Below, one piece after another: positions 1 through 36,318 of a stretch of 36,318 nucleotides of DNA. The stretch is taken from positions 2,272,498 to 2,308,815 of the forward strand of contig NZ_LT732526.1 of NCBI RefSeq assembly GCF_900155545.1. Direction: 5' to 3'. The first letter of the stretch is position 1. Every line of letters starts with the position of its first letter. This DNA is from Clostridium sp. Marseille-P2415. GTDB lineage: Bacteria; Bacillota; Clostridia; Lachnospirales; Lachnospiraceae. The notes under the pieces were generated by a model. That model was not told the DNA's origin. It searched no databases and saw only the letters and a list, made by a program, of their open reading frames with translations. The translations under genes were made by a program, and so were the position numbers.

Positions 1-326
1 CTCAACCGGGTCTCCTCCAGTGTGAGGTTCCGGTCTATGGTCCACCACATACCGTCTAAGATTTCCAGAAAACCGTGAGGGTCATAACCATTGATGCTTA
101 AACCTCTGGCAAAAGCGCTGTAAATGTGTTCATGGGCATTGATAAAGGCCGGCATGATGACCCCGCCTCTGGCATCAATATATTCTGCATCCGGATATGC
201 CTTTTTTATCTCTTCTGTGGTCCCTGCCTTACGGATCGTCCCCTCTTCTATTGCAACTGCTCCGTTCTCAAAAAACGGATTCTGAGGGTCTCTTGTAATC
301 ATTCTTCCATTCCCGATAATCAGCAT
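1..326 (-). CDS. ssnA: SsnA-type amidohydrolase, N-terminal part (cut by window edge)
   Basis: Only the first ~108 residues are inside the window; the gene continues past base 1. The start is ATG at 326-324, preceded by an AAGGAGAT ribosome-binding site at 333-340. The protein begins MLIIGNGRMITRDPQN and carries the amidohydrolase metal-binding H-x-H motif in NAHEHIYS (H65, H67), followed by a segment with GMWWTIDRNLT. This matches the metal-dependent hydrolase family SsnA, found in the purine/selenium gene cluster of E. coli (ygeW-ygeX-ygeY-ygfK-ssnA-xdhD) and of gut anaerobes. Its exact substrate is not settled; a cyclic amidine or amide derived from purine ring opening is likely. It is divergent from the PAS regulator gene at 655 and shares its control region. 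ygfK or hyuA may lie to the left, outside the window. Confidence 0.85.
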   Translation of the reverse strand, partial: MLIIGNGRMITRDPQNPFFENGAVAIEEGTIRKAGTTEEIKKAYPDAEYIDARGGVIMPAFINAHEHIYSAFARGLSINGYDPHGFLEILDGMWWTIDRNLTLEETRL

Positions 327-500
327 GTTTTTATCTCCTTTTTTTGATTTTCTAATATTATTAAGTAAATTCTTAAAATTTTTCAGTATACAAACCGCAC
401 AGAAACCCTTCCCCCATGCCTGCACTTTATTTTTGCAATCTGCTTATACTTACTCTCTTATTCCACGTTTTTTTATACAGATTACACCATAAATCTCTTG

Positions 501-515
501 ATAGGTACAGTGTAT
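501..515. promoter_or_regulatory. Candidate LysR-type box, ATAG-N7-GTAT
   Basis: The bases ATAGGTACAGTGTAT form a T-N11-A pattern and sit inside a longer inverted repeat, TGATA (499-503) / TATCA (513-517). It resembles the two perfect ATAG-N7-CTAT palindromes at the selenium cluster (22707-22721 and 25837-25851), with one base of the right half-site changed. Operator function is inference. Confidence 0.3.
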
Positions 516-565
516 CATTTCATATAAAGAAATGCAAGCAAAAAATACAAAAAAAATTAGTGAGC

Positions 566-580
566 CTAAAAAATTTTTAG
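566..580. promoter_or_regulatory. 15-bp palindrome CTAAAAAATTTTTAG upstream of the regulator promoter
   Basis: A perfect odd-centred palindrome (CTAAAAA / TTTTTAG around A573) that fits CT-N11-AG. It ends 8 nt before the -35 of the promoter at 589. The identical 15-mer recurs at 25886-25900, next to the selD promoter. The position is typical for an activator or LysR-type site, but no direct evidence of binding exists. Confidence 0.45.
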
Positions 581-588
581 AAAAACTC

Positions 589-616
589 TTGAAATTTAAA
601 TTTTTTATGCTATGAT
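589..616 (+). promoter_or_regulatory. Sigma-A-type promoter of the PAS-HTH regulator gene
   Basis: TTGAAA (589-594), 16-nt spacer, TATGAT (611-616) with an extended -10 TGC at 608-610. Transcription would start near 623, leaving a leader of about 30 nt with the AGGGGG-type ribosome-binding site before ATG at 655. It may drive the whole downstream catabolic series, because no other strong promoter is obvious between these genes. Confidence 0.6.
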
Positions 617-654
617 GGGAATATAAGAAGTTCAGACAAGGGGGAAAGTACCAC

Positions 655-1302
655 ATGGATTCAAAGCTTGAATTACTGATACAGATTGCGCAAGGAGTCG
701 CTGCTCATTTCGGAAACAATTGTGAGGTAGTGATCCATGATTTGAGAAAAGAAGATATCGAGAGTTCCATCGTCTTTATCGAAAATGGCCAGGTAAGCAA
801 CCGGAAGCTGGGGGACGGCCCCTCTGAAATCGTTCTGGAAACATTAAAGAAGAACCCGGACCTTTTAAAAGACCGTCTTTCCTATCTGACAAGGACCGAT
901 GACGGAAGGATTTTAAAATCCAGCACCATGTATATAAGAGGAAAGGATAATACCGTTGACTACATTCTGGCACTTAACTACGACATCACAGGACTGCTTA
1001 CCATTGATAACGCATTAAAGTCCCTTCTCACTACCGCAGAAACAGCGGGCGGGGATAAACAGCCAAAGAAAATCACCCATAATGTTAACGATCTGCTTGA
1101 TACGCTGATCGAACAGTCTGTGGCTTTGGTCGGAAAGCCGGTTGCTCTCATGAGCAAAGACGACAAAGTCACTGCGATCCAGTATTTAAACGATGCCGGA
1201 GCGTTCCTGATCACCAAATCAGGCGACAAGGTATCCAATTATTTCGGCATATCCAAATTCACTCTGTACAGCTATATGGATGCGAATAAAGAAAAGGCAT
1301 GA
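655..1302 (+). CDS. DauR/YheO-family PAS and HTH transcriptional regulator
   Basis: 215 residues. The N-terminal half (about 1-115), including FGNNCEVVIHDL and LGDGPSEIVLETL, is the YheO-like PAS domain. The C-terminal third (about 150-210), with YLNDAGAFLITKSGDKVSNYFGISKFTLYSYMD, is the DauR-type helix-turn-helix. Proteins of this family sense small ligands, and DauR controls D-arginine catabolism in Pseudomonas. Here the gene precedes dpaL and is transcribed in the same direction from the promoter at 589-616, so it is a plausible local regulator of purine or diaminopropionate breakdown. The ligand cannot be read from sequence. A GTG/TTG extension is unlikely because the ATG at 655 has a good ribosome-binding site. 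Confidence 0.85.
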   Translation: MDSKLELLIQIAQGVAAHFGNNCEVVIHDLRKEDIESSIVFIENGQVSNRKLGDGPSEIVLETLKKNPDLLKDRLSYLTRTDDGRILKSSTMYIRGKDNTVDYILALNYDITGLLTIDNALKSLLTTAETAGGDKQPKKITHNVNDLLDTLIEQSVALVGKPVALMSKDDKVTAIQYLNDAGAFLITKSGDKVSNYFGISKFTLYSYMDANKEKA

Positions 1303-1322
1303 TTTCCTTCATGAAGGCAGGC

Positions 1323-1342
1323 GGAGGTCTAATCGGACTTCC
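1323..1342 (+). other. Short hairpin between regulator and dpaL
   Basis: GGAGGTC (1323-1329) pairs with GACTTCC (1336-1342) through 7 bp including one G-U, with a 6-nt loop, followed by the A+T-rich stretch TAATTAAAATT. It could be a weak terminator or attenuator that lowers read-through from the regulator gene into dpaL. The T-run is too poor for a firm call. Confidence 0.3.
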
Positions 1343-1374
1343 TAATTAAAATTAAAAAAGGAGAATGCGTAATT

Positions 1375-2580
1375 ATGAAACCAATTGAATGGGTTGTAAA
1401 CACCATGCCAAAGACCGATGATAAGAACTTGCCGGTCATGGCCCTGGATGAAATCAGGAAAGCGAGAAGCTTTCACGAAAGCTTCCCGCAGTACAGCAGG
1501 ACTCCCCTTGCAAAACTGGATCACATGGCAGATCATCTGGGCCTTGGCCAGGTTTATGTGAAAGACGAATCTTACCGGTTCGGCTTAAATGCCTTTAAGG
1601 TGCTGGGCGGTTCCTTTGCGATCGCAAAGTATATCGCAAAACAGATCGGCAGGGATGTATCAGAGCTTCCTTACAGCGTCCTCACTTCTGACGCTTTAAG
1701 AGAAGAATTCGGCCAGGCCACCTTCTTTACGGCTACCGACGGCAACCACGGACGCGGCGTTGCATGGGCTGCGGGCAAATTAGGCCAGAAGGCAGTCGTC
1801 TACATGCCCAAGGGTTCTACCATGACCCGTTTTCATAACATCAGGGCCGAAGGCGCAGATGTTACCATTGAAGAAGTCAACTATGACGAATGCGTCCGCA
1901 TGGCGGCCGATGCTGCTTCCAAAACAAAGAACGGCGTGGTCGTGCAGGATACCGCCTGGGATGGTTACGAAGAGATTCCTGCCTGGATCATGCAGGGCTA
2001 CGGAACCATGGCAATGGAGGCAGATGAACAGCTGGAAGAATACGGCTGTGACAGACCAACTCATGTATTCATTCAGGCAGGCGTCGGTTCCCTTGCCGGA
2101 GCCGTCCAGGGTTACTTCGCTAACCGCTACCCGGAAAATCCGCCTAAGGTGGTGGTCGTGGAAGCCGATGTTGCTGCCTGCCTCTATAAGGGAGCCAAAG
2201 CCGGCGACGGGAAAATCCGCATCGTGGACGGCGATATGCAGACCATTATGGCCGGCCTTGCCTGCGGCGAGCCAAACACCATTTCCTGGGATATCTTAAA
2301 GAACCACGCGGATGCTTTTGTCTCCGCTCCTGACTGGGCGGCTGCCCTGGGCATGAGAATGCTTGCAGCGCCTGTGAAGGGGGATACACCGGTCACTTCC
2401 GGTGAATCAGGCGCCGCTCCGTTCGGGGTTCTGGCCTGTATCATGAAGCTTGACGAATACAGGGAGTTAAGGGAGCATCTGGGACTTCATGAGGATTCAA
2501 AAGTTCTCCTCTTCTCTACAGAGGGCGATACCGACCCGGACCGTTACAAAGCCATTGTCTGGGAAGGAAAAGAACGATAG
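1375..2580 (+). CDS. dpaL: Diaminopropionate ammonia-lyase (PLP enzyme)
   Basis: 401 residues, close to the 398 of E. coli YgeX. It converts 2,3-diaminopropionate to pyruvate and two ammonia. Family marks: KDESYRFGLNAFKVLGG with the PLP-binding lysine K75, FTATDGNHGRGVAWAAG with acidic residue D122, VVQDTAWDGYEEIPAWIMQGY with D192, GLACGEPN and STEGDTD near the C-terminus. An AAGGAG site lies 11 nt before ATG 1375. It is the first metabolic gene of the series dpaL-ygeY-ygeW-arcC-permease. In anaerobic purine degradation clusters this enzyme is thought to process a diaminopropionate-like ring-opening product to pyruvate; that role is from knowledge of the cluster, not from this sequence. Confidence 0.93.
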   Translation: MKPIEWVVNTMPKTDDKNLPVMALDEIRKARSFHESFPQYSRTPLAKLDHMADHLGLGQVYVKDESYRFGLNAFKVLGGSFAIAKYIAKQIGRDVSELPYSVLTSDALREEFGQATFFTATDGNHGRGVAWAAGKLGQKAVVYMPKGSTMTRFHNIRAEGADVTIEEVNYDECVRMAADAASKTKNGVVVQDTAWDGYEEIPAWIMQGYGTMAMEADEQLEEYGCDRPTHVFIQAGVGSLAGAVQGYFANRYPENPPKVVVVEADVAACLYKGAKAGDGKIRIVDGDMQTIMAGLACGEPNTISWDILKNHADAFVSAPDWAAALGMRMLAAPVKGDTPVTSGESGAAPFGVLACIMKLDEYRELREHLGLHEDSKVLLFSTEGDTDPDRYKAIVWEGKER

Positions 2581-2613
2581 GCAAAATTTTCTTAGTGAAG
2601 ACAAACATTAGCC

Positions 2614-2640
2614 GTTCGATGAGCCAAAGGCCAATTGAAC
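2614..2640 (+). other. Intercistronic hairpin dpaL-ygeY
   Basis: GTTCGAT (2614-2620) pairs with ATTGAAC (2634-2640), and GCC (2623-2625) with GGC (2629-2631) across a 2x2 internal loop and an AAA loop. No T-run follows, so it is not a terminator. It may be an mRNA processing or stability element. Confidence 0.25.
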
Positions 2641-2677
2641 TTCATAAAAAATAAATGATAAACCGGAGGATAGAAAC

Positions 2678-3988
2678 ATGGATTACAGCAAAATCAAAGA
2701 AGCAGCAAAAAACTATGAAGCTGACATGACAAGGTTTTTACGGGACATCGTTAAGTTCCCGGGCGAAAGCTGTGACGAAAAAGCCCACATCGACCGCATT
2801 GCGGAAGAAATGAGAAAGCTTCAGTTCGACAAAGTGGAGATCGACCCAATGGGCAACGTTTTAGGCTACATGGGAACCGGCAGGACCTTAATCGGCTTTG
2901 ACGCCCACATCGACACCGTAGGGATCGGAAATAAGAGCAACTGGAACTTTGATCCATACGAAGGCTATGAGAATGATACGGAAATCGGCGGCCGCGGCGT
3001 ATCCGATCAGTGCGGCGGCATCGTATCAGCCGTTTACGGAGCAAAAATCATAAAGGATTTAGGCCTTTTAAATGACAAATATACCGTACTTGTTACCGGT
3101 ACCGTTCAGGAAGAGGACTGTGACGGACTCTGTTGGCAGTACATCATCAAGGAAGATAAGGTCCGCCCGGAATTCGTTGTTTCCACCGAACCGACCGACG
3201 GCGGCATCTACCGCGGGCAGAGAGGCCGTATGGAGATCCGCATCGACGTGAAAGGCATCTCCTGCCACGGCTCTGCACCGGAGCGCGGCGACAATGCTAT
3301 TTACAAGATGGCTGACATCCTTCAGGATGTGCGCGCTCTCAATGAGAATGACACAGCCGGTGACAAGGAAATAAAAGGCCTTGTGAAAATGCTTGATGAA
3401 AAATACAATCCGGAATGGAAGGAGGCCAACTTCTTAGGCCGCGGTACCGTTACGGTATCTGAGATTTTCTTTACCTCACCAAGCCGCTGTGCAGTCGCCG
3501 ACTCCTGCGCCGTATCCTTAGACCGCCGCATGACAGCAGGCGAGACATGGGAAAGCTGCCTGGAAGAGATCCGTAACCTTCCGAACGTGAAAAAATACGG
3601 GGATGACGTGACTGTTTCCATGTATGAATATTCCCGTCCTTCCTACAAAGGACTTACTTATCCGATCGAATGCTACTTCCCGACCTGGGTCATTCCGGAA
3701 GATCATGCCGTTACCAGGGCATTGGAAGAAGCCTATAAAAATCTATACGGCGATGCAAGGATCGGCGCAGAGGATACACTTAAGATGAGGACCACCCGCC
3801 CTCTTACCGACAAGTGGACCTTCTCCACCAACGGCGTTTCCATCATGGGACGTAACGGAATTCCATGCATCGGCTTCGGACCCGGCGCAGAGGCTCAGGC
3901 CCATGCTCCAAACGAGAAGACATGGAAACAGGATCTGGTGACCTGCGCAGCCGTATACGCCGCACTTCCTGCCGCTTACTGCAAATAA
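2678..3988 (+). CDS. ygeY: YgeY family selenium-metabolism-linked M20 hydrolase
   Basis: 436 residues, an M20/ArgE-DapE type zinc peptidase or amidohydrolase. Visible metal ligands and catalytic residues: FDAHIDTVG (H77, D79), [11 protein letters not shown] (D110), TVQEEDCDG (E145, E146), STEPTDGG (E171) and a late [14 protein letters not shown] histidine. [12 protein letters not shown] belongs to the lid/dimerisation domain. GGAGG lies 8 nt before the ATG. Members of this subfamily occur almost only in clusters with YgeW, DpaL, SsnA and selenium-dependent molybdenum hydroxylases, and are presumed to cleave an amide or carbamoyl intermediate of purine breakdown. The substrate is unproven. Confidence 0.9.
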
Positions 3989-4121
3989 ATATAATATCCG
4001 CCACCCCTAACAATCATTTTTGCTGTCCGCCCCTCATTCCTTCCCCGGATTAATGCCCGGCAGACGGCACGAAGGATAGATATCAACATAACACAAAGAA
4101 AATCAGGAGGCTTACCACAAC

Positions 4122-5315
4122 ATGAAAACCTTACAGGATTATATCGACAAATTGAATTCCTTAAACTTCAAGGAAATGTATGAAAATGATTTCTTCTTAA
4201 CCTGGGAGAAGACAGACGATGAGCTGGAAGCTGTCTGGACCGTCGCTGACGCTCTCCGTTTCATGAGAGAAAACAACATCTCCACAAAAGTATTTGAAAG
4301 CGGCCTTGGAATCTCCTTATTCCGGGATAATTCCACCCGCACCCGTTTCTCCTTTGCTTCTGCCTGCAACTTACTTGGCCTGGAAGTCCAGGATTTAGAC
4401 GAAGGCAAATCCCAGGTAGCTCACGGCGAGACCGTACGGGAAACAGCCAACATGATTTCCTTCATGGCAGATGTGATCGGCATCCGGGATGATATGTACA
4501 TCGGCAAGGGCAATGCTTACATGCACGAAGTTGCAGATGCTGTCACTCAGGGCCACAAAGACGGCATTTTGGAGCAGAAACCAACCCTGGTGAACTTACA
4601 GTGCGACATCGACCATCCAACCCAGAGCATGGCCGATATGCTGCACATCATCCATGAGTTCGGCGGCCTCGGAAACTTAAAGGGCAAAAAGCTGGCTATG
4701 ACATGGGCTTACTCTCCTTCCTACGGAAAGCCATTATCCGTTCCTCAGGGCGTGATCGGCTTAATGACACGTATGGGCATGGAAGTTGTTTTAGCTCATC
4801 CGGAAGGTTATGAGGTTATGCCGGAAGTGATCGAAGCAGCAAAGAAGAATGCGGAAAAATCCGGCGGTTCCTTCCGCGTATCCAACGATATGGCAGATGC
4901 ATTCAAAGACGCTGATATCGTATATCCAAAGAGCTGGGCACCATTCGCAGCCATGGAAAAGAGAACCGATCTTTACGGCGAAGGCGATACGGAGGGCATC
5001 CGGGCGCTCGAAAAGGAATTGCTGGCTCAGAACGCACAGCACAAGGACTGGTGCTGTACCGAAGAATTAATGAAGGCGACCAAAGACGGCAAAGCGCTTT
5101 ATCTGCACTGCCTGCCGGCTGACATCAACGATGTAAGCTGCGCAGACGGTGAAGTAGAAGCTTCCGTATTCGACCGCTACCGTAATCCGCTATACAAAGA
5201 AGCCAGCTACAAGCCTTATGTGATCGCTGCCATGATCTTCTTAAGCAAATTTGAGAAACCGCAGGAGATCTTAAAGAAGCTGGAAGCCAGAAAGACACCA
5301 AGAATTTTTAAATAA
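4122..5315 (+). CDS. ygeW: YgeW knotted carbamoyltransferase
   Basis: 397 residues, with the aspartate/ornithine carbamoyltransferase fold. The carbamoyl-phosphate-binding motif S-T-R-T-R is at 71-75 (FRDNSTRTRFSF) and HCLPAD begins at residue 329. The length and the segment SQVAHGETVRETANMISFMADVIGIRDD are typical of YgeW, the knotted class whose amino-acceptor substrate is unknown. Next to carbamate kinase, the likely direction is phosphorolysis of a ureido compound to carbamoyl phosphate, which the kinase uses to make ATP. GGAGG lies 11 nt before the ATG. The gap to ygeY (133 nt) holds no clear terminator. Confidence 0.92.
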   Translation: MKTLQDYIDKLNSLNFKEMYENDFFLTWEKTDDELEAVWTVADALRFMRENNISTKVFESGLGISLFRDNSTRTRFSFASACNLLGLEVQDLDEGKSQVAHGETVRETANMISFMADVIGIRDDMYIGKGNAYMHEVADAVTQGHKDGILEQKPTLVNLQCDIDHPTQSMADMLHIIHEFGGLGNLKGKKLAMTWAYSPSYGKPLSVPQGVIGLMTRMGMEVVLAHPEGYEVMPEVIEAAKKNAEKSGGSFRVSNDMADAFKDADIVYPKSWAPFAAMEKRTDLYGEGDTEGIRALEKELLAQNAQHKDWCCTEELMKATKDGKALYLHCLPADINDVSCADGEVEASVFDRYRNPLYKEASYKPYVIAAMIFLSKFEKPQEILKKLEARKTPRIFK

Positions 5316-5404
5316 TTCTATGCCAGGGGGCGCACCTGCAGCCAGCTGGGCGGATACAGGTGTACTTATAACAAAACTGTTTCATCATTGAGGGGTTAAC
5401 ACAA

Positions 5405-6349
5405 ATGGATAAGAAAAAAAGAATCGTTATTGCATTAGGCGGCAATGCTTTGGGCAACACTTTACCAGAGCAGATGACCGCAGTTAAGATCACATCGAAA
5501 GCAATTGTTGATTTGATCGAAGAGGGCTGCGAGGTTGTGGTAGTTCACGGCAACGGCCCCCAGGTCGGCATGATCAACAATGCCATGAGCGCTTTGAGCC
5601 GGGAAGATCCGAACCAGCCAAACACACCTCTCTCCGTCTGCGTAGCCATGAGCCAGGCTTACATCGGCTATGATCTGCAAAATGCTCTGAGAGAAGAACT
5701 GGTAAACAGAGGGCTGATAAATATTCCGGTAACCACCATGATCACCCAAATCCGCGTGGATGAAAATGATCCCGCTTTTAAAAAACCTTCCAAACCCATC
5801 GGCCACTTCATGACTGAGGAGCAGGCTAAGGAAGCAGCTTTCAAATATGGATATGTGACAAAAGAAGACGCAGGACGGGGTTACCGCCGTGTGGTGGCCT
5901 CCCCAAAGCCCGCAGAGATCATTGAGATCGGCGCGATCCGTTCCCTGGTGGAATCCGGACAATTAGTCATCGCCTGCGGCGGCGGCGGCATCCCGGTCAC
6001 CCTTAAGGGGAACCATTTAAAGGGTGCCAGCGCAGTCATTGATAAAGATTTTGCAAGTGAACTGCTTGCTGAGGAACTGGATGCGGATTTCTTAATCATC
6101 CTCACAGCAGTCGAAAAAGCAGCAATAAACTTCGGTAAACCGGAAGAGAAATGGTTGGACGATATTACAACAGACGAAGCCCGCAAGTACATGGAAGACG
6201 GACATTTTGCTCCTGGCTCCATGCTGCCGAAGGTCCAGGCTGCCGTGAAATTCGCAGATTCCAAGAAGGGGCGGCGCGCGCTCATCACTTTGCTGGAAAA
6301 AGCAAAAGAGGGAATCCTGGGAAATACCGGAACTCACATTCATCAGTAA
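5405..6349 (+). CDS. arcC: Carbamate kinase
   Basis: 314 residues, the usual family length. It transfers phosphate from carbamoyl phosphate to ADP, giving ATP, CO2 and ammonia. Motifs: IALGGNAL at the N-terminus, VVHGNGPQVG, KEDAGRGYRRVVASPKP, IACGGGGIPV, and a C-terminal FAPGSMLPKVQAA segment. It follows ygeW by 89 nt with its own GAGGGG ribosome-binding site. Coupled to YgeW it would be the energy-yielding step of the pathway. This copy corresponds to YqeA/ArcC of purine and arginine clusters; no arginine deiminase gene is present here, which favours the purine role. Confidence 0.93.
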   Translation: MDKKKRIVIALGGNALGNTLPEQMTAVKITSKAIVDLIEEGCEVVVVHGNGPQVGMINNAMSALSREDPNQPNTPLSVCVAMSQAYIGYDLQNALREELVNRGLINIPVTTMITQIRVDENDPAFKKPSKPIGHFMTEEQAKEAAFKYGYVTKEDAGRGYRRVVASPKPAEIIEIGAIRSLVESGQLVIACGGGGIPVTLKGNHLKGASAVIDKDFASELLAEELDADFLIILTAVEKAAINFGKPEEKWLDDITTDEARKYMEDGHFAPGSMLPKVQAAVKFADSKKGRRALITLLEKAKEGILGNTGTHIHQ

Positions 6350-6376
6350 ACCTTTCCTAAAGGAGGAACTTTTACA

Positions 6377-7711
6377 ATGAGACAGTCAAAGAAACAATAC
6401 GCTTCTATTTTTGAACTCAACGGCATCCCAAAATTTTCACAGACATTTCCGCTGGCGGTCCAGCACCTGGTAGCCATGATCGTGGGCTGTGTCACTCCCC
6501 CTATTATCGTTGCAAATATCGTCGGTCTGGAAGCAGCGGACCGGGTCATCCTGATCCAGGCCGCTCTGGTCGTGTCCGCATTATCCACCCTGCTTCAGCT
6601 TTTCCCCCTGGGCAAAAAGGACGGGTTCCGCATTGGCTCTGCTCTTCCCGTCATCCTGGGCATCAGCTTTGCCTATGTTCCCAGCATGCAGGCCATTGCC
6701 GCGGATTATGGAATACCGGCTATATTAGGCGCTCAGATCGCAGGCGGCGTCATAGCGTTTCTTGTAGGCATCTGTGTCATGCGCATCCGCAAATTTTTCC
6801 CGCCGCTCATAACAGGAACGGTTGTATTCACCATTGGACTCTCCCTCTACCCTACAGCCATTAACTATATGGCAGGAGGAGCTTCCAATCCTGCCTATGG
6901 TTCCTGGCAGAACTGGACCGTGGCGTTCATCACTCTGGCCGTTGTAACCATTTTAAATCATTTCGGAAAAGGCATTTTCAAACTGGCTTCCATTTTGATC
7001 GGAATTATTGTCGGTTATATCATCGCACTGTTCTTCGGCATGGTAGACTTCGCCAATATCGGAACTGCCGCCATTTTCCAGATCCCCCGGCCGTTTCACT
7101 TCGGCATTGTATTTGAACCGTCATCCTGCATTGCCATCGGCCTCTTATTCGCAATTAACTCTGTTCAGGCAATCGGAGACTTTACGGCAACCACCAGCGG
7201 TTCCATTGACCGGGAACCAACCGATAAGGAGCTTCAGGGAGGCATCATGGGCTACGGCATCACCAATATTTTAGGTGCCATGCTGGGAGGCCTTCCGACC
7301 GCGACCTACAGCCAGAACGTGGGGATCGTAACCACGACTAAGGTCGTTAACCGCTGTGTTATGGGGCTGACCGCAGTCTTTTTGCTGGCTGCCGGTTTCA
7401 TCCCCAAGTTCTCCGCTCTGCTTACCACCATTCCCCAATGCGTTCTGGGCGGTGCCACTGTATCGGTATTTGCCTCCATCGCCATGACCGGGATGAAGCT
7501 GGTAACATCAGAAGAGATGAACTATCGGAATTCTTCCATTGTAGGTCTTGCCGCTGCTCTTGGCATGGGAATTTCCCAGGCAACTGCTGCCCTTCAGTCT
7601 TTCCCGGCCTGGGTTGTTACCATCTTCGGACGTTCTCCGGTGGTTGTGGCAACCATTGTGGCAATCTTCTTAAATATCATTCTTCCGAAAGAAAGCAAAA
7701 AGAATAAATAA
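6377..7711 (+). CDS. NCS2 uracil/xanthine-type purine permease
   Basis: 444 residues with about 12-14 hydrophobic segments. NCS2 marks: the QH pair in TM1 (FPLAVQHLVAMIVG), a TM8 acidic segment (QAIGDFTATTSGS), and the signature SQNVGIVTTTKVVNR in TM9. The sequence is of the xanthine/uric acid:H+ symporter group (UacT/XanQ/PbuX-like) rather than the AzgA group found at 19211. It starts 27 nt after arcC with GGAGG and is the last gene before the terminator at 7713. Xanthine or urate uptake is the expected role given the neighbouring catabolic enzymes; exact specificity cannot be decided by eye. Confidence 0.85.
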   Translation: MRQSKKQYASIFELNGIPKFSQTFPLAVQHLVAMIVGCVTPPIIVANIVGLEAADRVILIQAALVVSALSTLLQLFPLGKKDGFRIGSALPVILGISFAYVPSMQAIAADYGIPAILGAQIAGGVIAFLVGICVMRIRKFFPPLITGTVVFTIGLSLYPTAINYMAGGASNPAYGSWQNWTVAFITLAVVTILNHFGKGIFKLASILIGIIVGYIIALFFGMVDFANIGTAAIFQIPRPFHFGIVFEPSSCIAIGLLFAINSVQAIGDFTATTSGSIDREPTDKELQGGIMGYGITNILGAMLGGLPTATYSQNVGIVTTTKVVNRCVMGLTAVFLLAAGFIPKFSALLTTIPQCVLGGATVSVFASIAMTGMKLVTSEEMNYRNSSIVGLAAALGMGISQATAALQSFPAWVVTIFGRSPVVVATIVAIFLNIILPKESKKNK

Positions 7712-7712
7712 G

Positions 7713-7750
7713 AAAAAGCTGAGGGCCGGTAAAACTTCCCTCAGCTTTTT
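7713..7750. terminator. Bidirectional intrinsic terminator
   Basis: A 13-bp perfect stem, AAAAAGCTGAGGG (7713-7725) / CCCTCAGCTTTTT (7738-7750), with a 12-nt loop. T-runs form on both strands. It lies between the convergent permease (+) and glycogen phosphorylase (-) genes and should end both transcripts. Confidence 0.92.
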
Positions 7751-7764
7751 CACAGCCTTTTTTT

Positions 7765-10014
7765 CTAAACCTTCCAGATATCCCGGTTATATTCGAACAC
7801 GGTGCGGTCGGAAGAGAAATACCCGGCCCTGCTGATATTGACCAGCATCTTCTTCGCCCATCCCATACGGTTCTCATAATCCTTATAAATTCTTTCCCTG
7901 GCAGCCGCATAAGCCTTATAATCCAGTAAGGTCATGAACCAGTCTTTGTTCCGGATCTCATCATAAAGCCGTTTTAAGCTTTCCCTGTGCCCAATGGCCG
8001 TCATTTCCGCTCCCACCATAAAATCCAGGGCTTCCCTGATATCCTCATCCTTTTCATAATAATCCCTTGATACATAGTCCGCTTTTGCATAATGTCCCAT
8101 GACCGTCTCACTGGATTCCCCGAAGATATAAATATTATCCGGCCCCACCAGTTCCGCGATCTCCACATTGGCTCCATCCATGGTTCCAAGGGTCACCGCA
8201 CCGTTTAGCATGAATTTCATATTTCCGGTCCCGCTGGCCTCCTTGGACGCCAGGGAAATCTGCTGGGAAATGTCACAGGCAGGGATCAGCTTTTCGGCCT
8301 TTGACACATTATAGTTTTCCACCATCACGACTCTTAGATAGGGGCTCACCTGCGGGTCATGATTGATCAGGTCCTGGAGGCACAGAATCAGGTGAATGAT
8401 GTCCTTTGCAATCACATAAGCAGGGGCCGCTTTTGCGCCGAAAATCACTGTGACCGGCGTGGAAGGTACGTGACCCTTTTTTATTTCCAGGTACTTGTGT
8501 ATCAGATAAAGAGCGTTCATCTGCTGCCGCTTGTACTCATGAAGCCGTTTGACCTGAATGTCGTAAATCGAATTTTCGTTGATCTCAATGCCCTGTGTTG
8601 ACATAAGATAATCCTTTAAAGCAATCTTATTTTGTGCTTTGATATTCAATATGGCTTTCAGGGTAGCCTCATCATCAAATGCGGCAAGCTTCTCAAGTTC
8701 CATGGCATCCGTCTTAAAACCGTCCCCGATTTTTGAACGGATCAGCTCTGATAACGGATGATTGCAATGCAGAAGCCACCGCCGGAAGGTAATGCCATTG
8801 GTCTTATTCCCGAATTTTTCCGGGTAAATACCGTAGAATTTCTTCAGCTCGCTCTTTTTTAATATCTCCGTATGAAGGTATGCCACCCCATTGACGCTGA
8901 ATCCATAGTGAATATCCATATGAGCCATATGCACCAGACTTTTCTCATCAATGATGTCAAGATCAGCATCGCCATAAGCTTTACGGACCCGTTCGTCCAG
9001 TTTTTCAATGACAGGCACCAGCTGCGATACGGCTTCCTCCAAGTATTCCATGGGCCACTTTTCCAATGCTTCCGCAAGAATGGTATGATTGGTATAAGCA
9101 CAGGTATTTTTTACGATCTCAACTGCCTCATCAAAGGAAATCCCCCGCAGAATCAAAAGACGGATCAGCTCCGGAATGATCATGGACGGATGGGTATCAT
9201 TGATCTGGATTACCGCATAATCCGGCAGGTCATGAAGAATGCAGCCCTTTCCGGTACATTCATCAAGAATATACCGGGCAGCATTGCTGACCATGAAATA
9301 CTGCTGGTAAATGCGAAGCTTCCGGCCTGCCTCATCGCTGTCATCCGGATAAAGGAACAGGGTTAAATTCTTACTTATCTCCTCTTTGTCAAAGGAAATC
9401 CCGTCTTTTACCATCCCTTCATCAATGGTTTCCAGATCAAATAAGTGGAGCTTATTGGTACGGCTGCCATATCCGGTTACCGCTATGTCATACAGCCTGG
9501 AATGAACCGTCAGCCCTCCAAAGGTTACAGGATAGCTGACTTCTGTCCTGGTAAGCCAGCTCATTTCTTCGATCCAGGGATTGGGAATCTCCGTCTGAAG
9601 CCGGTCCTCAAATGTCTGCTTAAATAAGCCAAAGTGATAATTTAACCCAATACCGTCTCCGTTTAGGCCAAGGGTCGCCATGGAATCCAGAAAGCATGCG
9701 GCAAGGCGCCCAAGGCCGCCGTTTCCCAGGGAAGGTTCCGGCTCCATTTCCTCAATTTCACAGAGATCCCGGCCGTTTTCTGCCAGAACCCTCCGCACCT
9801 CTTCGTACATTCCAAGGTTAATCAGATTATTGGAAAGCAGCTTTCCGATGAGGAATTCCGCCGAAATATAATAAACCTTTTTCTTTCCTTCCCTGCTCTG
9901 ACGCTTCGCCGCCTCTTCCTGCACCAGCTTTAACAATGCGGAATATAGCTCCTCATTGGAACACCTGTCTATTTTTTTACCGCTTTTTTCAAAAATCCGC
10001 TCTTCAAGATTCAT
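7765..10014 (-). CDS. glgP: Glycogen/starch/alpha-glucan phosphorylase
   Basis: 749 residues; somewhat shorter than the ~800-840 of enteric enzymes, as is common in clostridia. It releases glucose-1-phosphate from storage glucan. Marks: the glucan/phosphate site [42 protein letters not shown], and the PLP-lysine motif [15 protein letters not shown] with K600, followed by [11 protein letters not shown]. It stands alone: a terminator lies 15 nt beyond its stop and it is divergent from the AraC-type regulator at 10157. A TATAAT-like -10 for it is visible on the minus strand at 10064-10059, but without a good -35. Confidence 0.95.
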
Positions 10015-10085
10015 ACGAACCGCTCCTTTTCTACTGCCTGATTTTACTTTCTGTCTGTATTATAGTATCCTAAATGCTGTTTATC

Positions 10086-10115
10086 TTGCAGCATTCCGGA
10101 ATATTATGGTACAAT
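10086..10115 (+). promoter_or_regulatory. Probable promoter of the AraC-type regulator gene
   Basis: TTGCAG (10086-10091), 18-nt spacer, TACAAT (10110-10115) with an extended -10 TGG at 107-109. A second TATAAT lies at 10124-10129 but lacks a partner -35. The leader to ATG 10157 is about 35 nt. Confidence 0.5.
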
Positions 10116-10156
10116 ACTATCATTATAATGAGATTTTTTTTGAAAAAGGGTGTTTT

Positions 10157-11056
10157 ATGAATATTATTGAATACGAAAACTATCAGGAAAAACGGGAGCA
10201 GGACCCTTCCGGCTTTCCTTACCTGACTTATCCCTGTACCATTCCGCTGGATTTTAACAAGGTACCGCTCCACTGGCACGATGAGATGGAATTCATTTAT
10301 ATCAAGAAAGGGACCGGGCTGGTATCGGTGGATTTTGTTCCCTATGAGGTTCATGCAGGAGATATTGTCATTGTCTGTCCCGGCAAGCTTCATACCATTG
10401 AGCAGTGGAAACAGGAATCCATGGAATACGAAAATATTATTTTCCATCTGAATCTCCTTGGCTCCCGCCAGCCGGATATCTGTTGGGAAAACTATCTTTC
10501 CCCCATCAGCCGGAACCAGAGGAACCTTCCTGTGCTGATCCGGCCAGGCCTGCCATATTATGGCGGGATCGCTTCCTGCCTGGATCATATCGATCAGGTC
10601 CGGCAGTTATTTCCGGAGGCATACGAGCTGCTGATCAAAGGGAAATTGTTTGAACTTTTTTTCCTGCTTTGGGAAAATCAGGCAGCTTTTCCTGCATCCG
10701 CGCCTTCCCGTCCGCCAAAAATCCTGGAAAGGACCAGACAGATCTTAAAATACATGGAACAGCATTACAGCGAATCCCTTTCCATAAAAGAAATGTCCGT
10801 AGCCTGCGGAATGAGCCAGTCCCATTTCATGAAATTCTTCAAGCAGACCATGGGCATGCCCTTTACCGCTTATTTAAATGATTACCGGCTGACCATGGCC
10901 TCCCGGCTGCTTCTCTCCTCCGATGATTCCATCCTGACCATTGCAGGGGATACCGGATTTAACAACTTATCTTACTTCAACCGGATCTTCAAGGAAAAGT
11001 TCGGGATGACTCCCAGGGAATTCCGGAGGCATATGGATATTCCGCCCTGCCGGTGA
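10157..11056 (+). CDS. AraC-family regulator with N-terminal cupin
   Basis: 299 residues from ATG 10157 (an in-frame upstream extension to 9956 crosses the glgP promoter and is rejected). The N-terminal cupin sensor contains LHWHDEMEFIYIKKGTG and HAGDIVIVCPGKLHTIE. The C-terminal ~100 residues hold two HTH motifs: LSIKEMSVACGMSQSHFMKFF and ILTIAGDTGFNNLSYFNRIF, ending KFGMTPREFRR. Such cupin-AraC proteins usually respond to sugars. The gene is divergent from glgP and could control it or tspO; the ligand is unknown. Confidence 0.9.
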   Translation: MNIIEYENYQEKREQDPSGFPYLTYPCTIPLDFNKVPLHWHDEMEFIYIKKGTGLVSVDFVPYEVHAGDIVIVCPGKLHTIEQWKQESMEYENIIFHLNLLGSRQPDICWENYLSPISRNQRNLPVLIRPGLPYYGGIASCLDHIDQVRQLFPEAYELLIKGKLFELFFLLWENQAAFPASAPSRPPKILERTRQILKYMEQHYSESLSIKEMSVACGMSQSHFMKFFKQTMGMPFTAYLNDYRLTMASRLLLSSDDSILTIAGDTGFNNLSYFNRIFKEKFGMTPREFRRHMDIPPCR

Positions 11057-11093
11057 ATAAGATATTATGAAATACTGAGACAGGAGAACCCAT

Positions 11094-11558
11094 ATGCATG
11101 GAGACAGGAAAAAACGGCTCGCTTTTATTGCACTTCCCCTGGCTGTCGGGATTTTGGCCGGATTCTTATCAATGAGCGGTATGGCTTTGTATAAAACCTT
11201 AAACCTGGCCTCACAGTCTCCCCCCGGCTGGCTGTTTCCCATTATTTGGGCCTTCCTTTTTATCCTTATGGGAAACAGCTCCTATATGATTGCTGATTCA
11301 CCGCCTCACAGAAAAAAAGAAGCCCTCCGGTTATATGGCTTCCAGCTGTTCTTAAATTTTATCCGGATTCTTGTTTTCTTTCGTCTGCACCATTATCTGC
11401 TGGCATTTATCATTCTTCTTTTTCTTTGGTATTATATTTACAAAATGATCGTCTCCTTCTGGTCCGTCAATCCGATGGCGGCACTCCTGCAGATTCCTTA
11501 CCTGTTATGGGTAACGTTTACCGGATACTTAAATCTGGCAGTTGTTTTCCTCAATTAA
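11094..11558 (+). CDS. tspO: TspO/MBR family membrane protein
   Basis: 154 residues with five predicted membrane helices. Typical segments: SPPGWLFPIIWAFLFILMG (TM2 region), the QLFLNF motif opening TM3, and PYLLWVTFTGYLN in TM5. TspO proteins bind tetrapyrroles and other hydrophobic ligands and are linked to stress responses. The usual tryptophan-serine after LNF is replaced (NFIRIL), so ligand handling may differ. An AGGAGA site precedes the ATG; the gene follows the AraC regulator by 37 nt and ends at a strong terminator, suggesting a two-gene transcript. Confidence 0.88.
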   Translation: MHGDRKKRLAFIALPLAVGILAGFLSMSGMALYKTLNLASQSPPGWLFPIIWAFLFILMGNSSYMIADSPPHRKKEALRLYGFQLFLNFIRILVFFRLHHYLLAFIILLFLWYYIYKMIVSFWSVNPMAALLQIPYLLWVTFTGYLNLAVVFLN

Positions 11559-11562
11559 GATC

Positions 11563-11597
11563 AGCGGTATGGCATATGATGTGCCATACCGCTTTCC
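11563..11597 (+). terminator. Intrinsic terminator after tspO
   Basis: A perfect 12-bp stem, AGCGGTATGGCA (11563-11574) / TGCCATACCGCT (11582-11593), with a 7-nt loop, followed by a T-rich tail. It lies 4 nt after the tspO stop and 20 nt before the glpF stop, so it may also serve glpF from the other side although the minus-strand tail is T-poor. Confidence 0.85.
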
Positions 11598-11617
11598 CTT
11601 TCTGTCCTTTTACCGGT

Positions 11618-12328
11618 CTACCAGGGAATCACCCCATAGAGCAAAACTGCTGCGACCGCTCCGATGACAGGTCCGGTCAAAGGGACAATGGCATATCCCC
11701 AGTTTGAACTCCCCTTGTCTTTTACAGGCAAAATGGAATGTGCCAGACGGGGCCCCAGATCACGCGCCGGATTGATCGCATACCCTGTTAATCCACCCAA
11801 AGACATGCCAATGGATACGATAATCCCCATAACCAGTAATTTATCCGCCCCTGGAACAAGGCCTTCCACCTGGCCCAGTCCTTTAATCGCAAATACAAGT
11901 ACAAATGTTCCGACAGCTTCACTGAGAATATTACGGCCCAGGTCCGGTATTGACGGTGAGGTACAGAAAACGCCAAGCTTTGTTCCCTGATCTTCCGTCG
12001 CATCAAACTGGTTCTTGAATAATACGTATACCAGGACTGCTCCTGTAAATGCGCCGGCAAACTGTGCGGCCACATATCCGGGCACCATGCTCCAGGCCAT
12101 GCTTCCATCCACGGCAAGAGCCAATGTCAAGGCCGGATTAAAGTGTGCACCGGAGGCCCTTCCGAATATAAATGCCGGAAGCATAACCGCAAGCCCCCAG
12201 GCAAGTGTGATCTGAACAGGCCCTGCCCCCTTCATACCTGATTTAGTTAATGTTGCATTAGCCACCACACCGTCGCCTAAAAGTATTAAAATAAAAGTTC
12301 CTATAAATTCTGCTATGTACGGTAACAT
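11618..12328 (-). CDS. glpF: Glycerol facilitator / aquaglyceroporin (MIP family)
   Basis: 236 residues, six membrane helices and two half-helix NPA motifs: SGAHFNPALTLALAVDG and AINPARDLGPRLAH. The aspartate following the second NPA-R (NPARD) is the mark of glycerol facilitators as opposed to water channels. It mediates passive glycerol entry through the cytoplasmic membrane. It is the last gene of the run glpP-tetR-glpK-glpF, 45 nt after glpK, with an AAGGGGGAAG ribosome-binding site. Confidence 0.95.
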   Translation of the reverse strand: MLPYIAEFIGTFILILLGDGVVANATLTKSGMKGAGPVQITLAWGLAVMLPAFIFGRASGAHFNPALTLALAVDGSMAWSMVPGYVAAQFAGAFTGAVLVYVLFKNQFDATEDQGTKLGVFCTSPSIPDLGRNILSEAVGTFVLVFAIKGLGQVEGLVPGADKLLVMGIIVSIGMSLGGLTGYAINPARDLGPRLAHSILPVKDKGSSNWGYAIVPLTGPVIGAVAAVLLYGVIPW

Positions 12329-12373
12329 CCTTGCTTCCCCCTTCTGATTTTTCCTCGCTCAAGCGGAGCCGTT

Positions 12374-13873
<1,500 letters not shown>

Positions 13874-13906
13874 TTACCCCTCCGTATTGGTTTTGATATA
13901 ATTATT

Positions 13907-14506
13907 TTATCTGAAATGCTCCTCTTTGTCTTTAGACAATCCGGCTGCTCTGTTCAAATTTCCCAATGCCGTTTTTTCCGGAAACACATAATACCGGGTA
14001 TGTTCCGGTATCAAAAACATCTCTATATACCGGGCTGCCTGGGCCACCTGCCGTTCATCCGCCTCCTTCATCTGGGAAATGCTGTCAAGAATGAAGTGGC
14101 AGATGGAACGTGTTGCAAAGCGCATGATCATTCCATTCTCTGTTTTCCCCAGAAGCCTTCGTTCCCTTAACTGTTGCTCCACGACCCCGTAAAGGCCTGA
14201 GATCAGCTGCTCCCGCTCAATATTGTCCAACACCCTGCGGTAAAATCTCCGGTCCTCTTTAATCAGACGGGTGACCTTGCACATCCATTCTTCAAAGGTT
14301 TCCTCAGGTGCGTACTCCATTTTTTCCAGCAATTGTTTTTTGCAGATCCAGTTTATCACATCATAAATATCGCGGAAATGGTAATAAAAGCTCTGCCGCC
14401 TCATTTCCTTACGGTCCATGATATCCTGAACCGTAATCTTGCGGACAGGCTTTTCATTCATCAGTTCCTTTAAAACATCTGCTATCTTTTTTTTGGTATC
14501 ACACAT
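13907..14506 (-). CDS. TetR-family regulator inside the glycerol operon
   Basis: 199 residues starting at ATG 14506 (MCDTKKKIADVLKEL), chosen because AGGAGGGGG lies 9 nt upstream; a longer version from a GTG at 14542 would overlap glpP and lacks a ribosome-binding site. The N-terminal HTH is KITVQDIMDRKEMRRQSFYYHFRDIYDVI. The remainder is helical and resembles the C-terminal domain of DhaS-like TetR proteins, which act in dihydroxyacetone metabolism. It sits between glpP (28 nt) and glpK (36 nt). A second, DNA-binding layer of glycerol or dihydroxyacetone control is the natural reading; the effector is unknown. Confidence 0.85.
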   Translation of the reverse strand: MCDTKKKIADVLKELMNEKPVRKITVQDIMDRKEMRRQSFYYHFRDIYDVINWICKKQLLEKMEYAPEETFEEWMCKVTRLIKEDRRFYRRVLDNIEREQLISGLYGVVEQQLRERRLLGKTENGMIMRFATRSICHFILDSISQMKEADERQVAQAARYIEMFLIPEHTRYYVFPEKTALGNLNRAAGLSKDKEEHFR

Positions 14507-14534
14507 AACACGAATCCCCCTCCTTTTCCGGCTC

Positions 14535-15101
14535 CTATACACACCATATATCCGATTTTGTGGTAGAAACCGAGATTGCTCCTGCCATCAAAGCCTCCAT
14601 AACGTCCTCCTTGTCACTGATCAATCCTCCTGCAATGATCGGCTGTTTACTGAAATCTGTTATTTTTCTGATCACCTTTGGCATGATACCCGGTAAGATC
14701 TCTATAAAATCTGCCTTGATCTGATATTTTTGCCTCTCAATGCTCTGAAATGCCCTGGAATCGATTAAAAAAATCCGGTATACAGTATACAGGCCCAATT
14801 CCCTGGCCCGGTTAATTAAATTTAACCTGGTAGAAATAATGCCGTCCGCTTTCGTGTTTTCCTTAATAAAATCTGCCGCAAAGTCCTGTTCCCCTAAGCC
14901 CTCAATTAAATCAATGTGCACCAATGCGATCTTTCCTGCGCTTTTCACCCGTTCTGTCACATTTTTAATGCTGCATATATTTCCGAATAGTATAAATACG
15001 ATCCTGACATCCGTATTTAAGCATTTCTCCACGCCTTCCTCATTTTTCACCGCAGCAATGATCGGACAGTCCGCCATTGCATCATAAAATTTCTGATCCA
15101 T
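14535..15101 (-). CDS. glpP: GlpP glycerol-3-phosphate-responsive antiterminator
   Basis: 188 residues, the usual GlpP length. Family marks: CPIIAAVKNEEGVEKCL at the start, VRIVFILFGNIC, ALVHIDLIEGLGEQDFAADFI, TRLNLINRARELGL, ADFIEILPGIMPKVI and IIAGGLISDKEDVMEAL. In Bacillus subtilis GlpP binds leader RNA in the presence of glycerol-3-phosphate and lets polymerase pass a terminator ahead of glp genes. Here it heads the operon, and a terminator hairpin lies only 18 nt before its own start codon, so autoregulation is likely. Confidence 0.94.
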   Translation of the reverse strand: MDQKFYDAMADCPIIAAVKNEEGVEKCLNTDVRIVFILFGNICSIKNVTERVKSAGKIALVHIDLIEGLGEQDFAADFIKENTKADGIISTRLNLINRARELGLYTVYRIFLIDSRAFQSIERQKYQIKADFIEILPGIMPKVIRKITDFSKQPIIAGGLISDKEDVMEALMAGAISVSTTKSDIWCV

Positions 15102-15119
15102 AACCTATCTCCCTGAAAC

Positions 15120-15168
15120 AAAAAAGAGCAAAGCTATTAACAACATTTCTGTTGTCCTAACCTTGCTC
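15120..15168 (-). terminator. Leader terminator of the glp operon (GlpP target candidate)
   Basis: On the minus strand, GAGCAAGGTTA...CAAC (15168-15151) pairs with GTTG...TAGCTTTGCTC (15144-15126), with a 6-nt loop AGAAAT and one internal loop, followed directly by six T (15125-15120). It sits between the promoter (15213-15221) and the glpP start at 15101. This is the layout expected for GlpP-dependent antitermination. Confidence 0.82.
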
Positions 15169-15212
15169 CAATTCTCTGGTCGTTCTTCACTTTTATAAAA
15201 TAACGTTATCAC

Positions 15213-15221
15213 ATTATACCA
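15213..15221 (-). promoter_or_regulatory. Extended -10 promoter of the glp operon
   Basis: Minus strand TGG-TATAAT with TATAAT at 15218-15213 and TGG at 15221-15219. The -35 region is poor (GTTTTT-like), which suits an extended -10 promoter. The palindrome ATAACGTTAT (15200-15209) lies at the expected transcription start and could be an operator for the TetR protein; this is only a suggestion. Confidence 0.5.
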
Positions 15222-15357
15222 TGTATTTCAAGTATAAAAACTGTTTTATCATAAATTTGTACAAAACATCAATTTTTTACATTTCAGATTTATGAATTTT
15301 CTCCATTTGCCTTCCGTTCTTTTTCACGGGAATGCAGCATACGCCTTCCATGCCTTT

Positions 15358-15852
15358 TTATGCTTGCTCTTTTCCTACGGCCTTGTAGGTCTCTTCCACG
15401 ATTCTCTCCATGGCATTTAAGATGTTCTCATACCCCGTACATCTGCATAAATGTCCGGATATCATCTTTCTTAGTTCCTCTCTGTTATAACGCTTTCCGG
15501 TTCCCACGATCTCCACGGCTGTCATGATCAGGCCCGGCGTACAGAATCCGCATTGAACGGCTGCTTCCTCCACAAATGCTTTCTGAACCGGGTCAAGCTC
15601 GCCATTCGGCCCTTTTAAGCCTTCCACGGTCATGATCCTCCGGCCTTCGGCCCACACCGTTAAATAGATGCAGCTGTCAATGGCCTCCCCATCCACAAGC
15701 ACCGTACAGGCTCCGCATTCTCCCACTTCACAGCCTTTTTTTACGCTGGTAAGGCCCAGACGGTTTCTTAACGTCTCAAGCAGGGATTCCCTTTCGTCAA
15801 CAGCGGTTTCTACTTTCTTATCATTGACAATCATCTGAACAATCTTAAGCAT
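15358..15852 (-). CDS. xdhC: Xanthine dehydrogenase, [2Fe-2S] subunit
   Basis: 164 residues from ATG 15852, chosen because AGGAGG lies 8 nt upstream inside the end of xdhB; the longer start at 15870 has no ribosome-binding site. Two iron-sulfur clusters: the plant-type ferredoxin set C41, C46, C49, C61 (GCEVGECGACTVL...DSC) and the second set C101, C104, C136, C138 (QCGFCTPG...HLCRCTGYENI). It passes electrons from the molybdenum centre to FAD. The start overlaps the xdhB stop by 8 nt, so translation is probably coupled. No clear terminator follows. Confidence 0.94.
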   Translation of the reverse strand: MLKIVQMIVNDKKVETAVDERESLLETLRNRLGLTSVKKGCEVGECGACTVLVDGEAIDSCIYLTVWAEGRRIMTVEGLKGPNGELDPVQKAFVEEAAVQCGFCTPGLIMTAVEIVGTGKRYNREELRKMISGHLCRCTGYENILNAMERIVEETYKAVGKEQA

Positions 15853-16732
15853 TCCATTCACCTCCTGCATGGATGACCGCCTGTTTTAAGGCACGCTTTC
15901 CAAGCTCCTCAACCAGCTGCAGGCGGAATTCCTTAGACGCTCTCCAGCTGGAACGGGGATTTACCTCTTTTAATGCGTTCTCACCTACCGTTTGGATCAG
16001 ATCAGCTCCCAGCTTCATTCCTTTTACCCGGTTCTCGGTTTCAAAGCAGCGGACCGGAGTCGGTGCGGCAACGCCATAAGCCAGGCGCATATCCTCAATA
16101 TGCTTTTTATCCCCGCTCAGCTTCACGGTGACCGCACATCCTAAGGCAGCGATCTCCATGGCATTCCTCTTGCCGTATTTGATATAATGGCCGCCGTATC
16201 CCTCATAGGATTCCTTTTTGATCTGAATGGCCGTTAATACCTCATCGTGCTGCCTTACGGTCTTTCCCGGTCCCGTATACCAGTCCCGGATGGGGATTTC
16301 CCTGACCCCCTCCGGTCCTTCCACCGCTAAAACGGCATCCAGGCAGCAAAGAGAGGGGGCGCTGTCCGCACTGGTCACGCCGTTGCAGACATTTCCTCCC
16401 ACGGTACCGATGTTTCGCAGCTGAGGCCCGCCGGCCTGGTCCACGGCCTCCCCAAGGATGGGAATGTATTTCTGAATGATCTTATTGTTGGTTATGTGGG
16501 AAAATGTAGCAGCCGGGCCGATGACAATGCTTCCATCCTCCTTTAAATCCACTCCTTCCAATTCCCGGAGGCCATGAATGCTGACCAGAGAACATCCTGC
16601 CAGCTTTCCTTCCCTGATTTTAATCAGTACGTCGCTCCCGCCGGAGATTATGACAGCTGACCGGTCCTCTTTCAGGGCTCGGATGGCATCTTTTACATCT
16701 GCTGCCTGATAGAATTTTTCAATATCATACAT
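15845..16732 (-). CDS. xdhB: Xanthine dehydrogenase, FAD-binding subunit
   Basis: 295 residues, CoxM/XdhB family. FAD-binding marks: VIISGGSDVLIKIREGKL, IGPAATFSHI, and RNIGTVGGNVCNGVTSADSAPSLCCLDA. The C-terminal half is the CO dehydrogenase flavoprotein C-terminal domain (MRLAYGVAAPTPVRC). It accepts electrons from the iron-sulfur subunit and passes them to NAD or another acceptor. It follows xdhA by 18 nt with a GGGGTGG ribosome-binding site and overlaps xdhC. Confidence 0.94.
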   Translation of the reverse strand: MYDIEKFYQAADVKDAIRALKEDRSAVIISGGSDVLIKIREGKLAGCSLVSIHGLRELEGVDLKEDGSIVIGPAATFSHITNNKIIQKYIPILGEAVDQAGGPQLRNIGTVGGNVCNGVTSADSAPSLCCLDAVLAVEGPEGVREIPIRDWYTGPGKTVRQHDEVLTAIQIKKESYEGYGGHYIKYGKRNAMEIAALGCAVTVKLSGDKKHIEDMRLAYGVAAPTPVRCFETENRVKGMKLGADLIQTVGENALKEVNPRSSWRASKEFRLQLVEELGKRALKQAVIHAGGEWNA

Positions 16733-16750
16733 GTGAATCCACCACCCCTT

Positions 16751-19039
16751 CTATATTAGTCCTGCTTCTTTAAACTTCTCCACCAGCTTCTGTGGATCAA
16801 GAGGCAGACTGTCTACTGCTACACCCGTTGCATGAAGCACCGCATTGCGGACAGCCGGAGCCACAGGAATGGCCGGCGGCTCCCCAAGGGCCTTATTTCC
16901 AAACGGTCCTGTGGGATCTTCCAGTTCAACAAACCGGACATGAAGGTCCGGCGTATCCATGGACGTAGGAAGCTTGTAATCCAGCAGGTTATCATTCAAA
17001 GGCCTGCCGTTTTTATCAAATAACAATTCCTCGCTGAGCGCGTATCCAAGTCCCATGCTCATTCCTCCGTGCACCTGGGCCTCTGCCAGCTTTGGATTGA
17101 TGAGAATTCCGCTGTCATGGACATTGATGATGTTGGTCACCTTAACCCTGCCAAGGGGCATATCCACCTCTACCTCAGCAAAGCAGACACCGGTTGCAAT
17201 GGTGTTTTCCTTGCAATGGCTGGTGGCCTCTGCCGTAATATGAACGGAACGGTCCAGGCTGTAGAAGGCGTTGGTAGCAAGATCTGCCATATCCATAAGC
17301 TTCTCTCCGCTTTCTTTGTCAACGACCACGTTATTTTCAATGTCCATGGAAGCAGTTTCCCGGTCCAGCATATAGCTTACATATTCCAGGATCCTTTCTT
17401 TCATAAGATGGCCGCAGTTCTTCACGGCTTTTCCGCTGACATAGGTTTGTCTGGAAGCATAAGCGCCGGTATCAAAGGGGGTAATGTCCGTATCCTGGGT
17501 GGAAACGATATGGACCTTATCCTCCGATATTCCAGTAACCTCCGCTGCCATCTGTATGAATACGGTATCCGCGCCCTGTCCGATCTCCGTAGCGCCCATC
17601 TGAAGCTGCATGGAACCATCCTGGTTTAATATCATGCGGCAAGCGGCCGTCTCCAGGGAAATCGGATAAACTCCTGTCTTATAGCTGAAGATAGCCATAC
17701 CCACGCCTTTCCGGATGGGTCCGGCCTGATTCTCATATTCTTTTCTTTTCTCATCCCAGTGAATGAATTCCCGGCCCTTCTGAATGCATTCCTTTAGGCC
17801 ATATGTATGGCAGGTAATATGGGTGTGGGGATCCACATACCCTTCCTGCATACAGTTTTTTAAACGGAATTCCAGAGGGTCCATAGAAAGGGCCATGGAT
17901 AAATCATCGGCCATACATTCCGACGCAAAAGCCGCCTGGGGGATTCCATAGCCTCTCATGGCTCCGCCCGAAGACAAGTTGGTATAAACCGTATAGGCAT
18001 CCGACTGCAGGGTCTTTTCGTCGTGATAGATCTGTTTAAATTCATTGACCGTATTGGCAACAATGGAGTGCCCATGGGATGCGTAGCCTCCCTGGTTGGA
18101 AAATGCCTCCAGCCTTCTGGCTACCAGGGTCCCGTCTTTTCGCACAGCCGCCTTTACATGCATTTTAATGGCATGGCGGACTCTGGTATGGGCCAGGGTC
18201 TCTTCTCTTGAGATCTCCATGCGCACGCCTCTTCCTCCGGCCTGGGTACAGAGATAGGCGTTAAGCGGTTCATAAAGGACCTCCTGCTTGTTGCCAAAGC
18301 CTCCGCCGATATAGGGCTTGATCACCCGGATATCTCCCACCGGAATGCCCAAAGCCTGGCTGATGACACGGCGGACGATATGGGGGATCTGGGTGGAGGT
18401 GGTGACAACGATCCTCCCTTTTTCCATATAGGCAAAGGAAATGGGCGTCTCTATGTGGCAGTGCTGCACGCACTGGGTATCGTATACCCGGTCGATCTCC
18501 AGAATATCTTCGCCTTTTATGGCAGCTTCATAAGGCATATCGCCTACAGTAAAGTTGGAATGTGCGATCAAATTGCCCGGTCTCTCTTCGTGAAGGACCG
18601 AAGCGCCTTTAGCAAGCGCAGCCTCTGCCGTAAGAAGCGGCTCATACTCCTCATATTCCACCTTTACAAGACGGGCGGCCCGGTTCGCTGCGATCTCATC
18701 TTCTGCAATGACCGCCGCAATATCATCTCCATAGGTCCGCACCCTGGTATTAAGGAGCTTTCTGTCCGCAATGTCCTGATGGGCTTTTTCCACGGACCAG
18801 GGATGCCCGGCAGTGGGAAACTGCAAGTCCGGTACATCAAAGCAGGTCACGATTTTTACAACTCCGGCCACCTTTAAGGCATCTTCCAAGTCAAAGCGCT
18901 TCACCACCCCATTTGCAATGGTGCTTCTTACGACCTTTGCGACAAGAAATCCCCGGGGTTCCAGATCTGCGGTGTATTTAGCGCCGCCGGTTACTTTTTC
19001 ACTTGCGTCAACGCGAGTCATGTTTTTGCCAATTCCCAT
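16751..19039 (-). CDS. xdhA: Xanthine dehydrogenase, molybdenum-binding subunit
   Basis: 762 residues, near the 752 of E. coli XdhA. Motifs of the xanthine oxidase family: KVTGGAKYTADLEPRG at the start, YIGGGFGNKQEVLYEP, SGGAMRGYGIPQAAFASE, QMGATEIGQGADTVF, and the catalytic glutamate E720 in KALGEPPAIPVAPAV. It hydroxylates hypoxanthine or xanthine, or may act in reverse on urate. The nearby selD, desulfurase and DUF3343 genes suggest it is a selenium-dependent molybdenum hydroxylase carrying labile selenium; the sequence alone cannot prove that. AGGAGG lies 9 nt before the ATG, and a 171-nt leader separates it from the permease gene. Confidence 0.93.
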   Translation of the reverse strand: MGIGKNMTRVDASEKVTGGAKYTADLEPRGFLVAKVVRSTIANGVVKRFDLEDALKVAGVVKIVTCFDVPDLQFPTAGHPWSVEKAHQDIADRKLLNTRVRTYGDDIAAVIAEDEIAANRAARLVKVEYEEYEPLLTAEAALAKGASVLHEERPGNLIAHSNFTVGDMPYEAAIKGEDILEIDRVYDTQCVQHCHIETPISFAYMEKGRIVVTTSTQIPHIVRRVISQALGIPVGDIRVIKPYIGGGFGNKQEVLYEPLNAYLCTQAGGRGVRMEISREETLAHTRVRHAIKMHVKAAVRKDGTLVARRLEAFSNQGGYASHGHSIVANTVNEFKQIYHDEKTLQSDAYTVYTNLSSGGAMRGYGIPQAAFASECMADDLSMALSMDPLEFRLKNCMQEGYVDPHTHITCHTYGLKECIQKGREFIHWDEKRKEYENQAGPIRKGVGMAIFSYKTGVYPISLETAACRMILNQDGSMQLQMGATEIGQGADTVFIQMAAEVTGISEDKVHIVSTQDTDITPFDTGAYASRQTYVSGKAVKNCGHLMKERILEYVSYMLDRETASMDIENNVVVDKESGEKLMDMADLATNAFYSLDRSVHITAEATSHCKENTIATGVCFAEVEVDMPLGRVKVTNIINVHDSGILINPKLAEAQVHGGMSMGLGYALSEELLFDKNGRPLNDNLLDYKLPTSMDTPDLHVRFVELEDPTGPFGNKALGEPPAIPVAPAVRNAVLHATGVAVDSLPLDPQKLVEKFKEAGLI

Positions 19040-19080
19040 GGCATCCTACCTCCTGATTCTTATTTTTGAAGTGTCCGGCA

Positions 19081-19120
19081 GTCTCCCGCCCTTCCTTTAT
19101 GGAAAAAGGCCGGCGGAGAC
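19081..19120 (-). other. Strong stem-loop in the xdhA leader
   Basis: On the minus strand GTCTCCGCC (19120-19112) pairs with GGCGGGAGAC (19090-19081), one bulged base, enclosing a smaller TTCC/GGAA or CCTTT/AAAGG hairpin. On this strand no T-run follows, so it is not a terminator of the permease message. It ends 41 nt before the xdhA start codon. Possibly an mRNA stabiliser, a translation control element or a riboswitch part. Confidence 0.45.
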
Positions 19121-19210
19121 GAGACTTTTTCAAAGCATATAACGCTTATCAAAGTGATGTCGCCGCCAGCCCACTGACATTGTCTTTTGACCGGTGAAAA
19201 TCGAACTTCC

Positions 19211-20605
19211 TTATATTAATATATATTTTAGTACAAACAATACCGCCAGAACATACATGAGCGTACTGATTTTCTTCTCTTTTGCCTTACCGGTAACCAG
19301 GTTGATAAATACATAAGAAATCACGCCCATGGCGATCCCTTCGGAAATGCTGTACATAAACGGCATGGCAATAATCGCGATATAGCTTGGAATGGCCTCT
19401 GTGAAATCTGAAAAATCAATCTTGGTAACAGAGGTCATCATCAAAAAGCCTACCACCACCAGAGCGGGAGCCGTGGCAAAGGACGGAATCGCTAAGAAAA
19501 TCGGGGATAAAAACAGGGATAATCCAAACAACACGGCTGCGACCACTGCGGTCAGACCGGTTCTCCCCCCTTCTGCAACGCCGGCCGCACTCTCTACGAA
19601 TGTAGTGGTAGTGGAAGTACCGAAAATTGCGCCTACGGATGTACCGACCGCATCGGACAATAATGCGCCTCTGATCTGAGGAAGCTTTCCGTCTTTATCC
19701 AGCATGTCGGCCTTGGAAGCCACGCCGATCAGTGTTCCCAGGGTATCAAACATATCGACAAACAGGAACGCAAACATCACAACCAGGAAATCCAGGGAAA
19801 GGATCCTGGAGAAATCCAGCTTAAAAAAGGTGGGGGCCATGCTGGGAACTCCAAATCCTGATGAAAAATCAGGGAAAACACTCAACATGCCCAGTTCCGG
19901 ATTTGGCTGGTATAAACCGAACGCCTGGCAGATCATCCCAAGGACCCAGGTTGCCAGAATTCCCCATAAAATATTCCCCTTAACGTTTTTAACAACCAAC
20001 ACCGCCGTAATCAGGATGCCGATGACCGCTAATAAAACGGTAATTCCGACGGTATGGAACGTTCCATCCGCCAAAGAGCCCTTGAACGAATAAACCGTAA
20101 CCAGAGTTGCTCCATCTACAACGACCTTTGCATTCTGAAGTCCGATAAATGCGATAAACAGTCCGATTCCGACGGATACGGCATGCTTTAAATTCATAGG
20201 GATCGCATTGAAAATCGCCTCGCGGACACTGGTCAGTGAAAGAAGGATAAAAATAAGACCTTCTATGAATACCGCTGCCAGAGCCATCTCCCAGGTATAA
20301 CCCATATTAAGAACTACCGTATACGCAAAATATGCGTTGAGCCCCATTCCCGGCGCAAGCACAAACGGATAGTTGGCAAGCCCTGCCATCAAAAGAGTCG
20401 CAACCAGTGATGCCAGAGCCGTGGCAGTAAATACCGCTCCGCTGTCCATTCCCGCTGCGCTTAAGACGCTGGGGTTGACCGCCAGAATATATGCCATGGT
20501 CATAAACGTGGTAATGCCGGCTACAATCTCGGTCCTGGCATCTGTGTGGTTCTTGGATAAGTGAAATACCCTTTCCAAAAATCCGTCACTTTTTTTTGTT
20601 TCCAT
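19211..20605 (-). CDS. AzgA/PbuG-type purine (guanine/hypoxanthine) permease
   Basis: 464 residues with about 12-13 membrane helices. AzgA-branch signatures: TEIVAGITTFMTMAYIL, FVLAPGMGLNAYFAYT, DMFDTLGTLIGVASKADM, and GTSTTTTFVESAAGVAEGGRTG. These permeases import guanine, hypoxanthine or adenine by proton symport. It lies between guaD (78 nt) and xdhA on the minus strand with AAGGAGG 8 nt before the ATG, so uptake is co-transcribed with guanine deamination and xanthine oxidation. Confidence 0.92.
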   Translation of the reverse strand: METKKSDGFLERVFHLSKNHTDARTEIVAGITTFMTMAYILAVNPSVLSAAGMDSGAVFTATALASLVATLLMAGLANYPFVLAPGMGLNAYFAYTVVLNMGYTWEMALAAVFIEGLIFILLSLTSVREAIFNAIPMNLKHAVSVGIGLFIAFIGLQNAKVVVDGATLVTVYSFKGSLADGTFHTVGITVLLAVIGILITAVLVVKNVKGNILWGILATWVLGMICQAFGLYQPNPELGMLSVFPDFSSGFGVPSMAPTFFKLDFSRILSLDFLVVMFAFLFVDMFDTLGTLIGVASKADMLDKDGKLPQIRGALLSDAVGTSVGAIFGTSTTTTFVESAAGVAEGGRTGLTAVVAAVLFGLSLFLSPIFLAIPSFATAPALVVVGFLMMTSVTKIDFSDFTEAIPSYIAIIAMPFMYSISEGIAMGVISYVFINLVTGKAKEKKISTLMYVLAVLFVLKYILI

Positions 20606-20683
20606 ACTTCCTACCTCCTTGATCGGTGAAATATTTTCCTTCCTGCATAAAGAACTACCCCACGCAGCTCCTGTTATACAAAG

Positions 20684-21964
20684 CTAAAATATCCTTTTCC
20701 CTTCTGCATATTTCCCTCTGATGTGCCTGTCATCGGACAGGTATATGAAACGTTCCAGCCGTTCCCGCAATGTGAGCGGCTGCGGATGACGCAGACTGCT
20801 GTCATCCAGAATCAGAGCATCAAAGTCATAGCCTTCCAGAAAGCTTCCAACCTTTCCAAAGAACGAACCACCGCCAATGGTTCCCAGATAGAATGCCTCT
20901 TCTGCAGTAAGCGGCTTTAAGCTGTCATCCTGAAGCCTCCACCTTAGTTTGGATACGGAAATGGCATCTGCCATAGCACGGAATATGGACTCCCCGCTTC
21001 CTCCTGCCACATCAGTTCCAAGCCCCACGTTCATCCCCCGGTCCAGATAAGTCCTGACCGGAGCGATCCCGGAGGATAAGTTGGTATTCGACTGAGGACA
21101 GTGAGCAATATAAACTCCACGCTCTTTGATTAACGCGATTTCCGGTTCGGCCGAAGAAACGCAATGAGCCATAACAGTCCTTCCGTTTCCCCCAAACAGG
21201 CCGAACCGGTCATAAGCATCTCCATAGAATCCGGAATCCGGACAGAGCTCCTTTACCCATTCAATCTCACTCTGATTTTCCGACAAATGGGACTGCACCG
21301 GAAGTCCATACTTCTTCTGCAATTCTCCCAGCCGCTCCATCAGCTCATCCGTACAGGACGGAATGAACCTTGGGGTCAGTATGGGCTTCACATTCCCGTA
21401 CTTGAAACGCGTCTCCTCCAGCCAGCTAACCGTATCCCGAACCGACTGTTCTGCACTTAATTCACATAAGTATTCCGGGGAATTCCGGTCCATATTGACC
21501 TTGCCGATCATGGTCTTCAAACCGGTTTCCTCCATCAGATCCATTAAAAGCTCTGTGGCCGGTTTGTGGATGGTGGCAAAAATACAGGCCCTTGTGGTAG
21601 CGCTTCTCTTCATGGCATCCGCAAAAATCTGGTAGGCCTTCCTTGCATATTCCAGATCGCCGTACCTGGCTTCCTCTGGAAACGTATTCGTATTCAGCCA
21701 GTCCAAAAGCTCTAAATCCATCCCAAGACCGCGAAATGAAAATTGCGGCGCATGAATATGAAGATCGATGAGCCCCGGAATGATGAGCATATCCCCGCAG
21801 TCCTCAAGCGGATAATCCGCAAACTGCTCCGGGATTTCCCTATAAACCCCCGCCGACTTTCCATTCTGGCATATTAAAAAACCCTGTTCCACCGTCTTTA
21901 ACGTGTGGACATCCTCACTGTAGCATATGTTCCCTTTTAAAATGAATTTTTTATCACTGGTCAT
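20684..21964 (-). CDS. guaD: Guanine deaminase
   Basis: 426 residues from ATG 21964, which has AGGAGG 4 nt upstream; longer in-frame versions run into the riboswitch leader and are rejected. Amidohydrolase zinc ligands: PGLIDLHIHAPQ (H69, H71), PVQSHLSENQSEIEWVK, MAHCV and LGTDVAGGSGES. The HIHAPQFSFRGLG and DWLNTNTFPEE segments are typical of guanine deaminases. It makes xanthine and ammonia from guanine. It is the first gene of the riboswitch-controlled operon guaD-permease-xdhABC. Activity on 8-oxoguanine or other guanine analogues cannot be excluded. Confidence 0.9.
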   Translation of the reverse strand: MTSDKKFILKGNICYSEDVHTLKTVEQGFLICQNGKSAGVYREIPEQFADYPLEDCGDMLIIPGLIDLHIHAPQFSFRGLGMDLELLDWLNTNTFPEEARYGDLEYARKAYQIFADAMKRSATTRACIFATIHKPATELLMDLMEETGLKTMIGKVNMDRNSPEYLCELSAEQSVRDTVSWLEETRFKYGNVKPILTPRFIPSCTDELMERLGELQKKYGLPVQSHLSENQSEIEWVKELCPDSGFYGDAYDRFGLFGGNGRTVMAHCVSSAEPEIALIKERGVYIAHCPQSNTNLSSGIAPVRTYLDRGMNVGLGTDVAGGSGESIFRAMADAISVSKLRWRLQDDSLKPLTAEEAFYLGTIGGGSFFGKVGSFLEGYDFDALILDDSSLRHPQPLTLRERLERFIYLSDDRHIRGKYAEGKRIF

Positions 21965-22114
21965 AGAACCTCCTGTTCCGTATACAAAGAAAATACGGCA
22001 GTTAAATTGCAACGTTCCTAAAACCCTGAGCAATAAAAAACCACCGTTCCTTCTATCTCTCCACACGTGCACCATAAGAACACAGCAAAATAAAGCCGGG
22101 CTTACCGTCACGCG

Positions 22115-22183
22115 GAAACTTATAGACAACTATTACGGTAGTTGGTAGAAACACTCAACCAATTATGAGCATATATAAGTTTC
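22115..22183 (-). ncRNA. Purine (guanine-class) riboswitch aptamer, variant core
   Basis: On the minus strand a three-way junction can be drawn. P1 is GAAACTTATA (22183-22174) / TATAAGTTTC (22124-22115), 10 bp. P2 is GCTCA/TGAGT, with a loop ending in GG. J2-3 is the invariant GTTTCTACC, P3 is CAACTA/TAGTTG, and its loop is CCGTAA. The pyrimidine that reads the ligand (position 74 in xpt numbering) is C, so it belongs to the guanine rather than the adenine type; U51 is kept. Departures: J1-2 reads TAT instead of TAA, J3-1 reads TC instead of AC, and P2 and both loops are slightly short. It lies about 40 nt after the promoter and upstream of guaD. Confidence 0.85.
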
Positions 22184-22228
22184 TTTGAATACTGATACTT
22201 AACAAATCTTGTGACCTCTGACAGGTTG

Positions 22229-22258
22229 ACTATATCATATTGTACAACTATTTGTCAA
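22229..22258 (-). promoter_or_regulatory. Promoter of the guaD-permease-xdhABC operon
   Basis: Minus strand TTGACA (22258-22253), 18-nt spacer, TATAGT (22234-22229) with an extended -10 TGA. The spacer contains the palindrome TTGTACAA, which could be a protein site. Transcription would start near 22222. Confidence 0.65.
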
Positions 22259-22393
22259 TACCATTTTTATTTTTGTGCACTTCATATAATTAAATAGTCT
22301 TCTACTACTATTTTTCGATAATTGTCGGCCAATAATCCATAGATTTTTTCTATATATAAAAAATACCACTCATCCTTCTCCCGCTGCCAGATT

Positions 22394-22630
22394 TTAAATC
22401 AGGTACTCCCCAAAACTATCCCAGTGCAGCTCCTTTTCCCTCATCCATTGCCCAATATCCCCCTCCCACTCCACAGGCATAGCCCAGGCGAGTCCGCATC
22501 CGGAAGAAATCTGCCGTGGTACCGGTATCAAACGCCCCGGAACCTCCTCTTCCCTGCAGGCGGCCTCCATTGCAATGGCTTCTGCCGTGGTATGGAAGGA
22601 AATAACGACTTTCCATTCTTTTTTTCTCAT
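22394..22630 (-). CDS. DUF3343 putative Se/S carrier-like protein
   Basis: 78 residues, MRKKEWKVVISFHTTAEAIAMEAACREEEV..., with the family motif ISSGCGLAW (C45) near the middle and another cysteine at C25. This small family is found beside SelD and NifS-like proteins in genomes with selenium-dependent molybdenum hydroxylases and is thought to carry selenium or sulfur; that is from family knowledge. It follows the LysR gene by 87 nt. No good ribosome-binding site precedes the ATG, and an in-frame TGA lies just upstream, so no longer start is possible. A competing ORF in another frame (22416-22640) lacks family features. Confidence 0.82.
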   Translation of the reverse strand: MRKKEWKVVISFHTTAEAIAMEAACREEEVPGRLIPVPRQISSGCGLAWAMPVEWEGDIGQWMREKELHWDSFGEYLI

Positions 22631-22703
22631 ATTCTGTCAACCGCTTTTCAATTAATCGCCTAAATTTCTGATCTCCGGCGTGAACACAATCATTATGACT
22701 TTC

Positions 22704-22724
22704 TTTATAGACAATGTCTATAAA
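22704..22724. promoter_or_regulatory. 21-bp perfect palindrome between LysR and DUF3343 genes
   Basis: Arms TTTATAGACA (22704-22713) and TGTCTATAAA (22715-22724) around a single base. The inner 15 bp fit ATAG-N7-CTAT and T-N11-A. It overlaps the LysR stop codon. No T-run follows on the minus strand, so a terminator is less likely than an operator for the DUF3343 gene. Confidence 0.5.
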
Positions 22725-23623
22725 TATGCATACAGTTCCCGGACAAATTGCAGGAACAGCCTGGCCGCTTTTCCGGGCTTATGGTTCTTGCTCCAAACCA
22801 TGTACAATTTCCGGTAAACATCATCCGCACTCAGAGAAAAACGCAGCAGAGAGCCCTGTTTTACGTAATCCTCTACGGCTGCACTGGATATAATGGAAAT
22901 GCCCATTGCCGCTCCCACCGATTTTTTAATGGTCTCCTGATTGTTAATGGTAGCCACGATCTCCAACCGGCTTAAGTCCAGCCCCATATCCTTTAGATGA
23001 CGTTCCGCTTCCTTTCTGGTACCGGAGCCTTCCTCCCTGACGATCCAGCGCTCTTCATAGAACCGTTCCAGAGGAAATCCGGTTTTCTCATACTGACGGT
23101 ACCGTTCGATATTTGGAGTAATGATCACCAGACGGTCAAGATAAAAGGGCTCAAATACGCAGGCCGGATCAGAACCCATGGTTCCCGTAAAGCCGATCTC
23201 CACCTGGCCTTCCTGTACCATCCGGACTACCTCCATGCTGTCTGCTTCCTTTAGCTCCAGCTGGTTTCCCGGATAGGTTCTGGTAAACAGGGAAAGGATC
23301 TGCGGCAGAATATACTGCCCCGGCACCGTTGAGGCACCTACAATGATCTTCTTTGCCGCTTTGCGGTCCTTCTGGGTAAAGTCCCGCAGGATATTTTTTT
23401 CCAACTGCAGCATTTTCCTGGCATTGTCGTAAAGCCGTTCTCCTTCCCCTGACAGCTCCACATCCTTTGTGGTGCGGATAAACAATCGGACTCCCAGTTC
23501 TTTTTCCAGCGAACCGATGTGGGCGCTTACCGTAGGCTGGGTCAGGTAAAGCTTTTTCGCAGCCGCTGAAAAGCTTTTTACTTCCGCTACACATACAAAC
23601 GCTTCCAATTGCTTCAAATTCAT
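22718..23623 (-). CDS. LysR-family regulator of the selenium cluster
   Basis: 301 residues. The N-terminal winged HTH, MNLKQLEAFVCVAEVKSFSAAAKKLYLTQPTVSAHI, is followed by the linker helix and a periplasmic-binding-like effector domain (KIIVGASTVPGQYILPQIL onwards). It matches the group annotated as selenium-metabolism-associated LysR regulators. Its ATG overlaps the desulfurase stop by 4 nt (ATGA), so the two are translationally coupled within selD-desulfurase-lysR. LysR proteins bind T-N11-A palindromes and often control their own operon; suitable sites are seen at 25837-25851 and 22707-22721. The inducer is unknown. Confidence 0.88.
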   Translation of the reverse strand: MNLKQLEAFVCVAEVKSFSAAAKKLYLTQPTVSAHIGSLEKELGVRLFIRTTKDVELSGEGERLYDNARKMLQLEKNILRDFTQKDRKAAKKIIVGASTVPGQYILPQILSLFTRTYPGNQLELKEADSMEVVRMVQEGQVEIGFTGTMGSDPACVFEPFYLDRLVIITPNIERYRQYEKTGFPLERFYEERWIVREEGSGTRKEAERHLKDMGLDLSRLEIVATINNQETIKKSVGAAMGISIISSAAVEDYVKQGSLLRFSLSADDVYRKLYMVWSKNHKPGKAARLFLQFVRELYAYL

Positions 23624-24762
23624 AGGCTCAGCTCCCTCACAGCATGGATGGCTTCGTCGATTTCCTTTTCTTCATTATAATGGGACATGGAAAAACGGAC
23701 AGCTCCCTGTTCTGCAGTTCCCAGCGCCTGATGCATGAGGGGCGCACAGTGAGCCCCTGCCCTGGTATAAATTTCATAATGAAAGGCCAGCTCGTCCGCC
23801 ACTTCCCCGGAATCGCAGTCCCGTATGTTAAGGGCCACGACCGGCGCACGGCAAAGAAGCTTTTCCTCTGAAAAATCCCCATACACACGGATCCCCGGAA
23901 TTTCCCTCACTCCCTCATAGAACCGTTTCATGAGCATGAGCTCTCTCTCCCGTATATTGTTGATGCCGGTTTTCCGAAGATACAATAATGCAGCATGAAG
24001 ACCGGCGATCCCATGGCTGTTTAAGGTACCCGCTTCCAAAGCCTCGGGCATCTCCTCCGGCTGGGTCCTTAAATAGCTGTGAACTCCGCTCCCTCCCACC
24101 ATCAGAGGCCTTATTAAAATCCCGTCCCGGACACAGATTCCTCCTGTTCCCTGAGGACCTAAAAGACCCTTGTGGCCGGTAAAGCACAGGACATCGATCC
24201 CCATCCGTTCCATGTCAATGTCAAACACTCCCGCGGTCTGGGATGCATCCACCAGGAATAAAATCCCATGTGCCCTGCAGATACGCCCGATGGCTTCCAG
24301 ATCATTCATATTCCCGGTTAAGTTGGAGGCATGGGTACAGACTACACCACGGGTATTTTTCCGGATTGCCGCTTCTAAATCCTCATACCGGATATTGCCC
24401 TTTTGATCCACAGGCAGGATGGTAAGCTCTACTCCCCGCTTTTCCATCAGGTACAGGGGGCGAAGTACGGAATTATGCTCCATCACGGTAGTAATCACAT
24501 GGTCTCCCGGGTCAAACGCGCCCTGAATGGCGGTATTTAAGCTCTCCGTCGAATTCGCCGTAAAGGCAACCCGGGCCGGATCTCCTGCATGGAAAAGCTC
24601 TGCCAACATCCTTCGGGTATCAAAAATCATCCGGGATGCATCCAGTGACGCCCCATGAGCCCCCCGGCCGGAATTCCCCAGTTGAAGCAATGCATCCGCC
24701 ACCGCCGCTCTTACTTCTTCCGGTTTCTGGTATGAGGTTGCCGCATTATCCAGATAAATCAT
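23620..24762 (-). CDS. Class V cysteine desulfurase/selenocysteine lyase-like enzyme
   Basis: 380 residues. It starts MIYLDNAATSYQKPEEV, the usual opening of NifS/CsdA-type PLP enzymes. PLP lysine K198 is in CFTGHKGLLGPQGTGG; the cofactor histidine and aspartate regions are MEHNSVLRP and LVDASQTAGV; the catalytic cysteine is C339 in YTRAGAHCAPLMH. It removes sulfur or selenium from cysteine or selenocysteine. Located 5 nt after selD and coupled to the LysR gene, it probably provides selenium for SelD or directly for the molybdenum hydroxylase. Confidence 0.9.
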   Translation of the reverse strand: MIYLDNAATSYQKPEEVRAAVADALLQLGNSGRGAHGASLDASRMIFDTRRMLAELFHAGDPARVAFTANSTESLNTAIQGAFDPGDHVITTVMEHNSVLRPLYLMEKRGVELTILPVDQKGNIRYEDLEAAIRKNTRGVVCTHASNLTGNMNDLEAIGRICRAHGILFLVDASQTAGVFDIDMERMGIDVLCFTGHKGLLGPQGTGGICVRDGILIRPLMVGGSGVHSYLRTQPEEMPEALEAGTLNSHGIAGLHAALLYLRKTGINNIRERELMLMKRFYEGVREIPGIRVYGDFSEEKLLCRAPVVALNIRDCDSGEVADELAFHYEIYTRAGAHCAPLMHQALGTAEQGAVRFSMSHYNEEKEIDEAIHAVRELSL

Positions 24763-24767
24763 GGCTC

Positions 24768-25820
24768 TTACCTCAGCTTTACATATTTTTCTTCTTTTTC
24801 CACAACCCGTCCGATGATCCGGCAGGCTGTCTCCATTTTAACGGTCTCAAAGTCTTTCATGATCTGCTCTGCATCCCAAGGGGAAACGCTGACCAGGAGT
24901 CCTCCTGAAGTCTGGGGATCGCAGAAGATATCGCAGAGATACTCTTCCGTTTCTCCAAAGTCCACCTTATCCTCCGCAAAGGACCGGTTCCGGTAAGCCC
25001 CTTCCGGAATCAACCCCATTTGTGCAAGCTCTGGGGCCTCTTTCTGGATGGGCAGATCCTTTACAAAGATTTCCAGCGTTACACCGCTGCCCTCCGCCAT
25101 TTCCACCGAATGGCCTGCCAGGCCGAAACCGGTGACATCGGTACAGCTATGGACACCGTAATGCTCCACCACCTGCTTGGCTTTCTTATTTAAAGATGTC
25201 ATGACACGGATCACTTCCTTTTTCGCCTCTTCGGAAGCCATATCCGCCTTGACCGCCGTATTGACGATCCCGGTTCCCAGAGGCTTGGTCAGAATCAGGA
25301 CATCTCCCGGCCTGGCTCCGCAGTTTTTAAAAACCTTATCCGGATGGACGAACCCGGTAACACTCAGCCCGTATTTCGGTTCATCATCCTGAATGGAATG
25401 ACCGCCTGCCAGCACGGCTCCCGCTTCCAGCACCTTGCACGCGCCGCCTTCCAGTATCTTTCCCAAAAATGCCGGATTCACGCAGTTTGGCCATGCCACG
25501 ATATTAAGAGCCACTTTCGGCTCCCCTCCCATGGCATAAATATCGCTCAGCGCATTGGCTGCCGCCACCTGGCCAAAGATGTAAGGATCATCCACCACCG
25601 GGGTAAAAAAATCCAGGGTCTGGATCAGGGCCAATTCATCGTTCACCCGGTAGATCGCTCCGTCATCGGAAGTTTCAATCCCCACCAGCAGATTGGGATC
25701 TTCAAATTTCGGCAGATTCTCTAAGATTCCGGCAAGGGTTCCAGGGCCGATCTTAGCGGCACAGCCGGCTGTTTTTGTCATCTGGGTAAGTCTCACTTCG
25801 CTATCCGGTACCATATCCAT
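24768..25820 (-). CDS. selD: Selenide, water dikinase (selenophosphate synthase)
   Basis: 350 residues. It makes selenophosphate from selenide and ATP. The N-terminal active site is GCAAKIGPG with C20 and K23, equivalent to C17 and K20 of E. coli; the active residue is an ordinary TGT cysteine, not selenocysteine. ATP-binding segments DDGAIYRVNDELALIQTLDFFTPVVDDPY and GHSIQDDEPKYGLSVTGFVH are present, as is DPQTSGGLLV near the end. AAGGAG precedes the ATG (25820; the ATG at 25814 is an alternative). No selA, selB or selenocysteine tRNA is in the window, so it may serve only the labile-selenium pathway. Confidence 0.95.
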   Translation of the reverse strand: MDMVPDSEVRLTQMTKTAGCAAKIGPGTLAGILENLPKFEDPNLLVGIETSDDGAIYRVNDELALIQTLDFFTPVVDDPYIFGQVAAANALSDIYAMGGEPKVALNIVAWPNCVNPAFLGKILEGGACKVLEAGAVLAGGHSIQDDEPKYGLSVTGFVHPDKVFKNCGARPGDVLILTKPLGTGIVNTAVKADMASEEAKKEVIRVMTSLNKKAKQVVEHYGVHSCTDVTGFGLAGHSVEMAEGSGVTLEIFVKDLPIQKEAPELAQMGLIPEGAYRNRSFAEDKVDFGETEEYLCDIFCDPQTSGGLLVSVSPWDAEQIMKDFETVKMETACRIIGRVVEKEEKYVKLR

Positions 25821-25836
25821 CCTTCTCCTTCTATTT

Positions 25837-25851
25837 ATAGATATTATCTAT
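25837..25851. promoter_or_regulatory. ATAG-N7-CTAT palindrome at the selD transcription start
   Basis: ATAGATA-T-TATCTAT is a perfect 15-bp palindrome of the T-N11-A type, flanked by TTT on the left as in the related site at 22704-22724. It overlaps the predicted start of the selD transcript (about 25849) and lies 17 bp upstream of the start codon, a position suited to autorepression. Confidence 0.5.
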
Positions 25852-25855
25852 TATC

Positions 25856-25883
25856 ATTTTAGCATATTATTATTCTTTAGCAA
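25856..25883 (-). promoter_or_regulatory. Promoter of the selD operon
   Basis: Minus strand TTGCTA (25883-25878), 16-nt spacer, TAAAAT (25861-25856) with extended -10 TGC. The design (16-nt spacer, TGC) matches the regulator promoter at 589-616. Confidence 0.55.
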
Positions 25884-25885
25884 AA

Positions 25886-25900
25886 CTAAAAAATTTTTAG
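25886..25900. promoter_or_regulatory. 15-bp palindrome CTAAAAAATTTTTAG upstream of the selD promoter
   Basis: This is the same 15-mer as at 566-580, here extended to AACTAAA...TTTAGTT (25884-25902). It overlaps the addA stop codon and ends 2 nt before the selD -35. Confidence 0.45.
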
Positions 25901-28900
25901 TTCAAAGAAACTTCCTTTTCAAGAGTCAGGGAATAAATGATCTTTTCTTTCACTTTTTTTCCCGTCATCTGCTCCAGGGCACGCTTATAATAATCCATCT
26001 GCACCTGATAGCGGTCAGCCAGCACCTGCTCTTCTCCCGGCCTGATACGATCCGTCTTATAATCCACCAGAACCAGGGCTCCCTCTTCTTCCATATAGGC
26101 ATCAATGATACCCTGGACCAGGATCCGTTCATCCGAATCCCCCACATCCATTTCCCGGGCAGGTATGCCGATGACAAACTGCTGCTCCTTTTTTAACCGT
26201 CCTTCTGCCTGCGCGGCCGCCATACGCTGTCCCAAAGAGGAATGCAAAAAGGCCATGAGCAGATCTTCCGACAGCAGGGAAATGCTTTCTTCATCCATCC
26301 GCTTATCCCTTCGAAAGCTTAAAATCGCGGCCCGGAGCTCTTCCTTTGTCCGGACTTTTCCAAAGTCCAGAAGCTCCAGGGCCCGGTGATAGGCAGTCCC
26401 CCGGAATGCTCCTCCGGTTTTTTCCTCTTTTCCTTCCTCCGTAAAAAAGGCGGGAATGGTCGGGAGAAATTCACTTTCCCCGTCATCGGTAAACTGCCCA
26501 TTCTTCTTCAGTTCTGATACGGACAGCTTGGTATGGAGCCCTATATCCGCCATATAGGGATACCGGTATTCAAAAGCAGCCTTTAAATCTGCCGCAAAAG
26601 CCCGGTCATAAACCATTTCCGTATCAAGGGAGAGCAGGCTTTCCTTTGTCAGGCTTTTTTCGGCCTGCCGTTCCATCTCCTGTCCCACCAGACCGGATAC
26701 CGAAAGCTCCCTTACCACCAGATTCCCCGTATCCTGCCCTTCCTCCGACAGGATTCCTGTATCCGAATATTTCCCTGACAGGCTCATGAGCAGCCAGTCC
26801 AGACAGGAATCCGCAGCAGAAAGCAGGGTGAACGGAATCTGTCCCTCTGCCCTGGGTATCTCTGCAAAACGCTCCAGCTTCTTATCCAGGTAACGGTCAA
26901 GCCCGGTCATCACCAGCTTTTCCTTGGCCCTTGTCATGGCCACATAAAGCACCCGGAGCTCCTCTCCCATGGCACCAAGCTCCATTTTCCGGCGCAGGAC
27001 ATGTTTCTTTAAGGTGGGGGCCTTTACGCGTCGGTCCAGATCCAGAAAATCCGTTCCAATTCCCAGATCCGGATCGATGAGGATCTTCCCGTATGCATCC
27101 TGCTTATTGAATTTCTTCCCCATCCCGGCCAGGAATACCACCGGAAATTCCAGCCCCTTGCTCTTATGGATGCTCATGACCCGGACCGTGTTCTCCTCCC
27201 CGGCCAGAGAGGCCTCCCCGAAATCCGTATCGTATTTTTTCAGGTTCTCAATGTACCGGATAAAATGAAACAGGCCCGTATAGCTGGTTTTCTCATAGGC
27301 TGACGCTTTTTCCACCAGCATGGAAAGATTGGCCCTCCGGACTTCACCGGCCGGCATGGCGGAAACATAATCATAATACCCGGTCCCCTCATACAGATCA
27401 TAAAGCAGTTCATGAATGGAAAGATAGGCCGATTTTTTCCTGTATTCCGAAAGCATGCCGGAAAAAGCCTTCAGTTTCCTAAAAAGCCCCGGCTGATCCG
27501 GATCCTCTTTTCCTTCGTATTCCTCCAGATAATGCTGCCAGGCTCCGTATAATCCCCGGTCCTGCCCCTTATTCGCTGTTTTTTTCCAAAGCGCCGTCAT
27601 ATGGGCCATTTCCTCATCCGTGATACCGCCCACAGGAGATTTCAACACCGCAGCCAGAGGGATATCCTGCATGGGATTATCAATGATGTTTAACATTGAC
27701 AGAACGGTTTCCACCTCCGTGGCTGTGAAATATCCGGTTTTCCGCTCCGCATAAGCGGGGATCCCTTCATTCATCAGAATGCTGACAAAGTCTTCGGCCC
27801 AGCCGCTTAAGCTTCTCAGCAATATCACCATATCCCCATACCCGGCAATGCGGTAGCCCCCCTTTCCATCCAGTTTCTTATCCCAGATGAAAAGGCCGTT
27901 TACGGGGTCCGTAAATTCCCGGATCTTTGCGGCAATAACCTTTGCCTCCATCTCCCGGCCGGTATAATCGGCGGCATCCTCATCGAGCTGTTTTAATAAG
28001 TTTCCTTCGGCATGGATCATGAGCAGCTCTGACTTCTCTCCCACACGTAAGTCCGCAGGCAAGAATTCCGCTCCCGGATGAAGTGCGGTTTCTTTCGTAT
28101 ACCGGATATCCCCCAGATTCTCGGTCATGATCTGGTAAAAAACCTCATTGATGCTCTCCAGAACCTGATTTCTGCTTCGGAAGTTCTGATGCAGTTCGAT
28201 CTTCTGGTATTTTCCTTCCTCTTTGGAATAGGAATTGTATTTTTCCAAAAACAGCTGGGGCCTGGCCAGGCGGAACTGATAGATGCTCTGTTTTACATCT
28301 CCCACCATAAATACATTGGGCTTCCCGAAGCGCTCTCTGGAAATGCTGCCTATCAGGGCTTCCTGTACATCATTGCTGTCCTGGTATTCATCCACCAGGA
28401 TTTCTTCAAACTGGCTGCTCAGCTCATCGGCCACATCCGAAGGAACCGGCCTGCCGCCTTCTCTTGTCAGCAGGATCTCCAGGGCGTAATGCTCTAAGTC
28501 ATTAAAATCCACCAGATTCTTTTCCTTCTTTTTCTCCCGGTATCTGCGGGCATATTCCCCTGCCAGATCCAGAAGCTGCGTTACGGCTTCTCTGGTTCCC
28601 CGGATATCGGAAAGGACCTCCTGGGGGGATTCAAAGCAGTATAACGCAAGAAGCTTTCCGACCGCCTTTTTTACACGGTCCCGGATCCCCGTTACATAAG
28701 CCTTTTTATCCGGGTCAATGTCCTTATTCCGTATGGAAGCCAGGCGGTCAAAGGAAACCTCTTTTAACTGTTCATTAAACGACTCATAATCATCTGCCTT
28801 TAAAAGGCGGTCCAGCATGCGAAGGTCATTTGTAAGCATAGGCAGATAGGCCTCCGGACCGTTTTCTTCCTCACAGACCTCTTTGGCTGCTTCCATCTGG

Positions 28901-29586
28901 CTTTTTAACTCCGAAAGCTGGAGTGCTGCATCCCTCATAAGAAATTTCATCCACGCAGTATCCATGATCCGGTCCATATCACAGGTTTCAAGCTCCTGCC
29001 TGCAGTTAAGAAGCCACTCCTCCGGCCAGGGATTGCTCTGGGAAAAGGTATACACCTGCATGATGTAATCCTCGATCCCCCGGTCGGACTTTCCCGTGGC
29101 ATAGGTTTCCACAAACCGTTCGAATAAGGGATCCCCCTTTTCATAACACGTTTCCAGCATTTCCTTCATCACATCGGCGCGTAATAGAATCAGCTCTCCC
29201 TCATCGCCCACCCGGAAGGCCGGATCAATATCCAGCTTGTTATAATGTTCCCTGATCAGTCCCAGACAAAAGCTGTCGATGGTCGTGATCTGGGCGTATG
29301 GGATCATGGCTGCCTGCATCTGCAGATGGGAGCTGTCCGGATTTTCTATGAGCTTTTCATCCACGGCTTTTAAAACCCGTTCCCGCATCTCGTCGGCCGC
29401 AGCCTTTGTAAAGGTCATGACCAGAAGCTGGTCAACTCTTAAGGGTTCTTCTCCTTCGGTGATCATGCGGATGATCCGCTCCACCAGAACAGCGGTCTTC
29501 CCGCTTCCTGCTGCTGCCGACACAAGCAGGTTCCGGTTTCTGCTTTCAATAACCGCCTTCTGTTCATCCGTCCAGCTAATCGCCAT
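25897..29586 (-). CDS. addA: AddA subunit of the AddAB helicase-nuclease
   Basis: 1229 residues, the usual AddA size. UvrD-like helicase with Walker A AAAGSGKT at 24-31 (K30), Walker B LVDEYQDSND, NFRSRNQVLESIN, VMSIHKSKGLEFPVVFLAG and LYVAMTRAKEKL. The C-terminal RecB-type nuclease domain has GTAYHRALELLDF and the catalytic VDYKTDR. With AddB it resects double-strand breaks for recombination and recognises Chi-like sites. The start overlaps the end of addB by 11 nt and has AAGGAG upstream. No GC-rich terminator separates it from selD, but selD has its own promoter. Confidence 0.97.
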   Translation of the reverse strand: MAISWTDEQKAVIESRNRNLLVSAAAGSGKTAVLVERIIRMITEGEEPLRVDQLLVMTFTKAAADEMRERVLKAVDEKLIENPDSSHLQMQAAMIPYAQITTIDSFCLGLIREHYNKLDIDPAFRVGDEGELILLRADVMKEMLETCYEKGDPLFERFVETYATGKSDRGIEDYIMQVYTFSQSNPWPEEWLLNCRQELETCDMDRIMDTAWMKFLMRDAALQLSELKSQMEAAKEVCEEENGPEAYLPMLTNDLRMLDRLLKADDYESFNEQLKEVSFDRLASIRNKDIDPDKKAYVTGIRDRVKKAVGKLLALYCFESPQEVLSDIRGTREAVTQLLDLAGEYARRYREKKKEKNLVDFNDLEHYALEILLTREGGRPVPSDVADELSSQFEEILVDEYQDSNDVQEALIGSISRERFGKPNVFMVGDVKQSIYQFRLARPQLFLEKYNSYSKEEGKYQKIELHQNFRSRNQVLESINEVFYQIMTENLGDIRYTKETALHPGAEFLPADLRVGEKSELLMIHAEGNLLKQLDEDAADYTGREMEAKVIAAKIREFTDPVNGLFIWDKKLDGKGGYRIAGYGDMVILLRSLSGWAEDFVSILMNEGIPAYAERKTGYFTATEVETVLSMLNIIDNPMQDIPLAAVLKSPVGGITDEEMAHMTALWKKTANKGQDRGLYGAWQHYLEEYEGKEDPDQPGLFRKLKAFSGMLSEYRKKSAYLSIHELLYDLYEGTGYYDYVSAMPAGEVRRANLSMLVEKASAYEKTSYTGLFHFIRYIENLKKYDTDFGEASLAGEENTVRVMSIHKSKGLEFPVVFLAGMGKKFNKQDAYGKILIDPDLGIGTDFLDLDRRVKAPTLKKHVLRRKMELGAMGEELRVLYVAMTRAKEKLVMTGLDRYLDKKLERFAEIPRAEGQIPFTLLSAADSCLDWLLMSLSGKYSDTGILSEEGQDTGNLVVRELSVSGLVGQEMERQAEKSLTKESLLSLDTEMVYDRAFAADLKAAFEYRYPYMADIGLHTKLSVSELKKNGQFTDDGESEFLPTIPAFFTEEGKEEKTGGAFRGTAYHRALELLDFGKVRTKEELRAAILSFRRDKRMDEESISLLSEDLLMAFLHSSLGQRMAAAQAEGRLKKEQQFVIGIPAREMDVGDSDERILVQGIIDAYMEEEGALVLVDYKTDRIRPGEEQVLADRYQVQMDYYKRALEQMTGKKVKEKIIYSLTLEKEVSLN

Positions 29587-32500
29587 TTTCTTCTCCTTCC
29601 TCCTCTTCTCCTTCCATAACCGGCCATATCTCCTCGGATTTCAGAGCCTTAAATTTCCGGTAACCATACCCGGCCGTCTTTAAATCGAATCCGCAGACCG
29701 CATGGTAAGGACAGTAGTCACAGGCACTTTTTACCCCCTGCTTATAGGGATTTACGTCAATGACTCCGTCAAGGATCTCTCTTCCTTCTGATTTCAATTT
29801 TTCCTGTACAAACTGCCTTAATGCGTCAAAGCGTCTGCCCCCTGCCACCGATGACCTGGCTTCCTGAATGATTCCATTCTTCATGGCAACCGGTATAACA
29901 TCGGATTCGGTTTCGATCTCGCGGTCCAAGTGGGAAATCGCACTGAAATCGCTGTTGACCAGGCCATTCATGCGCAGCTGTTTTAACATCCGGCTGTTCA
30001 ACTCCTCTTCCGACATTTCCCCATCCTTATCAATGACCGGATCGTTAATATTGTAATAGAAAATGCCGGCCGGAACCACAGGCTTGCCGGCCGTCCGCCG
30101 CTCCTCCATTTCCAGGGCCGCATCCATATAAACAACCAGCTGAAGCTGCAGGCCATAATACAGAGCCGTTAAGTCAAAGGCCGTGCTTCCGGACTTGTAA
30201 TCAATGATCTTCACATAAACTGCTTCCTCATCCTCACACAAATCCATGCGGTCGATCCTTCCCTGCAAATGAATGGCTTCGTCTTTTGACAAAGAAATCC
30301 TCATTGCCTTTAAATCATCGGCGGCAGAAAAGGATACCTCAAATCCCACCGGAGTGAAATCCCCTTTTTTCAACTGCTCCGAAAGAGCCCATACCGTCCG
30401 GTCCGTGATCCGTTCCACCTTGCCGGCCAGATAGGAATTTCTGGCAGAGCTTTTTAAAATGGTATTGCCGTACTCTTCTGTCACCCGGGCAACGCATTCA
30501 TGGACCAGAGCTTTCCGTTCTTCCCCGGAAATAGTCCTGAAATCCCTCCCCTCTTCCTTCATACGGTTAAACCATAAGTCAATGGAATCATGAAACAGGT
30601 TTCCGATATCCATAGCGGCCAGTTCATATTCCTGCCGCTCCATTAATTCCAGCCCGTAATTTAAGAAATGGGCGTAAGCGCAGGAAGCATACTGCTCCAT
30701 TCTTGTGACGCTGCCGCTTATGACAGAACCGTAAAGGGCCTTTGCCGCCGCTTTTCCGATTCCCCTCTTGTTATAGGTGTAGAAAGCGGCTTCGGCCAGC
30801 TTCTTTCCTTCCTCTTTGTAATCCCCGGAAAGGAGGAAGGCTTTAAACAGTTCCAGAAATCTGCCATCCCCGGCCTTTTTTCCATATTCCCGCAGCCCTT
30901 CCGCCAGACAGTCTTTTGCTTCTCTCATGGATAAGGGAACCTGCATCCTGGCGGGTACGGCTTCCGAAAGCCCTGGAAACAGTTTTTTCAGTTCCCCGAT
31001 CAGAGTGGAGGGGCGCATGCTTTTTCCGCTGCTGTCCATGGCTGCATAGGACAGGATCAATTCCCTCTCCGGTTTTGTAAGTGCCAGATAAAGGTAAAAT
31101 CTCTGCCGGAACCCCTCTTCCCTGGCGGTAGGCGCCAGTTCAATGGCATGATTTCCCAGGAATTCCCTTTCCCGGTCCGTAAACAGACTGCTCTTTTCTT
31201 TTTTTACCGGGACAATTCCATCATTCACTCCTACGAAAAATAAAATCCTGATATGGTCGAGCCTGGTTCTGGTGATATCACCGACCACCACCCGGTCCAC
31301 AGAAGCAGGAATCAGGCCTACCTTGATTTCTGAAAAACCCGCGTCCAGAATCTCGGCATATTCCCTGCGGCTTACATGTTCGTCCCCCAAAAGCCCTGAC
31401 AAGCGTTCAAATAAATCCATGACCAATCCGTAAACCTGGCTGTATTCCCTGGCAAGGTTTAATTCTCCCGACTCATGGAATCCGGATTCATAGGCCAGCA
31501 TCTTTTCTTCAATGCCTGTCTCCATAAGAAGGGCTGCTACGGCCCTGGTCATGGACTTTACCGTGGAATCCTCCTCCCGGAAAGCCTCCCGGAGACGTCT
31601 TAAAGGAACCATAATTTCTTCCCGGAATGCATTTAATTCTTCCAGGTTAAGCTCCTTACCGCCCCGGTACCAGCCTTCCCATACCGAATCCCATCTTTTA
31701 AATCCACGGATTCCCATGGCAATGACATAATTTTCCAACCGGTCCGTCTTCGCCTTATCCTCTTCCCCGGTTATGAGACCGGTCCTTAAATAGCGGAACA
31801 CGGATTCATAGGAAAAATCCTTCTGTATGATTTCTATGGCCGCCCGTATGAGCTCCACCATGGGATTTTTTAAAATGCTCTTTTTATCATCCAGGAAATA
31901 GGGGATGCCGTTCAATTGAAACTGATGAGCGATCTCATTGGCATAGCTTCCCAAATCTCCTGTTATGACCGCCATATCACGGTACCGAAGGCCCTGCTTC
32001 CTGATCCGTTCTTCCATGGTGTGAATCAGACCGGCAATTTCTTCTGTCGGATTTAGGGCCTGAATCAGGTGGATGGACTCAGGAACCGTCCGGCAGGATT
32101 TCCCCTTATACCGGTATAAATTCTGTTCCAGGAAATCCAGGGCATTATCCGGCCTGCATCCTTCCTGTCCTGCGGTCTCCCCGGCCCCCTTACGGTAACG
32201 GACAGCCGGATGCTCCATAAGCAGGATGTCCTGCTCCCTTCCTGTCTGCGCTTCCTTTGCCAGGTCATTTAATTTCCGGATCATCTGGCGGCTCATGTAA
32301 AACAGCTCCTGGACTCCGGACCTTTTGCTCATGTTTTCGGACGGGTCTATGGTCACAGTCACCATGACCCGTTTGCTGTAGCGCAGAAACAGTTCCAGGA
32401 TCCGGTACTGGACCGGCGTAAATCCCGTATAGCCATCCAGGGTAATGACGCTGTTCTTAATCAGTTCCGACTGAGGCAGAACCCTGCATAAGACATCTAA

Positions 32501-33037
32501 AATTTCCTCTGTGGTGATGTATTTATCTTTGATGTAATCCTTAAACCCCTGATAAATGACGGAAATATCGGAAAGCTTCTGCCGAAGCACAGGACTTATT
32601 GCATCCGGTACTCTCTCATTCAGCATGTCCGGCGTCACCCCGTACTGGTAAAGCTCGGACAGCATGGATTTTAACTGGGAGATAAATCCCGCTTTTGATA
32701 AATGTTCCTTATAAAGAATCAGGTCCTTTTTTTTATTGGCAGCTACCTTCCGAAGCACCATGGATTTTCCCATATCATCAAGGACCTGGGGATTTGCAAT
32801 GGCAAGCTCCTCAAACACCCGGTAAGCCAGACGTTTAAAGCTTACGATATCAATATTCATGACCCCGTGCCTGGGGTGAAGGGAAACGATTTCCTTCTGG
32901 GTCTGCATGGTAAACTGCTCCGGCACAATGGCAATATACTGGGTATCCGGCGCCTCCTGTGACTGCCGGATCAATTCCGTATAAAGGCGGTAGGTTTTGC
33001 CGGAACCGGATCCGCCCAATACAAATTGAAGGGACAT
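29576..33037 (-). CDS. addB: AddB subunit of the AddAB helicase-nuclease
   Basis: 1153 residues from ATG 33037 (MSLQFVLGGSGSGKT); a GAGG site lies 8 nt upstream, while the longer version from 33142 crosses the promoter. The inactive-helicase N-terminus keeps a Walker A (K14). The C-terminal RecB-type nuclease has VKIIDYKSGSTAFDL. A [4Fe-4S] cluster is indicated by C786 (QYASCAYAHF) and C1106, C1109, C1115 (ACDYCPYHAVC), the AddB pattern. It pairs with AddA, encoded 11 nt overlapping downstream. Confidence 0.96.
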   Translation of the reverse strand: MSLQFVLGGSGSGKTYRLYTELIRQSQEAPDTQYIAIVPEQFTMQTQKEIVSLHPRHGVMNIDIVSFKRLAYRVFEELAIANPQVLDDMGKSMVLRKVAANKKKDLILYKEHLSKAGFISQLKSMLSELYQYGVTPDMLNERVPDAISPVLRQKLSDISVIYQGFKDYIKDKYITTEEILDVLCRVLPQSELIKNSVITLDGYTGFTPVQYRILELFLRYSKRVMVTVTIDPSENMSKRSGVQELFYMSRQMIRKLNDLAKEAQTGREQDILLMEHPAVRYRKGAGETAGQEGCRPDNALDFLEQNLYRYKGKSCRTVPESIHLIQALNPTEEIAGLIHTMEERIRKQGLRYRDMAVITGDLGSYANEIAHQFQLNGIPYFLDDKKSILKNPMVELIRAAIEIIQKDFSYESVFRYLRTGLITGEEDKAKTDRLENYVIAMGIRGFKRWDSVWEGWYRGGKELNLEELNAFREEIMVPLRRLREAFREEDSTVKSMTRAVAALLMETGIEEKMLAYESGFHESGELNLAREYSQVYGLVMDLFERLSGLLGDEHVSRREYAEILDAGFSEIKVGLIPASVDRVVVGDITRTRLDHIRILFFVGVNDGIVPVKKEKSSLFTDREREFLGNHAIELAPTAREEGFRQRFYLYLALTKPERELILSYAAMDSSGKSMRPSTLIGELKKLFPGLSEAVPARMQVPLSMREAKDCLAEGLREYGKKAGDGRFLELFKAFLLSGDYKEEGKKLAEAAFYTYNKRGIGKAAAKALYGSVISGSVTRMEQYASCAYAHFLNYGLELMERQEYELAAMDIGNLFHDSIDLWFNRMKEEGRDFRTISGEERKALVHECVARVTEEYGNTILKSSARNSYLAGKVERITDRTVWALSEQLKKGDFTPVGFEVSFSAADDLKAMRISLSKDEAIHLQGRIDRMDLCEDEEAVYVKIIDYKSGSTAFDLTALYYGLQLQLVVYMDAALEMEERRTAGKPVVPAGIFYYNINDPVIDKDGEMSEEELNSRMLKQLRMNGLVNSDFSAISHLDREIETESDVIPVAMKNGIIQEARSSVAGGRRFDALRQFVQEKLKSEGREILDGVIDVNPYKQGVKSACDYCPYHAVCGFDLKTAGYGYRKFKALKSEEIWPVMEGEEEEGEENGD

Positions 33038-33089
33038 GGCTTTTTCCTCTCTATTTCTCTCTGTAAAACAAAACGCATGTTTGCTTATC

Positions 33090-33118
33090 ATCTTAACACA
33101 GATTTCCTCCGACAACAA
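33090..33118 (-). promoter_or_regulatory. Probable promoter of addB-addA
   Basis: Minus strand TTGTTG (33118-33113), 17-nt spacer, TAAGAT (33095-33090) with extended -10 TGT. The leader to ATG 33037 would be about 45 nt. Confidence 0.5.
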
Positions 33119-33187
33119 TGAAATCTTAGGCATGAAACCCATTCCGCATTAATACATTATAACAAAACTGTACGGAGGGCTTCTTTT

Positions 33188-33628
33188 ATGAGCTCAAAAA
33201 CAAAAATCGTCGTTTTACGAATGAAAGAAATCATTTACACTGCAATCTTCGTCGGCCTTGGAATTCTCCTCATTACTTTGTTTTTAGTCATGTTCCGCCC
33301 GAAAAAGGATTCTGTCACCGCTTCCGGCGACCCTGTGCTCTATGTTCCGGGAGTCTATTCCTCTGCCATTACGCTGAATAGTCAGGATATCAATGTGGAG
33401 GTCACCGTTGACTCCAAAAAAATCACCTCGGTCACCCTGGTTCCCTTAAGTGAGGCTGTCACCACCATGTATCCTCTGATGCAGCCGGCCATGGATAACT
33501 TATCCGAACAGATCATTAAAAACCAGTCTACGAAAAATATTTCCTATTCAACTGAGACCCGCTATACCTCCGGCGTGCTGCTAAAGGCTGTGGATCAGGC
33601 CATTTCAAAAGCACAGATAACCGAATAA
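33188..33628 (+). CDS. Membrane-anchored FMN_bind-like protein
   Basis: 146 residues. One membrane segment near the N-terminus (about 14-36, IIYTAIFVGLGILLITLFLVMF), then an extracytoplasmic domain: YVPGVYSSAITLNSQDINVEVTVDSKKITSVTLV and TRYTSGVLLKAVDQAI. The layout (strand pair, K-I-T-x-V, and a final helix after Y-T-S) is that of FMN_bind domains, but the flavinylation motif S/T-G-A-S/T is absent (STETRYTSG), so covalent FMN is unlikely. GGAGGG lies 8 nt before the ATG. It is divergent from addB and upstream of the MATE gene; function unknown. Confidence 0.7.
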   Translation: MSSKTKIVVLRMKEIIYTAIFVGLGILLITLFLVMFRPKKDSVTASGDPVLYVPGVYSSAITLNSQDINVEVTVDSKKITSVTLVPLSEAVTTMYPLMQPAMDNLSEQIIKNQSTKNISYSTETRYTSGVLLKAVDQAISKAQITE

Positions 33629-33637
33629 GTCCGGGGA

Positions 33638-33666
33638 TTGTGTTTTTCCGTTTGAGACTGTATAAT
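33638..33666 (+). promoter_or_regulatory. Promoter of the MATE transporter gene
   Basis: TTGTGT (33638-33643), 17-nt spacer, TATAAT (33661-33666). Predicted transcript start near 33673, giving a ~135-nt leader that contains the 52-bp tandem repeat. Confidence 0.6.
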
Positions 33667-33702
33667 GAAAAAAAGAATACATAATTACTGGAATGAGGAA
33701 GT

Positions 33703-33806
33703 ACCCTTCGGGCATACCTTTATGTCCAGAAGGCGTGGACGAGAAAGAGGAAACACCCTTCGGGTATACCTTTATGTCCAGAAGGCGCGGACGAGAAAGA
33801 GGAAAC
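33703..33806 (+). repeat. 52-bp tandem duplication in the MATE leader
   Basis: Two adjacent copies, 33703-33754 and 33755-33806, differ at 2 of 52 positions (33713/33765 C/T and 33735/33787 T/C). Each copy can fold three small hairpins: CCC-TTCG-GGG-like, CATA/TATG and GTCCA/TGGAC. Each ends in the ribosome-binding-like GAGAAAGAGGAAAC. Only the second copy is followed by the ATG of the transporter. The period is not a multiple of three, so this is not a protein repeat. Confidence 0.85.
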
Positions 33807-33812
33807 ATATGA
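33774..33812 (+). CDS. Possible arginine-rich leader peptide, 12 codons
   Basis: Inside the second repeat copy, ATG 33774 opens the peptide MSRRRGRERGNI and stops at TGA 33810-33812, overlapping the transporter ATG (33809-33811) as ATGA. Five of 12 codons are arginine. The overlap suggests translational coupling or leader-peptide control. The ribosome-binding site is weak (GGGTAT), so this is tentative. Confidence 0.25.
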   Translation: MSRRRGRERGNI

Positions 33813-35212
33813 GTCAGAATACGAGGACACAAGATGCGGGGAAGCATAATCAGATTACAGAGGGAGTGATATGGAAGCAGCTTCTTCTGTTTTTCTTTCC
33901 TATTTTATTTGGAACTTTTTTTCAGCAGCTTTATAATACCGCTGATGCTGTCATAGTCGGCCGGTTCGTGGGAAAGGAAGCTCTGGCAGCCGTGGGAGGC
34001 CCTACGGGGACCCTGATCAATCTTTTGATCGGGTTCTTCATAGGGCTTTCTTCCGGTGCCGGAGTGATCATTTCCCAGTTTTACGGAGCCGGACAGGAAG
34101 AAAAAGTCAGCCATGCGGTCCACACCGCCATAGCCTTTTCCATCATATGCGGCACGGTCTTAATGGGGGTCGGCATCCTGGGCGCGCCCTTTGCCTTAAA
34201 AGCGATGGGAACACCCGATGAGATCATGCACCATGCTGTTTTATACATGCGGATCTATTTTATCGGAGTTATTCCAAACCTTATTTATAATATGGGCGCA
34301 GGTATTTTAAGGGCCATCGGGGACTCCAGGCGTCCTCTTTATTTTTTGATTGCCAGCTGCTTTACCAACATCGTTCTGGATGTGCTTTTCGTTGTTTCCT
34401 TCCACATGGGCGTTATGGGAGCCGCCCTGGCCACCATAATCTCCCAGCTGGTCAGCGCCGTTCTCGTGACGCTTGTGCTGATCCGTACGAAGGAATCCTA
34501 CCATCTGATACCAGCTGCCATACGAATTGACCGGGACATGCTGAAACGCATCGTCCGGATCGGATTTCCTGCCGGTCTTCAGTCGGTCATGTACTCATCC
34601 TCCAATGTCATCATCCAGACCAGCGTCAACACGCTGGGGACCAACACCATTGCAGCCTGGACAGCCTACGGAAAGATTGACAGCGTATTCTGGATGATCA
34701 TCAGCGCTTTTGGAATATCCATCACAACCTTTGTGGGACAAAACTATGGGGCCGGAAAAAAGGAACGGGTCTACAAGGGCATCCGGGTCTGTATGATCAT
34801 GAGCTTTGCTGCAGCCATCCTATTGAGCTTTTTATTATTTACCTTTGGCAATTACATATACCTACTGTTCACCACCGATGCCGCCGTGATCGAAAAGGGA
34901 ACGGAAATTCTCCGTTATCTGGCTCCCACGTTTTTCACTTATGTCTGCATTGAGATTTACTCCGGCTCCCTGCGCGGAACGGGCGACTGCTGGATTCCGA
35001 TGATCCTTACCTGCTTAGGCGTCTGCGCACTCCGGATCATCTGGATCTGTGTGGCAGTTCCCTTACGTCCGGCCATTGAGACCGTGATTTTCAGCTACCC
35101 GCTGACCTGGACAACCACTTCTGTCTTATTTATCGTGTATTTCAACTGGTTCAGCAGGCTGGGAAGATTGGGGTTCCCAATTCGTTTTCGAAAGCAGCGG
35201 CAGGAAACATGA
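33809..35212 (+). CDS. MATE family multidrug/sodium antiporter
   Basis: 467 residues from ATG 33809, with GAGG 6 nt upstream; the in-frame extension to 33665 would translate the repeats and begin at the -10 box, so it is rejected. Twelve membrane helices in two MatE halves. Marks: FPILFGTFFQQLYNTADAVIVGRFVG, ALAAVGGPTGTLINLLIGFFIGLSSGAGVIISQFYGA, and in the second half FGISITTFVGQNYGAGKKERV. It exports cationic drugs or metabolites using sodium or proton gradients. Convergent with yitT; no clear hairpin separates the two. Confidence 0.92.
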   Translation: MSQNTRTQDAGKHNQITEGVIWKQLLLFFFPILFGTFFQQLYNTADAVIVGRFVGKEALAAVGGPTGTLINLLIGFFIGLSSGAGVIISQFYGAGQEEKVSHAVHTAIAFSIICGTVLMGVGILGAPFALKAMGTPDEIMHHAVLYMRIYFIGVIPNLIYNMGAGILRAIGDSRRPLYFLIASCFTNIVLDVLFVVSFHMGVMGAALATIISQLVSAVLVTLVLIRTKESYHLIPAAIRIDRDMLKRIVRIGFPAGLQSVMYSSSNVIIQTSVNTLGTNTIAAWTAYGKIDSVFWMIISAFGISITTFVGQNYGAGKKERVYKGIRVCMIMSFAAAILLSFLLFTFGNYIYLLFTTDAAVIEKGTEILRYLAPTFFTYVCIEIYSGSLRGTGDCWIPMILTCLGVCALRIIWICVAVPLRPAIETVIFSYPLTWTTTSVLFIVYFNWFSRLGRLGFPIRFRKQRQET

Positions 35213-35236
35213 GATTGCCGCTTTAAACGCACCGGT

Positions 35237-36109
35237 TTACTCCATGGGAGCCCTGTAAAAGGTTCCGAAAAACTGCTGGGTCTTAAACATATTTACGATG
35301 ATATGCTCATCCACCTCATGGAACAGTGCTATAATGTCAGCCACCTCATAGGAGGACACCACCGTATGAAGAAGGTACATTTTCTTCTTGCTGTAGCCTC
35401 CTACCGCATCCACGCAGGAAATGCCGTGGCGAAAGGCTTTTACATACTTACTAGCCAGCTCCGGCCCTTTGGCTGTGGTGACCTGAAGTGTGACCCGGTC
35501 ATACCTGTGATGGAACGTGGAAATGACTTTCGTACCCACGAACTGGAACAGGATGGAATATCCTGCATAATCCCATCCGAAAATGACTCCGAAAATGCAA
35601 AGCAGGATCACGTTACCAAGAAAAACATGGGCCCAGATCGAATTTCCGGTCTTATTTGACACGTACAGGGCAATGAAATCGGTTCCACCGGTCGAAGCAT
35701 TTCCCCGAAGAGCCAGGACAATGGCAAAGCCATACAGAACACCGCCATATATGACATTAAGTATTGCGTCTTCAAATATGGGCGAAAAATGAAATATTTT
35801 TAAAAAGGCACTGGCTAAAAATACCTGCAGCAGGGAAAAGAACGTGAACCGCCTGCTGATGCTCCTGCTGCAGGCCCAGGCAACCGGTATATTTAAAAGA
35901 ATCATGCCCAACGAGGTGGATATATTGAATCCAAACAGGGAAGTCACCCGGTCGACCAGAATCGCAACTCCCGTAAACCCCCCCGACAAAAGGCCTGCAG
36001 GTTTTATAAACGCCTGTATTACAAACGTCTGTAAGAGCGCGGACACCACAACCGCTGCCGTTGTCATCAGATTGCGGACCCGCTTATCCCTTCTCAGTTT
36101 CTTCCACAT
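35237..36109 (-). CDS. YitT-family membrane protein (DUF161/DUF2179)
   Basis: 290 residues from ATG 36109 (MWKKLRRDKRV), with AAGGAGG 6 nt upstream. Five to six membrane helices; family marks PAGLLSGGFTGVAIL and LRGNASTGGTDFIALYVSNKTG. The cytoplasmic C-terminal DUF2179 domain holds TAKGPELASKYVKAFRHGISCVDAVGGYSKKKMYLLHTVV and the typical ending FKTQQFFGTFYRAPME. The function of the family is not known. It has its own promoter at 36135-36163. Confidence 0.9.
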   Translation of the reverse strand: MWKKLRRDKRVRNLMTTAAVVVSALLQTFVIQAFIKPAGLLSGGFTGVAILVDRVTSLFGFNISTSLGMILLNIPVAWACSRSISRRFTFFSLLQVFLASAFLKIFHFSPIFEDAILNVIYGGVLYGFAIVLALRGNASTGGTDFIALYVSNKTGNSIWAHVFLGNVILLCIFGVIFGWDYAGYSILFQFVGTKVISTFHHRYDRVTLQVTTAKGPELASKYVKAFRHGISCVDAVGGYSKKKMYLLHTVVSSYEVADIIALFHEVDEHIIVNMFKTQQFFGTFYRAPME

Positions 36110-36134
36110 AAGATTCCTCCTTCTTTTAAGTAAT

Positions 36135-36163
36135 ATTATATGTAAGATCTTCTCCTGTATCAA
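36135..36163 (-). promoter_or_regulatory. Promoter of the yitT-family gene
   Basis: Minus strand TTGATA (36163-36158), 17-nt spacer, TATAAT (36140-36135). A TTGACA also lies at 36175-36170 but has no -10 at the right distance. Confidence 0.6.
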
Positions 36164-36173
36164 TATATTTGTC

Positions 36174-36295
36174 AAGCGGATATTCGCAATCCGCTTCGCT
36201 ACTTGCTCACAGCGTGCCCCGCTCCACCGGGCATAACCGAATAGCAGCTATCGCTGCTTGTCAGGTGGAGCTTGTACTCCACCTGACACAAGCAA
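36174..36295. repeat. Run of strong hairpins at the right edge
   Basis: Three perfect stems in about 120 nt: AAGCGGAT (36174-36181) / ATCCGCTT (36189-36196); AGCAGC (36243-36248) / GCTGCT (36253-36258); and TCAGGTGGAG (36261-36270) / CTCCACCTGA (36277-36286). The last is extended by TGCTTG/CAAGCA with a 2-nt bulge. The 7-mer CTCCACC also occurs at 36222-36228. No ORF is supported here. It may be an intergenic repeat element or a structured RNA that continues past the window. Confidence 0.5.
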
Positions 36296-36318
36296 GTCCC
36301 CACCCACCACTTAATGCT

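Follow-up and report, generated by a model that had tools for sequence, protein, structure and literature searches.

The guaD-permease-xdhABC operon of Clostridium sp. Marseille-P2415 is preceded by a guanine-class aptamer, and its most likely reading, one we regard as probable, is that of a transcriptional ON switch. The aptamer is complementary to a short leader segment beside a U-tract (helix T1), this pairing is conserved beside the U-tract in related leaders, and an unusual base at aptamer residue 73 is linked to the same architecture. We infer that guanine is sensed and that its binding prevents termination. The window, i.e. the whole stretch of DNA that was analyzed, is 36,318 nucleotides long, and coordinates refer to it unless a locus is named.

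Aptamer and operon

RF00167 (Purine) is the sole Rfam family matching the window at its gathering score (22198-22103, minus strand; 51.9 bits against a gathering score of 37; E 3.7e-6). A preliminary description of this DNA had placed a guanine-class aptamer at 22115-22183, with no strand given, and the match bears this out. The CCGTAA loop, C74, short L2 and L3 and 10-bp P1 that it listed were all found again, and the two unusual junctions, J1-2 TAT (position 24) and J3-1 TC (position 73), lie where it had located them. Residues were numbered by hand on the RF00167 alignment. The elements of the aptamer are as follows.

22115 to 22183, minus strand: purine (guanine-class) aptamer, P1 to P1 (RF00167)
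22183-22174 / 22124-22115, minus strand: P1 (10 bp)
22173-22171, minus strand: J1-2, UAU
22170-22153, minus strand: P2/L2
22152-22144, minus strand: core GUUUCUACC
22144-22127, minus strand: P3/L3, with the 6-nt loop CCGUAA
22126-22125, minus strand: J3-1, UC

Contact bases U22, U47, U51 and C74 are all retained in the RF00167 alignment, U47 being one that we take to contact the ligand. The other three are named as ligand-contact bases in PMC9295807. The L2-L3 kissing sequences are kept in the two short loops (UUGG in L2, CCGU in L3; predicted contact of GG with CC). Judged from its sequence, the aptamer is guanine-class (guanine-I-like).

An aptamer of this type with U24 and either U73 or C73 is present in 24/24 same-genus genomes. 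The genome studied here (5.25 Mb) contains only two purine aptamers, and the second, before a FAD-dependent oxidoreductase gene, has A24/A73 and the same compact loops. U73 is rare among purine aptamers of a phylum sample: across its 398 genomes, 91 matches in 64 genomes (counted by hand from the list) were obtained for the core pattern with the ending ACTA, and 2 matches in 2 genomes, one being this genome, for the pattern with the ending TCTA (U73).

The aptamer ends 150 nt upstream of guaD, the first gene of the operon. Gene profiles support the earlier assignment of the downstream genes to a purine-catabolic operon of guaD, a permease and xdhABC.

22229 to 22258, minus strand: promoter-like site TTGACA-18-TATAGT, TG before the second hexamer (11/12 consensus matches)
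21969 to 21974, minus strand: Shine-Dalgarno sequence AGGAGG of guaD
20684 to 21964, minus strand: guaD, guanine deaminase family (TIGR02967, 364.9 bits, just under the cut-off of 375.4)
19211 to 20605, minus strand: purine permease (Pfam PF00860, Xan_ur_permease)
16751 to 19039, minus strand: xdhA, molybdenum-binding subunit (NF043082, 1240 bits)
15845 to 16732, minus strand: xdhB, FAD-binding subunit (NF043083, 434.6 bits)
15358 to 15870, minus strand: xdhC, iron-sulfur subunit (NF043084, 254.7 bits)

The promoter scan gave 4 sites in the scanned region, with a mean of 1.8 in shuffles. XdhA, XdhB and XdhC all score above their NCBIfam cut-offs. The identity of GuaD as an 8-oxoguanine deaminase was rejected on family scores, since it reaches 100.3 bits on that profile against a cut-off of 532. 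Its nearest relatives among solved structures, PDB 2i9u and 2uz9, are guanine deaminases.

Two other gene groups were noticed in the window. A row on the plus strand (1375-7711) encodes a PLP enzyme, an M20 peptidase, a carbamoyltransferase, an amino-acid/carbamate kinase-like protein and a second xanthine/uracil-type permease, and resembles an anaerobic purine-breakdown cluster. Beside the xdh operon, on the minus strand (22718-25820), lie genes for a selenium-associated-type LysR regulator, a class-V aminotransferase and an AIRS-domain protein, probably a selenophosphate synthase.

A predicted terminator built from the aptamer

A simple terminator scan found 0 ordinary terminators, in agreement with the earlier remark that no standard one is visible. 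A long-range terminator, however, is predicted from the aptamer itself, with the following parts.

22135 to 22143, minus strand: T1 5' arm AACUACCGU, the P3 5' strand plus L3
22124 to 22128, minus strand: aptamer residues 71-75, UGUCU, including U73 and C74 (predicted OFF-state partner 22058-22054, helix T2)
22061 to 22115, minus strand: predicted hairpin CCGCGUG...CACGUGUGG between aptamer and terminator arm, like P4 of pbuE
22039 to 22047, minus strand: T1 3' arm ACGGUGGUU (joined to the 5' arm by 9 pairs of mean probability 0.96)
22035 to 22040, minus strand: U6 tract directly after the T1 helix
21995 to 22001, minus strand: CUGCCGU, with which the T1 3' arm is predicted to pair once transcription has read through (full-leader folds)

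The T1 arms enclose a loop of 87 nt, and T2 is predicted in the window leader with pair probabilities of 0.64-0.69. The hairpin at 22115-22061 appears in free and in aptamer-constrained folds and is predicted to be present in both states. In the full-leader fold, the aptamer is restored and the freed T1 3' arm pairs downstream with CUGCCGU. Constraining the fold to retain the aptamer costs 5.2 kcal/mol in the window, 2.4-7.4 in same-genus loci (L042 excluded) and 1.5-17.9 over all loci, in calculations that omit tertiary contacts and ligand. The T1 structure of the window is most stable with U73 (-46.2 kcal/mol, vs -43.8 with C, -43.1 with G and -42.2 with A).

These predictions suggest the following course. 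Without ligand, the RNA made after the hairpin downstream of the aptamer would invade the aptamer. Pairing would begin at P1, J3-1 and the P3 3' strand (T2), where C74, the Watson-Crick partner of the ligand, would become buried, and would go on into L3 and the P3 5' strand (T1), so that a terminator would form just before U6 and transcription would stop. Bound ligand would lock the three-way junction, the invasion would fail, and guanine deaminase, permease and xanthine dehydrogenase would be made. An ON switch had been offered earlier as one option for a catabolic operon; it is the likely direction in the prediction, through ligand-blocked formation of T1. With a hairpin kept in both states and invasion through P1, J3-1 and P3, the predicted leader has the features needed for pbuE-like ON switching, and the terminator 5' arm would lie inside the aptamer with a U-tract following the terminator, as in that type.

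Conservation of the pairing in guaD leaders

A de-duplicated set of 42 guaD-type leaders was assembled from same-genus matches and from a scan requiring U73, among the matches listed, and by this design cannot give the frequency of U73. Seven of them (L042, L043, L047, L054, L059, L062, and L085) were assigned to guaD by hand. Most guaD leaders have in common the motif CGGURG beside the U-tract, complementary to the P3 5' strand and L3, while the surrounding sequence is divergent. Among the matches listed, the T1 arm occurs in 37/42 leaders (absent in L100, L104, L162, L173, and L203), and the best complement of P3/L3 abuts the U-tract in 34/42 when no U-run is required. Changes in both arms were also seen. 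L015 has both arms altered together (GGCUGCCGUA with UACGGCGGCC), and the arms of L145 covary, with one pair turned G-C.

The observed T1 score was reached by at most 7 of 1000 dinucleotide shuffles in 30/37 loci and by at most 25 in 34/37. The three remaining loci are L183 (67 shuffles) and two with mis-set arms, L015, where the shuffle used a wrong arm offset, and L042, which begins at a contig end and has invalid values in the pair-probability and shuffle runs but is read correctly in the search for the best complement. In folds of transcripts that stop at the U-tract, T1 has a mean pair probability of 0.88 or more in 36/40 leaders and of zero in four (L100, L104, L173, and the mis-set L042). 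A pairing probability of at least 0.5 in the predicted OFF state was obtained for residue 73 in 30/36 loci and for C74 in 35/36. The predicted partner is A or G for U73, U for the A73 of L015 and G for C73; C73 pairs with a probability of 0.97 in L029 and of 0.02-0.69 in the other C73 loci, i.e. weakly in several.

Three loci deserve separate mention. L203, on a contig labelled as a Planctomycetaceae MAG, carries a guaD-type aptamer and guaD, and this contig is possibly mis-binned. In L080 and L083, guaD is apparently interrupted, with only about 75% of it matched by the search as a single piece.

Residue 73 and the predicted terminator across Lachnospiraceae

To avoid the bias of a scan requiring U73, a family-wide sample was used. 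It comprised 299 Lachnospiraceae genomes, one per genus, of which 65 carry an aptamer. They contain 83 loci, of which 78 could be parsed and five (L213, L223, L225, L251, and L285) have no recognizable core. T1 is found in 36/78 loci: 15/29 before guaD, 10/17 before FAD-oxidoreductase, 2/8 before permease, 2/4 before xdh, 2/3 before MATE, 2/5 before lipoprotein-like, 3/9 before other and 0/3 before xpt genes. The labels xpt, MATE and lipoprotein come from the initial residues of each reading frame, and one MATE protein was checked. T1 occurs at 37/118 U-runs, vs 6.5 expected after leader shuffling. In an arm permutation over the 36 T1 loci, 0/2000 reached the observed score, which gives no independent support because these loci had been chosen for pairing.

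A base other than A at residue 73 (non-A73) tracks the T1 terminator more strongly than the gene, and the gene also matters, though less. Non-A73 occurs in 20/36 T1 loci vs 3/42 others (p=3.1e-6). With T1 called from sequence alone, the counts are 21/36 vs 2/42 (p=1.6e-7), and with two stricter thresholds 17/26 vs 6/52 and 17/25 vs 6/53. Residue 73 is doubtful in four of the 78 parsed loci (L216, L221, L267, and L275) because the base called 74 is not C; without them, the counts are 16/32 vs 3/42 (p=3.7e-5). The comparison of guaD with all other loci gave p=0.12 for non-A73, and 12/29 vs 7/45 (p=0.016) without the four doubtful loci. Within guaD loci, of which 17/29 have A73, non-A73 occurs in 10/15 with T1 and 2/14 without (p=0.008). 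All these p values are too small because the genera are not fully independent.

Two further candidate marks of the T1 architecture were rejected. Position 24 is A, G or U both with and without T1, and compact loops (P3+L3 of at most 18 nt) occur in 24/36 T1 loci vs 23/42 others (p=0.36).

Residue 73 is predicted to be paired in the terminator and non-A73 tracks T1, so the variant bases look like an adaptation of the expression platform. In this model, terminator pairing accounts best for the unusual base at 73.

Ligand

The preliminary description had instead proposed a switch of ligand to xanthine, urate, 8-oxoguanine or another oxidized purine, with bases 24 and 73 as the hallmark of the change. 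We consider this unlikely, although U73 is rare (2 vs 91 matches), the operon is catabolic and non-A73 has some link to guaD in the strictly parsed loci. There is also a precedent in C. difficile, where a specific response to xanthine is reported for one purine riboswitch (PMC11477304), so preferences within the class may shift. Specificity variants, however, are described as altering ligand-contact positions or adding junction insertions (PMC9295807), and the aptamer here does neither.

U24 together with U73 is also found upstream of xpt-like genes, in seven Enterococcus/Tetragenococcus loci among the matches listed (L108, L128, L142, L152, L158, L198, and L206), each with at least one leader-only hairpin before a U-run, i.e. 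an ordinary terminator. Their xpt-like name is our assumption from the first residues of the product, which begins like XPRTase. A73 is common before guaD, the score of GuaD places it outside the 8-oxoguanine deaminase family, and non-A73 goes with the terminator among guaD loci. Position 24 varies with or without T1, and non-A73 tracks the terminator more strongly than the gene. An A24U mutant of the xpt aptamer was crystallized with hypoxanthine (4FEJ, per PMC6649850), and its binding was slightly tighter in simulations (PMC6649850). Guanine is the likely ligand of the aptamer. We know of no close homologue of the aptamer that has been characterized at the bench.

Direction of control

A second alternative is an OFF switch in which T1 acts as an antiterminator and ligand frees the 3' arm for the downstream CUGCCGU hairpin, which would then terminate. 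Folding of the full leader predicts this hairpin, and in several leaders of the same genus it is followed by a U-run (L033, L035, L043, L049, L059, and others). In this window, the hairpin is followed by AUUUUCUUU, which contains no run of five U, and L045, L053, L066 and L079 have no U-tract at this place. T1 itself is followed by a U-tract, and no later independent U-run hairpin precedes the gene in 35/36 family T1 loci (exception L241). We therefore regard an OFF switch as improbable. That the U-tract pairing is incidental, with control by translation or another route, is very improbable: some guaD leaders are indeed short or lack a U-run (L162, L173; L226, L234, L266), but arm and U-tract persist across genera whose leaders otherwise differ, and the minimum-energy fold computed for the whole leader has no AGGAGG-aptamer pairing.

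Some findings count against the ON switch that we favor. T1 is absent in 14/29 family guaD loci, the loop closed by T1 is long, a second U-run follows the downstream hairpin in some leaders of the genus, C73 pairs weakly in several loci, and non-A73 is also linked to guaD. The 14 guaD loci without T1 comprise four with a terminator against P3-3'/P1, which is ON-compatible too, two with an independent hairpin, which is OFF-compatible, five that are unclear and three with no U-run.

Relation to known purine riboswitches

The aptamer fold and ligand-contact bases are the same as in guanine-I (xpt type, RF00167). The 6-nt L3, U24/U73 and the predicted terminator built from the aptamer itself are unlike guanine-I. 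Guanine-I relatives bind guanine, and hypoxanthine and xanthine about 10-fold more weakly; guanine-I riboswitches are described as commonly lowering expression (PMC9295807), and the four C. difficile guanine riboswitches are reported as OFF (PMC11477304).

The predicted ON strand exchange through P1, J3-1 and P3 beside a persistent hairpin resembles that of the pbuE adenine riboswitch. In the present leader, the predicted terminator base extends to L3 and the P3 5' strand, which the pbuE terminator presumably does not reach, and the aptamer has C74 where pbuE, an adenine riboswitch, has U74. The pbuE riboswitch of Bacillus subtilis is described as an ON switch working by strand exchange through P1, J3/1 and P3, which begins next to a hairpin that persists in both states (PMC7707468).

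Xanthine-II, guanine-II and 2'-dG-III have the same three-way scaffold but carry U51G, junction insertions or changed junctions, none of which occurs here. Xanthine-II combines U51G with J2-3 and J3-1 insertions, whereas the core here is GUUUCUACC and J3-1 has 2 nt; the one-nucleotide J2-3 insertion and the J3-1 insertion of guanine-II are likewise absent. An ON direction is predicted for all three variants, and xanthine-II lies upstream of genes for purine degradation (PMC9295807).

By its gene association, with a deaminase that matches guanine deaminase, the aptamer differs from the 8-oxoguanine riboswitch. The latter acts as an ON switch upstream of genes for 8-oxoguanine deaminase. It is described as a variant related to guanine-I (PMC9295807). 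A guanine riboswitch before a guanine deaminase gene was not found among the titles and abstract openings listed from openly licensed literature, which is weak evidence of absence, nor in the consulted parts of PMC7373994, PMC9430930 and PMC3519856. The unrelated NMT1 (xanthine-I) motif is reported near deaminase-like genes (PMC7373994).

Further purine aptamers

Several other purine aptamers were noticed. Nine same-genus genomes carry a further one with the core GTCTCGACC (U51G) and extra J3-1 bases, the xanthine-II pattern (L036, L039, L052, L065, L069, L072, L075, L078, and L082; near base 501 or its mirror). These precede a gene that begins like an xdh iron-sulfur subunit. L056 (4528-4628) and L267 have the core GTCTCTATC or GTTTCTATC and a changed J3-1, with L056 before a permease-like frame, and are possible further ligand variants. 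In L216, L221 and L275, T1-type aptamers have an apparent extra base in J3-1, and L275 precedes a MATE transporter gene. A FAD-dependent oxidoreductase of unclear role (Pfam FAD-depend_C) follows the aptamer in 17/78 family loci, 10 with T1, and also lies downstream of the aptamer of L001 (1501-1596). Among the matches listed, U73 aptamers occur in Bdellovibrio-labelled contigs (L095, L117, L125, L141, L164, and L170), where the next listed frame starts within about 15 nt of P1 and several frames begin like secreted proteins.

Implications

It seems fairly probable that, in Lachnospiraceae, guanine-I-type aptamers serve as guanine-induced ON switches of a purine-catabolic regulon comprising guaD, permeases, xdh, the FAD-dependent oxidoreductase and MATE transporters, with a terminator made from L3, P3 and J3-1. 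Residue 73 and C74 would then serve both pocket and terminator, so that drift at this pocket-adjacent base would report the expression platform and not a new ligand. If true, this weakens the rule of thumb by which variant riboswitch classes are found from base changes next to the pocket, and it would supply a case in which an unusual near-pocket base is explained by terminator pairing. The FAD-dependent oxidoreductase and the MATE transporter, whose roles are unclear, are named as possible members of a guanine response. A widespread ON version driving guanine breakdown would show the same aptamer re-wired by its platform.
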